The notes beneath the pieces were generated by a model. It searched no databases. It was given only the letters and a program-made list of their open reading frames with translations, and was not told where the DNA came from. 64,000 nt of DNA, taken from NCBI GenBank assembly GCA_022457155.1, contig JAJGOT010000352.1, positions 62,001-126,000 of the forward strand, read 5' to 3'. Of the stretch, positions 1 through 64,000 are shown piece by piece (positions within the stretch are counted from its first letter, which is position 1; the number at the start of each line of letters is the position of its first letter). The translations under genes and the position numbers were made by a program. The stretch is from Cladopsammia gracilis (Eukaryota > Cnidaria > Anthozoa > Scleractinia > Dendrophylliidae).

Positions 1-293
1 TCAGTTTCTTTGAAGCTTCTCATTGGAGGGGCAAATTCGTGAACACAACCTTTGTAGGAAACCTTTTGCGGTTTTCATTTTACGATCAGCTCCTGCAGTT
101 GGATTAGGTTATTTGACGTTATTATTTTACCGTTAGGTAAAACAGGTGACCAGTCCATATCACGGGCTTAATGTTAACAGCCGGTTGACCGATTGATTAG
201 TCAAAATTTGCATATTGTCCCTCTGTGCTAAAACTCGTTCAACGATTCGCATATCTACGAGTTAAAAATGAAGGTATTTGGTTCGTGACTTAC

Positions 294-428
294 CACTGCA
301 ACGAGTATCAAGATGATAATGGCTATGACACCCCATGCGATCCCAATGGCGATATAGGTTCTCTCCATTTCTGTGAAATGAGTGGGCTCCGGGGGAGCGT
401 CCTTGCCTTTTGCGCGCACTCTGTTGAT
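294..428 (-). CDS. Gene A exon 3: juxtamembrane linker and transmembrane helix
   Basis: Phase 0/0 exon of 45 codons between acceptor ...TTCGCAG and donor GTAAGT. A charged stretch (INRVRAKGKDAPPEP) is followed by a ~20-residue aliphatic helix ending ILILVAV. It has the same size and position as the helix exons of genes B and C. Confidence 0.75.
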
Positions 429-3400
429 CTGCGAATAATAGAGAAATCGCAAAGATAAAATAGCTAACATCACATCTCAGATCGGATGTTCGAGATCTCG
501 GAAACGAGGTACGAACAAGGCGGCAAAGAGGTGAAATCTTCACGAGTCAAATGGCTTACAAGTGCCGGAGCTTATAACCCACTTTATTTTCTGTCGGTAC
601 GAATCAACTGAGAGTATTACTACTCTCCCATAGATGGTATGCTAGTCCATCACAGTCCCCAACATAATATGGCATTGATACACTTGGACGGAGAGAGAGA
701 ATGTAAAGCAAAGTATCTTACCTAAGGAAAAAGGAAGATGGCAAAGAAACTAAACTAAACTAAACTAAACTAAACTAAACTAAACTAAACTAAACTAAAC
801 TAAACTAAACTAAACTAAACTAAACTAAACTAAACTAAACTAAACTAAACTAAACTAAACTAAACTAAACTAAAGTAAACTAAAGTAAACTAAAGTAAAC
901 TAAAGTAAACTAAAGTAAACTAAAGTAAACTAAAGTAAACTAAACTAAACTAAACTAAACTAAACTAAACTAAATTAAACTAAACTAAACTACACTAAAC
1001 TAAACTAAAATCATGGCGTTATAATGCTGCAAAAGAACGATAATATAATATCAGGGGCGGATCCAGGGGGGGGGGGGGGAATGGGTGAATTTTCACCCCC
1101 TTTTTCTGAGACCCTTTCTTTCTTTTTTCTAAAGTATTTCTCAAATAAATAATATTTTATTAATATTTTATTAAAATTTCACCCCCCATTTCAAAATCCT
1201 GGATCCGCCCCTGAATATAATTCTCAATAAGTGTCCGAGGTGGTCCAGACCGTTGTTATCTAAGGTCTTCCTGCCACAATTTATGCATTAGGTTCGGCTC
1301 ATGAAAAGTTCGGCGTCTGAATCAAAGCCGTTCCCAAGCCGAAATTCCCGGGTGAGCCAGGCGGGAAGAACGACTGAGCCGTTTCAAATTCAAATAGCCG
1401 TTCTTAACTGATTCAGACGCCGAACTTTTCATGTACTTAATTCAACGTATTAGGTTCGGCTCATGACAAGTTCGGCGTCTGAACCGGGCCTCAGGTTGAA
1501 AGTCCGATGCACTAATCACAATACTATCGAGGCTCCGCAAGTGCAGTGCGCACAAAGGAAGCAATAACAATTTTGCTTACAATGTTTTCCCGTTGAAAAC
1601 AGAACTCACTAACGCACAAGCTTCTAATCTAGGGGCGAATTAAATAAACTTATTATTCCTAGTCGCTTCGTGCTATAAACTAAAGAAACTGAAAAGATAT
1701 TTGTAGCTATTGAACACTTGAAGAAATTTGCTCAAAATCTTGAACTATTGTGATGAAATTTTGATTGGCCTTCGCGGGTGAGCTAGGAACATTTGTTGTA
1801 CAATGTATGAGCAAATTAAAGTACAAAATTTAGCATAATTCTCAGAAAAATACAATAAAAGTCACATCGTACAGTCCCAATATGCGATAGATTCGAAGAG
1901 GAATTCATCTCAAATGCCTCAACAGAAAATAAAATAACACGTACAATCCACAACCTAGACTTGCCACAAGTCCCCTCCAATATATATTTTCGTTAAGTTT
2001 GGTTCTTCCGCGCGCAAATGTATCGAATGAAACTCGACTAAAAAAGCGAAGGTCGACTTGTGGCAAGTCCATCCACAACCTCTAGAAGGTTGCTGAAAAA
2101 GAGGCCATCCTACCTTAAGCTCAAATAATGGACCAATAAGTCGTCCGAGTTGGTTTTCTACCAAGTAACTGAGAACTTTGAAGGCATGTTTCGTCATTTC
2201 TTTATCCACGTCTTCGTACGTTCCGCCGGGTTTAATTATATAAAACAGCAGCGACGCCTTTTCTGTGCTGTTCATTGGTGCAGGGCAGTTTTCGTCAAAA
2301 TTATTGAGGTAAACTTGCGCGAACGTTATATGGCTCCCATCATCTTGATGAAGTAACTCAGATATTTTAGTCTTGAAATATGTTTCCAAAAGGCAAAACT
2401 CTTTCCAAGTGAATTTAAAATCCACTTGAATGTACACTGAAGGCAATGGCTTTGATTGTCCTAAAATGGAAAAGGAAACAAGTAAGGGGTTTCAGTCCAT
2501 CTACAATTGAACTTTCCTCCCTCGTTTTCAGACGTCACTCTTTGGTTTAGACAGTACAGAGCGCGTGAAAAAGGTCTGAAAAAAGGCTTCTGACTCTTAA
2601 CTTCTATCTACTTCCAAAGCCCTCCCTTGTTTCAAGGCGTCCCTCTTTCGTTAAGCGCGGCGCGCGTAGAGTTCTGGGACGATTTCCTTTCCAACAAGCA
2701 CACGATCCCTGTTTGCCCGCCCTTTTCTAAACAAATGCAATGCCGGTTGCTTGGAGACAAGGCAGAGGACCCTTATTATACACACCCTCGTGATTGGTTC
2801 AGCAAAAAAGGAATCCCCTGTGGCGTATATTTCCGAACAGTATTTAAGGGACTCGATCATTGGGGATCTTTTAGGGTAAGTCTTTCTAAGTCCAGTTGAC
2901 CCCATTTGTCGGTAAACGGTTTCATTTTCATCTTCATAATCTTCTCTGCAAATCAGTAATTAAAAATAGCTTATTTAATTAACGTGTTGACAGTAAAAAA
3001 ACCTTCTTTGATCGGTTGACAGTTAATTGAAAATTTTAGCATTTTAAGAGCTTTATAATTAAGTAACGCCTTTTTGACGGACGTCCACCATTAGTCACAT
3101 GTAGCCATCAGCGGTGAGGACTAACAAAACATGCCAAAAAAGGGGTACAATCAAAGTATAGAGCAAGGCGGATACTACGTAGAACATTTAACACGACAAC
3201 GACATGATAGCGCCCAAACTGAAAGCCACAATGCAACCGTGGACAGCTGTTACGACCTGGTTGGGTCTCGTCAGCACGATGTAGCAGCAAAAAGATAGAA
3301 AAACTTGCGCGAACGCCAATTCTCTACCAAATCGCACGTGGTGATGGCAACAGATGAGAGCTCGGCCGGTGCGATTTGGTAGAGAATTGGCGTTCGCGCT

Positions 3401-3801
3401 AGTTTTTCTATCTTTTTGCTGCTACACCGTGCTGACGAGACCCAACTAGGTCGAAACAGCTGTCCACGGCTGAGTTTTGGCTTTCAGTTTGGACTCTATC
3501 ATGTCGTTGTCGCGTTAAATGTTCTACGTAGTATCAGCGTTGCATGCTCTATACTTTGATTGTACCTCTATTTTTGGTTGACTAGATCTGTTATAGATCC
3601 TATGTACACCGGCAGCATTTTCGTTCGCGGTCCTTTGCTTCTTGTTTACAAAAAAGGGGACATTTAACTTCCGGTTGACGTATGACTTTCAAAAACATCT
3701 GGCTTATAAGTTCCCTAATATCTAAACAAACACGAAAACTAACCTGTTATTAAAGTTGGTGTGAACAGCAATAGAACGCAGGCCAAAGAAAGGAACCCCA
3801 T
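294..3801 (-). CDS. Gene A: single-pass membrane protein with SEA-like ectodomain (3' end outside window)
   Basis: Three exons join in frame on the minus strand: 3801-3744 (signal peptide, phase 1), 2460-2114 (ectodomain, phase 0) and 428-294 (membrane helix, phase 0). The joined product is 180 residues so far: residues 1-19 are a hydrophobic leader, about 20-135 the ectodomain, and 136-180 a linker plus helix. Donors GTTAGT, GTAGGA and GTAAGT and pyrimidine-rich acceptors are visible. The ectodomain shares W-x-x-F-C, a second Cys and D-V-D...T..A with genes B and C, which also have the same exon layout and phases, so the three are paralogues. The last donor (at 293) points to cytoplasmic exons beyond position 1. 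I do not recognise a named family; a SEA-type fold is my inference from alternating strands and helices. Its function as a receptor or adhesion protein is unproven. Confidence 0.72.
745..1009. repeat. (TAAAC)n pentanucleotide array
   Basis: About 260 bases of near-perfect TAAAC units with a central block of TAAAG variants. It lies in an intron of gene A. It is not a TTAGGG-type telomere repeat. Confidence 0.95.
1052..1214. mobile_element. Short inverted-repeat element (AGGGGCGGATCCAGG ends)
   Basis: The 16-base end TCAGGGGCGGATCCAGG is repeated inverted at the other end (CCTGGATCCGCCCCTGA). The inside is G-rich then A+T-rich and has no ORF. It is a non-autonomous foldback/MITE-like element in a gene A intron. 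Confidence 0.75.
1299..1433. mobile_element. Inverted-repeat element with 25-base ends
   Basis: Ends CATGAAAAGTTCGGCGTCTG and its reverse complement are near-perfect. A third partial copy of the end follows at about 1450-1486, so this is a repeated family. There is no coding capacity. Confidence 0.75.
2114..2460 (-). CDS. Gene A exon 2: SEA-like ectodomain
   Basis: The exon starts after acceptor ATTTTAG (phase 1) and ends at AAG|GTAGGA (phase 0), giving 116 codons with the split Gly. It opens PLPSVYIQVDF, followed by WKEFC in a predicted helix, a second Cys (ENCP), an NST glycosylation sequon, then YEDVDKEMTKHAFKVL and a last strand. Order beta-alpha-beta-beta-alpha-beta matches the exon in B and C. 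Reading past the donor gives ~50 residues without paralogue support. Confidence 0.75.
2640..2895. other. Both strands open; possible promoter-like stretch
   Basis: Both strands carry overlapping ORFs of 84-90 codons with no recognisable domain. The plus strand has a CCAAT-like GATTGG, TATTTAAG and a good donor (AGG|GTAAGT at about 2875). A noncoding first exon of a plus-strand transcript is possible, but nothing downstream confirms it. Confidence 0.2.
3237..3278 (-). ncRNA. Hammerhead ribozyme copy with mutated core
   Basis: Minus strand reads CGTG-CTGACGA-GACC...GGTC-GTAA-CAGCTGTC-CACGG. Stems I, II and III and CUGACGA are kept, but the essential GAA is GUA, so it should not cleave. Confidence 0.65.
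3427..3469 (+). ncRNA. Hammerhead self-cleaving ribozyme, type I layout, intact core
   Basis: Reading 5'-3': stem I CCGTG (3427-3431), core CTGACGA (3432-3438), stem II GACC/GGTC with loop CAACTA (3439-3452), core GAA then stem III ACA/TGT with a two-base loop (3456-3463), cleavage base C at 3464, and stem I return strand CACGG (3465-3469). Every universally conserved hammerhead core base is present (CUGANGA, GAA, H17 = C). The very short stem III is typical of hammerheads in Penelope-like elements and animal retrozymes, which often act as dimers (known biology). Whether this copy is transcribed or cleaves is untested. Confidence 0.82.
3744..3801 (-). CDS. Gene A exon 1: signal peptide
   Basis: ATG followed by a compact hydrophobic leader (MGFLSLACVLLLFTPTLIT) and a phase 1 donor G|GTTAGT. 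The phase matches exon 2, giving ...LITG-QSKPLPSVY. Too short to stand alone as an ORF. The start is chosen because it is the only ATG before the leader. Confidence 0.7.
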
Positions 3802-4269
3802 CGTTTCAAATCTTGCGAAACTGAAAAAAAAAAAACCCGACAAACAAGATTCAATATGCAATTCGGATCCAGATGAAATTAGAGCTCACACCTCATGACT
3901 GCACGAAAAAAATGCCTTTGCTTCAAACCTTTTTACGTCAAAGATAATGCACCTTTGACGCTTATCAAAGGTATAGTTAAGGTGCTGTCAAATGTAACGT
4001 TGGCTTGTACATAGGTACCTTTAATTCGCCTGTGACGTGCATCAAATGTGTAGTACTTTTGACACGCGTTAAAGGTGTGTCATAAGCAACGTCAAAAGTG
4101 CTATAAACCCTTTGATCACATTTGATGCCTGTGCCGTGCAACTTTGTCAGGGCGATGTCGCATCGCTCGTATCACACCATTGGAAGAGAGAACAATAAAA
4201 CAAAAACAGTAACAATGGCACCTAGCCCTAAAAAAACAACAGCAGCTGTGTTTTACAAGGCCATTGAAA

Positions 4270-4334
4270 CAACCTCGTTCCCAGGGTCTCTCATCTTCGG
4301 GGCGGGAAGATGAGAGACCCTGGGAACGAGGTTG
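4270..4334. mobile_element. 65-base hairpin element flanked by 9-base direct repeats
   Basis: AACCTCGTTCCCAGGGTCTC and its complement form an almost perfect 28-bp stem around a GC loop. Direct repeats CCATTGAAA sit immediately outside (4261-4269 and 4335-4343), like a target-site duplication. Half copies of the same end occur near 5067, 6044-6076 and 26104-26118. Confidence 0.75.
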
Positions 4335-4369
4335 CCATTGAAATAGAGGCTTCTGAGAGCTGCGAAGCT

Positions 4370-4492
4370 CATGAAACCCCTGGGGCAAGGCTGAAACCCC
4401 CTGAGGTAAGGCTGAAACTCCTGGGGCAAGGCTGAAACCCCTGGGGCAAGGTTGAAACCCCTGGGGCAAGGCCTTTAACCCCTGAGGTAACG
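4370..4492. repeat. ~21-base minisatellite (GCTGAAACCCCTGGGGCAAG)
   Basis: Five to six imperfect head-to-tail copies, differing mainly in CCTGGGGCAAG versus CCTGAGGTAAG. It sits next to the 65-base hairpin element. Confidence 0.85.
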
Positions 4493-4761
4493 CTGCCAAC
4501 TTGAAATACGTCAAAAATCCTGGAGTTTGTTGCGGCGTAAAAAGTGTTGAAATGTCTTCGTTTTGTTCGATCAACGGATTCAGATTACCAGAAAACAAGA
4601 CGACTGCTTATCGCTGGAAATAACCTCCGAAGCCGCCATTTCATTGTATCCTAGGTAACCCAATACTCATAAACGACAAACTGCAAGGCTGATCTGACTA
4701 CGTAAAAAGGTAGATTTTGCGAGACACCAATGCGACAGAAACCGATAAAGCAGGGTAGCAA

Positions 4762-4806
4762 CCGCGGACAGTTGTTTCGCTCTTATATTGGGGCTCGTCA
4801 GCGCGG
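4762..4806 (-). ncRNA. Second hammerhead ribozyme with intact core
   Basis: On the minus strand: stem I CCGCG, core CTGACGA, stem II starting GCCC and returning GAGC (one mismatch), core GAA, stem III ACA-AC-TGT, cleavage C, stem I return CGCGG. Stem I differs from the 3.4 kb copy on both sides in a compensatory way (CCGUG/CACGG versus CCGCG/CGCGG), which supports a selected RNA structure rather than chance. Stem II is weaker here. Confidence 0.75.
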
Positions 4807-5439
4807 TGTAGCTTGTAACAAACTAAGAACAAGTACAAGAAAGCAGTCGTAAATAGATTGCACAATGACCCGTACACAATATCAAGTTCCGTACCTTGGA
4901 ACCAACTTGTCACCCGCATCACGCGTGCCACATCACGTGTTACGGGGAACAAGCCTCCACGGTTCTTGGAGTATATTGACAGCCTGTCCAGGGATTTCTA
5001 CGGCTGGCCGCCATTTAATTTTGAAAGCGGAAAGGTCCTGGGGACGAGGTGGATCGCACAGGTGCCAACCTCGTTCCCAGAGTTCCACCGCGGTCAAACG
5101 TTCGAGGCGTTTTTCGTTCTATTTAGTGGGATTTTATTTAATATTAAATGGAAATATGGGCAAGGATGAATAAAAAGATTAGTTGACGTTACTATCTTTT
5201 AATTTTTCTCACGATGATGAGCTTTTTTCCTTTGAAAACTGACCAAAACTCTTTGCGCCTGATCAAAATTCTGTTGACAAATGGCGCCGACAATTCTGCA
5301 GTTCACAGTTTTTAAACGCCTAGAACTTTTTTAGTAAACTTTCAAAACGTTTCGTAAATTGACAGTGTATTGGCAATATATTAAACTTTAAACAGTGAAA
5401 ATGACAATTAAACCTTAACTTTTAAGTACTTTGCTTAAA

Positions 5440-6000
5440 GTGCTACTACGATCAAATTTTTGATTTTCATTTTTTTACATTTTCGTGTACTATTAGACTT
5501 CCTTACTCATCTTGCCAAATTTCAATTCATTAGGCACATCAGAAGTCATTTAATTTTAACATTTATTTCCGAGAATTTACGGCCGCCATTAAAAAACCTT
5601 GTTCCAAGGCTTGGTTGCGAATGGGAGAAAGTGACGTAAAAGACTCAAACATACCTCACGGGTTGAAATTATAATAACAATCAGCATAGAAAATTGCACG
5701 AAGAACGAGTCTAGAGTTTTTGTTGCTTTTCGCGTGATTTTCAACACTTATTGTTATTATAATTTCAACCCGTGAGGTATGTTTGAGTCTTTTACGTCAC
5801 TTTCTCCCATTCGCAACCAAGCCTTGGAACAAGGTTTTTTAATGGCGGCCGTAAATTCTCGGAAATAAATGTTAAAATTAAATGACTTCTGATGTTCGTA
5901 ATGAATTGAAATTTGGCAAGATGAGTAAGGAAGTCTAATAGTACACGAAAATGTAAAAAAATGAAAATGAAAAATTTGATCGTAGTAGCCTTTTAACCTT
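5440..6000. mobile_element. Foldback element, ~230-base arms
   Basis: The arm 5440-5680 recurs inverted at 5755-5990 with very few changes, around a ~70-base centre. Shared outer motifs CCGCGGTCAAACG (about 5086) and CGTTTGACCGCGG (about 6014) suggest the element may extend outward. No transposase ORF. Confidence 0.8.
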
Positions 6001-6127
6001 TGCAAATTTCTCTCGTTTGACCGCGGTTAATCCCAGGGTTGGGGGCGGGAAGAAGAGAGACCCTGGGAACGAGGTTGCCCATTATCCGCATCCCAGACTT
6101 CAAGCATCAGCAGGACAATCTTTTTGG

Positions 6128-6284
6128 TGCCCAGGGCCCAGTTGTTCAAAACGTGGATAGCGCTAGCCGCCGGATAAATCACTATTCGTTGGATAGCGCA
6201 ATGGGTTTTGTTAACGTTTATCCACTGGATAATGGTTTATCAGGTGGATAGCGTTCTCCACTCTTTGAACAACTGGGCCCAGGA
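6128..6284. mobile_element. MITE with GGGCCCAGTTGTTCAAA ends
   Basis: 17-base terminal inverted repeats bound about 155 bases containing several GGATA motifs. Non-coding. Confidence 0.8.
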
Positions 6285-6815
6285 TTTAAGGATCAGTGGC
6301 TAAAAAAGGCAGATTTTAGTTTGGCACATTCGTTTCCTTGTGTAAGGTTATGCTATTTAATTTTTTTGCAAGTATCTTTAATGAAAACATGTTGTCACCT
6401 CGATTTTCGCGGCGGACAATTTTATTTTTATTTCTGAATCGGATCAATCACGTTTTTCGTAGCATCATAATCTCGACAACCTTGCTGTTATTCTGCTCCC
6501 TTTCTACACATATTAAAGGAAAAGGGCGGAACGTTCTAACTAGTGCGTGCTTCTCGTCACGGATGAAGGGGAAACTTCCACGGCACAGATTGAAGACACT
6601 TGTTTGAAGCAGAAAGGTGATGAACGACCAGTTAATTAATCATTAATTAATGAATTTTCATCGTATTAATTAATTAATATGATGAAAATATATCTGCCCC
6701 TGGCTTAAAAACTAATTCAATACTCAACTGTAAATAGTTGGTACTGATAAGTCAAAACGTGAATTTCCCGTGTCATCAACTTTTGTACAGGATTTCCCGT
6801 GGAGGGTCACATACC

Positions 6816-7202
6816 CTGTGGCATGAAATTTTCGAGGCATCTAATTTTCGTGAATGTCGCAGGTTTTCCAACGATTCGCGAAAATAAACTCCAGCGAAAA
6901 AAAGAATCCGCACAAATTAACTCCATTTATTTAGATCAATGAATTTTAATTAAATTGACTACAAACAATCAGGAGGCGTTTCTATTCAGTCTAGTGGCTA
7001 AAATATAGAAAATTCAGAGTAATTAAAATAAACAAGTCAGCATTATATTTCTTTGTTGTTATATTCAAGTATTGTGTACATAAAAAGCCGAGATCAGCAA
7101 ACATTTGGTCTGAAATCCTAACTCGCAAAAATTTGTTCTCGCGAAACGCAAAAAACGGCAATCCGCGAAATTAAACTCCCGCGAAAATTTCATGCCAAAC
7201 GG
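6816..7202. mobile_element. Inverted-repeat element (GGCATGAAATTTTCG ends)
   Basis: GGCATGAAATTTTCG near 6820 returns as CGAAAATTTCATGCC near 7182-7196. The interior carries further TTCGCGAAAA-type palindromic bits and no ORF of note. Confidence 0.6.
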
Positions 7203-7204
7203 TA

Positions 7205-9020
7205 TAGCTTGAAGTGGGTGGACAAGCAAAATCTGGTAGTTATATAAGCGCGTGAATAGAGTGTTCACGAACCATGAAGACTTTCAATGATTTCTTTGTA
7301 GTTTGAGCAAATTATGACACTCTTTTATTGACTACCAGGCCGAAACTGACCACAAATTAAAGGTAATTTGAATAATCATTAAAAAGTTTTCACACTCTAA
7401 TAATTTTATATTCATAAGGTTTGAAAAGTCAGTTGAAACTCGTCAATACGAGTTGGACTTGGAATTTGAAAAAAGGGAATGAACACTTTGGATGAAGAAT
7501 GATAGAAAGAAACCCTGCCCGGCAAGCTTGTTGACCTTGTTGACAATAAAAGCTCAGTATAATTATTTTGCTAAATTGTGGCTACGATTTAAGATATTAA
7601 CATACTGATAGCATAGAAAAAACAGTAGATTCTAGAAACGTAGATTGAACAATGTTGACTGATATACAATAGTTGCTCAAGTTCGACTTTTCCAACTTTT
7701 TTAAATGTTAGGCTCGATTTTGTGGTTACGAAACTTTCTCCTTCGATTCCGAAATAGCATAAACTTTTAATTTCATAGGGACTTTACTGTGAGGCTCGAC
7801 AATTTCTCCGCGGGAATACACAGCTAAAAAGCAATCAATCAGCCTGCGAAAAAATCGTTTCATAAGTTTGACTTAAGTATCAACCAAATAAATAAAGATC
7901 ATTTCTTCGCGGTTTGAGTCAAGCGCCAATGGCTTATTTTACTGAGGTAGCCGGAGAAAACGTGATTAGCTTCAGAAAAATGTCTGATAATGATAATTGA
8001 TTTAAAAGAGAAGCAGCGAACGTTTTGGCGTCCGAGCTATAAAAGTCATAAAAGTTCAATAACTTCTGAATTGACGATGGCAACAAGAACAAATTGAATA
8101 ACCCTTTCATAGCTGCGTACCAGCTTAATGACTAATTCTTACGCAATGGAAATTCATCAGTTTATATGGCATAGAGTGATCTATATATAAGTGATCGTGG
8201 TTATTCTGATTTTAGAGAACCTACCTAACTCGGCTGCCTTGCTCGGTTGGCTGTCGGCGCAATGACAACTTTACTTAATAAACTGTTTGTGATGATGTGG
8301 CTCTGGCGCCCTACGCAGTGTGAAGGAATGTGACCGTGGGAAGATTTCGTATTGTTATTTTGTGACAGCGCAACAACGATTATTAAAATATTCCAATCTT
8401 CACAATGGTGTGGTCGCTCTCAGACAGTTGTTATGCCAACTGACTAGTTTTGACTAAAACCCCCACATCTGCAGACCACAAGAGATGATAAAAGAAAGAA
8501 GACTCAAAAAAAGGGTTTGCAATCAAGTTTGTAAATAAGCAAGTGGAATTTTCAGTATTATATTGATTCATTATTGACTCAAATTTACGAAACACTCTGC
8601 CGAACTGTTGAAACTTTCTAATCAGCATAACACAGAATTCAATGAAGCATATATAATTACACCTACACAAAACTGAATTGATTGGTTATTTACTAGAAAA
8701 CCGGGATTGAACAATGTGCATCTTTTGAACTGTGTCATCTTCAAGTTAGATTGCTTCTACTTCAAGTTTGATACGGTTTTTTCAATCTCATTACACTTGG
8801 CATTAAGCCCAGTGTATGATTAAAAAGCTTTAGGGAACGAGGAGTTATAAATTTCAGATTACTGCTGAGAAATAACTTTAATTTCACACTGAACCAACAA
8901 TGAAATACAATAATTTTTTGATAAAGTTTTCGTTACTATAGTAGATATTATTTGAGAATGGTCTTATTAAGAATTTAATCTACGTACTAGAGAAAGAAAG
9001 TGATAAGAACCACAGTTAAA
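7205..9020. other. Intergenic, no supported gene
   Basis: AT-rich sequence with frequent stops on both strands. I see no splice-consistent exons, long repeats or RNA gene. Confidence 0.5.
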
Positions 9021-9026
9021 TAATAC

Positions 9027-9287
9027 CAGAAACCCATAAGTGGATAGAAACGTGTAACGCGCATTCACAGTTTCCGAATATTCCCTTTTTTGCTTAGGGC
9101 CATATTTGGAGACCCCTCGGTCCCTCGAGATTGGAAGCAAATTGTTCTAACAAATTGATTGGTTAATATTTTTATCTTGATTTTCCAAATATGGCTGTAA
9201 CAACTTCTCAGCAAATTAAATAATCGGAAGCTTGTTTTGAAGCGTGCAAGAGACAGTTGCACGTTTCAACCCACTTATGGGTTTCTG
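9027..9287. mobile_element. MITE with CAGAAACCCATAAGTGG ends
   Basis: About 17-base inverted ends (CAGAAACCCATAAGTGG and CCACTTATGGGTTTCTG) enclose ~225 bases, with an internal CCATATTTGGA / TCCAAATATGG pair. Confidence 0.7.
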
Positions 9288-9299
9288 ATAATTGTTTTA

Positions 9300-11231
9300 T
9301 TATTCCTGAGCTGCACTTGTAAAGACAAGAGCGCGCACAAAAAAAGTGATCAATGTACAGCAGTCAACTTGTAAGTAAACAACTTACGTCACTTCTGCAT
9401 GCATAAAACTATTGTCTGTAGGTATGACGTAACAGAAACAGCAAGCAATAATTAGTTGCGTGCTTATAGCCAATCAAAATCGAGCTAGTGACACAAATGT
9501 ATAATAATACAGTATAGTACTTCTCAGTATCTTTCATTGACTCTAAAGTTAGAACCACCTTGTACACTGGCCGCGTGATAAACAACACACAGATAATAAC
9601 ACTCTCATTGTCACACTGTAAGAGTTCCAGAGGCGGAGCTAGGCGCTCGATCCCCCCTCCTCCTCCTCCCTCCCCCTCCCCCCCTCATCTCAAGTTATCT
9701 TGAAATTTTCAGTCTCTATCATTTTCACGCCAGCCACCACTGATTGCACCGTTGGCACAATTTTAAAGCGGGAAACCAGTTTCAGTGAAGCTTCTAAACA
9801 TACCCAAAGACTTCCACCGCATGCAAACAAAAAAGCTGAAAAGATGAGAGTGATCACTTACAATAACTTTATGAAATGCAATCAAATAAAAATTAATTTA
9901 CACCTTATGTAAAATCGATATCTTACATACTTCCTTGTCCGGCTCATTCCGTATTGACTTAATATTAGTGAAAATTAAATTTTGGATTTCAGAAATTTAA
10001 GTCAGTTATTGACTCGACGAAGTTACATATTATGTACGACGAGAGCAATATAGCAATATAGTCACTATCGGCAATTCTGCTCATTGAAATCAACTGTCAC
10101 AATGAAATACGTATCCCATATCAGAAACTGATCTCTTCGTGAAAAGTCGAGCGGAACGGAGACGGATGCAATAAAGTATTTTTTTTAAGCAACACTACCG
10201 AGCCGGGACACAGTGCAATAACTACTTATGTATACGGTTACAACTATAATTTGACACAAAAAAAATCGAACCTTTGGATCGATAAGAAAAAATTAATCAT
10301 ACAGAACTTGAAGGACTCACTTTCCTGTAACTGGACTGAGAACATGAATTTCTGGGCCACGTATATTTTCGAATTCTTTGCATCAGGACCATCAGGTATT
10401 AAACAGGACAAAAAACGTACGTTAATTGAATTCTACAGTACGCAGCACTTATGTGCCTACATGTTGTATTTACGAGGGCAGCTCGATTAAACAATTTTTA
10501 ATTTGATATTTGTTCGGAATACCGAACGAGTGTAAACGCCGTACGACATTGGCGGAATTGCCGTCTAACTTTACCTGAAACATTCGTTACTCTTGAAGCT
10601 GTGTGATTTTATTGCGAGCACATCATGATCAAGAACGAGAAATCATTCAAAAAAAGGTGCCTTCAATATTCCATGCATGATCTTGAATATCATATCACTA
10701 TTCTTCATATCATGTGTTTGCCACGAAGGATCTAAGATGTCGTGGCGATTTTTGTCTGCACTGAAGGAAAACACTATCGTCCGACAAATGAGCACTGTAT
10801 GGTGAAAACTAACGGCAGACAAATCTAAATGGAAATCAGTGTTCCTCAACGAAAGCAAAGCGAGTTACTAATGAATTAACATTAAAGTAAATGATCTTTG
10901 TAATATTACATGAGAAGGTCTCTGTGATTCTTTACCTAGTCGAAGGCAGGCGAATGTTCCACAGTCCGATCGAGAATTCCTTTGTTTTTCCTTTTCGCGG
11001 GGATAGATTCAGTCACTGAAAAACTGATTCAATACCAGCTTTCAAATGCGGTCTTCATATGTGATATGTCATAGGCTTATATGCATAAAACAAAGCAATA
11101 ATAACTTGTTCTCAATTAACAAAAGAAAGACATATTTCTTTAGTGAATACGTCACTGAAAAGTCAAACAACGTGCGCAAACAATATGGCAGGTCTTGACG
11201 TTCGATCTGATCTGAGTACACCCTGCTCTCC

Positions 11232-11235
<4 letters not shown>
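9300..11235. other. Intergenic, no supported gene
   Basis: Includes a C/T-rich tract near 9650-9690. Short ORFs here (up to ~79 codons) have no domain, splice or paralogue support. Confidence 0.45.
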
Positions 11236-11262
<27 letters not shown>

Positions 11263-11582
11263 GGGGTACTCTCTCATACGCTGCCGCCCGATAGGGTATG
11301 GTTTTTGAGGTGCTCAGTCCTTAAATAGGGTATCCTTTTTGGTATTTTTGCTGTTGTGATCCTTAGATATTCATTAGATAGGGTCAGTAAATTGCAGTAT
11401 CCACCCCAAGGCGCAAAACGAAAAAGATATGGTCTGTTAAAACTGTACTACACGCCCGAATTGGGCCTTTAAAAGGGTATCAAATCTCGATTTTCTACCC
11501 TTAAATACGGTCAGGGTTTGAGAACCTTGGCGGCGCACACCTATCCTAAATTGTCGGGAGTATCCCCCCCCCCCCGGGACCC
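11222..11582. mobile_element. Element bounded by poly-G and poly-C (GGGGTACTC / GAGTATCCCC)
   Basis: A G-run of more than 20 bases followed by GTGGGGTACTCTC is mirrored at 11560-11575 by GGGAGTATCCCC plus C-run. Similar G-run plus GGTACT fragments appear at about 12546-12570 and 37400-37425. Confidence 0.5.
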
Positions 11583-11939
11583 TGCTGTATTTTTAAATGT
11601 ACTGGTTTAAAAACCAGAAACTTAGCTTTAAAACAAGTGTAGTTATTATAGACGGTGGAAACGTTGCAAAAATATTCAAATAATTTATACTTCCAAAATC
11701 GTTTATAGTCGAGGAAATTGATTATTATATCGTAACTGCTTTCATGTGTATTTGCGTTTCCTTGCGGTGGACAACAGTAGGGCGACCGAGGTAGCTTATT
11801 GATTGAAGTTCTAAAAAGCGTTTCGACGTGAGAAAAAGCCCATTCCGTCGTGGATCTGATTTCACATGTTCATAACTGAAGGTGAAAACTTAAACTTGTT
11901 TTAAATTAGGTTCCAGTCTTTCTCCATAGCATTTAAATT

Positions 11940-12100
11940 TTATTGTATTATATCCAACACTCACTTCTGAAGATGTATGTTGAAGCATACGAAACGTCAA
12001 GTCATTAATCAAAGTTTTTTACAACATGCGTTGTTTTGTCATGTTTATAACCGCAGTGTGTACTTTATTTCTGTTAAAGTTGAAATGGCCGAAGAATAAG
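11940..12100. mobile_element. Repeat fragment sharing GCATACGAAACGTCAAG with 54.3-54.65 kb
   Basis: The segment around GTATGTTGAAGCATACGAAACG, and the following region to GGCCGAAGAATAA, match inverted segments at 54.35 and 54.58-54.65 kb. A CTGAAGA...GAAACGTC arrangement recalls hammerhead cores in Penelope-like elements, but stem II has an unpaired base, so I do not call a ribozyme. Confidence 0.45.
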
Positions 12101-12263
12101 AGTTTTTACGATTTAGTTACTAGTTATCAGTGACGCTATAGATCATACAAACAAGTTAATTGGTAAAATATTGTCGACGGACATATTGCTTAATTAATCC
12201 ATGCCGTTCCAGGCAAGAGACGTTTTAACGAATTTAAGCAAAAAGTGTTTTCTCGTTTTGCGC

Positions 12264-12297
<34 letters not shown>

Positions 12298-12929
12298 GGG
12301 GGGTGGCCCTGAGTTTGAAATTAGTCAAGATCCAACACGTCAGTCTCCCTTATTCGCTCCAGGATTTTCCTTAAATTCTTTGTGTGAGGCTTACTTGCAT
12401 GCTTATTTCCTCAAAAGCAATGCAATAGTTACTGTGAGAAAAAATCTGAAGCCATGAAGTCGGGACACAAATCGCTTATCAGTGAATTTTATAGAAAACA
12501 TATGCATAAACCACACGTAATAAACGTTTCAGTGACAGTTTATTCCGGGGGGGGGGGGTACTACGATATGAAAATGACAGGGTGCTTTCGTAACCTTTAG
12601 GGTGTTGAGCCGAACCGAACAAATATGACAGAATTTGTCATATGTTGTTTAAAATTGTAAACTCTTATGGATAAAAATATATTTGAGCCACGCATATTGT
12701 TGTGTAGTCATTTAAGTTAAAGGAGTCAAGAAGACACTCACGTCTCCACGGCGTCTCCACTGGTATCTATGTCATGAACTTTATAATTATTTACTAAACT
12801 AAACTTTTATTCATATTTATAAAATTCATTAATAATTCATAAGGAAAATACAAAAGAAATGAATGTTTAATGAAGGTTTGTAAACCCCAATACAGATCAA
12901 CTGAGTTGATGAATTATTAAACAGTACCA

Positions 12930-13075
12930 TTAACTTTTGATACAGATGTCTGCTGAGCTAATTAGTATGCATTAACTTTTGATACAGATCTCTGCTGAGC
13001 TAATTAGTATGCATTAACTTTTGATACAGATGTCTGCTGAGCTAATTAGTATGCATTAACTTTTCATACAGATCT
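12930..13075. repeat. 42-base tandem repeat, ~3.5 copies
   Basis: Unit begins ATTAACTTTTGATACAGATG and ends AGTATGC. The copies alternate between GATGTCTGC and GATCTCTGC. Non-coding. Confidence 0.9.
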
Positions 13076-13784
13076 CTACTCATTGTTTCATTTCATAAGT
13101 CAGATAAAATATTCGCGTCCGGCTCGCCTTCGGCTCGCCATTGTAAATACCCGGCCCATACAGATCTCCCGCTCATACTTTATCTATCACATAACGAGAT
13201 ACAATCAATTATATTACTTCTACTTAGTAACACTTTAACATGCAGTAGTTTTACTTATATTATTATTAGGCATGCATACATGAGCTTGTTGATATAGTAA
13301 TCAATACGTTACGGCTATCAAACGAGATTTTGGTACCTTTTAGGCTGTTTTTCGAAAATTTCCGACGAGCAATCCCGTCATTTTTATATGGGAGTCCTCT
13401 CCCGGGAGTTTATGCAACAACTAAACACAGTATGCAGCGGCTAGTTTGTATTTGCTGCTCGCTACGCTCGCAGCAGTCCTATTTAACTCAGATAGCGGTT
13501 TGATTCTCAACGCGTGTTAGTGGAACTTTTTGCATCGCTTTCGTTCGGTTCAACAGCACAGCTGACCATTGCAACGCTGGCTCAAACACGTGTTTTCCCT
13601 TCGCGAGCTCTTCCATAGTCCTGAAGTGTTCGTGTTAGGACATGTGAGTATAATATGTATTGCTTTGCTACAGTGTATATATACCGTGTCACTTAAGGAG
13701 TTGCTCGGTCTTTTCTTTCAAAGCATCGTTGATTGCAAATCTTGCTAAAGGAGCGACATAAAACGACCTACATCACGAGTTGAG

Positions 13785-13965
13785 CCGATTTGCTCTGATC
13801 TGTGACAAACAAACTGAACTGAGCGAATGTGCTCGGTGTGTCAAAAGACCCATTGTGGTTGCAAAAAAAGAAAACGAACTGAGCGAATGCGCTTGGTGGT
13901 CAATGTGCCAAACGACCCATTGTGGTCGCAAACAAAACGAACTGAGCCAATGCGCTCGCAAACAT
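13785..13965. repeat. ~55-base tandem repeat (GAACTGAGCGAATGCGCT core)
   Basis: Three imperfect copies, each with GAACTGAGC-AATG-GCTCG and CCCATTGTGGT. Open frames on both strands here are by-products of the repeat. Confidence 0.75.
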
Positions 13966-14762
13966 ATACATTAAAAGGCATTTATTCACGCAGTCCGAAT
14001 GCCGAATACTACCTAAATCAAAAGGCACCGAACAATTACTGCATCTGCTAATGAACACATTCCTTCCTCTTTACTACAATCAATTTTAGACATTACTACC
14101 GAATACCTCTCAATATTTTTTCGAGCAATTAAGAAATATGATGCTTTATAACTAGACCATCTGCTCTCAGCACTTTACCTTCCATTAGGAACCACTATAG
14201 TTTATTTCCAAATTAACGCGTCTTTTTTTTCATATATTTCCTGCAATTTTCGCGCTGCTGAATTACAAAGATTTTTTTTGAACGTGCGGGCAATTCCATT
14301 CCGACATTTCGCTACTGACTGCAAGCTACTGCTGTCAGGTTACTATACGACTATGTGATCTTATTCACATAGGCATCCATGGCCATTTTAAAACTATTAG
14401 CGAAGCTGACAATCTGCCGACGAGAGTGCCATTGCAACGTACTTGCTGGTTAAAAACAACGGAAGCTCCAACCATATATATGCATCTACAGGTGTCACAG
14501 CAAAGACAGAACCTTCTTTCTCAAATTGTTTTTGTATATCATTTTTGCCGGTACATTGCTTTTATTTTCGTTGTTTTAATAAAGGAAGCAAAGTGAAGCA
14601 AAGTAAACCAAGTTTCTGATGATAGTTTTTCATGGGTGATTATATTGCTCTACAAACGGCTCGTTATATCCATGCTAGACATGTTTCAGAACAGGTTACT
14701 CCTGAACTGAGTAAAATTTGTGATCCTCGCAGTGTGCTCTCTCACAATTGACCATTTATCCA

Positions 14763-14990
14763 TGTGCCTTGATAGCTCAGTGGATAGAGCATTGCACCGG
14801 TATCGCAAAGTCATGACTTCGAATCCCGTTCAAGCCTGAATTTTTTTTCAGGTTGCTTTTTCAACTGCTCAAGTTGAGAGCACGCTGCGAGTTTCACAAA
14901 TTTCACTCATGTTATCCGCAGTTCCGAAAATATATGATTTTCATATTTTCACATTCATATTTACTCCTCATGGCAAGGAAGGAGAGACAT
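14763..14990 (+). repeat. tRNA-derived SINE
   Basis: The first ~75 bases resemble a tRNA: GCCTTGA/TCAAGCC acceptor ends, A box TAGCTCAGTGGATAGAGC, T-loop TTCGAATCC. The anticodon-loop position 33 is C and the T-stem is broken, so it is not a working tRNA. A T-run and a ~150-base body follow, as in SINEs. Confidence 0.65.
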
Positions 14991-15645
14991 GATTTTTCGT
15001 GCGGCTTGCATGAACATCTTTTCATAATGGTATAAACCGCTGTTAGGAGCGCTGTGTCACGGGCGCATAGTCACGATACAGATGGAGGGGTGAAACACAA
15101 CGATATTTATGCTTGAGTAAAGGCTGCTGACCTAAAATACTGTACAGAATTTGAAAACCGATAGAAAAACGGAGTAAATTGTCTTCCGAACGAGATGTTT
15201 AGCAGCAATTTTGGATGATTTTTGGTGGAGATATTGCAGATCGAAGATTGGAAATTTTAGCCGTGGGATGTTTACTCAGTGGCCTTGAAAAAAGTCGAAC
15301 TTCAATGTGAATTACCGTGGTGGATACAAACTTTTACGGAAAACCAATTTCATGGTCAAGGACAACATTGTTTCGAGACAATAATTTCGATTGATAACAG
15401 GGAATTGGTTGCCGCTCTGGGTTGTCGCGTTAAATTTTACGAAGGCGATTCTGCTGGAAATGGCATTACGCCATACTGTTGTTACTCAAGAAGAAAGGTT
15501 TACTTTCAAGGCCAAAACCGTGGAGAATAAATCTTGAAATATAGTGATTTTTATGTCAGAAAATGGCCATCGATGTCAAGGAACAGGATCCGATTGATAA
15601 AAGTAGAAAAGTCTAAAGCCTAGAGAGGTATGTCAAAATAATTAT

Positions 15646-15651
15646 TTTATT
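15646..15651 (-). terminator. Poly(A) signal of the GPCR gene
   Basis: AATAAA on the minus strand, 50 bases after the GPCR stop codon. Confidence 0.55.
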
Positions 15652-15700
15652 TCACTCAAGCTTCTCTACTTACGTCTGACATGTTTTTACGTGTTTTTTT

Positions 15701-16733
15701 CTAAGTGTCGCTACGCACTGCGCACGCGTGCCCCTCCTTCCTTGCCATGTGAACTGCAGGAAACACCGCAGCACTGCTAAAACAGCGAAGAAGTCTTTTA
15801 AGACCTTGACGATAGTTGCTACTGAAAACGAAGCAGATAAGAGGGTTTATAGCACAATTTGCGTAAGCCATAAACCAGGCGAAACTCGAGTAGCGTTTGA
15901 CGCCACAAGAAATTGATTCTTCCCTTGCAAACAAACGGAGCAAAACGGTAATAGTGAAAGGTACCCAGCAAAACACAAACCCTAACACGATAGCAATGGC
16001 CATCTTTAGCACCCTTCCGTTTCTTCGCGTGCGCTGTTCCTCAGCGTTGGCCGAAAACTCCCCTGGATGAACCTGTGTCTTGAGCTTGACAAGAATGACG
16101 GAGTAAAGTATGGCCAACAAGACAACGGGAATGTAAAAAAAACACAATAAATCCTGCTAGAAAGTAATTTGCAACCGACGAGGACTCTCCAAAGGCGTTA
16201 TTCCACTGCAGCCTGCACGTCAGTTTTCCTCGGTATTCAACAAGTTCGTGTGCGAATAAATATGGCGAATGAACAGCCATTGCAACGATCCATGTGGTGA
16301 TAATGAAGAAGGGACACAATTTTGGACCGATGAGGGGGGAACGGAGAGGAACTACCACAGCTCCAAATCGATCCACTGCTATCAGAACCACACTCTGAAT
16401 CGATACGATGGTAGATATATCCGCAAAGAAAGGGAGAAGCTTACACAAGGCTAAGCCTATACCACCAGCGATAAGCCAGGAGCCAACGTACAACCTTGTC
16501 ATTTGAAACGGGAACAGGAATATCGGATACAGCAGGTCGGACATTGCCATGTTTGCGATGAAATAATTTATCGGTTTTCTTAAGGTTGGCGTTCTGTAAA
16601 CAATTGTTACGATGAAAGAATTCCCAACCAGTGAAACAATGAGGATCAGGCAGAAAGCAAAGGTGTTCCCGATTTTTTCTGCTGTGGGATTAAGCAGATT
16701 GGAACAGCTCGATCCATTTGCCGTTGTGTCCAT
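15701..16733 (-). pseudogene. Rhodopsin-family (class A) GPCR, single exon, one frameshift
   Basis: Translation from ATG at 16733 gives an N-terminus with NGS, TM1 (GNSFIVTIVY), TM2 with D2.50 (NMAMSDLLYP), TM3 ending in DRF in place of DRY, TM4 and TM5. The frame then breaks in a run of eight T (minus strand; 16135-16142) and resumes one base over with the rest of TM5, a basic third loop, TM6 with FCWVPF, TM7 with NPLICF in place of NPxxY, and a short tail to 15701. Removing one T restores ~343 residues, normal for the family, with no other lesion. It may be a recent pseudogene or a homopolymer sequencing error. Intronless peptide/amine-type receptors are numerous in cnidarians; the ligand cannot be told. 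Confidence 0.85.
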
Positions 16734-18770
16734 GTTTTCTATGCCGTCTAGCGTGACGTTTATTCTAAAACTTCAAGTGGTTTCTTGAGAGAAAGAGCAG
16801 TGCTCTTTTCAGTTTCATTTACCCGGAATAACATTGTTAATCGTCACGTGGGTTACTAAGTTTAAGTAAATACGTACTTTAATTTATTTGTGGCCATAAG
16901 TTGACGCCTGATGTGCTATTGGCGCCTTATTTTCTTTTCTTTTTTTGATTTAGGAATAACTATTATGTCATTATACCTGAAAACAGAGCTGGTTAATAGA
17001 AGATAGCTAATGTTAACAGATGTAAATAAATGCGAAATATTTCAATTTGAGATTCAGTTTGCCGATGAAACCGTACTGAATTATTTCAAGTTTGTCTTTT
17101 AAGAATAAAATTTACAATCCCAATTTAAAGCAGTTTCTCGGTGTTGCGGCCTTGTCGATCATTAAATGATTAAATACAAAAGATTTAAAAGACACTGAAT
17201 AATACCAACACCACAATAACTAACGAACAATAGTTTACGCAACACGGACATACACCAATTTGTTCAAAAGTCAATATTTATCGGCCCTGATGAATAGAGT
17301 ATTTCTATGGACGCTGGTGATATTATAACGAACCGCGTGCTACTCAATTTGTCACGAAAAATTACCGACTATTAACTGGACAAAACGCAAAAATATAAAA
17401 GAAACTCATAACTTACACAACCCTTAACAGTTCATTTTAAACTCGTGAATGCGCGAAATTGAAAATGAAGCATTGCCGACGAGTTATAGCAAATCGGGAA
17501 AATTTCACTCGGTCGATGGTTTGAAGGCGGGCTTTTACCTGTTCTAATTTAATGCAAAGAAATATACCCGGAAAGCCGAAAACATGGAGCATGAAGTCTT
17601 TTAATTTTCAGGGCACAACCTCTCAAAAATTAAAACCGATCTGTGGATTTCAAATAGATTTTTCAAGAATGTACCTAGGAAATCGCAACCGCACGGTAAA
17701 TGTTGTTTTAAAACGTGCGAAGTTTCTCTGCTTTATAAACGGAAATTTGACAACCTTTATCGAAAGTTTAAAACCGCGACCTAAAATATTCGATTCTGAA
17801 GAAAAGCTATTATCATTAATTTTTAATGCGCGACGAACCTTATTTAATTTATCGCGGTGTCGCCGCTAAATGTGATCATGTGGCGCAAATAATGGATCTG
17901 TTTTTCAAAGTTTTTAGTGCACAACTGCATTAAAAAAAATATCTAGCAATGTTTATTGAACCTTACCGGTAACATTGCGTCTTAAGTTGTTTGACAAGTT
18001 TTATGCTCACTTTTATATGCAAATTCAGTACACTTTTGATTTCATAGCACAGTTAAGTTTGCGAATTTGCTGTCAGAATGTATACTATTCGCCACAAACT
18101 TTAATTTTTAATAGAAGTCTTATTCAAGCGTCCCATTTTTAACAAAACTTATATATGGCTCCGGCAATGTAAGTGTTAAAGGACATTTTTCCTGTCGGAG
18201 ACTCGAGTTATTAAATGCAAATATTTGCGGAATATAACGAGGGCCCATCCCCCTCGGTCGGCACTCGCAACATTTTTCCTACGCGCGCTGCCTGTCTTGA
18301 ACGCAACAGCCCCACCGTGTTCTTGAAAAATGAAAATAGATTTTCAATATTAATTGTCTGAATCAACAGAAATTTATTTATCATATTTTGCTGGTAGGTA
18401 GGTATACATGATCGTATCATCTCGGACAGATATCTCGTCTGAAATAACTTAGATCTATTTATAAAAATATATATAATGCCCCCTGCTATACTGAAAAAGG
18501 AAACGAATTACAATAAAACTTTGTTACTTATTGGGTTTATGTAGAGAAAACAGCCATATATTTTATCTTTTTTTTTAATTTTAAAGAGCGACACCACAGG
18601 TAACCCAAGCTCCTACTATGAGTGTCCAGGGTTCTATCTAGAGGGTTTGAGGGGTGATAGCTCTCCCACATCCCAAAGAAAAGCCCAGCTTCGTCCCCCC
18701 TCCCCCCCCCCCCCCCCCCGCAAAAAAAAAAAAATGTTTTCACAATATGGGCCCACTTCGATGGTATAGT
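16734..18770. other. Intergenic, no supported gene
   Basis: AT-rich. A 105-codon plus-strand ORF (17552-17869) has no domain or splice support. Poly-C and poly-A tracts lie at about 18696-18735. Confidence 0.45.
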
Positions 18771-18774
18771 CTAA

Positions 18775-19375
18775 ATGCCATAGCTCAGAAGGAGGTCGGA
18801 CACCTTATTGGCAATATATAACGGAATAACTGGTCAGCTTTCGGTTGAGGTACAACCCGAGAAACTAGGTGGTACCCTGGTACGGTAGGCTATGTAAACC
18901 TAAGCCTAGCTGAGGTCACAGGTTCAAGGTTAAGCCTAAAGAATACCGTTCAGAAGGACGTCGGACACCTTATTGAAACTTATATAACGGAGTAACTGGT
19001 TAGCTTTCAGTTGATGTTATGGGTAGCAATTTATATAGTTAAATTTAGGCCTTAACAACCCGAGAAGCTAGGTGGTACAGTGGTACAGTGGTACGGAAGA
19101 CTATCTAAGCCTAATCCTAGCTGAGATCACAGGTTCAATCCTGAGTGGGGGATTTTAGATTTTCTTTTTTACACTTAAAAATTTATTGAAAATAAAATTC
19201 TAAGTGTCGACATTACGTTATATAAGTCTTAATAAGGTGTCCGACGTCCCTCTAAACGGTATTCTTTAGGCACAACCCAGGTTCAATCCTTTTCTTTTTT
19301 ACACTTAAACATTACGTTATATAATTCTCAATAAGGTGTCCGACCTCCTTTTGAGCTATAGCAGGTAGACTCTAC
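18775..19375. mobile_element. Nested inverted-repeat element with tRNA-like segments
   Basis: Outer ends CTCAGAAGGAGGTCGGACAC and its complement (about 18782 and 19335-19360) enclose a second pair with GGACGTCGGACACC (about 18957 and 19227-19245). Between them, 19062-19150 has an A-box-like GGTGGTACAGTGGTACGG and a B-box-like GGTTCAATCC, so a tRNA-derived piece is embedded. Confidence 0.65.
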
Positions 19376-19811
19376 CAATTTCGATATATTACATATTTTT
19401 ACTTGACTCCGAGGCTTAGGGGAATAAAATGGAAGAGATTACATTGAGGTTCAGGGATGACTAATTAATTTCTTTTTTTATTCCGCTAATCCTCGGAATG
19501 AGGTTCTCTGGCAATTTTAATATATCAAAATTGGCCTATTAGACAGTATTATAAGTAAATATGTTAGAAAAATCATTCTGGTCACTGCCCATGAAGTACT
19601 TTACCGCAGCTAATTGAAGCATTGTCAAAATGTTACCACGACTAAAAAATAAAATGAAATTCTACGCAATTCCGAACCAGCGGGCTTGTCCCCGGACCCC
19701 CCTAGGATGCTCCTGGACTTCGGCCACTCGGAACTTCTCCCCAAAACGAAAAATCTTATCGTTTACGATCTCGACAACAGTAGGAACTCAGTTGGGTTCC
19801 ACGTGACAATA

Positions 19812-20008
19812 CCTACAGTAAACTCTCACTTAAACGACCACTCTCTTAAGCGAGCACTTGCCGTAAGCGACCACTTTGTAAATAACCGTTTTGTTTCCAA
19901 GTCAAATACTGTCAGATCAAATTTATGTTTCTCTTAAGCGACCGCCTCCCTTAAGCGACCATTTTTTCCTGTACCAGTGGTGGTCGCTTAAGAGAGAGTT
20001 GACTGTAT
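19812..20008. mobile_element. MITE with TACAGTAAACTCTC / GAGAGTTGACTGTA ends
   Basis: Inverted ends of about 28 bases, with internal CTTAAGCGACCAC repeats in both orientations. Confidence 0.75.
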
Positions 20009-20910
20009 TACGTTTTGCTTCATTGTATCTGCCAATTCCCTTCTATAAAACCGGGTATGTATTTGAAATAACTGCTATATTCGAATATATCCAATGTGTG
20101 CTTTCTTTATATGGTACTTTTACATTGTGCGATTTAAAATAGCCCTACAATATTCACCCTTACTTTTTCTAATTCCTACAAACTACCACCTTTGTAAAAA
20201 TAAAATGTGGAGTACGAAACATTTAACAGCCTCCATAATGATCAACATCCCTGATGTTGTCGTAAGCAACAGCCGATTTTGTCATGCTAAAATAATGAAA
20301 CTGGAATATCTTCTTATTTCAGTCACCTAGATTCGCACAGATTTAATTCGTAACAATTGTAGCGTTAAAAGACTTAAAAACATCATATCACTGCCGTACG
20401 AATTCGAAATGTTGAAAAATCGACAAATGTACTCCACACAGGAAATTTCTAGTCATATACAGTGCTTGATTTTATCTACAGACTCAAAAAGCAAGATCCA
20501 AAATGGTAGTTTGGTTGTCATCTACGAGGAAAAAAGATAAACGACCATTTTAAATTTGCACTTTAAGGGGGCAGAGAGCGGGCGAAATTGATTGCTAGCT
20601 TAGCTTTTTATCACTTTAACATCGGCGTTTTCCGCAAATAACTCACAAAAAGGTTCAGTAAAAAATGCAGATTGAATGCCCTCAACATTAAGCCAGGCTT
20701 GTAGTACTATCAGTGATAGAAGATAATTTGTAACAGAAAACTGATATTCCATTTGTTTGAATAGATGGCTTCTGCCCTCTATTTCCCACTCACAGCCAGT
20801 ATGATATGATGGAATCTTGGACGGCAGGCTTAAAATTTAGTCTCCTAAAAATTAAAAGTATAAAAGCACGAAATGAGTCAGAGAATTTATACAAATTTGT
20901 GATGATGCTA

Positions 20911-21311
20911 TAGGTGCGGTTACACACACTACGGTAAATGGCATTTGCCATGGTAGATCATCCCGCAGTGCATAACACTTGGGTTTAGTACCATGTTAAC
21001 CAGCGGTTACACGCGATTTGTGATTTGCCAATGTAAAACGTACAATGTCACACAATTCACTTTTCCTTTGCGGTTAAGTGTTGATGTCAAACGGAGCATC
21101 GTGATTGGCTCTTGTACCTTGGGCATCACAACACCATTACAATTTACCACGTTAAATGTCATGGGCGCTTCGTGTGATCTTTTTGATGTATCCATGGATA
21201 TTTACCACGGGAAATTTACCTCGGGAAATGTCGGTCACACTCACTAAATGCAGTTTCCCGTAGTGAAAGGGTCATTTGTCACGGTAAAGTGCCCTGTGTA
21301 ACCGCACCTTA
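20911..21311. mobile_element. MITE copy 1 (TAGGTGCGGTTACAC ends)
   Basis: 15-base inverted ends (GGTGCGGTTACAC / GTGTAACCGCACC) bound ~400 bases rich in CGGTAAA/TTTACC motifs. A diverged copy lies at 38.5-38.9 kb in opposite orientation. The overlapping ORFs on both strands belong to the element. Confidence 0.8.
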
Positions 21312-21955
21312 TATTTCAACTGATTTCATAAACACATCGTTAACTGAAGATTGCAAACTGAAACGAATCAACCAGAGGTAAAGATCAGGAACCATTGAGT
21401 CTTCACGATGTGTATAAATTATAAAGGTCACATTTGTTTACGTGTGTGTTCGGATTTTCTTGAGAATATAATTATAGACAACTTTTCTCTGTCAAAACAT
21501 GTGAGGGACTAGCATGACTTTTCGCATACATATTCCATATCATACATTAAAATTGTAAAATTCATATGTTTTTATATATAATTAGCACCGGGAAAAACAC
21601 TCAAACATCAGTTTATGGCAAGCATATTTCGGATTATAAAGGCCTTTTCACAAGACCGCCGCAAAGTATGTCCATATTTCATGCAAATTCGCCGAAAAGC
21701 GAAGACAAAGGCGAATGAATGCGAAAGTGGCCAAAACGGTCTGCATGGAGTGAATGTGAATAGAGAGAGCAAAATTAGGGAGATTTGTACGATCTATTTA
21801 CTATTTTTTTGTCTTTGAAAAACCAAAACACCGCAACTTACTAGGATAAAATATCTTTCTTAACTATTTTTCACGCGAGAGAATCGATTTCTTGACAAAG
21901 CGTGCCAAACAAGGAAACCGCCAGCAAACTCAGCCAATTGCAATTTTCATCAAAG

Positions 21956-21961
21956 TTTATT
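21956..21961 (-). terminator. Poly(A) signal of gene B
   Basis: AATAAA on the minus strand about 135 bases after the stop of exon 7. The only such hexamer seen close to that stop. Confidence 0.45.
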
Positions 21962-22095
21962 GTATAGTAGAAATTAAAAATCTTCTCTAAAGTTGTACGT
22001 GCCAATGATCCTTGGAAAAAGAGACGATGTGGAGCATTATAATTTCTTGCTTATGGACCCAACACAAAATAGAGACCAGACTGCGTTGATAAACC

Positions 22096-22368
22096 TCAAA
22101 GGAATGAAACAAAAATACAAACCTCCTCTTGTTCTGTTTCTTCTTTGGATGCTTCATCCTTGATATCAAAGCCCAGGTTTATGGCACCCAGGTTAGGATC
22201 GGCATCGCTGCTGTCTGACTGGCCGAAATCAGGCTTCTCGTCTTCTTTACCGCTGACCTCATCTGCGGCAGCCGGACCCTGTTGGTTCTCATCTTTCTCT
22301 GGCTCGGGTAATTGCACTGTCGCTGGGTAATTAAATCCCTTAGAAGCTGTAGACGGCTCCGGTGTAAT
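22096..22368 (-). CDS. Gene B exon 7: acidic C-terminus
   Basis: Starts after acceptor TTCCTTAG in phase 0 with ITPEPSTASKGFNYPATVQL and is Asp/Glu-rich to the stop. A GAG|GTTTGT donor lies nine codons before the stop, the same sequence that gene D uses at 63294, so alternative continuation is possible. Confidence 0.65.
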   Translation of the reverse strand: MTPEPSTASKGFNYPATVQLPEPEKDENQQGPAAADEVSGKEDEKPDFGQSDSSDADPNLGAINLGFDIKDEASKEETEQEEVCIFVSFL

Positions 22369-25300
22369 CTAAGGAAGTAGATATTGAAAATGTTAAGTCG
22401 GCAAAGTAATAATAATAATTTTTATTATTGTCTTTGGCTAAAAGAAATACAACAGTATTTCATAATATCATACAGTCGAACCTCCCGAAAGAGACCACCC
22501 CAAATACAAAGCCAAGGTGTGGACCACAGGAGTCTTATAGTAATTTCAATGATCATCGCAAAATATTGTATCATATTAAACTTTTGATACAAGGGACAGA
22601 AGTTTCATTTTGTTTGACTTGTACTGTAACACATAAATCAATTTGCGTCTGCAGTGATATCGAAATATGGGCGAGTGGTCGCTTACCAGAAGTTAAAAAC
22701 AATAGAAAAATCCAAATCGCCAGCGTTGAAAGCGGTCGCGGTCGCGGTCGCGGTCGCGGTCGCGGTCGCTTACGAGACGTTTGGACTATAGTGATTTGAC
22801 AGGAAGAAATTTGGTATTTTGGAAAAGTGGTCGCTTAGGATAGCTGGTCGCATATGGAGGTTCAATTGAAGTTATACTACGACAAAAGCAGGTTCCATTT
22901 TTGGCCTGGTGCCGCCGAACTTGGCGTAGAAAACAGGCCAAAAAGCCCGGAGACCAAGGGAAAAGCGATTACTACCTATTGATTCCAGAAAGTTTACAAT
23001 CCGTCTTGTCAAGACAGCGACCACCTTAGATTAGCGATACTTCTAACAGAAATTATTCAAAACATTTAGTAAATAATTTATTGTCAGCATCAGCGGGCTA
23101 TCTGTAACCGGTGCACATGTCGGGGACAAAGTGATGTAATTATTGAAAAACCCAGCGGCTTAGCCTGACTCGTTTCGGACAACGCTGCAAGAGACATGAA
23201 AGCCTAGGTATTAGACTGTATGAACGGCCAAGTTCAATGCAAAACAAGATTTATATTGCAGAGAATTGGCGATTATAACAAAAAAATACATGCGCAAAAA
23301 GTTAAGTGAAATAATTTCGGCTCCTTACGTTAACAGTCACAGACGAAGTAAATGTAGGCCTCCTCTCTCCTGAACCTTCTTCCTCTGGTTCGTCCTCCGT
23401 CTTGGCTGGTTCGTCCTCCGTCTTGGCTGGTTCGTCCTCTGTCTTGGCTGGTTCGTCCTCCGTCTTGGCTTGTTCATCCTCTGTCTTGGCTGGTTCGTCC
23501 TCCGTCTTGGCTGGTTCATCCTCTGTCTTGGCTGGTTCCTCTGTGACTGGAGTTCCACTGGTCGGCGGGTTCTCTTCTGTTGTAGCCTGTAGATGAAAGA
23601 TATCAACATTTCTTCTGACTCTGCTAATTACCAGTAAAACTGATTAACACGAAGAGAGACATGCAGTTTTAACGGTCTTTCTTATGTGGAGGTAGAATAG
23701 AGTTTACATGTGTGCGAGTCTTCTTATCTCTGAGAGAGGTACTGTAGATGCAAAGATTGATGGTTTTCTGTTTTCAGAAAAACGTGGGCTGTTTATGATA
23801 AGGAGATGTCCATGTGGGGGGAGGTGGAAGTTAGTAGAATTTATGTAGATTTTTGTCATGACAAGACCATAATATAACCAAGACAATTATTCGTAATTAA
23901 GAAGTGTTGTTTTATGAAGAGGTTCACAAGAGGAAGTTGGACTGTCCATTTATAATTACATTATAAAAAGATTTCAGAACAACTCAAGTAGTTTAAGGCC
24001 TGGGTCAAGGGCTTTGACCAGGAAAAAACGGTTTATTCTTAATAACTTTTACAAACGGAATGGAATTGAATCGATATTTGGCACATAGAAAGATATTATC
24101 ATCCTTAACATTTTTAAGTATAAAAAGCTTTGGCATAGTTCATGTGACATGTCACGTGGCCATTTTTCTTAAAATAGCAAATATTTGACGAATTGGTGAC
24201 GGGTTTAAGAGAAAACATCAAATAAAAATGCTTTTCTGATACAGATTAAATATCTCCAGCCCTTGACATTTGGAATGAGTGTCCATTAGTCTCTAAAAAA
24301 ATTCTGAGGACAAAGGTCATTTTTCAGTCCAAAATTCAACCTATAATTATTCATAACTGTAATTTAAAGACTCGAGGACAATCATTCCAAACGTAGAAGG
24401 TTAAATATGTTAAACCTCCATCGGAAAAGCTAATTTATTTAACTGTACAAAGAAAATTCGCTACCAAATCGCCGATTTACGTAACTTTAAAATTTTGATC
24501 ACGTGACACGTGACCAAACTTTTGCATTAAGGCAAAAGAAAACATCAAGATTAATATTCAGGGAAAATTTCATTTCGATCTAGGTTTTCTCGGTGAAGAT
24601 ATTAAGTGTCAACCATATTTTCCGAACACACTTTAAACCCAGGCCTTAAACTGCTTGAGAATTACTTAGATTGTTTTACAGCTTGAAAATAAACAAAATA
24701 CTTTGCAAATTATTAGCGAAAAAATTCTGGAAGTAAGAAAAACAACAACAACAACAACAACAAAACATTGTCAACAGCTGTATTGACAATCTCGTCACCA
24801 GGGCCCTCTCCGTTTTCAAAATGGAGGGGCAGGCGAAGAAATCCCTAAATCTTCCAAAATACTCTAAAAATCTTGGAGTAAGTATTTTTTTTCGCCAGGA
24901 GCCCATTACTACGAGCGTGCAACTACCCTATATTCCTGTCACGACGTTTTCTCAGACAAATTTATTTTTAGAGTTGAATTTACCGCGAATATCAGACTCC
25001 CGCAGACTCGCAGAGCCCCGATGATCAATCACAAGTAGCGAACTGCCCTTTTTCGCGGGAAAATGTAGTCTAAAAATAAATTCGTCTGTGAAAACGCCGT
25101 GACATCGGCTTAGTATGGGAGTTACACGCTCCTGGTAATGGGCTCCTGTTGTCGCGTAAAACATGATGAAATGTCTACCTTTCGTTTGAATAACGGTTTC
25201 AGATTACCAGAAAACAAACACGGCTGGGCTGCCTATGGTTTCAGATTAACAGAAAACAAACACGGCTGGGCTGCCTGTGGTTTCAGATTAACAGAAAACA

Positions 25301-25604
25301 AACACGGCTGGGCTGCCTGTGGTTTCAGATTACCAGAAAACAAACACGGTTGGGCTGCCTGTGGTTTCAGATTACCAGAAAACAAACACGGTTGGGCTGC
25401 CTGTGGTTTCAGATTACCAGAAAACAAACATGGCTGCCAATCACTGAAAAGAACCTCGGAAACGGTCATTTCACCGTGTGTCACGTGTCAAAACATTTCA
25501 CGATTGTTGGAGTACTTAGGTAGGGTTGTGACTCGAATGGATACTCCAAAATCAGGTTTGGACCAGCGGTTGCAGTGAAAACATTGGTTTGGTGGGGGGT
25601 TAAT

Positions 25605-25636
<32 letters not shown>

Positions 25637-28600
25637 CGTTTTTGAAAACCTCCGTTTTTGGTTCCCGGAAAACGGATAAAAAGATTTGCGTCCACACTAG
25701 GAGCTGAAAAACGATGATCCAAAGATGCGATTTCATCACCAGGCTCTGCTCGGACGTTTTTCTGCTCAATACGCATGCTGCAATAGCGTGAACAATACTA
25801 TGGGTTACTAGTTGTGACTTAAGCGTTTTTGAAAAGCTCCGATTTTGCCTTCCACACTAAAACGATAGACCTGCGTTTTCAAAAGTCTCCACTTTGAAAA
25901 GCGTTTTCGAAAACCTCCGTTTTCATCGATTTCATTCTCCGTTTTTGATCGTTTTAGTGTGGACGATCGGTAAAAACGCATCAAAAAGTATACGTTTTCA
26001 AAAGAAAACGCATTAGTGTGGACGGGCCCTAAGTCACAACCATTTTGGCAGGCATGTCCAGGGATTCCGAGGCCTGCCCCGCCATCTTGAAAGCCGTGAA
26101 GGACCTGGGAACGAGGTTGCTGTTTTTAAAAAGAAGAAAAGGCCTGATATTCATTTGTTCTTATGTAATGGTTTTCATCAACGACTCAAGTACAAGCGTA
26201 AAAATAAAGGCATAAGCAGAAGACTCGACAAGGATAAAAACAATTCGGCTTTTAAAATCAAATACTTACAGTATCTACGACTATCAGGGAATCAGACCTC
26301 GGAGGTTTGGACGGCTCTTCCTCAGAGATTTCTTCATACTCAGGTTTGGCCAGCGGTGCCTCCTCTTTACCCGGCTCCTTATCAGTTTTGGCTGCAAAAC
26401 ATTAATTTTCTCAAGCATTAAAAAACTTATACACACGTTAAAATTAAAGACACGTTTGAACTGTAAGAGCGGTTAGATAGATAGATCTTAAGGCCTACGC
26501 ATTGGTCAGTTAATATATATAAGGAGAGACAATCGAGTGGTCAGGGTGTCGGACTTGAAATCCGGAGGTCCCGAGTTGAAGTCTCGCTCTGACCACTAGC
26601 TTGAGTTGTTTCACGGTAGACCCGAGTTCAACTCCTCGGCCACGCTTGAAAATAACCAACTGGTCTGCCTCGTGCCAGTTGGGATTTTTAACATGCAATA
26701 TTTGCTCGTCCACTATAAACAACATTTATTTATTTATTTTTTTAAAATAATATTTGAGTCGTCACGCAACGCTGAGAGGAGCCTTGCGTGACTATCCAAA
26801 CTGAACCCCTGCGTGTGAGACCAAGGTAGATAGAGATAATATAATATGAGCACCTCACTTGCAGTAAAAACTGAATCATTATACTAAGAGATAATAAAAC
26901 AACTACATTCGTTACACCTAGCAGCACTTGCACTACTACCATCAAATCATCAAGTAAGTAACTTGCATTTTTGGCGGCACGGTAGTTAACTTCCTAATCT
27001 ACTAGTTATCCAAAGTTTGCTTTCATACAGTAACGGGAAAGCGATTTTTTTTTGCGCTCGAATGCTCTTCAGTTTTCGACCGCCATTGAACTGCCATTTT
27101 CGTGTGGCCTTCTTAATACCAATTGCAAATGGTTTCCAATATGGCACAATCCACACAAGGGCTCCGAATCGCTATACGAGAACTAAAGAAACGACCGGTG
27201 TACGGACGATCACAGGTTCGATTCCTGTCGTAGACTCAGATGTTTTCTTTGTTCCACGCTCGTGACATGACGAACATTACATCCGACCGGTGCAGGGAAT
27301 CATCCGACCGGTGCACGAAATCATCCGACCGGTGCACGGAATCATCCGACCGGTGTACGGAATCATCCGACCGGTGTACGGAATCATCCGACCGGTGTAC
27401 GGAATCATCCGACTAGTGTACGGAATCATCCGACCGGTGTACGGAATCATCCGACCGGTGCACGGATCATCCGACCGGTGTACGGAATCATCCGACCGAT
27501 GCACGGAGTCATCCGACCGGTGTACGGAATCATCCGACTAGTGTACGGAATCATCCGACCGGTGTATGGAACCATCCGACCGGTGTACGGAATCACCCGA
27601 CCGGTGTACGGAAGATCACAGGTTCGATTGCTGTCGTAGACTCAGATTTTTTCTTTGTTCCACGCTCATGATCATTATGAATATTGCATCTTTCTCAACC
27701 TTTTTAATGTTTATCTTGGTTGTGAAGCGATTGAAGCGTGTTTTGCAGTGGTGCTATGTGCTTTCAATGCACACTCAAGTAAGAAAACAGTGACCAATCA
27801 GAATAAAAACAAAACCAACCATTGAATCAATCAGAACTCGCAGAAAAATGTGAATGTGGGTGGCGCTACCATGGAAACACGCATGCGAGCGAGTCGCGTC
27901 AAAGTTTAGACTAACTTCTGATTGGTTGAAAAAGTGGCGGGAATTTTTTTTGTAACCAATCACGAAGCGCACTGAGGAATTCAAAACCGAAATAAACATC
28001 AATACTATAACATGAATTGAAGGCACACTTACTTTCATCAGCCTTTTTCCCATCTTCATAATCCTTAATTGCGGAAAGAAGAGGCGTTTCATCCTGCGCT
28101 GTAGAAACAGGTTCGGATTCTTTAATCGGGAGCGGTGAGGGTTGTGTGTGTACTACAACTTCTTCTGGTTCGTCACGTGGTTGAGCATGCGATTCCAACG
28201 GTTGGCTGGCGTAACGGGGTTCATCCGTAGGGCTTTCTTCAAGCGCATGCGCATTGGTAAAAACCATCTTGTCATCTTCTGGTTTACGACCAAAGTTGCG
28301 AATAGCGCGACGTCCTTTCTGATAATAAAACAATTATATTTCTTTCAAAGATGATAAACCAACTTTAAACAGCAATCAGGTCAATGCAATTAGTATAACG
28401 CAAGAAGGTTATGGAGTTCTAGTACTTAGCTCGTTTCATTGATTTAACCCGTTCACTGCCAGAGTCAATGATAGAGACATGTCAACAAAATCCTATGTTG
28501 TGACCATTGAAATGATACTTCTTCGAACGTACTTTTGCATAGTAGCATTTGTTTTTCAATATTAATTTTTCTCGCTAAAATGATCTTAGAGACGAAACTT

Positions 28601-31600
28601 CAGTCGGTTATATCTGACTGAAATCATGTTGCGCTGAACTGAAACTTCGCAAACAGTGTTATTTCGTGGCCAGCTTCAAGCTTGTAAAAAAATCGCAGGA
28701 TCCTGAGATGGTCAAGTTAGCCTCCGGGACTACCTTCAAGGGTAAAACCAGGTCTAATTTATTCTTCCTGTATTCAGTGTGCTGCAGGAACTTGTCACAA
28801 GATAGCACAGACTTGTTTACTGATTTCAAGAGAGGAAAGACTGAGGCTTGACTTTGTCACTTTTAACCACCTCCCATCGGTACAAATGTACTTTAGTGTG
28901 ATTATTGCCCATAAATCCAATCTCTTGTCATTCTTTTCCTCTTGAATTATTAGAGTATGGAGCTTGCTTTCCTATGAAGCAGTTGCTTCTTCAACCATAA
29001 GCAATTTTAAAGCAGCAAGTCACCCCTAGTGCCTAGTCACTTGTGCAGGATTCAGACCACCCCATTCCCAGTATCAGTGCAAACTATTTTTGGAGGAAAC
29101 TTGTCTATGTATCTAAGTTATCTCTCCACAATGGTTCTCTGAGCCCAAACATTAGCTATGCCATCCCGATGAGGCCTAAGAAGGCCAAAACAGCTGTCCA
29201 TGACTGCTAATACTTGGGCTCACTATTTAGTTTTTTTGGTGGATCGAGGGGTAATGTCCACTACCAATGTAGCCATAGTGCCCTATTTATTTGCTATACC
29301 TAAGCAAGGGCTGCAATGATACATTTTCTCACGATACGATACATATCTCGATACGAGTGCCACGATACGATACACGATACGATACATCATTACATACACT
29401 TTTCCACCAACACGGGAAGACATTTTGCGACGAACCGCATGTTTTTCCCGTGGGCGTGCAAGACTGTGTCAGCTGACAACTAATTATGAAAAATATGTGT
29501 CGGAAGTATCCGAAGCTATACGAAGCAAGGATGGAACTTTCTTGTCCCTTTGTTTAATAAATAGCTATAAAAAGGCTTGAACTTGGGTAAGGAGTCATTT
29601 AAGACAGTAATAACACTAACCAAAGCACATTTGTGCTGGAGTTTGACTCATTGTTTAACCATATTGATCGAGTCATGCTTTTCCCTCCGAGTTTTTTTAT
29701 GCGTTGCATTAGTGCATGTAAATTTATGCACGCATATTTTAGTTTCACTGGTCTGATTGGTTGGCACGCGACCTCTTGATTTCAAGATGGCGGCAAAACC
29801 TCTCCGCGTTTTGACTTGAGAAGCAGAAGAGAGAATTACAACCGGCGTACAAGTTTTCATGACAATGCAAGGTGTTCATGGATGGATAGGACCGTTTGAT
29901 ATTGTGTTCGCCGCTTATTGCTGTGGGATTTTTGTTCCGGTAAGTTTTGTGTTTTATATAACTTGCCATTGTCGGCAGCTGAATGTAGTGAATGCAGTGT
30001 AGTCTTATTTTTTAGACATCATTAATTTTTATGTTTCTCGGCAAAAGCACTCAAAACACTCGGGAAGCAATACTGCAATGGGTTAAAGACACCACGAGTT
30101 CAAGCTGTAATGTCGGGACAAAATCATAGAAACTGTAACTGAAAATATTGCGAAACTCAAAACCTATACCTTATACCCTAAATCCTCTATTAAGCCGGCC
30201 GAAATGTTTGGGTAGCAGAATATGCTTGATGACATCAATAGCAACCCAGACAATGGATTGCTGGAGTACTACCACAGTAATACTTCCTTCAGATAACACA
30301 CCAGTTAAATGATGAGCTGTAGGAACAAAACCACAGGGAAACCAACCCAGATAGTCCTCTCACGTACTTACCAAGCAGAATACAATGATGAGGACAAGTA
30401 AGACAATAAGCAGAGCGATCCCTATAGCGATGCCGATGCGCTGGGCTTCCGTGTACTTGTCAACATATTCAGACGTAATATCCTTATTATCTGTACCATT
30501 TATAAGTTCGACTTTTCTGACCTAGAATGATACAAGAAAAAAAAATCGTTAGAAAAAATGGAATGGCAGATCTAGAAAAGGTAAACATAAAAGGAAGACA
30601 GAAACTTAACAAGCGTCCGTTTTATGGCCATGTTGGACTTTTAGCTTTCGACATTACTGATCCAAGACGTTTGCATTAATGTAAATCCTCTTTTAAGCTC
30701 CGCTCTCAAATAAGCCCCCCTCCCCTTTTTAGTGCAAGAAATTTATTAATCCCCACCCCCCCCCCCCCCCCTCTCTTCTCTCTTTTAAGCCCCCTCTCTT
30801 TCCCTTAATAGAGGGGTTTTATATGTATGAACTACTCGTGCATTTCGTGATTTATGGGCACGAGTGATGTTTTGAAAGTTCTCAAATTGCACTCGCCGTC
30901 ATTGACCAATCAGAAACTGTATATTTTGTTGAGTTTATTATAAGCAGATTTACGGTATAAATTACATACGGACCCACAATAATGTATTGTATATTAGTAA
31001 TGACATAGTTCACCATTCACCACAACTCTCTGTTGTGAATGTAGCTCAATGGACAAAGCATCTGTCCCTTGTACAGATGTCATGGGTTCAACTCCAAGGT
31101 GGGACTGGTACTTTTTGTTATAAACACTTGCTTGTGTATACCTTAGGTGCCAAAGGTTACTTTTTTATCGAATACTCGTGTGCAATTATTGAGCTATCCT
31201 AAAAAGGCCACAACTTTAGCTCAGCTAAAAATTTGCAATGCGGACTATGAACAGCTGGGCTGAGTTGAATAAATCATCTTGTCATCTTGTCATCTTAATT
31301 AATTCACGGCAAGCAGGTCCAGGGAGCGGAAAGATGGTGAATGGGACCAAAGTTCCCACAGTGCTTTTTTAACCCTTTCACTTGGCCCAGAGTCAATTAT
31401 GGAGACATGTAACGTAGTTCTAACTTTTGAGTCTGTGGACAGAATCCTATAGTGTTACCATTCAAATGAAACCTCTTCAGCAGTACTTTTGCATGGTACC
31501 ATTTGTTTTTCAATATTTTACAAAATGGAATCTAGGATGTTTCTTGAATTTTGATTTTTGGTACTCTTGCTAGGCTAGGGTTAACAACCTAAGTATACCT

Positions 31601-33587
31601 ACTTTGCCTTCAAACGTTTTATCGAGTAGTATCATTCTTTTGTTCACCCAGCAGTAGTACAGAAACTTGAAAGCTTTAATAGTCATCTTCTCGTCAGTAT
31701 CGTCTTTTGACACAAATCGTTCGGTTTTGGAGATAAACAACTTTACTATCGCCTTCTTGCTGTGATATAAGGTCCTGTTTTTGCACTTTTTATCTACATC
31801 ATAAAATTTGATTCTATCAAGTGGTACATGGTGATAATGCAACCCTTTGAATTCCATCAGGTCGCGCGAGAGCGCCTCTTTGAAGAGGGTAGTCAAGTAA
31901 CAGAATCTTCCCCATGGCATGGAAAGGCTCATTTGGACGTACAGGCTGGGTGTAACAGTGGCATTTTCGACATTTGGTGAAGAGGAAGGAGAAGCTGTTG
32001 AAGATGCAGTGCTTGAAACTGATTTTGACGGGGAAGGTGACATAGGGACTTTATCTGACGGCGGAACGGACGATTGGACAGTTGGGGAAGATGAAGATAA
32101 AGGTGTCGTTGCTGTTGCCGGTGCCTGGCCAGGCAAAGAAGATGAAGGTGTTGCTGCTGCCTCCTTTGTTGTCGCTTGGACAGCTGAAGACGATGGGACA
32201 GTTGGGGAGTATGAAGATAAAGGTGTCGTTGCTGCTGCCGCTGTTTGACCAGGCAATCGAGATGAAGGTAGAGGTGTTGCTGCTGTCTCCTTTATTGTTG
32301 CTTGGACACCTGAAGACAATGTGACAGTTGGGAAAGATGAAGATAAAGGTGTCGTTGCTGTTGCCGTTGTTTGGCCAAGCAATGGAGATGAAGATAAAGG
32401 TGTCGTTGCTGATGCCGTTGTTTGGCCAGGCAATGAAGATGAAGGTGTTGATGTTGCCTCCTTTAACAACGACGATAAAGTCGTTTGTCCTTCAACTGAA
32501 TAAAACGGGACACAAACATAATTCAAAATTGTACAATTTACTAAAAGTAATACTCCTTTTGGTTGCATGAAACAGTTCCAGAAACATTAAGAATTTACAC
32601 TACAGGTTTTACAGCACAGAGTACAGTTGCACCGCCCAAATGACGAATTATCAAAACACTGTGTAAAAACTAATAGAAGTGCTGCCGTTCCAGATCACGT
32701 ATTTAATAGACTGCTAGCAGTCCCTATCTGGACAGTCGAGCGGGAGAGTATCACGCCGGTGATCGGCGACGGAGCGAGCGAAAGTAATACGAGCTGAGCT
32801 GTTTAACCCTTTCAATCCCAGAGTCAATTATGGAGACATGTAGTGCAGTTCTAACTTTTGAGTCTGTTGATGAAATCCTATGGTGTGACCATTCAAATGA
32901 AACCTCTTCAGCAGTACTTTTGCATGGTACCATTTGTTCTAACTTTTGAGTCTGTTGATAAAATCCTGTGGTGCGAGCATTCAAATGAAACCTCTTTAGC
33001 AGTACTTTGTTCTAACTTTTGAGCTGAAAAAGCAACTTTTACGAGCTGAGCTGTTTAACCCTTTCAATCCCAGAGTCAATTATGGAGACATGTAGTGCAG
33101 TTCTAACTTTTGAGTCTGTTGATGAAATCCTATGGTGTGACCATTCAAATGAAACCTCTTCAGCAGTACTTTTGCATGGTACCATTTGTTCTAACTTTTG
33201 AGTCTGTTGATGAAATCCTATGATGTGACCATTCAAATGAAACCTCTTCAGCAGTACTTTTGCATGGTACCATTTGTTCTAACTTTTGAGTCTGTTGATG
33301 AAATCCTATGATGTGACCATTCAAATGAAACCTGTGTGGCAGTACTTTTGCATGGTACCATTTGTTTTGCAATATTTTACAAAATGAAATTTGAGATTTT
33401 ATATGGATTTTTATCTTTGGCACTCTTGGGAGGTAAAGGGTTAATGATTAGCTTGCCCGCTCGACTGACTAAAAGTAAACAACGCATTGCAGTCTACGAA
33501 CGTATTTAACTGGCAGCAGCTGAAGACAGACTTGAATCTGAATGAGAGAGAAAGTTTTAATCAGCAAGCTGCCAGTAATTTATGTGC

Positions 33588-33644
<57 letters not shown>

Positions 33645-34012
33645 TATTATCGACATCATCATCATCATCGTCATCAATGACTGCAACCCCGTCAAAATAG
33701 GGCTTCGTGTGATATTGAAAAGCTAACAGGACCATGCAGTAGAAAATCGTTCAAAGCCAACGAGGGAACATCCCACCCTCCCCCCCCACCCCCACCCCCC
33801 CCCCCCCCCCCCCCCGACCCCGGGTCTGAATAGAATTAAATCCACGAATAAAAAGGTCATTAAGATGAGATACATTTGTTTGTACAAAATAGCGGCTATC
33901 AGTAAATACAGTTGAAAACCACGTACGTACCTCCTTTAAGGACTATGAGCACCTGTATTACCAAAGCTATCCATCTAACCACAGTTCTCCATTCGCTTTT
34001 CCGCGTCTTCAT
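22096..34012 (-). CDS. Gene B: mucin-stalked single-pass receptor-like protein, seven exons
   Basis: Exons 34012-33931, 32495-31603, 30521-30372, 28318-28033, 26391-26270, 23586-23329 and 22368-22096 join without a break into 687 residues. Layout: leader 1-27; Ser/Thr/Pro-rich stalk to about 210; SEA-like domain to 325; linker and one helix 326-375; a 312-residue acidic, Pro/Glu/Lys-rich tail with seven EPAKTED repeats. Intron phases (1,0,0,1,0,0) fit at every junction. The first three exons match genes A and C in phase and content. The tail has scattered tyrosines (RYAS, PEYEEI, KDYEDG) but no enzyme domain that I can find before the stop. It is predicted to be a cell-surface protein. The alternative is that exon 7 uses the weak donor GAG|GTTTGT and continues. 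Confidence 0.75.
22472..22868. mobile_element. Inverted-repeat element with internal (GGTCGC)n
   Basis: Ends CAGTCGAACCTCC and GGAGGTTCAATTG. A GGTCGC hexamer array at about 22731-22769. Lies in intron 6 of gene B. Confidence 0.65.
23329..23586 (-). CDS. Gene B exon 6: seven-residue EPAKTED repeats
   Basis: 86 codons, phase 0/0, between acceptor TCTACAG and donor GTAAGG. Seven copies of a 21-base unit encode (E/Q)PAKTED-type heptads. Third-base differences between copies (ACG/ACA, GAC/GAT) keep the protein, which argues for coding selection. Probably a disordered spacer in the cytoplasm. Confidence 0.7.
23983..24661. mobile_element. ~680-base element with CTCAAGTAGTTTAAGGCCTG ends
   Basis: Terminal inverted repeats of about 24 bases (CTCAAGTAGTTTAAGGCCTGGG and CCCAGGCCTTAAACTGCTTGAG). 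Interior non-coding. Lies upstream of exon 6, in intron 5 of gene B. Confidence 0.8.
24895..25145. mobile_element. MITE with GGAGCCCATTAC ends
   Basis: GGAGCCCATTACTACGAGCG is mirrored by CGCTCCTGGTAATGGGCTCC. The internal halves are also inverted (CAGACAAATTTATTTTTAG and CTAAAAATAAATTCGTCTG). Confidence 0.75.
25190..25437. repeat. 42-base minisatellite, six copies
   Basis: Unit GGTTTCAGATTACCAGAAAA plus 22 bases. A single copy of the same flank and unit start occurs at 4548-4602, showing a family whose unit expanded here. The open frame (GFRLPENKHGWAAC) is a by-product of the 42-base period. Confidence 0.9.
25685..26035. mobile_element. MITE with GTCCACACTA / TAGTGTGGAC ends
   Basis: GCGTCCACACTAGGAGC and CATTAGTGTGGACGGGCCC bound a region of repeated CGTTTTCAAAA motifs in both orientations. 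Confidence 0.65.
26270..26391 (-). CDS. Gene B exon 5: cytoplasmic tail
   Basis: 41 codons entered in phase 1 after TTTGCAG and left in phase 0 at ACT|GTAAGT. Sequence TKTDKEPGKEEAPL...PEYEEISEEE, with one tyrosine in a strongly acidic setting, a favourable context for Src-type kinases (inference). Confidence 0.65.
26525..26765 (+). repeat. tRNA-Ser-like SINE
   Basis: 26525-26600 resembles tRNA-Ser: stem-loop CGGACTTGAAATCCG with TGA in anticodon position and CGAGTTGAAGTCTCG as T-arm. A body with GGCCACGCTTG and GCCAGTTGGGATTTTTAAC and an AT-rich tail follow. Confidence 0.7.
27196..27665. repeat. 21-base minisatellite between two tRNA-like T-arms
   Basis: About fifteen copies of CATCCGACCGGTGTACGGAA. 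Both sides carry the same ~65-base flank (27197-27262 and 27601-27667) containing ACAGGTTCGATTCCTGT, a perfect T-stem/T-loop (B box) on the left. It looks like a SINE whose middle amplified. In intron 4 of gene B. Confidence 0.8.
28033..28318 (-). CDS. Gene B exon 4: first cytoplasmic exon
   Basis: Begins KGRRAIRNFGRK directly after the helix exon, a typical basic stop-transfer sequence, then Pro/Glu-rich with ETPLLSAIKDYEDGKKADE. Ends GAA A|GTAAGT, phase 1. Confidence 0.7.
28443..28578. repeat. Dispersed repeat (AACCC-TTCACT...GTACTTTTGCAT), copy 1
   Basis: Matches segments at 31.37-31.58, 32.8-33.45 and 46.5-46.76 kb: GAGTCAAT-ATAGAGACATG, AAATCCTATG-TGTGACCATT, GTACTTTTGCATAGTA-CATTTG. 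Not coding. Confidence 0.7.
29141..29221 (+). ncRNA. Hammerhead-like relic with long outer helix
   Basis: CCGATGA-GGCC-TAAGAA-GGCC-AAAACAGCTGTC follows the hammerhead plan, with two core changes (U4 to C, G12 to A) that should kill activity. The outer arms GAGCCCAAACATTAGC and GCTAATACTTGGGCTC pair over 14 of 16 positions. Related to the split copy at 45.55/46.0 kb. Confidence 0.45.
30372..30521 (-). CDS. Gene B exon 3: juxtamembrane linker and transmembrane helix
   Basis: 50 codons, phase 0/0. VRKVELINGTDNKD (with an NGT sequon) leads to a helix IGIALLIVLLVLIIVFCL that runs to the donor GTAAGT. Matches exon 3 of A and C, which share a KD motif in the linker. Confidence 0.78.
31028..31100 (+). 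repeat. tRNA-like SINE head
   Basis: A box TAGCTCAATGGACAAAGC, a perfect TCTGT/ACAGA anticodon stem and a B-box-like GGTTCAACTCC. No good acceptor stem, so not a working tRNA. Confidence 0.5.
31369..31586. repeat. Dispersed TTAACCCTTT repeat, copy 2
   Basis: Inverted ends TTTAACCCTTTCACTTGG and CTAGGCTAGGGTTAAC, with the shared inside. It sits just 17 bases past the donor of gene B exon 2; a related array sits in the equivalent intron of gene C. Confidence 0.65.
31603..32495 (-). CDS. Gene B exon 2: mucin-like stalk plus SEA-like ectodomain
   Basis: Entered in phase 1 after TTTATTCAG (V-EGQTTLSS) and left in phase 0 at AAA|GTAGGT. The first ~180 residues are imperfect repeats of Ser, Thr and Pro (PSSSLPGQTTATATTPLS type), expected to be heavily O-glycosylated. 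From about 31945 comes the domain shared with A and C: PSLYVQM, WGRFC, second Cys in KKCKNRT (also an N-glycosylation sequon), DDTDEKMTIKAFKFL, and a last strand. Neither A nor C has the stalk. Confidence 0.78.
32805..33445. repeat. Tandem ~89-base units of the TTAACCCTTT repeat, copy 3
   Basis: Two runs starting TTTAACCCTTTCAATCCC (32803 and 33053). The second run has three to four units and ends with the inverted end GGGAGGTAAAGGGTTAA. In intron 1 of gene B. Confidence 0.8.
33592..33676. repeat. (ATC)n microsatellite
   Basis: About 28 trinucleotide units, slightly interrupted near 33645-33655. A poly-C tract follows at 33778-33815. Confidence 0.95.
33931..34012 (-). CDS. Gene B exon 1: signal peptide
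   Basis: ATG then MKTRKSEWRTVVRWIALVIQ with a hydrophobic core ending VLIVLKG, and donor GGAG|GTACGT in phase 1. Joins as ...LKG-VEGQTT, in phase with exon 2. Confidence 0.7.
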
Positions 34013-34112
34013 AATGGGAATGATCCGTAACCGAACGTATACTACAAACAAGAAAATCAAAGTCGAAATAAATACACATGATACAAGTTATAGATAAATA
34101 CCGTCAGAGGGT

Positions 34113-34716
34113 GTTAACCCTATTCGGCCTGGGGGGGGGGGGGGGGGGGCACAAAGTGCCCGCGCTAACTTTCAACATTCATAACTTCCTTAATATGTAT
34201 GCAAACGCCAACAAACTTTGTGACTTTTCCTAAAATTTATCTGGCAACAATTTCATATGACAATTTTTTGATCACGTGACTTGATGTTTCCATGGCAACA
34301 AGATTTTGACAGCCATGTTTTTTGAAAATTGCATATTTATACCTTTGAATGAACAAAAACAATGTTTATTGGTGTAACTTTTATATTTTTACGTCATTTA
34401 GCGTTTGTTTATTGGTTTTGATTAATTTTGGGTGAATTTGGACGGTTTTTAAGAGGTTTTGAAAAATTTCAGAAATCCAAGATGGCGGATCCAAGATGGC
34501 GGCCGCATAACTAATTACCTAATAACTACGTCATATGACGTCATCGTTACATTATGTGGACCACAAAGGAGACAGTTTTGGACGTACTATGTACCCTCTA
34601 GGTTTCATTGTCATAGCCTTAATGTTCTTGAAGTTAGGAAGGGGGGGGGCACAATGTGCCCCCCCCCCCCCCAGGCTCAGAAACTCAAAAAAAGCCCAGG
34701 CCGAATAGGGTTAAGG
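34113..34716. mobile_element. ~600-base element with TTAACCCTATTCGGCCTGGG ends
   Basis: 20-base inverted ends, each followed by a homopolymer and GTGCCC/GGGCAC. The interior has GATCACGTGA and AAGATGGCGGC motifs and no transposase ORF. TTAA at both ends may be the target site, as in piggyBac-type elements (inference). Confidence 0.8.
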
Positions 34717-34719
34717 CTC

Positions 34720-37700
34720 CTGCTTATATTATATTACCAATCAGCCTTGTTTCCAGTCTAGCCTGTCGACCTCGACAAGAAATAGAATGTGACGTCACCC
34801 ATCACCTATCAACTAATCGAGCTGTTTGGGAAGATTGAGGCCTGGGAACAAGCCTGCTTAACTGCACAGGCAGTCCAAGCTCACTATCAGATAACCGATT
34901 GCTCATTGTGTTATAAAGACAGTGCAAAGATTCCTTTAAAAAGTGTTTGTTTGGGAACGCATGCAAAGGTTCAAATTGCTTTAACGGTAAAACTTCAAAT
35001 GTTTTGTTATTCAAGTTGCCCGCTCCTTGGGTCTCAATGAACTGACGTGATTTCGGCGAGTTAACGTTATTTGGGTGTTCAACTGCTGAGAGAGACTTTG
35101 CAACACAATACCGCTCATAGAGTCTTCATACGCAAGAGTCACATCCCGGTTATCTAATGGTGAGCTTGGGCCACCTGTGCTTACCACTATCAAATTAAAT
35201 ACTCGCTGATACACCGAGTTCTGGCTAAACTCGGACATGTTTTTATTTGCGATAAACCAAGGTTCAAGTCTCCAAAGTTAGAACTTCAAGACGGTCCTAT
35301 TTTTGGCGAGCCCGAGATTCCGAGACATATTTTCCAAGTAATATATCAAACACAAGGAAGAGTGTTTCATCAGGATATCCAAACACCGTGGAGTAGGTTG
35401 AAAAAACGATGCGCAGCCTAACCTGTAAACAGGCCTTCTGACTGGTTAATGGTTGGGGATAATGCGAAAGAAAGGCCGTGAAAAGAAAAGGCATGTTCGC
35501 ATGCAGGCTATGCGCAGTCGGGTGATTTTAACCGAGTTCGAGGTGTTCATTTGGATACCTTATGAAACACTATTTCTTATTCTTGATATTGCTTCTCAAA
35601 CCTATAATTTTTTAGGAAATTTGAAGTAAAAGTTCACATATCAAAACTTTAGTGAATTTGAGAATACAGCCGAGATTTCGAGACGGCTAAAATTTGCCGA
35701 GGCTCGATAGACATTCTGCACCCCTATTATACGAAATATATAGAGACCATTGATGACAATTTGCATGTTGCTATTATAAAAATCAATAAACATCCAAGGC
35801 GGCACGGAGACTTGTCATCAGCCAAATATGATAAACATTTCAGTTTTTCGGTCAAGAGGTCACGCCATTACATACCTAACTTGAAAGGCAACAAAACCAA
35901 GACGACACAGACTCCCAAACTTTCGCTCTGTTGGCGTTTATTTATGTCCATTAGAAACGAACCATGAAAGGGTTATAAGTCACGCATGAATTAAAACACG
36001 TTTGAAATAGAAACAGACAAGCCCATGCGTGTAAATATCAATTAAAGTGCTCGTTTCATTAATTAGCTACTGTTCAACCTTGATTAGCTAGCGACAACCA
36101 GCGAAGTTGAAGAAACAGAGGGTATTTTATAATATTATCAGGGATTGGCTTTTCAAGAAGTTTTTTTCCGTATGTAAAGCAAAAAACGCGACCGAGTGCA
36201 GTCCTCTTACAAGCTAAAACGCTTGAATTTCCGTGCACGATGGAGCGGTTATGGCGGGCCTCGTGTACCGAGCAATGTTGGGCCGTGCCATTTTCAACTC
36301 AGCTATTTGTGTATTGCAAAGAAAAGCCTTTAAATAGAGCAATATCAAGCATTATATGATTAAGAGCAACTACACCTTATTCTTACCTTCTATATTAAGA
36401 ACAAATTGCAAGGAAACTTCACCCACATGCAATCACAGCGATGTTTGGTAGTCTCAGAAACGCGGATCGCGCGAACCAAATACTTTGCCCCAGACCGACC
36501 TCGATAGGAGGCGGAAACTTGAAACTCGAAACAGGAAGACCGGATAAATGCGACAAAAGTCACGAAAAGGTGTCAATTTTGTCAAAAGTGACGAGAAACT
36601 GACAAGCTGAGAGCCACAGCAGCGTAAAAGGAAATTTCTGTGCAGATCATCTACTGTCCGGAACTTTATTGCACGTATCTTAATTGAGTAAGGAATTTAT
36701 GCTTTATTACTCTTGTTGTTCCAGAATAGATTAGTATATAATCTACTCAAGTGTGGCGGCGGAAATGATCAATTTGCATGTAACGCAAGGAAGAGAGGGG
36801 AGGGGAGGGAGGGGGGGGGGGAATGGGGGATAGGGGTTTAGGGGCATTGACTCAGTCTTACTTGTTGTTATTTTTTTTTTCTCATTTTGTCCCTCCCCCG
36901 GTGGTCGCCACCCCTTTACAATTTTTTCTAGTGCAGAATGTTACACAATGTTGCAAAACCTTTCCTTAAACCGTGTATTTTTATACCATGACCTGGGTTT
37001 TCACAGATATCATCATGGCACATGAAGTGACAAATCCCAACCAGCAGGCGTGCGTTTCTCAAAACCTTTCCAGTGGCGATGAGGCATTTATCCCGCAAAC
37101 CAGCGCAGAGTTTATCGTCAAGTTTGGAGATTTTTGCTTAGCTTTTAAGTCAATCCCTGTGGTAAACTTACTTCATCGCATAACACAGTTTTTCGGGCCA
37201 GAAAATCTCACGCCAGATCAGAATGATCACCAAAACCGTGACTTCCGTGACTGTAACTGCCCGGAAACTGCACAAGCCCTTGTTATTTCAAATAACTGTG
37301 GCAACGGAAATATTGATAATATTGGTCTTTACAGAAAATGCAATGAACATTTATGTCACTCACAACAAATGGGCCATGTTTATTTTCTGTAACATTTTGT
37401 CCGGGGGGGGGGGGGGGAGGGTACTCGAAACACGCTCGGGTAGGGAGGTGCGTCCGGGTCGCTCAAACATTGACCCTGTTTAAGACGCAACTCTTTGATT
37501 TTCCTACGTTATTTAAGACAGAATTCCGATATTTGAGACCTTCTTTAAGACATTTAAGACGAAATCATGTTTAAGGCAAGAATAGTACTGTATTCTTAAT
37601 TTAATACATTGCACAATACAAATCTATCAGTAAAGCTTTATGGAGTCATTGAATTTTTGACCGGGAGCCGGGAATAGGCTCCTGTTTTTCAACCATTAAT

Positions 37701-38470
37701 TAACTTATACCCTTTCATTGAGGGTTTAACTGGTGATACATTAGGCCGTGTAAAGATAGAACTAAAATCTACAAAGGACCGCAAACGATAATGCTGTAAA
37801 CGATACGTAGGATAAAGATACCCCTTTTAAGACAAAAAGTGATGAATTAAATACCCCGTTCAAAACAAAAATCTAAAAACCATACCCCATCGTTGGGGAC
37901 GCACTTGAACACGTAAAGAATTGTTTGATCAAATTAACGTCATGTGGCGAACCGCATGCATTATACAAATCGAGCTTCCTGGAAGTTACTTTCCTTTATG
38001 GGGGTGGGGTGGAAATCGGGGTTGACGGCGTTGGGTGCTGCCCAAAGCTTGAGTCGCAAACCAGATACAATAAAAAATTCCAACCACATGTTAAATGAAC
38101 AGACCAAAACAAGTCAGTGCTCGGAAAATTGTAGATTCCTAACCTGCAAAAACAGAAGCAAATATTCGGTTTGCACCCATGACAACCCTTGGGAGAGCAG
38201 TCGTTTTTCTACTGCTGTTTTGTCTTGGCCCCGGGGGGAAGGGGGGGACTCCCACAGAAAATTGACCGGAACGATCAGCTGAAATTTAGAAGGGTAACCT
38301 AAAAGGCTCCAGAAACTCGCTTTGTGGGTGTGGCTAAAAAAAGGTACAAATTCTAGGAATCAGAATAACTCTTAAAATGTTGATTTTCATTCAAACACCC
38401 TTCGCAGTACCAACCACGAATTTTAATCTCTAAAAGATACGACGATCACCCCGTCACTTTTATATGGTAG
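34720..38470. other. Intergenic with scattered repeat fragments
   Basis: A GTGACGTCACCCATC fragment near 34790 recurs inverted at 60.14 kb. A G-run plus GGTACTCGAAACACGC fragment lies near 37400. The 139-codon plus-strand ORF at 36973-37392 has no recognisable domain. I see no exon supported by phase or paralogy. Confidence 0.4.
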
Positions 38471-38499
38471 TCCCCCCGGCGGTCTCTGTGGGTAAAGCA

Positions 38500-38900
38500 A
38501 AAGTCGGAAAAAAATGGTGCGTCCAAACGGGGCACTTTTACCGTGGTAAATGACACTTTTACCAGGGAAGACTGCATTTAGTGAGTGTGACCGACATTTC
38601 CCGAGGTAAATTTCTCGTGGTAAATATCCATGGATACAAAATAAAAGATCACACGAAGCGCCCATGACATTTAACGTGGTAAGTTGCAATGGTGTTTTGA
38701 TGCCCAAGGTGCAAGAGCCAATCACGATGCTCCGTTTGACCTGATCAACACGGTAACTGCAAAGGAAAAGTGATTCACTGAATTGCGTGACATTTTTTTT
38801 TACCTTGGCAGGCGGTATACTAAACCCAAGTGTGACGCACCGCGGGATGTCTACCATTTGATATAATGCCAATTACCGTGGTGTGTGTAACAGCACCTAA
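38500..38900. mobile_element. MITE copy 2, opposite orientation to 20.9 kb copy
   Basis: Shares the CACTTTTACC, TAGTGAGTGTGACCGACATT, GATCACACGAAGCGCCCATG and GAGCCAATCACGATGCTCCG blocks with 20.9-21.3 kb. The 149-codon minus-strand ORF is a by-product. Confidence 0.75.
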
Positions 38901-40371
38901 TTGTCTGATCTCGTAGGCTAATCCAGATAATCCATGACAAGCCGGCTTAAATTCACCTTCCGTGATTTTTGTGAGCTTGAACCACCACGTCCGAAACATA
39001 TTAATAAAGTGATCGACAGGGTCCTGATGTCACGCAAACACAAAGCTTCAAACAGGCTTTTTAAAACCCCCAAAAGATTATCTTTCACTCGCTGCTCCGA
39101 TCGTGGTCTCTCACAATAAGTTTACTGTGTGAAAACGTCGAGATTTCCTCGGATTAAGTTCTACAAAGCACAAAAACACCTCGCTTCAATGAATGAAACA
39201 TCCGAAATATTGCGTTTATTATCATATTATATCCTACTTAGGGGTTACGACAAGGGAAAGGTATTCCATTCATTAACGGGAAAAATAATATTTTAAAAGT
39301 TTTTTCCGTGTAGTAAGTCAAATTAAAGGCAAACAAATCGAAAACTGCTCTGACGTTTAATGTTAAAATACAGGAACGGTTGTGATAGGCATATATATTT
39401 TTATACCATTCTGCAATATCCTCCAAACAGGGATATATCGTCAGTAATCTAGACCCTTAGCTTGCAATGTTGGCTTTTACAGTTACGAAACTACAAGAAT
39501 GTGAATATAACACGCGATTAGCGAGCCCGGGATTTTAATGGTATCCTGAACTGCTACATTTTACTCAAAGAATTTACCTGTTACAGCTAACACCTGTCTG
39601 AAGTAATGTTATTCAGCGAAGTCACGTGTGCGTTATGATTCTACTACGACCGTCCACTACAAACAACGCTACAACGTTATCCAAGCGCGATAAATGTACA
39701 TGTAATCAAGCCGATTATACGATCACTTCGCTCCGAGGAGGGTGAGACAGTCACCTTTCCTCCCTCCCTCCCTCTTTAATTTTCTTTCTTTATTTTATTT
39801 CCCCGGTTGCTCCTTTTCCACAAGTTACAATTCAGTTCTTAATCCTCAGCTAATATTAGTCTTTGTTTCGTATGCCTAAAGTCGTCTCAAAATATCTTGC
39901 TATAAATGTTCAACTAGCGATCAGATAAGCTGAATTTTACAGTTCAAAAGAAGGAAATAGACAAATGTACAAGAAACAACACAAATAAGAATTACTTAAA
40001 TTTCATTTAGCAAAAGTTTTTCATTTCCTGTTTTATAAAGTAAAGCTTGCTAGGTTTCTGCTACAGCATCCTCTAAACTCTGTGTTCAAATTTGCAGTGT
40101 GAACAGTGGACTCTACCAATTAGTGTATTTACCCCACGGGGTGTCGGGGAGGACTTAAACTTCGTTTGTTTTCACTCGATCCGGCTATAACTGTCTTAGG
40201 TCTGGTCTGACTGAATTTGTCATCTCGCAGTTCAATTCAATGTATTTGCCATTCCTTTTGTATATAGCAACTGAACATGACAAAAAAACATCTGGCAAGT
40301 GTAACTAAAATTAATTAAAACTATAAACTAAAATTGCTTATGATTTTCTTTAACTGTTCTATTCTTCATAA

Positions 40372-40547
40372 CTAGTGTTTTTTATCTGCCATTGCTGTTC
40401 TCCACAATTTTGCAAAGCATATCCAGTTTTTATGCAAAACCGGCATTGTCATCATTAGTTTATACTTGTGTGTGTTACCATGGTTACGCGAGTACAGAGT
40501 TCGTGGCTGAACTGAACTGAAATCCTCTTCTACAGCATGGGGGATCC
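40372..40547 (-). CDS. Gene C exon 5: C-terminal exon with one diverged RNHGN repeat
   Basis: After acceptor TGTTCCCAG the phase 1 frame reads IPHAVEEDFSSVQPRTLYSR then NHGNTHKYK and runs to TAG. The YSRNHGN echoes the exon 4 repeats, supporting this frame; phase 0 would stop after five codons. Confidence 0.5.
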
Positions 40548-43500
40548 CTGGGAACAAAACAAAACAGAAACCTTCAGTATAGATACCGTACCTTTCACGT
40601 TATCACGATAACATCTAAACAATTTTAAACTGTGGCTGGGGGCTAACTAGAAAACTCACCCGTTAATTTAGCTCCCAGACTCAAATTAATATTAACTTTT
40701 TAAATTATTAGTACTTAGTTCAAAATGTGTGTAGGCATTTTTAAAATATAGTTGTAAAAAAAAAAAATAATGAGTAAATAAAGTATTGTTGTTATTGTTG
40801 TTGTTGTTGCTGTTGTTGTAAACTAATGACGTACTGCAAATCAGATGAATAGGCCATTTGCACGATGGCGTCATTTGACTATAACTACCAGAATTCATTT
40901 CGTTTTTCCTTTCTTATTTAAATTTTGTAATCCCAGTGCGGTTTAAATAACAATAGCCCTAATTTGCACTACGAAACAAAAAACTGAAGGATTCTGGTAG
41001 TTGTAGTCATATGACGTCATCGTGCAAATGGCCCATTGTGTCGTGAGTAATGATTTCAAATAGTTTTCCAGAAAACAGGGATGGAAATAAGTAATTTAGT
41101 CTCTTTACGAGTATTCTTGAACGTTAGTCCGTCGGGCTGGTATTTATCTTCAATTTCCGTAGCTGCGTAGCACCATATCGAAGCGGCTAGTGGATTTGCT
41201 ACTTCCACGTGCTTGTGATGCTAGTCAAGCACAAGTTGAACCCCTCCCTCCCAACCCTCTGTTTGCCCTAAACCAGTTAACACATGCAGTCTGAACTTCT
41301 CTAGCTTGTGATGCTAGTCAAGCACAAGTTGAACCCCTCCCTCCCAACCCTCTGTTTGCCATAAACCAGTTAACACATGCAGTCTGAACTTCTCTAGCTT
41401 GTGATGCTAGTCAAGCACAAGTTGAACCCCTCCCTCCCAACCCTCTGTTTGCCCTAAACCAGTTAACACATGCAGTCTGAACTTCTCTAGCTTGTGATGC
41501 TAATCAAGCACAAGTTGAACCCCTCCCTCCCAACCCTCTGTTTGCCATAAACCAGTTAACACATGCAGTCTGAACTTCTCTAGCTTGTGATGCTAGTCAA
41601 GCACAAGTTGAACCCCTCCCTCCCAACCCTCTGTTTGCCATAAACCAGTTAACACATACAGTCTGAACTTCTCTAGCTTGTGATGCTAGTCAAGCACAAG
41701 TTGAACCCCTCCCTCCCAACCCTCTGTTTGCCATAAACCAGTTAACACATGCAGTCTGAACTTCTCTAGCTTGTGATGCTAGTCAAGCACAAGTTGAACC
41801 CCTCCCTCCCAACCCTCTGTTTGCCCTAAACCAGTTAACACATACAGTCTGAACTTCTCTATTATAGACAGTTCACTTGGTCCCAGAGGTACGAAAATTC
41901 ATACAATGCCTTCCTCTATAATGCGGACACCTTTATAATGCGGACACCTTTATAATGCGGACACCTTTATAATACGGACACCTCTATAATACGGACACCT
42001 CTATAATACGGACACCTCTATACGGACACCTCTATAATGCGGACACCTTTATAATACGGACACCTCTATAATACGGACACCTCTATAATACGGACACCTC
42101 TATAATACGGACACCTCTATACGGACACCTCTATAATGCGGACACCGTTATAATACGGACACCTCTATAATACGGACACCTCTATAATACGGACACCTTT
42201 ATAATACGGACACCTCTATAATACGGACACCTCTATAATACGGACACCTCTATAATACGGACACCTCTATAATAAGACACCTTTATAATACGGACACCTC
42301 TATAATGCGGACACCTTTATAATACGGACACCTCTATAATACGGACACCTCTATAATACGGACACCTCTATACGAACACCTCTATAATACAGACACCTCT
42401 ATAATACGGACACCTCTATAATACAGACACCTCTATAATACGGACACCTCTATAATACAGACGTGCACCTATAATACGGACACCGTTATAATATGGACAC
42501 CTCTATAACATGGAACCCTCTATAATACGGACACCTCTATAATACAGACACCTCTATAATACGGACACCTCTATAATACGGACACCTTTATAATGCAGAC
42601 ACCTTTATAATGCGGACACTTTGGTCTGCCGCTTTGGTGTCCGTATTAAGGAAGCAGTACCTCAAAAAATAGTTGTCAAATAGATCACCGTCATGCAAAC
42701 GGCTCTTCAAAACAAGACTCGGTGTCCATATCTCCATATAATAGCACAGTGGTTGGTCAGACCTCGTCTACTACACGCAAGGTAACCGTGGGAGTACCAT
42801 TCTTGGTCCCCTATTGTTCTCTATCTATATAAATGAATTACCCAACTGCCTGATTAATACTACAGTAACATTATTCATGCAGTCGATACAGCGATTTATT
42901 GCTCTTCGAAATCAGCATCAGAGCGTTACAACTGCTTCTAAATGAGGATCTACACCGACTTGCGCAGTGGCTTGCAGACCATAAAATTACTCTGAATATT
43001 AGCAAATCTAAATTTATGCTAATTGGAGGATCGAAGAGACTCAAATCCTTTAATCAGGTTACTCTAAATATTAACACTGATGAATTGGACAAAAAAATAT
43101 CTAGGAGTGGTTATCCATGAGACTGTCCTGGAAAGAACATGTGGACTATGTTTGTATGAAAGCATATAAACGAATTGGAATCCTTCGAAGAATAAAGCAC
43201 TTACTACCAATGGCCACAAGCTAAGAGAATTGTTCGTCATCTTGCCAATATTAGACTACGGGGACATCGTGTGGGGCGACAAGTATAATCAAATCTTGCA
43301 TGATGCAGAAGATCTAAGTCATTCAAAATGCTGCTGCCAAAGTAATTCTAGATAGACCAAGGCACTCATCGGCTACTAAAGCTCTTGCAGACTTAAATTG
43401 GAAGACGATGTCAGCAAGACGACGTATACATCGTCTCATCTTTGCCTATAAGGGGATCAACGGTCTCTTGGACTAGAATTTTTTCATCAATTTTTTCATC

Positions 43501-43801
43501 TTTTGCTGACACCCATAACTATAACACCCGCAATAAGAACAATCTACGCAAACCACATTCTAATAAGACCTGGGGACAGAACCGCTTTGTGTGTCACTGC
43601 ATTGATGCTTGGAACAGTCTCCCTGAACAAATCAGAACTTTATCTATCAACCGTTTTAAGCCAGCTATAAGTAATACTTAAACGTTTTAGTATAGTTTTA
43701 TATACCATTGTCATTTATTAATATTTGTTTTTATTTTTCTGTGTACGTTCTCAGGGCCTCACTGAAAATCACCATTGTGAGTGGGCTCCCTGATGAAAGA
43801 A

Positions 43802-43836
<35 letters not shown>

Positions 43837-43886
43837 GTAAAAAATATATTATATATATATTATTAAAAATTTAATAATATTATTAA

Positions 43887-43922
<36 letters not shown>

Positions 43923-44305
43923 GTAAATAGTTATTCTAATTGTTAATAAAATTGTTAATAAAATTATTATTATTATTATGGTACAGTACTGTAATTGCGA
44001 ATGATTTTTCTCTCTCTCAACCTCCGAGTCCAAACCATGGACTTTGGAATGCAAAGAGGATTTCTACTTGATGGAGAGAACTTGCATGAGAAGGTGCGCT
44101 GTAGAAAGGATAGTTATTTTCTGGAGTTCATGTATGTTGATGTTGCCAGGGATCTTGTTGGTGTAGTTTTCCATGCCCTTCTTGATGGTGCCAAGGGCTC
44201 CCATAACCACCGGGACTGTTGTTGTTTTGAGCCCCCACATTCGCTCAACCTCGATTTCCAGATCTTTGTACTTGTTGAGCTTTTCCGTGGTTATTATTAT
44301 TATTA

Positions 44306-44340
<35 letters not shown>

Positions 44341-47300
44341 TATTATTATTTTCTCTAATAAAAACACAGTCTTACTTACAAAAGTGTCATCGTCATAAGC
44401 CAAGTTGCCATGGTTACGAACAGTATAACCGTTGTAACTTTCTTCCTGTTTTTCATTCTCATCATCGTATGCCATTTTACCATGGTTACGGACAGCATGC
44501 CCATTGTAGCCATCTTCTCGTTTCTCATACTCATCGTCGTATGCAATGTTGCCATGGTTACGGACACCATAACCATTGAAGCTTTCTTCGCGTCTGACGT
44601 CATACCCATCCTGTTGATCAAGATTATAAGCCGGTGGCTCTTCCGTCTCTATTGTGGGCTCGGATGGTTCAGTGCGGATAACATGAAGTGGGATGCCACT
44701 TACAGAAACACCATGGACAGGTTTCTTGTTCTTGATGTTTTCTCTCAAATTCTGAAATTGTTGTGGCATGTTGTTGTTGAAAAGAAAGATTAATACAATT
44801 ACATCCATGTAAGTTATTAGGAACCAGTCAGTATTTGTTTGATATTTTCTTTTTAATTGTTGCACTAAGTGGACACGTTCAGTTACTGAAGAAAACCAAC
44901 GACAATGCCGGGACGAAACTGTCGAGGTAAATAGTTCTCAGTTCACCTCGGTCAGGGAATTCGAACCCTTTGCTTTGTGTGGTCCCCACTTCCTTCAGAC
45001 TAGGGCTAACGCTCAGTAGGGAATTTATGGCGGGTTGTTCTCAGCACAAACATTAACCACAGCGGAGTGAAAGGGGCACCGTCAAGGAGATTTGGTGTCG
45101 ATTCAAAAACCCTAATAAGCCACTTCGGAAAATACCATAATACTCTTTAAAGTGCAGGTTTGGGTGGTGCTTGATGTAAGCCTGATTTTTCCAATTTATA
45201 TTATTTTCCGCACGAACTGCGAAGTGCTGTGCTTCAACTTATTGGCAATTTGTGTACGGTGCACATTTGTATACGAACACACAATGCCACGTCACAGCGT
45301 TCCTACATGTACTCTGAATTCCATTGTGCCATTCTAACAAAGGAGACTTGAATAATTACACCCCGGTGAGGCCGAGTTTGCACATAAACGATTATTATGG
45401 TAGTTTTCGAAGTGGCCTAATTAGTTTTGTATTAGTAGCTATAGTTTATATTACCAACAAAGCAAATTTGTGCGCTCTTCTGATTTCGTCATTTTTTGCG
45501 GCATCCAACAAGCGTCACATTTTCATTGCTTCTTATCTTCACGAGGGTTCCCTGAACCCAAGTATTAGCTATGCCATCCTGATGAGGGTTAACGGTATGT
45601 ACTTGGTGTATCCCTTATTATTTTGTATTTAAACACTTAGTTTTTACTTCAGTAGAAAAGGAAGATAAAAACAGCAGAATAGGAAATCGAACCCGGGCCG
45701 TATGATCTGCTCCATGCACTACACCACCGAGGACTAGCTGCCGGAAACTGTAATTTTTAAGGGATATTAGATAATATGCTGCTAGTCCAGACCATATATA
45801 AGAACTAACCCTTTCGATACACTGGAAATACTGGAATCAGTGCTAAAACCTAAATACTAAAATCAGTGCTTCAACCCTAGATACTGTAATCCGACCCTAA
45901 ATTACACCGCAATATATCTAAATACATTACAATAAGGGATACATGAACTACCATACATTATGATCAGGGATACACCACTGAAGTACCTAGGGGGTTAACA
46001 AGGCCGAAGCAGCTGGCAGCTGCAGCATACTTTGGCTTACCATATATATTTTTTGTAGTACATCTAGGGTTAACGCTTGCTGCTAATTTGGCCATAATGC
46101 ACTAATTAGTGGCTATAGTTAACCTAAGCGCATTTGTGCGGTGGTATTCACATTTTCTTTTCCCGTTGTTGTAATCTGATCGTTAAAAATACAGCACGAA
46201 TCAAAACTGTATATCTTAGAAAAACTTGATTCTTACCACGCATAATGTGATACTGACGATAAGAAAGACGATTATGAGAGCAACAGTTATTCCGATCCCC
46301 ACTCTTGTTGATTCGCTCATGCCTTCTGCGATGTCCGGTTTGTCCTTTCCCATGATTTCAACATTGTTGACCTGTCGCCGAAAAATACATCTATCAGGGA
46401 AACTATGTTCTCTCAGAACCGAATTAATGATATGCTCATGTTCCAATATCGGCTTTCAATTGAGTACGGATGAAATGACAACGTGTGAGCAGCCTACTTT
46501 CCTCAGTGTGGTACTGTTTGTTATGCAGTGCAAGGTGGTTCTGACTTTGGGGTCTGTGGATGAAATTCTAAAGTGTGACCATTCAAATGAAAGCTATTGA
46601 GCAGTACTTTCCTGTGGTACTGTTTATTATGCTGTACAAGGTGGTTCTAACTTTTGAGTCTGTGGATGAAATCCTAAAGTGTGACCATTCAAATGGAAGC
46701 TACTGAGCAGTACTTTCCTGTGGTACTGTTTATTATGCTGTACAAGACGGTTCCTACCTTTGAGTCTGTGGATGAGCATTACTTTCATTCGATTTGTTTC
46801 GGTTTTGACCACGTCTTGGAGGGAGTCGGAAAAGGTGACTGATCCAAACATTTACCTGTCCAATGAAGACTGAATCCAAAAGAGCCATCTTCTTGTTTCT
46901 CCAGTAATCATGCAGTTTCGTATAAGCAAGAATCGTGATATTTCTGTCGACATCTCCAGTGCCCAGGTCCTTTTCATTCTTTGAGACGAAGAAATCCAGA
47001 ATCGCATCTTTGTCGTTTCCTCCATTTTCACATTGTTTCTTGGAATTCATGAAGCGAATTCTGCTGGCTTTGACCTCATATGGAACAAGGACCTTAGTTT
47101 CGTAAAGCTCTTTGGAAAGTTTTTCTGCGAAGAAAGGAACAAAATGGCAAAACCTTCGCCATTCCATGTCCCACGAAATCCGGACGTAAACGCTTGGAAC
47201 ATCTTCTGTCATGGACTGACACCCTGTCAATGAAACAGTTAAAAAGAAGCTCAAAATAGAGTTTAAATGATTCGGATAGCTGAGAAACAAACCTGGCAAC

Positions 47301-49912
47301 CAAATTTGAAAATCGAGATGTATTTTGCACTCACTAACAGCTAGAAAGATGAATCCTGTTAGCTGGGATCACGATGAACCCTCCAGACTAAAAGGTTAAA
47401 AGGACGGTCTTAAAGGGAACCTCCATTGTTATAACAAATTGACCTTAAATTGTTGGAAATAAAGTCTAAATTAGAAATTTCTAAAAAACAGTTGCAAATA
47501 TAATTTTAGTGTACAAAAAAATGGATATGAATATCGCCTATTTTCGCTTTTAAATTTTCCACGCGCCGCCATTTTGAATATTTATGACGTGTTACGGTTG
47601 TCGAATTGTTGCATACAAAAGAACGTTGATTCTTAACAATAGCGGCAACCATAACAAGTCATAAATATTCAAAATGGCGGCGCGCGGGAAATTTAAATGC
47701 GAAACTAGGCGATATTTATATCCATTTTATTTATACGCTAAAATTATATTTGCACCTGTTTTTTTTTTTAAAATTTAAATTTCGACTTTATCTCCAACAA
47801 CTTAACGTCAATTTGTTCTGACAATGGAGGTTCCCTTTAAAAGAAATCTTTTGACCACAGCACAACGACAAAAATCCTCTCCACCAATGAGTTATATTAA
47901 CAATTCGACAATGTTCTATTTGGATCCTATCACTCAAGTTTATTTAAGTAAAATGAAATCAAAAGACTATTAACTTTTAAACAGTAAAATCCACACCATA
48001 GATCAAACCGGAACACGGAAATGGAATAAAACTATCCCACTGAACGATAACGAGTGGTCTCAGTGTTTTAATCTCATACCGAAACTATGATCGAGAACAG
48101 AAATTAATAGAATTTCATTTTAAATTTATTCATCGGTTATTTGTTACCAGAAAGGAACTTTGTAAATTTCGCATCTAGTGATTGTATTTATTGTGGTGAA
48201 GAAGACTCTACAGAACATACCTTTAAAGACTGTTCCTTCACCAAGACTTTCATTGGGAAGACTCTAGAATGGTTTAATAATACTTATAACAGTAATTTCG
48301 CTCCGAGCGAAAAGGAAATTCTATTTGGAATTCTTAGAAACATCAAAACTGAAGAACTTACGAGAAGACTAAATTTCACCCTTCTGTTCATGAAGTATTA
48401 TATATATAGCATAAAACTAGATGAGAAATCTCTTTGTCTACAAGAATTTACCCGTAAAATTACTCTGAAATATAAAATTGAAAAATACATATGTTAAAAG
48501 TTATCATCTATCACGGTTAAAAGTGATATTCTTGGCGTGTATATGTATGTGGTGTGTGTACGTGTGCGCTTTTGTTCACGTGTATAAACGTAAAAAGTTA
48601 TTGTTTCCACTGACTGTATTTTTTCCTAAGCTAGTTGAAATTTGTAAATAGTGGTTTTTTTTGTTCATAGGCTATACAACTGTTTGCTGAAGTATTGTAA
48701 ATGTAACGTTGTGTTTTTTGTAAATAAAGTATTTAAAAATATAAAAAAGGTCTTAAAAGGCTACAGAAACGTTTTGCCCACGGTCGCCGAAGCCTAACCC
48801 GGTTTCTGTAGCACGAAGCAACTTGCAGTTTTACATTTACTTCCAGTGGTGCCTGGAGAGCCCACAGGGACCCGAAGGGTCTAAAAAAATTCAGAATAGA
48901 ATAGAATAGAACTTTATTTAACCTGGCACTCCACTTTGCTGAAAGCTATTCTATAGGAAGCCCACAAATGAGAAACAAATAGATTACAAAACAAAAGGAA
49001 AAATAAAATTTTAGCTAATCAGTCTCTAACATTTTCACAAGCAAACGTAGCTCCCGGCTTTTCATAAGCAAGCTTAGTTTTTCACAAGCAAGCTTAATTA
49101 ATTAGGACTATCCAGTCAGGCAAAGTGAATTAGCTGCGAGTACCCGCTGAATAACGCTATCTGCTCTTTGAGCAGTAGCCTGCGCGCAGACGTATCCGTA
49201 TCCAGTCATTTAGTCAGTCACTCGGTCACTCAGTCAGTCAGTCAGTCAGTCAGTCAGTCAGTCAGTCAGTCAGTCACTCAGTCAGTCAGTCACTCAGTCA
49301 GTCAGTCAGTCAGTCAGTCAGTCACTCAGTCAGTCAGTCACTCAGTCAGTCAGTCACTCAGTCAGTCAGTCAGTCAGTCACTCAGTCAGTCAGTCACTCA
49401 GTCAGTCATTCAGCCAGTCAGTCAGTCAGTCAGTCAGTCACTCAGTTACTCAGTCACTCAGTCACTCAGCCAGTCACTCAGTCAGTCAGTCACTCAGTCA
49501 GCCAGGCAGGCAGTCAGTCAGTCAATCAGTCACTCAGTCACGCAGTCACGCAGTCAGTCAGTCAGTCAGTCACTCAGTCACTTAGTCACTCGGTCAGTCA
49601 CTCAGTCACTCAGTCACTTAGTCAGTCACTCAGTCACTCAGTCACTCGGTCAGTCACTCAGTCACTCAGTCAGTCAGTCACACTCAGTCACTCAGTCAAT
49701 CAGTCACTCAGTCACACAGTCAGTCAGTCAGTCAGTTATTCAGTCAGGCTACTGCGCGCAGACGTATCCGTTTTCCGCGGGGAGCAAGGAAATCGGATAC
49801 GTCTGCGCGAGGGCTATTTGGGCAGCCGAGGACAGCAGAAAACATTCATTCTATGGAAAACGTACATACCCAAAGAGCCGATCAGCATCACGAATAATGC
49901 GGCGGATGTCAT
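40372..49912 (-). CDS. Gene C: single-pass receptor-like protein with tyrosine-repeat tail
   Basis: Exons 49912-49870, 47223-46856, 46371-46237, 44751-44376 and 40547-40372 join to 365 residues: a short leader, the SEA-like domain with WRRFC, a second Cys and GDVDRNIT, a helix exon, then a tail with three ~23-residue repeats holding Y-N-G-Y/H-x-V-R-N-H-G and A-Y-D-D. Phases 1,0,0 for the first introns equal genes A and B. The last intron needs the second of two overlapping donors (GTAAGTAAG). The leader exon is short (14 codons) and 2.6 kb upstream; an alternative in-frame ATG at 47299 in the ectodomain exon also gives a hydrophobic start. It is predicted to be a plasma-membrane protein whose tail could be phosphorylated and bind SH2/PTB or phosphatase-fold domains (inference). 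Confidence 0.7.
40849..41036. mobile_element. MITE with GGCCATTTGCACGATG ends
   Basis: Inverted arms GGCCATTTGCACGATGGCGTC / GACGTCATCGTGCAAATGGCC and CTACCAGAATTC / GATTCTGGTAG around ~90 bases. Confidence 0.8.
41211..41861. repeat. 93-base satellite, seven copies
   Basis: Unit starts CTTGTGATGCTAGTCAAGCA. Copies are >97% alike, differing at a few sites (TTGCCCTAA/TTGCCATAA, ACATGCAG/ACATACAG), which implies recent amplification. Confidence 0.95.
41895..42625. repeat. 17-base satellite (CTCTATAATACGGACAC), ~40 copies
   Basis: Runs with few interruptions. The flanks (TATAGACAGTTCACTTGGTC before; TTGGTGTCCGTATTAAGG after) look like the ends of a DNA element whose internal unit multiplied. 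Confidence 0.95.
42760..43840 (+). mobile_element. Broken non-LTR retrotransposon 3' part
   Basis: Frame-broken reverse transcriptase pieces: an ILGPLLFSIYINELPNC-like stretch (about 42800-42850), LAQWLADHKITLNISKSKFM (42945-43015), YNTRNKNN (about 43520) and CIDAWNSLPEQIRTLSINRF near the C-terminus, as in CR1/L2/jockey-type LINEs. An (ATT)n tail follows at 43801-43838. Inactive. Confidence 0.8.
43983..44291 (-). mobile_element. Retroelement C-terminal fragment with (ATT)n tail
   Basis: Minus-strand frame reads EKLNKYKDLEIEVERMWGLK, then TTTVPVVMGALGTIKKG and KITILSTAHLLMQVL before a stop. This is the conserved tail found after the RT in a common animal retroelement group. ATT/ATA repeats flank both sides. 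Confidence 0.7.
44376..44751 (-). CDS. Gene C exon 4: three tyrosine-rich tail repeats
   Basis: Begins after AATTTCAG in phase 0 (NLRENIKNKKPVHGVSV). Then PPAYNLDQQDGYD and three repeats NGY(G)VRNHGN(I)AYDD, NGHAVRNHGKMAYDD and NGYTVRNHGNLAYDD. Each repeat pairs a Y-x-V site and an A-Y-D-D site about ten residues apart. The donor region GTAAGTAAG offers ends at 44380 or 44376. Confidence 0.7.
45540..46050 (+). mobile_element. Hammerhead-like repeat split by a TTAA-flanked insertion
   Basis: AAGTATTAGCTATGCCATCC-TGATGAGGG stops at TTAA (45589-45592). After ~400 bases TTAA recurs (45995-45998), followed by CAAGGCCGAAGCAGCTGG. Together the flanks resemble the 29.2 kb relic. The insert has inverted ends with GTACTT and GTGTATCCC and no transposase, like a piggyBac-type MITE. 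Confidence 0.6.
46237..46371 (-). CDS. Gene C exon 3: linker and transmembrane helix
   Basis: 45 codons, phase 0/0: VNNVEIMGKDKPDIAEGMSE then a helix VGIGITVALIIVFLIVSITL, ending at GTG|GTAAGA. Same length as in gene A. Confidence 0.78.
46480..46770. repeat. ~95-base tandem repeat related to the TTAACCCTTT family
   Basis: Nearly three units with TGAGTCTGTGGATGAAATCC, AAAGTGTGACCATTCAAATG and GCAGTACTTTCCTGTGGTAC. Lies in the intron between ectodomain and helix exons of gene C. Confidence 0.75.
46856..47223 (-). CDS. Gene C exon 2: SEA-like ectodomain
   Basis: Entered in phase 1 after CATTGACAG and left at CAG|GTAAAT, phase 0 (123 codons). SVYVRISWDMEWRRFC, then IRFMNSKKQCENGG, a strand AILDFFVSK, DVDRNITILAYTKLHDYW (with a NIT sequon) and a last strand. 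Both Cys align with A and B, so a disulfide is likely. Confidence 0.78.
47411..47841. mobile_element. Foldback element with ~190-base arms
   Basis: AAAGGGAACCTCCATTGT returns as ACAATGGAGGTTCCCTTT, and most of the arms pair, including CGCCGCCATTTTGAATATTT and its complement. Centre about 47600-47645. Confidence 0.85.
47960..48745 (+). mobile_element. Non-LTR retrotransposon 3' fragment
   Basis: 119-codon frame 48141-48497 with CIYCGEEDSTEHTFKDC, the Cys/His motif at the C-terminus of many LINE ORF2 proteins, and a run to AATAAAGTATTTAAAAAT. The RT core is missing. Confidence 0.7.
49175..49822. repeat. (CAGT/CACT)n array inside a repeated element
   Basis: About 540 bases of CAGT units with regular CACT variants (period often 12). 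The direct repeat GCGCGCAGACGTATCCG lies on both sides (49178 and 49755), and the right side folds into a hairpin (CGTATCCGTTTTCC...GGAAATCGGATACG). The 249-codon Ser/Gln ORF is a by-product. Looser CAGT repeats go on to 50650. Confidence 0.85.
49870..49912 (-). CDS. Gene C exon 1: putative signal peptide
   Basis: MTSAALFVMLIGSL plus donor TTGG|GTATGT, phase 1, giving ...SLG-CQSMTED with exon 2. Chosen by intron phase and position match with A and B. Confidence 0.5.
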
Positions 49913-50771
49913 CTTAAACCTGTTGATCTGGAAACATGCACATTTAATCAAACACCTTAATATACCCCGTAATGTGGAGAAACAAAGCAACTGTAACTGC
50001 CACACGAGCCAACAATACATCAAATAATTAAAATAACTGAGTCTGTCCTGCCCGTAAGTTAGTCACTAATGAAACAGTTTCATGCTGACAAATCCAAGTC
50101 TCCTCTGTTAGTCAATCACATGCGCGCGACGAACAGTAACTTGTCAGTCTTGGTAAATCATGCAATTGTCAGTCAGTCAGTCAGTCAGTTAGGCACGAGT
50201 GTCACGAGTCGATCTTTTTAAAAGTCCCTGTAAAAGTCCCAAAATTGATCCGACGAACAGTGAAGATACTCTGTCACTTGATCAGGAGACATGCGGCAGA
50301 CAGTCAAAACGACAGTCACTCAGTCTGTTATGCAAATCCAACACTGACATCAGTGTTGTATCTTCCTAACAGTCAGTCAATCAGGCAATCAGCACATCAG
50401 TCAGTCAGGCAGATCCCACACTGACATCAGTGTTCCCATAACGCACTCAATCAGTCAGCTTTCAGCAATGAATGAGAAAGTCTGTTGGTCAGTTAATCAA
50501 TTATAAAATCATTCGTCAGTCTGTCCGCAATCACTCTTACAGCCATAAGTCAATCAATCATTCAGTCAGTTTTTATAATAATAAATAAAATAAAACATCA
50601 ATCAGTCAGTCAGTCAGTCAGTGAATCAGGCGTCAATCCATCCAGCTAATCAGTCAGTCTACTAACTACTCCCTGTAAATTATACGTCAGTTAAGGTAGT
50701 TCTGGAGGCTAAGGTGAACCTTTCGGATTGCACTAATAATTTGTCACTTTGTAGAGCATATATAAAGAAAC

Positions 50772-53700
50772 CTGCATGCGACATTTAGGGTCAGGGAAGC
50801 AACGCGTTTCCGAAATATAAACGAACACAGTTTCGTTTCCAAGGGTCCTTTCGCGGGAAAACCTATAACCGTCGTTGAGTTGGCCAGTTTCCATCTTGCC
50901 TGCCAGAAAGAGGGAGGAGAACTGAGGAAGAGCGTGCGGTCAGTCAAATAAAATTTACCATATGAATGCATTTTCCAAAGAGTCTATTCGACAAAGTTGC
51001 CCCGTCTTTATTAAAATTAGGATCTAGTCCTAGCGGCGAATAGATCTCGGCGGTAGCGCTATAGCCATTTTTTGTTTCTTGATAGTCGATGTAACGCACG
51101 CGTGACGTGCTTTGTGTTACATTCAAATGAAAGAGCTAATATAAATGAGGTCTTTTACACGGTTTTCTGTATGCAAATGTATATCAGTAAACGAATATTA
51201 TACACAGTGAATGTATGGAGAAAATATAGCCAGGGAACTCTTCCAGTTCACAGACTATCACAGCGAGAATTGATCTCGAGCACCGGGCTCGAGATTCAGA
51301 AGTGGTCCAATTGTTTTCCTCCTAAAAAAGCTAACTCGGACTTTCTCAGATAAAACTTCATCTGTGTGTGATTAGCGATATTGCAAAACAATTAAGGATC
51401 TTTACAGATCCGATCGAGAGTTCTAAGCAGTAAGCTGTAATCGAATTTAGCAGTTTTCACAAGGATAGAAGCGATGGTAAAAACAAGTTCTTTTTTTAAT
51501 TCCGGAAATAGAGGATTGAGGTATGGTTGCATGTAAAATTGCAAGAACAGAATTTACGGTCGATAACAAACTTGACGTTTACATTTTTTTATAAATAGTA
51601 GAGGATGGAAAGATTGTAAACCTACCTTAAGTGATACGCTCGTGAAAAATGCAAGGTATGGGCCACAGAAATGAACACAAACTCAGTTTGGAAGCTCTGG
51701 CTTGAACCCTCGACCCGACGCGCAACTGAGCCGTGCTTGGCATAAACTCAAATGACAGGAATGCGTCAGAAAAGTAAACATACATATTCATTGTTTTGTG
51801 CGTCTTGACAAGGTTGATATTTCCGGCAAGACAGCTTCAAAGGTGATTTGCAAGTCTGTCATTGTTGTGTTTGATAACCTTAGATAAACGAATTAGAAGT
51901 TTGCGAACCCATTGTTTGGGAGCCAGTAAAGAATTCACACTTGGCAGAAACGAATGCTAACGTATGTTTGTTTCCAAACCTCTGTATTTTTCGTTTTTCG
52001 TCTTTGCTTATTGTTAATAGAATGCATCGCCTGACATAAAATTAGAAGCAATTATACTAGAAAAGAACCATAATTACCCCTATAGAGAGCATTTAATCGA
52101 TTGTCCCTTTTATTTATATAAATATTTGAGGCACCTACCCGATATTAAAAAAGAAATTAATATTTTATGCCAAGCCATGAAATAATATTGAGTAACCTCT
52201 CATAAAAGTCATAAATTCCATTAACATTATATATACGGTTATATCCAGCCACGCAATGCAAAGCGCAAAGTGAATTTCAGAACTGGCACGACACAAGCAT
52301 AAGCATAAGTCACATGAGCACTAAGCGCAAGTATAAGGATAAGGATCAATTGTATTTTTATGTCAATCTTCCTTTTTATTAAATTGATGTAAATTCTTAT
52401 GCATATGCTTCCACTGTACTTATGCCCAAATTCTTTCAGAGGCAATATCAGAAAAAAACACTTTTTTCACTTCTTTATGCAAACCCTCATGCAAGAGAGA
52501 TCCAATGCTTGCACTAGGATTCAAAATATTATTTTTACCGAGGCAAGTGCCTCGGTTCGGCATATGCTACCTACGTCCCTGGCTTTAATTATGCTCATGT
52601 CGCTATGAAAACCAGACTTTAAAAGCATGTGACGCCGATGAAAATGGAATTTTGTGCTCCAAATTGACCTTTCCGACCTCAACAGCTGGAATCAATAGTC
52701 ACGTCTACGGGTGTAAACACCTGAGTTTTTATAACACAAATGTTTTTTAGTTAATTCTCGGGCGGTTCTCCTCTCTTGGCTTTTCGAGATCAGTGAGCGC
52801 GACTGGTAGCCAGTGACTTGTCGGAAGTTCATTTTCGCGCTCCGGTGACAGAGGTTTTAGGCCTTTTAAAATGTTCCCATTTCCCAAGAATTTTCTTTTC
52901 CCATGATCAGTCGAATTGAAAAAAAAAATTAAAGTTGGAAGTTAACAAAAAGTTAAAAGAAAAGCAGCAACAACACAGAAGGAAAATAGATCTTGGTAAT
53001 TTTTTCTTTCTCTGAAAGAACTTGTGATGGTCATGAATGTTCCGCACTTTGCACATATAGGACAGTACGTGACCTCCTAAGTTATGGATCCATCAGTTAG
53101 ATTATAACAGTTAATAATACTTGAAATGAAAAGAGCATAATGCTGGTTACCAAAATACCGACCACGACTTTATATCGTTTGATTTGAGGCGGTTATCGAG
53201 ACCAACATGTCATGCAGGTGGAAGAGGTGTTCTTTAATTTGTTGGATGAAAAATTGCATCTTGTCAGACGGGTCATGATACGGCCATCGTGTCTTGCTAA
53301 TGTAAATTCTCATTTCTAGTCCTATACATTTCCTATAGAAGTAATGGGGAGAAATTGTTTGGATATCAAGAGAACTTATCTTGTGTGGTCATGTCCTTAA
53401 TTCTCATGATCTTTTTGATTGATAAGGCATTAATATTACAAGGAGAAATTTGATGCTGATCACTCTTAGGGCTTAAAGGGTTAACGAGCTATGACATGCG
53501 GATTTTGAAGTTTTTGGGTCAAAACTAAGAGGAAGATATGAAGTAAATTTTCGAAGAGAGTGGAAACAAGCGGAAGGAGCGAGAACTTACAGCCATGCCA
53601 TGTCTCACAAATTTGAATGTCTCCGTTCAAAGGGTCTGCGGAAAAAGCTTGGTGGAGATTTAATTTGGCGATGACGTTATCATTCTTCGCGCACGTCTCA

Positions 53701-53801
53701 CAGCTGACGTCATGATCAAGACAAGACAGCACAACAACCTTAGCTTTATGATTCAACACATTGATACACTGCCCAAATATGGTAAAAAAGTTATCGAGTT
53801 C
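50772..53801 (-). CDS. Gene E: tentative exons of an unknown cysteine-containing protein
   Basis: Three splice-bounded frames on the minus strand. 53801-53591 reads ELDNFFTIFGQCINVLNHKA, then VVVLSCLDHDVSCETC, ending at GGCT|GTAAGT (phase 1). 51135-50959 contains SRVRYIDYQETKNGYSATAE and ends ATG|GTAAAT (phase 0). 50894-50772 reads METGQLNDGYRFSRE...VFVYISETRCFPDPKC. The last two are in phase with each other; the first is not in phase with the second, so an exon is missing or the first belongs elsewhere. Cys content and an NET sequon suggest an extracellular protein. I do not recognise the family. Confidence 0.33.
51140..53590. other. Intron or intergenic, no other supported exon
   Basis: AT-rich with ATAAGCATAAG-type short repeats near 52300-52350 and CTTATGC-type complements near 52400-52430. 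Nothing coding is convincing. Confidence 0.4.
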
Positions 53802-54284
53802 CTGTACGGCTTTCCCAGTCCTTCACGGTCAATTCGTTTCGGTGACGTATCCGAGACGAACTGCTGGGGAAAGGCCTCTCTTCGTCGCTCGGACCACGTG
53901 ACCCGAAACGGATTGACCGCGTGACCAGAAACGGATTGACCGCGGCGAAATATAGAGGCCTAGGAACTAGGCAAGATATACGCTATGTCTACATGACGTA
54001 TATCCAACGATGGAGGTAAATTTCGCATTTTGACAAGAGAATGCAAAAATGACGGACCGGCCTCGATATTTTTTCTTCAAACTGTGCTTTGTTATCAATT
54101 TGTTGAATTATAAAACTATTATTGCGCTCAAGCTTGATATCACCTAATATCGCCTAATATCGCCTGATATCGTCTAATTTTAGCCGACTCGGCCTACGGC
54201 CTCGTCGGCTAAGCGCTTTCGCGCTATAATAGTTAATTATCCGAGGCCGAGAGTTTGCTCGCAGGCAGTATGGTGACAAAAGTC

Positions 54285-54645
54285 CTATTAATGAGAAATA
54301 GAACACAAACCGCGGTGATAAACATATTGAACTTATTCATTTTTGATAAAAACTTGACGTTTCGTATGCTACTACATACATTTTCAAAAGTGACCGTTAG
54401 TGTTAAAAAACGATACTAATATAGTAGTAAAAAGGGACTGGGACCGAGATTAAGTACAAAACTTAACAGTTGATCTATAAAAAGAAACAGCTAATTAATA
54501 AAGCATCAGTTTCTCGCTACTGACATTTGCATTAAGAGCTGGCTTTAGTTCTTGTATAAACAATGTTATCAAAAATGAATAAGTTCAATATGTTTATCAC
54601 CGCGGTTTGTGTTCTATTTCTCATCAAACTTCGATGGCCCAAGAA
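54285..54645. mobile_element. Inverted-repeat element (GAAATAGAACACAAACCGCG ends)
   Basis: GAGAAATAGAACACAAACCG and its complement bound ~330 bases. Contains CTTGACGTTTCGTATGC, the same block as at 11.98 kb inverted. Confidence 0.75.
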
Positions 54646-55098
54646 TAAAAATTTAAAAGCCCTATTAGTCTATGAACCGGATTATACTGAGGGTACTCAA
54701 ACCAAACCAAGATATGCACTATTTTCTCCACTTCTACCACTTTCAACCCAAATCATGTAGCCAAAACGCCTGAAACACAATTCGGAGGGCCATTCGGAAG
54801 GAACGTGAACAAATCCAATTCACAAGTGAAAAACATCGTTTGTCGACTGATCAAAAATTTGCAAACGATGATGAATGACCGTATGATTTTTATTTCGTGA
54901 TTAAATCTATACAATATAAGCTGATAAAAAAATCAAGTAGTTTAATTATACTAACAGCGCTTTGCCCGCTATAGCTAGTGATATTCTATGTCCTATACAA
55001 AAGCAGATATAAAAAATGTAATTTTTTCACAAGCTAGCTGCGATCTTTTAATTTTACTTGCTTCGTTAATGTCTAATAAAAATATAACCTGACGTAGG

Positions 55099-55688
55099 CT
55101 TAGGGCGTGTTCTAATGGGGACAACCGTTTCAACCAAAACCAGTTTTGGTTGATTTGGTTGAGGTGTCTCAATGAAACACTTCTCTGACTTTTCTAACCG
55201 TTTTTGGTTGAAACGCGGTTTGGCCTGGCGAATTTGTGTTCATGTTCGTGATAAAGTGAGATTAACAATGACGCTTTCATCCGTCCACCGCATAAAACCC
55301 TCATCTACAATCACTAATGAATTAGAGCCTGCAGAGCTGGGTTCACTTTGAAGCGTAAACAAACGGGAAATTTGCCCTAAAATCTAGGGTTTGAATGTCC
55401 TGATTTAAAAAAAGCCGCCATTTTATTTCTTGACAATTTTGGCAACTTTTTTTTGCAAAAATCACGCAATCACGCATGAAATGATTACGATACGGCTGAC
55501 GAGATGCGAAAATTGTCGTCCGCTAATATGCCAGCGGGCGCTACCCATCGTTTTCAACCGTGTCAACCAGGATTTGAGCTGGTTGAAAGAGTTGATCAAC
55601 CAAACCAAACAAAAATTTTTTTTTTCTCCAATAGAATACGAAAAAACCCAACCAAAAACGGTTGTCCCCAATAGAACACGCCCTTAGA
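55099..55688. mobile_element. MITE with TTAGGGCGTGTTCTA ends
   Basis: Terminal inverted repeats of ~30 bases (TTAGGGCGTGTTCTAATGGG / CCCAATAGAACACGCCCTTA). The inside has several GGTTGAAA/TTTCAACC pairs. Confidence 0.85.
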
Positions 55689-56041
55689 TTAAAAACACTT
55701 ACCGTGATATATACAGTAAAAAGACTGAATTAGAGCGATTTTCAAATGAGTGTCGAATGCCAATACCATAGCCATAGTATCAGTCAGGCTTATTACAACT
55801 GATGGACACTGAAAATCTCATAAGCCAATCAAAACTCAAACCGAAATACAGGGAGCCGACCACAATGGCGGGAAAACGCCTATTAACAAGCCGCGATTCG
55901 TTTTGTTCTAATTTCTGATTGGTTGACAATGTGACGGGAGGTTTTTTCGACCAATCACAAAGTGTAGCAGAATGCATTCAATTGAAAATCGCTCGAATCA
56001 AGGTATAGTTAACAAAGCCTTTACTCGGATCAAAATCAAAG

Positions 56042-59000
56042 TCAGAATAAAAAGGATAACTGCAAATCTCATATCCGTTTATAGATAACCTGCCTTAAAT
56101 TGAATACAAAATATGTAGGTGATGATCATTTACTAGAACTAAAAGGTGTTGAAGATACTGATGCAAATCAAAACAAATTACTGAGGTCAATGGTTATATG
56201 GTGCTGGAACTCAGCAAAACGAAATGAGCCACTCGACCCCCCTGCTCTCCATACTGATGCCGTACAAATGAACTCAACCTATCAGTTTCCTTTTTAACAG
56301 TTACTACATTTAAATCATGCATCTAACTACGAGGAATTGCTGTCCGTTGTTCAAATGGGACTGTTGAAAACATTGTTGTCCTTCTTTACAACTTTTGGTT
56401 CTGAAATCAAAACAACAAAACAGGATTCGTAAGCCTGTTGGAAAAATATTTAGTTGCAAGTTAACATAGTACACATAAATAGAACCTCAGGGCCGTAGCA
56501 AGCCTTGAAAAAACTGGGGGGGGGGGCACAAATGTTTCGGACCCAATGGACAGGCTTCTGCTCGTCCTTCAGTCTAGGGGGTCCGGGGCATGCACCCTCC
56601 GAAAGTTTATTAAGGAAAAAGGGTAAAGTTAGTACCCAGTATATCACATTGAAGGAGTCGAGTTACCCATTGTTGCCAGTAGTTTTTTTAAAAAACAACT
56701 AAGAGCAGAACTAGTCTCCCCTTTGATGTGATGTTAATCCATCGCAGGGTGACTCCCAGAATTTTGTTAGGTTTCTACGGGATAACGCGACTAGAATATT
56801 TTTTTTTTCGATTCTTCCCACTCCTCCCTGGTTGGCATGCTGGCCATTTCCGAGTTGCCTTTAACCTCTCCATCAAAGCGAGGCTAGGTGCGAAACCTTT
56901 CATATGAAAATGAGTTTTCATTCATATGCAAATAAAACGTATTTGCATGTGAATGAAAACACATTTTCATGTGAAAGGTTTCGCACCTAGCCTCGCTTTG
57001 ATGGAGAGGCTAAAGGAAACTCGGAAATGGCCTATTTATAATTACCTCCGCTGACTCATCGTAGTTGACTGTGTACTCATACAGTGCCTAAACACAAATG
57101 AAAAGAACTTGGTTATAGTGCAGCTTACATTTACGTATACATTGCTTATGTCTTTTGTTGCTTTTTTTTGTTAGTCATTCTCGTTTTAAGACTTTTATAA
57201 CAGAAAATGCTGTTCGCAACAAAAAGATTTGTAAGAGAAAAAGCAAAGACAGGAAGTATTTGAAATGTTCGTTACGTGTAGCAAGCAGCTGCTGAGGTAC
57301 TGAAAGTTCTGTTCACAGCAACGGCAGGTGAGAAAGAGAAATAAAATTTTATAGTTAAGGCTGCAAGAAACAAAAAATGATCAACAATCTTTGATTGCAA
57401 ACGGATACACGCTTAAAATCCAGGTGAAGAATGCACCTCTGCGATACAAAAGATTAAATAACAAAGTGAACGTTAGGAAAATCTTCGATACGAAATGGAG
57501 ACATTAAAACCCGAAGACCTGATATATTTTACATTTATCTGCCAATTTTTAACTCACCTGGTAGATAAAGTTGTATTGTTCCAAGGAACAAACGATGCCA
57601 TGTCGGTCATGCCTTAGATTTTTTGACAACTCAAACACATCAACAACAGATGTCTTGCTTTCCTCGTGACTCTTGATACCGATATCCACTGCGATGTACA
57701 CCCCGGTGAAACCCAAACCATCGCTGAAAGGGAAATATATATCACACTTTTATCAGTTATTTATTACATAAACCCAATGTATGTAAAAGCGTTTTTTTTT
57801 ATCTTCACTGTAAAAGTGAAGTTTTGGAAATCAAGTTAAGGCAGCTACAACCAATACCCACGCACGAGTACCCCGGGTTGCTAGTTTACTAACTTGGTAT
57901 CCGTCTATTAATTATTAACTACAAATTCAAATTTTAAAACTTCACTAAATCTTCAATATTTCATATTTCTATAAATTTTACCAATCCTTTGAGAAAAACT
58001 ATTTCGTCCCAAACATACCCCCAAATCACCCAAATATTAACAAAACACCCCATAACATAGATTTATACTTTAAACATAGGGTTTTTGGATTGCTTGAAAC
58101 CCCCTTGAAAAGTGAACGAGATATTACCATTAAAGCCATGTCAAGTGGCGGAAAAATGGCATTCAGGTTTATCCCCGTCTTAAACAATTTTCGGAAGATG
58201 ACCGAAGTCACTCGATCGGAGAAATCACCATCAGAAAGAGTACTCGGGGTGAATCCGTACAAACGAACGAAGACGTCGTTGGGAATCAGTGGTTGGGACG
58301 GTTTTCGTTTTTGGCGGGAAGCAACTGGGACGGCTTCGACGTACCTAGTATTTTATGGCGGGAAACTACTACTGCGTGTGTAAAACGATAATTAATAGCA
58401 TGTTATGGCTAAAATCCACTAGAAGATAAAGCGGACACAGTACATCATACCTGCCAACTCTCCTGGTTTTATCGGGAGTCTCCAAGTTTTTCATCAAATC
58501 TCCCGGTCTCCCGGTTAGAGCACCAAATCTGCCGGGAAATACCGACCGTGGCCTTTTTCAAATTTTTTTTCAGCAATTTCCTTATTTTCGAGATGTCAAA
58601 AAGGAAAATAAAACAAGAAGTGGATTTAGTGCTCTTATTTGAGCTGTTCTCGATCGACTCGATCGGAAAACGTAAAACAGAACAATACTGTTGTCCTTTT
58701 TGTTTTTGGTCGACAACATTTGGAAGGCCTTAGGGTGATTTTTGGGGGAGTATTGAAACACTGTCGAAAATGACATTCTTACAAATGCAAAGATTTCTAG
58801 ACGTCTCCAGATTTCTGCACATTGGGGGTTGGCAGGTATGGTACATTATGATGCTAAAAAGTTGTAATGATTGCTGTGAAAGGACAATAAAAGTGGCAAG
58901 AATTGAAAATTGCAGCACGAAGAGTAGAGGAAATCTATCTACATTCTGGCTTAGAAGCTATGTTTTACTCCAGTTCTTCAAATAGTTATTATCTACCTGC

Positions 59001-62000
59001 AATAATACAAAACTGAATGCAATGCAAGGCTGGCACTACGGCAAAGGGCAAATTTATTAAATGGCCAATATTTTGCCGGAGTAATAAAACTAGTCTTCCT
59101 CAGGGCCAGGGCTATACTGAAAGAAAATATTGTAACGGCTCCTAAAATTTGAAAGTTACATGGTTTTACTTAAATGAATGGTTAATACATGACATGTAGA
59201 CAGCGCACTTGTAAACATAAGATAAAAATAATACATGACATACAAAGTGTTTGATACAAAACTGAGTCAAAGTTCAGCGTTCGTTTCTTCGGCTAATGCC
59301 TTCTGGTGATAAAGTGTTCCCTCTATGAATAAAAAAGGCCTCGCGTGTGCTTTTCGACGGGAAGCATTGATGGTAGGCTGCAGTTCAACCATTGATATAA
59401 GTTTCAAATTTTAGGAGCCGTTGCAATGTTTTCTTTCAGTATAGCCCTGGCCCTGAGGAAGACTAGTTTCATTAGTCGAAATATTGGCCATTTAATAAAT
59501 CTGCCCTTTACCGTATATGCCAGCCTTGTGATTCAGTTTTGTATTTTCACATTCAAGTGACGTCTGGCACGAGATCTTTCACAAGGAAGATCCGGCAACT
59601 ACCAGCAAGTTTAATTTCTGCGTCGTGTGGACCTCTGTATTCAAAGGTTTTTCTACCTGCAATGTACAACGGTTGGAGCCTTGGTGTCGCCATACTTTTT
59701 TCTCGCTTCTCTCGTGGCTGTCACAAACCCAACAAACAAAGCGACGTTTGGCACGGCACGCTCCTTCCACGAGGTGAAGTGCATATGAGAGATCTCACGC
59801 GGGGAAGAAGCCTTCTGCAATTTTTAAACAACATAAACAGTACCATTATTACATTATTTCGTTGTCATAATCGGTTTTTTTTTCTGTCAAAACGAGTGGA
59901 GTTTTGAGTTGTTTATCCAAAATAGCGAGACCACCACGAAGATTTTCTTTTGTTTAGTTCAGTTGTGTTTTGATAAACACTACTATCCAGTACTCAGTTT
60001 CGCGCAAAACCTTTCGCGAAGCTTGTAACCAGGTCAACCGGTACGCACAAATATTACAGCCTCATTCCCAGGTCTCAGCGTACTTACCGAGCAAATAGAG
60101 CTCTCATAGAGGTTTGGGGCCGAATCTTCCAAATTAGCTCGATGGGTGACGTCACATTCCATTAGGCGCCGAGAACGCCTGGGAACGTAGCTGCAATCCT
60201 GAGATTCCCGGTTTGCGCTTCACTACACAAGTCTTTATTTCACAGACGTCTAATTGTATTTAGTTAATAACAGTCACCTTGCCGTCTGCCACGTTTAAAG
60301 TGGTTAAGGTGTAGTCTGCTTTCTTCACAATTTGTTTTATTGTGACCTCGATGCCTCCAAAGCTCTTTGTGTTTCCTTCCCCTCTTGGCAAATAATTCAT
60401 GAATTCCGTCTAGCAAAAACACAAACAAAACCAACGTATCTATTTAGAAAACAGTAGCCTCATGCAGGCCAGTGACTCATTGAAGCGGTGCTAATCAATC
60501 TTAACCATCATTTTTTTTAGTTCCACAGGGGCAATCTTGTGCCGACACTGTCTTGACTATTCAAAAAGAATGGTTAGTCGAACAAAACGAACCAGAAAAT
60601 GAATTTAGTAAACAGCATGCAGGCCCAACATGACAAGAACAGACTGAACAAATTAAAAGTTGTTTTTTTTAGTTCCACGAGGCAGGGCAATCTTGTACCA
60701 TCTGCATTTGCCCATTAAAAATTGGCTTGGAGTGTATCCCAGTAAAGGTAATTATTATAAACTCCAGTTATCTTCGGCACGTTGCTTAGAACCATGATTA
60801 AGGTAAATTTCTCTGAATGTCGGTAAATCTAACTATCCTTGACCACTATCTCGTTATTACAAAGCTACAACGTGTTTTTACGATTTACGATAGTCGGGAG
60901 TTATTTTTAAACTGCGACAAGCGTTATTACCATTTGCGACAGATTCTACGACTCTACGTACAAAAGCGACGTTATTCCAATTTATACCGTACATCAAAAT
61001 TGATTATGAAAAACTAGTTTTACCGGTTTCTCTTTTTCTTCCTCGTTCACCCTGACAACCAATCGAGACTCTTGTTCCCAGACCATTCGCCAAAAATCTT
61101 CCGCGGTTTCGTGCAGGGGGTGTTGAGTGGCGATATATCGCCGCTGACCTTTGTGATCCTATTGAGCAAAGTATCATATTGTTTATTATTTTCATTATTC
61201 ACGGACAAATGAAAGCAAAGTAGCGTTATATAGCTACAAGTAGCTGCAAAAGTAGTTGAGACACTTTCATTCACAAGTGCTTTTTTGGAAGAAATGCACC
61301 AATGCTACCTTTCCTTACCCCTTCCCCCTTATCAATGTTGTTTTGTGATCGGCGCCATGTTCAAAACTTTGGCTAACAACATTGAGCAGGGGAGGAGGGG
61401 TTGCGAGGAAAATATATCGTTCTTTTGTTTTTCGAGACATCATTTTTTTTTATAAAAGAGTGTTTTTTGTGAGTGTCTCAACAATTTCGCAGCTATATAG
61501 CTAACTTTAGTTAGGGCGATTTACCCTGATCCAGTTAGCGTTGATGTAATCCGGATTTGATGATAATTTTACTCGGGTCTTGGGAGCTGAAATAAAGATT
61601 AAACAAATCAGTATAAAAGGTACGGTTTTCAAAAAAATACGATGTCTTGCATTGGCGTACAATATTCAGTAAAAGCGCTATTCTCTGGTTCATTCTCTGG
61701 TTCATTCTCTGGTTCATTCTCAGGTTCATTCTCTGGTTCATTCTCAGGTTCATTCTCTGGTTCATTCTCAGGTTCATTCTCTGGTTCATTCTCAGGTTCA
61801 TTCTCAGGTTCATTCTCTGGTTCATTCTCTGGTTCATTCTCTGGTTCATTCTCAGGTTCATTCTCCGGTTCATTCTCTGGTTCATTCTCAGGTTCATTCT
61901 CTAAGTTCCGGTTCGCATGAATCGCATTTTACAACCTGCAGGTTCCAATGGGCCGATTTAGAAATTTCCATGACACCCGTGGCACACAACGTTTGTGGCG

Positions 62001-63551
62001 CTTGCATGCCGCTCGAGAAATGCCAAAACGGCGTATACGACTCCGCTTGTGTGACATTGTTTGTGGTTACGATGCGTAGAAGTAGGGTTTTAAAACTTGA
62101 GTGAGGCAAAATCCTACTACAACACTTTTCGTGTGGAGCCGGCGTAATTATCGTAACGGTTATAAAGTTGTGGGTTCGATGGAAACAAAACGGTTTGTTG
62201 TAATCGGTAGTAATACGTATCGTGTAGCAAAGCTTAAAGTCATTGTACCGTCTAAATTGATCCTATGGATTAGTCCTAACTCTCGGCTTTCTTTTTTTTT
62301 TTTGGTCAGTATAGCAAAAGAATATGAACAAAATAAATTTACCTGGAAGTACATCAGGTGATCTGTTTTTACTTTCAGTGTTTGCAGGGTATTTTACTTC
62401 CTCCTCGGGGACGTCTTTGCTAAGATTCTGAAACCCAAAACAACAAATCAGTGCATCACTATACTATGCGCATGCGTAAAAATATCAATGTGTTCCGTAT
62501 ACGTGGTGTCTGAAGAAAGAATGCGTTCTGATCCAAGCTTTCTCCTACACGAGGCAAAATACAAATTAAAACAGGAAAACGTGAGCCAGAAAAATAACAA
62601 GTGAACTTGAGTTTTATATTTGTCGAGGAGTTATATTATTTCGGCTGAATGAAGTTCGTTTCACTCGATGATCCTCTTGTTCACACGCACATTCAGTGCT
62701 AACCTGCAAATAGCCATAGCCGCCTCTCGCCGCTCCTGGCTGCTAGAGGCGTTCGCCAGGAAGTGTCTGCGGTTTACCATGAAAAATTCCATTTGATGTC
62801 CCGCGCGAACGCTCGTAGTGGCCAGGAGCAATGTGAAGCGGCTGTATTCGCAGCGGGCTAATTCAGTGCAACCTTATTCTTAGATTAGTTTAAGGCCCAC
62901 GCGGATTTCACGTAACAAAGAATAAAACTGGTAACGAGGCGAGAAGTCATATTGCGCGCAATCGACAATTAATCTTCGAAATTTTGATATCATACATGCA
63001 GTTGGGTTTTCTTACCTTGAATTCAGCCTCTTTCTTCTTTTCGTTTCTGTTTCTGAGCGCCAAAGCTACAATGCCCACGGTTCCTGTTTTGTGTGTCAGC
63101 GGTACATCCTCGTCATCCATGATAGAGTGCGCAGATGAACGCCTTCTACCGCGGTCAGTGTCGATATACCGTAAAGCAACGGGGCTCGATTGCTTAGAAC
63201 CACGACCTTGGCCCTGAGACGAAAAAGTAACAGAATTAATAAACGCTGAAAAGGCACTGACGGCGATTACAGGCTTTTACTTAAAACACAAACCTCTCCT
63301 CCGGTGCTTGCCGATCCCCTCCGAGAGCCTCCAGAACCTGAAGAAGCAGTATCGGAAACTTGTCCAACCTTGTTCTTGTTGCTTTCATCATTAGGCTTGT
63401 CTGCATCAGGGGCGGGGCTTGTCACAATAACAGGTGCTAAGGCACCAGGTTTATTTGCTTTACTTTCCCCATCATCTTTCCCTAAACCGCCATAAGCTTG
63501 GTTTTCGTAGGATATAACTTTCTCCTTTCGGTCTTTATTACTGTTTTTATC
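56042..63551 (-). CDS. Gene D: receptor-type protein tyrosine phosphatase, catalytically altered (5' end outside window)
   Basis: Eleven exons join in phase to 492 residues: 63551-63294, 63213-63016, 62427-62343, 61900-61661, 61586-61525, 61143-61024, 60409-60278, 59814-59657, 57723-57558, 57087-57046 and a short last exon 56059-56042. The first ~270 residues are a charged tail with SYENQAYGG and about 18 ENEP repeats. The rest is a PTP domain (~235 residues): [49 protein letters not shown]. Changes at key sites: WPD loop is WKE, P-loop Arg is Phe, Q-loop Gln is Cys, and the pTyr-loop NRY is shortened. HCSD instead of HCSA and an S-W before the loop recall PTPRN/IA-2-type pseudophosphatases (known family). 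The membrane part should lie above 64 kb. The last exon is the least certain part. Confidence 0.8.
56100..56225 (+). mobile_element. Reverse-transcriptase relic
   Basis: [20 protein letters not shown] resembles the RT catalytic region (YVDD box with a Gly inserted by decay). Only ~40 codons remain. Confidence 0.45.
56843..57032. mobile_element. Near-perfect palindrome, ~85-base arms
   Basis: GGCCATTTCCGAGTTGCCTTTA...TCTCCATCAAAGCGAGGC returns inverted with few changes (CGCTTTGATGGAGAGGCTAA). It ends 14 bases from a gene D exon donor. Confidence 0.85.
57046..57087 (-). CDS. Gene D PTP exon 6: last helix
   Basis: 14 codons, phase 0/0 ([14 protein letters not shown]), after acceptor TGTTTAG. 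Continues the alpha-helix that follows the Q-loop in PTP domains. Confidence 0.65.
57558..57723 (-). CDS. Gene D PTP exon 5: P-loop and Q-loop
   Basis: Splits Ser of HCS with the previous exon (phase 2). [20 protein letters not shown] then [20 protein letters not shown]. The P-loop Arg is Phe, and the Q-loop position before S-L-E-Q-Y is Cys. Donor CAG|GTGAGT. Confidence 0.82.
58443..58846. mobile_element. MITE with ATACCTGCCAAC ends
   Basis: CATACCTGCCAACTCTCC and GGGGTTGGCAGGTATGG are the inverted ends, with TCCCGG motifs inside. Lies in the gene D intron between PTP exons 4 and 5. Confidence 0.75.
59027..59540. mobile_element. Inverted-repeat element with ~130-base arms
   Basis: Arms 59027-59156 and 59405-59540 pair closely (CTAGTCTTCCTCAGGGCCAG and its complement). 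Same gene D intron; its outer end accidentally mimics a coding YYCS plus donor. Confidence 0.8.
59657..59814 (-). CDS. Gene D PTP exon 4: WPD-loop region and catalytic Cys
   Basis: From acceptor AAATTGCAG (phase 0): [40 protein letters not shown], then APTVVHC and AG|GTAGAA in phase 2. Aligns with the PTP pattern F-H-F-x-x-W-P-D-x-x-V-P...P-x-V-V-H-C-S. W-P-D is W-K-E. Confidence 0.8.
60278..60409 (-). CDS. Gene D PTP exon 3
   Basis: 44 codons, phase 0/0: [40 protein letters not shown]. Fits the PTP segment normally starting C-x-x-Y-W-P, here M-N-Y-L-P, and the strand pair after it. Confidence 0.75.
61024..61143 (-). CDS. Gene D PTP exon 2
   Basis: 40 codons after acceptor [46 protein letters not shown]. 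Contains the conserved YIATQ-PL and DFWRMVWE motifs; donor CCG|GTAAAA. Confidence 0.85.
61525..61586 (-). CDS. Gene D PTP exon 1
   Basis: [20 protein letters not shown] between acceptor TTTATTTCAG (phase 1) and donor AGG|GTAAAT (phase 0). DYINAN is a PTP signature. Confidence 0.82.
61661..61900 (-). CDS. Gene D exon with (ENEP)n repeats
   Basis: About 18 copies of a 12-base unit GAGAATGAACC(T/A) encode Glu-Asn-Glu-Pro, then NSAFTEY, which leads into the PTP domain. Phase 1 at both ends fits the neighbours. A flexible acidic spacer between tail and phosphatase fold. All strands are open through the repeat because 12 is a multiple of 3. Confidence 0.75.
62343..62427 (-). CDS. Gene D tail exon
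   Basis: 28 codons ([20 protein letters not shown], ending PDVLP), phase 0 to 1, between TGGGTTTCAG and G|GTAAAT. Confidence 0.65.
63016..63213 (-). CDS. Gene D basic tail exon
   Basis: 66 codons, phase 0/0: [40 protein letters not shown], then [23 protein letters not shown] is a plausible basophilic-kinase site (inference). Confidence 0.65.
63294..63551 (-). CDS. Gene D first visible exon: membrane-proximal tail
   Basis: 86 codons, phase 0/0, starting [20 protein letters not shown]. The basic start is expected right after a helix exon, as in gene B exon 4. Ends GAG|GTTTGT, a weak donor. Confidence 0.65.
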
Positions 63552-63782
63552 CTAAAATTAGTAAATTAAGAATTTGTGAGGCACGTTATTTTAATCGCTT
63601 CATGTTTGAATGCAGTTATACATCATTGCAACTGAGCTAACAACGTTAAGGATAATATGGTCTAACTCATCGTACGCGATCACCCGAAATCGGTCAGGAA
63701 ACTTAGGCAGTCGTCGCCTTGGGAGAGCTACAAGTTAGAAAATAGAACAAAGAATCAACAGAGCGGTGTCTGCTTACGAGAG

Positions 63783-63986
63783 GTGGTTGGACTGGAATTG
63801 AGTGATTGCCCAAGATTTAATCGATTGACCGAAGGAGGTAAGACGTGCGCAGTTACTACCTGCCAACTCTGGAACAGCTTAAGCCTGGAACTTAGATTAA
63901 ATTCAGTATCAATAGAAGTCTTTAAGAATAATTATAGAAAAATCTTAATTAAAGAGCAGCAGGAATTGCACCACTTTAAAGTTTGA
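63783..63986 (+). mobile_element. LINE C-terminal fragment
   Basis: TCAVTTCQLWNSLSLELRLN plus SIEVFKNNYRKIL fits the LWN-LP--IR...FK--LK end of LINE reverse transcriptases. The rest of the element is absent. Confidence 0.6.
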
Positions 63987-64000
63987 AGGTTTTGTATATA

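Follow-up and report, generated by a model that had tools for sequence, protein, structure and literature searches.

What is a hammerhead ribozyme with a complete core doing in a foldback repeat of a stony coral, and is it a ribozyme standing by itself? The window analysed here is the whole stretch of 64,000 nucleotides from Cladopsammia gracilis (contig JAJGOT010000352.1, positions 62,001 to 126,000), and coordinates are those of the window unless a locus is named. A preliminary description placed every core base of a hammerhead at 3427-3469, with a stem I of 5 bp, a stem II of 4 bp, a tiny stem III and the cleavage C, set the motif in a foldback repeat within an intron, and considered a chance match very unlikely.

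Type I hammerheads share the conserved core CUGANGA, GAA and H17. The Rfam covariance search that had been named as a check matched RF00163 (Hammerhead_1) at 3426-3470(+), with all 45 model positions matched and 44.4 bits against the curated cut-off of 34 (E 4e-8 in the 64-kb window). A scan for the explicit core pattern CTGANGA-N9-15-GAAACAGCTGTH gave a single occurrence in the window, at 3432-3464(+), and none in 100 dinucleotide shuffles. Both approaches agree that the core is intact, and the motif shows no notable difference from the Rfam model. The stems were found exactly as described: stem I pairs CCGUG with CACGG, stem II pairs GACC with GGUC, and stem III has two base pairs (AC/GU) closed by an AGCU loop. 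Base 3464, which we take to be C17 in hammerhead numbering, puts the predicted cut at 3464/3465. The E value, the shuffle control and 74 further matches in the genome together rule out a chance match to the hammerhead consensus, a reading whose probability is practically nil. Two more matches, absent from the preliminary description, lie at 3236-3280(-) and, marginally, at 4761-4807(-). The former belongs to the left arm of the foldback and also exceeds the cut-off with 43.3 bits; it reads GUAA and departs from the conserved core, which the right-arm hammerhead has in full. The features of the locus are as follows.

3135-3145, no strand: target-site duplication, left copy, 11 bp (CAAAAAAGGGG); the identical 11-mer lies directly outside both element ends
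3146-3648, + strand: apparent inserted element of 503 bp, a head-to-head inverted pair of hammerhead units with a 3' tail, delimited by arms, relatives and duplication
3146-3360 (right limit approximate, about 3358-3364), - strand: left unit, without 3' tail, 95.7% identity with the majority sequence built from 22 unit rows
3236-3280, - strand: left-arm hammerhead (RF00163, 43.3 bits), GUAA for GAAA, predicted inactive
3366-3576 (left limit approximate, about 3366-3369), + strand: right unit body, 96.3% identical to the same majority sequence
3426-3470, + strand: type I hammerhead ribozyme with intact core (RF00163), predicted cut 3464/3465
3577-3648, + strand: 3' tail of 72 bp on the right unit only, from family comparison
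3649-3659, no strand: target-site duplication, right copy, 11 bp (CAAAAAAGGGG), the same 11-mer as the left copy
4668-4955, - strand: C71-family fragment (a related hammerhead family), outside the insertion, 90-91% to L031-L033
4761-4807, - strand: third hammerhead match, inside the preceding fragment, marginal (34.2 bits against the cut-off of 34, permissive Rfam run)

The foldback repeat reported around the motif was confirmed. Its arms, 3163-3337 and 3369-3543, are 93% complementary over a gap-free core of 175 nt, and with gaps the pairing reaches across 3134-3577 at 87% over 451 columns. When relatives are compared, each arm proves to be a single unit of a dispersed repeat of about 220-280 nt. 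The 5' end of the left unit, which is in minus orientation, lies at the centre; the right unit is in plus orientation and is followed by the tail. Since copies of CAAAAAAGGGG stand directly outside both ends, the inverted pair and the tail look like one single insertion of 503 bp.

A genome-wide RF00163 search (878 Mb, 1469 contigs) returned at least 74 matches, every one above the cut-off. The number is a minimum because only the best candidates were scored, and it does not include the matches in the window itself. Among the 120 listed relatives of a receptor fragment of the window, the five named proteins come from the stony corals Orbicella, Porites and Oculina. Our locus set comprises 62 loci (L numbers), among them 12 that show a wider stretch around another locus, and leaves out 24 of the 74 matches. 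Similarity to the window arms that goes beyond the 50-nt motif itself placed 18 loci, the window included, in the window's family; all of them except the window came via the hammerhead model, and this model is biased towards motifs that are intact and paired. Head-to-head partners were found at 11 of the 18 loci and tail-to-tail partners at none. Three of these 11 (L049, L051 and L062) have the same junction, only 23 nt long, and do not count as independent cases, and L060 is also flagged as direct, one of its units being split into two pieces. Only a direct neighbour is present at two loci: L048, the sole same-family direct tandem among the 18, has its hammerheads 279 nt apart, and L036 (4340-4654) is a mixed tandem in which hammerheads of two families lie 282 bp apart in direct orientation. 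The other five are without a partner in 400 bp. Tail matches occur at 12 of the 18 loci and adjoin a unit at seven. A phage collection searched for relatives gave no match. The preliminary reading holds for a hammerhead beyond chance in a foldback, but not for a singular intronic ribozyme, as the genome has at least 74 matches and the motif belongs to a dispersed retroelement with a target-site duplication and has a mutated inverted partner.

Duplications of at least 10 bp were detected at the limits of four of 15 loci, with limits set by eye from BLAST matches: the window (11 bp), L060 (13 bp), L054 (11 bp) and L053 (10 bp); they are absent at the other 11 loci tested. As a control, 27 of 2000 random window pairs gave a duplication of 10 or more, and none of the 12 cross-pairings of the flanks of the four loci exceeds 6. 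The layout of the window is repeated by L060, with an inverted pair, a tail and its 13-bp duplication, and L054 is a single unit, a 221-bp insertion. CAAAAA starts the duplications of both the window and L060 and resembles the unit's own body-tail junction, and the duplication of L054 may partly coincide with the element's own sequence; microhomology may therefore have taken part in insertion. One motif of the inverted pair in L060 (1649-1693) also has a changed A13, with GCAA where the window has GUAA, and the recurrence of a changed A13 in one motif of both pairs is probably due to chance.

Long inverted repeats are also what a MITE or foldback DNA transposon would show, if it carried a hammerhead by chance and was moved by a transposase, and a locus of the C71 family, L001, indeed has 41-nt inverted repeats around its hammerhead. 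Such transposons have their inverted repeats at their very ends and a duplication of fixed length. Here only one arm reaches an end of the element, as a tail extends beyond the other, the duplication varies from 10 to 13 bp, and single units and a direct tandem exist. We consider a DNA transposon very improbable and set it aside on account of the one-sided tail and the variable duplications.

Other hammerhead-like sequences were observed beside this family. Five copies of one hammerhead family (L001-L004 and L009) lie 12-20 kb apart on contig C71, possibly as a duplicated block. In the window, a degraded hammerhead-like motif, CCGATGAGGCC...AAAACAGCTGTC, is present at 29166-29198(+); the Rfam matches up to E 3 do not include it.

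The two units of the window differ little from their relatives. At the identities to the majority sequence given above, the window arms share one derived site, and the 22 unit rows look star-like. In a tree of these rows the window arms were not sisters, and no fork reached starred support. Taken from the sequences, the identities and the one shared derived site fit two copies that were near-identical at insertion and have decayed neutrally since.

Pairing of the hammerhead was evaluated in 37 distinct 45-mers, an alignment that omits the 47-nt match at 4761-4807, the match of L053 and copies identical by eye. Paired cells amount to 95.0%, against 87.9% in shuffled alignments, and the covariation score is 0.272 against 0.155, with none of 500 shuffles as high. 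Cells with changes on both sides number 37, against a shuffle mean of 14.3, a value reached by 0 of 500 shuffles; they lie in helices I and II. Counted by pairs, 4 of 12 have changes on both sides, which 423 of 500 shuffles reached, and none of them is in helix III. Because a structure model served to pick the loci, and because the rows are relatives of one another, these data lend support to selection without proving it.

Whether the right-arm ribozyme would act where it now lies is doubtful. Helix III has only 2 bp, and for the 45-mer the lowest computed energy, -14.3 kcal/mol, belongs to another fold, the hammerhead fold having -8.4 kcal/mol. A single hairpin of -356 kcal/mol is computed for the + strand of 3134-3649 (mean of 100 shuffles, -144); the ribozyme is covered in it, so that little cleavage is to be expected from a transcript spanning both arms. 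No same-polarity partner was matched by Rfam in the window, 3426-3470 being the sole match on the + strand, and dimeric action within the window was set aside for this reason. With arms about 4% from the family majority, a mutated left core and a right core that faces its own antisense, the window copy is probably inert.

These properties also bear on a hammerhead kept in an intron for a host function, as was proposed for vertebrate hammerheads in introns of RECK and C10orf118 (PMC3088659). The intact right-arm core and exon-like ORFs nearby would agree with such a role. We nevertheless regard it as very improbable, even more so than a DNA transposon, and set it aside, since the motif is part of a mobile, multicopy element with a duplication, both arms show about 4% decay, the partner core is mutated, an antisense copy lies in the same transcript, and the intron placement is putative. 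For the + strand ORF 2594-2878, Pfam gave nothing up to E 1. On the - strand, the exon-like ORFs 1958-2491, 31573-32052 and 46757-47368 are paralogous (26-40% identical), none with a Pfam match up to E 0.01, and these three suggest that the host gene may be a - strand gene instead. Three further repeats were observed in the window: a perfect 29-bp inverted repeat with a 7-bp loop at 4270-4334, with a match of about 85% in L052; a tandem array of units of about 20 bp (TGAAACCCCTGGGGCAAGGC) at 4372-4493; and an inverted repeat at 56868-57006, whose shown arms are without mismatch and which has below-cut-off matches to microRNA families on both strands.

The layout of the insertion points to Penelope-like elements (PLEs). 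Inserts of these elements have pLTRs of about 200 bp and an adjacent inverted pLTR, head-to-head being the commonest inverted arrangement; one inverted pLTR may carry a 31-bp tail on its 3' side, and duplications measure 8-10 bp, though not every insert has one and in some families direct pLTRs only are mostly seen (PMC3846280). Minimal hammerheads map to the pLTRs of PLEs (PMC7761336). The window insert resembles them in its inverted repeats of about 200 bp, the head-to-head order, the tail on one unit, the short duplication and the hammerhead in or at the repeat (PMC3846280, PMC11167929, PMC7761336), and its unit corresponds to a pLTR only by analogy. The tail is longer, 72 bp against 31 bp in the rotifer PLE (PMC3846280). 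PLE hammerheads are described as mostly missing the part of helix III that is not conserved. In vitro, hammerhead mutants of a lizard PLE inserted as well as the wild type (PMC11167929), which suggests that cutting may not be needed for the PLE route.

PLEs are marked by the combination of RT and GIY-YIG (PMC11167929, PMC3846280), and in this respect the window's family differs from them. Neither an RT nor a GIY-YIG match was found near its 18 loci: in tblastn searches covering 3 to 9.5 kb per locus and 64 kb for the window, PLE proteins matched at none of them. The queries were three ORFs of L039-L041 and the 120 listed of 393 relatives of the L041 ORF. Of the three ORFs, those of L039 and L041 are above the GIY-YIG cut-off, and that of L040 has no match. 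Two of the 120 relatives, P0186 and P0220, have a precomputed RVT_1 domain, and their sequences continue into the same GIY-YIG end. Ten ORFs near L034, L035, L036 and L038 have no Pfam match to an RT or endonuclease.

Another hammerhead family of the genome, L013-L030, has PLE protein matches at 17 of its 18 loci (16 of 18 with the three local ORFs; endonuclease end) and a second, inverted, head-to-head hammerhead at 12. The tail query gave no match in this family. At the 12 loci with two hammerheads the second copy starts with UUGA (C3 changed) and the first is intact, and in L013 and L022 it is the changed copy that lies in the same sense as the PLE frame. The pair seems to be inherited as a unit in this family and not made afresh at each insertion.

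The window insert could accordingly be a solo pLTR pair of a PLE, the unit being the pseudo-LTR of an autonomous PLE whose reading frame the window copy has lost or never received. The head-to-head order, tail and duplication are the anatomy of PLE inserts, minimal hammerheads map to PLE pLTRs (PMC7761336), and the other hammerhead family adjoins PLE frames; against this, none of the 18 family loci has a PLE protein match in the ranges searched, and the 279-nt period of the direct tandem L048 is too short for a frame between its units. We hold a solo pLTR pair, a narrower form of the explanation we prefer, to be a serious possibility with the odds somewhat against it.

The preferred explanation, which we consider quite likely, is that a non-autonomous hammerhead retroelement of a stony coral, most likely moved by a PLE, left a single insertion at 3146-3648, since decayed. 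The source would be a unit of about 220-280 nt with a type I hammerhead, which presumably cuts unit-length RNA in source transcripts, as in published coral retrozymes. An autonomous element, most likely a PLE, would supply the enzyme that reverse-transcribes this RNA into a new site; the insertion would leave the 11-bp duplication, and a second, head-to-head copy would be made by template jump or self-priming, the 3' tail marking one unit. We infer the cleavage and a circular RNA, and likewise, as no PLE protein matches at the 18 loci, a PLE enzyme for the family. The window copy is probably a dead end of such a retroelement, either a retrozyme or a solo pLTR, moved by PLE machinery. The wider proposal that Penelope-like machinery integrates the non-autonomous hammerhead retroelements of corals is tentative, at slightly less than even odds, and draws on the window and L060, both with a head-to-head copy, a one-sided tail and a duplication of 11 or 13 bp and without a PLE protein match in the ranges searched.

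Autonomous PLEs have been named as a strong candidate for mobilising retrozymes (PMC7229834), and the enzyme that spreads animal retrozymes is unsettled in the papers considered here. A PLE-type insert consisting of hammerhead units only is a footprint that could help to settle it. If our proposal is true, the published idea becomes readable from the structure of an insertion, and head-to-head retrozymes are a new layout.

Among the nearest known systems are the metazoan non-LTR retrozymes (PMC7229834), and more than 6000 type I hammerhead motifs are reported for Acropora millepora in the same paper. The window's family resembles them in its stony coral host, type I hammerhead, unit of a few hundred bp, many copies, the lack of a coding frame found in the unit and a duplication of more than 4 bp. 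Retrozyme units measure about 170-400 nt and contain a type I hammerhead, and so do the units of the family, as shown by L048 (279 nt apart) and L054 (221 bp). No paper on retrozymes in inverted or head-to-head order appeared among the titles and abstract openings listed, and the word "inverted" is absent from the main text of PMC7229834. Published coral retrozymes are described as tandem repeats of 2 to 62 units (PMC7229834), whereas head-to-tail tandem copies are absent at the window and confined in its family to one same-family tandem among 18 loci (L048) and one mixed-family direct pair (L036), against 11 of 18 loci in head-to-head order. The ribozyme is of a known kind and ordinary for a coral genome; its mirror-image layout is the unusual part.
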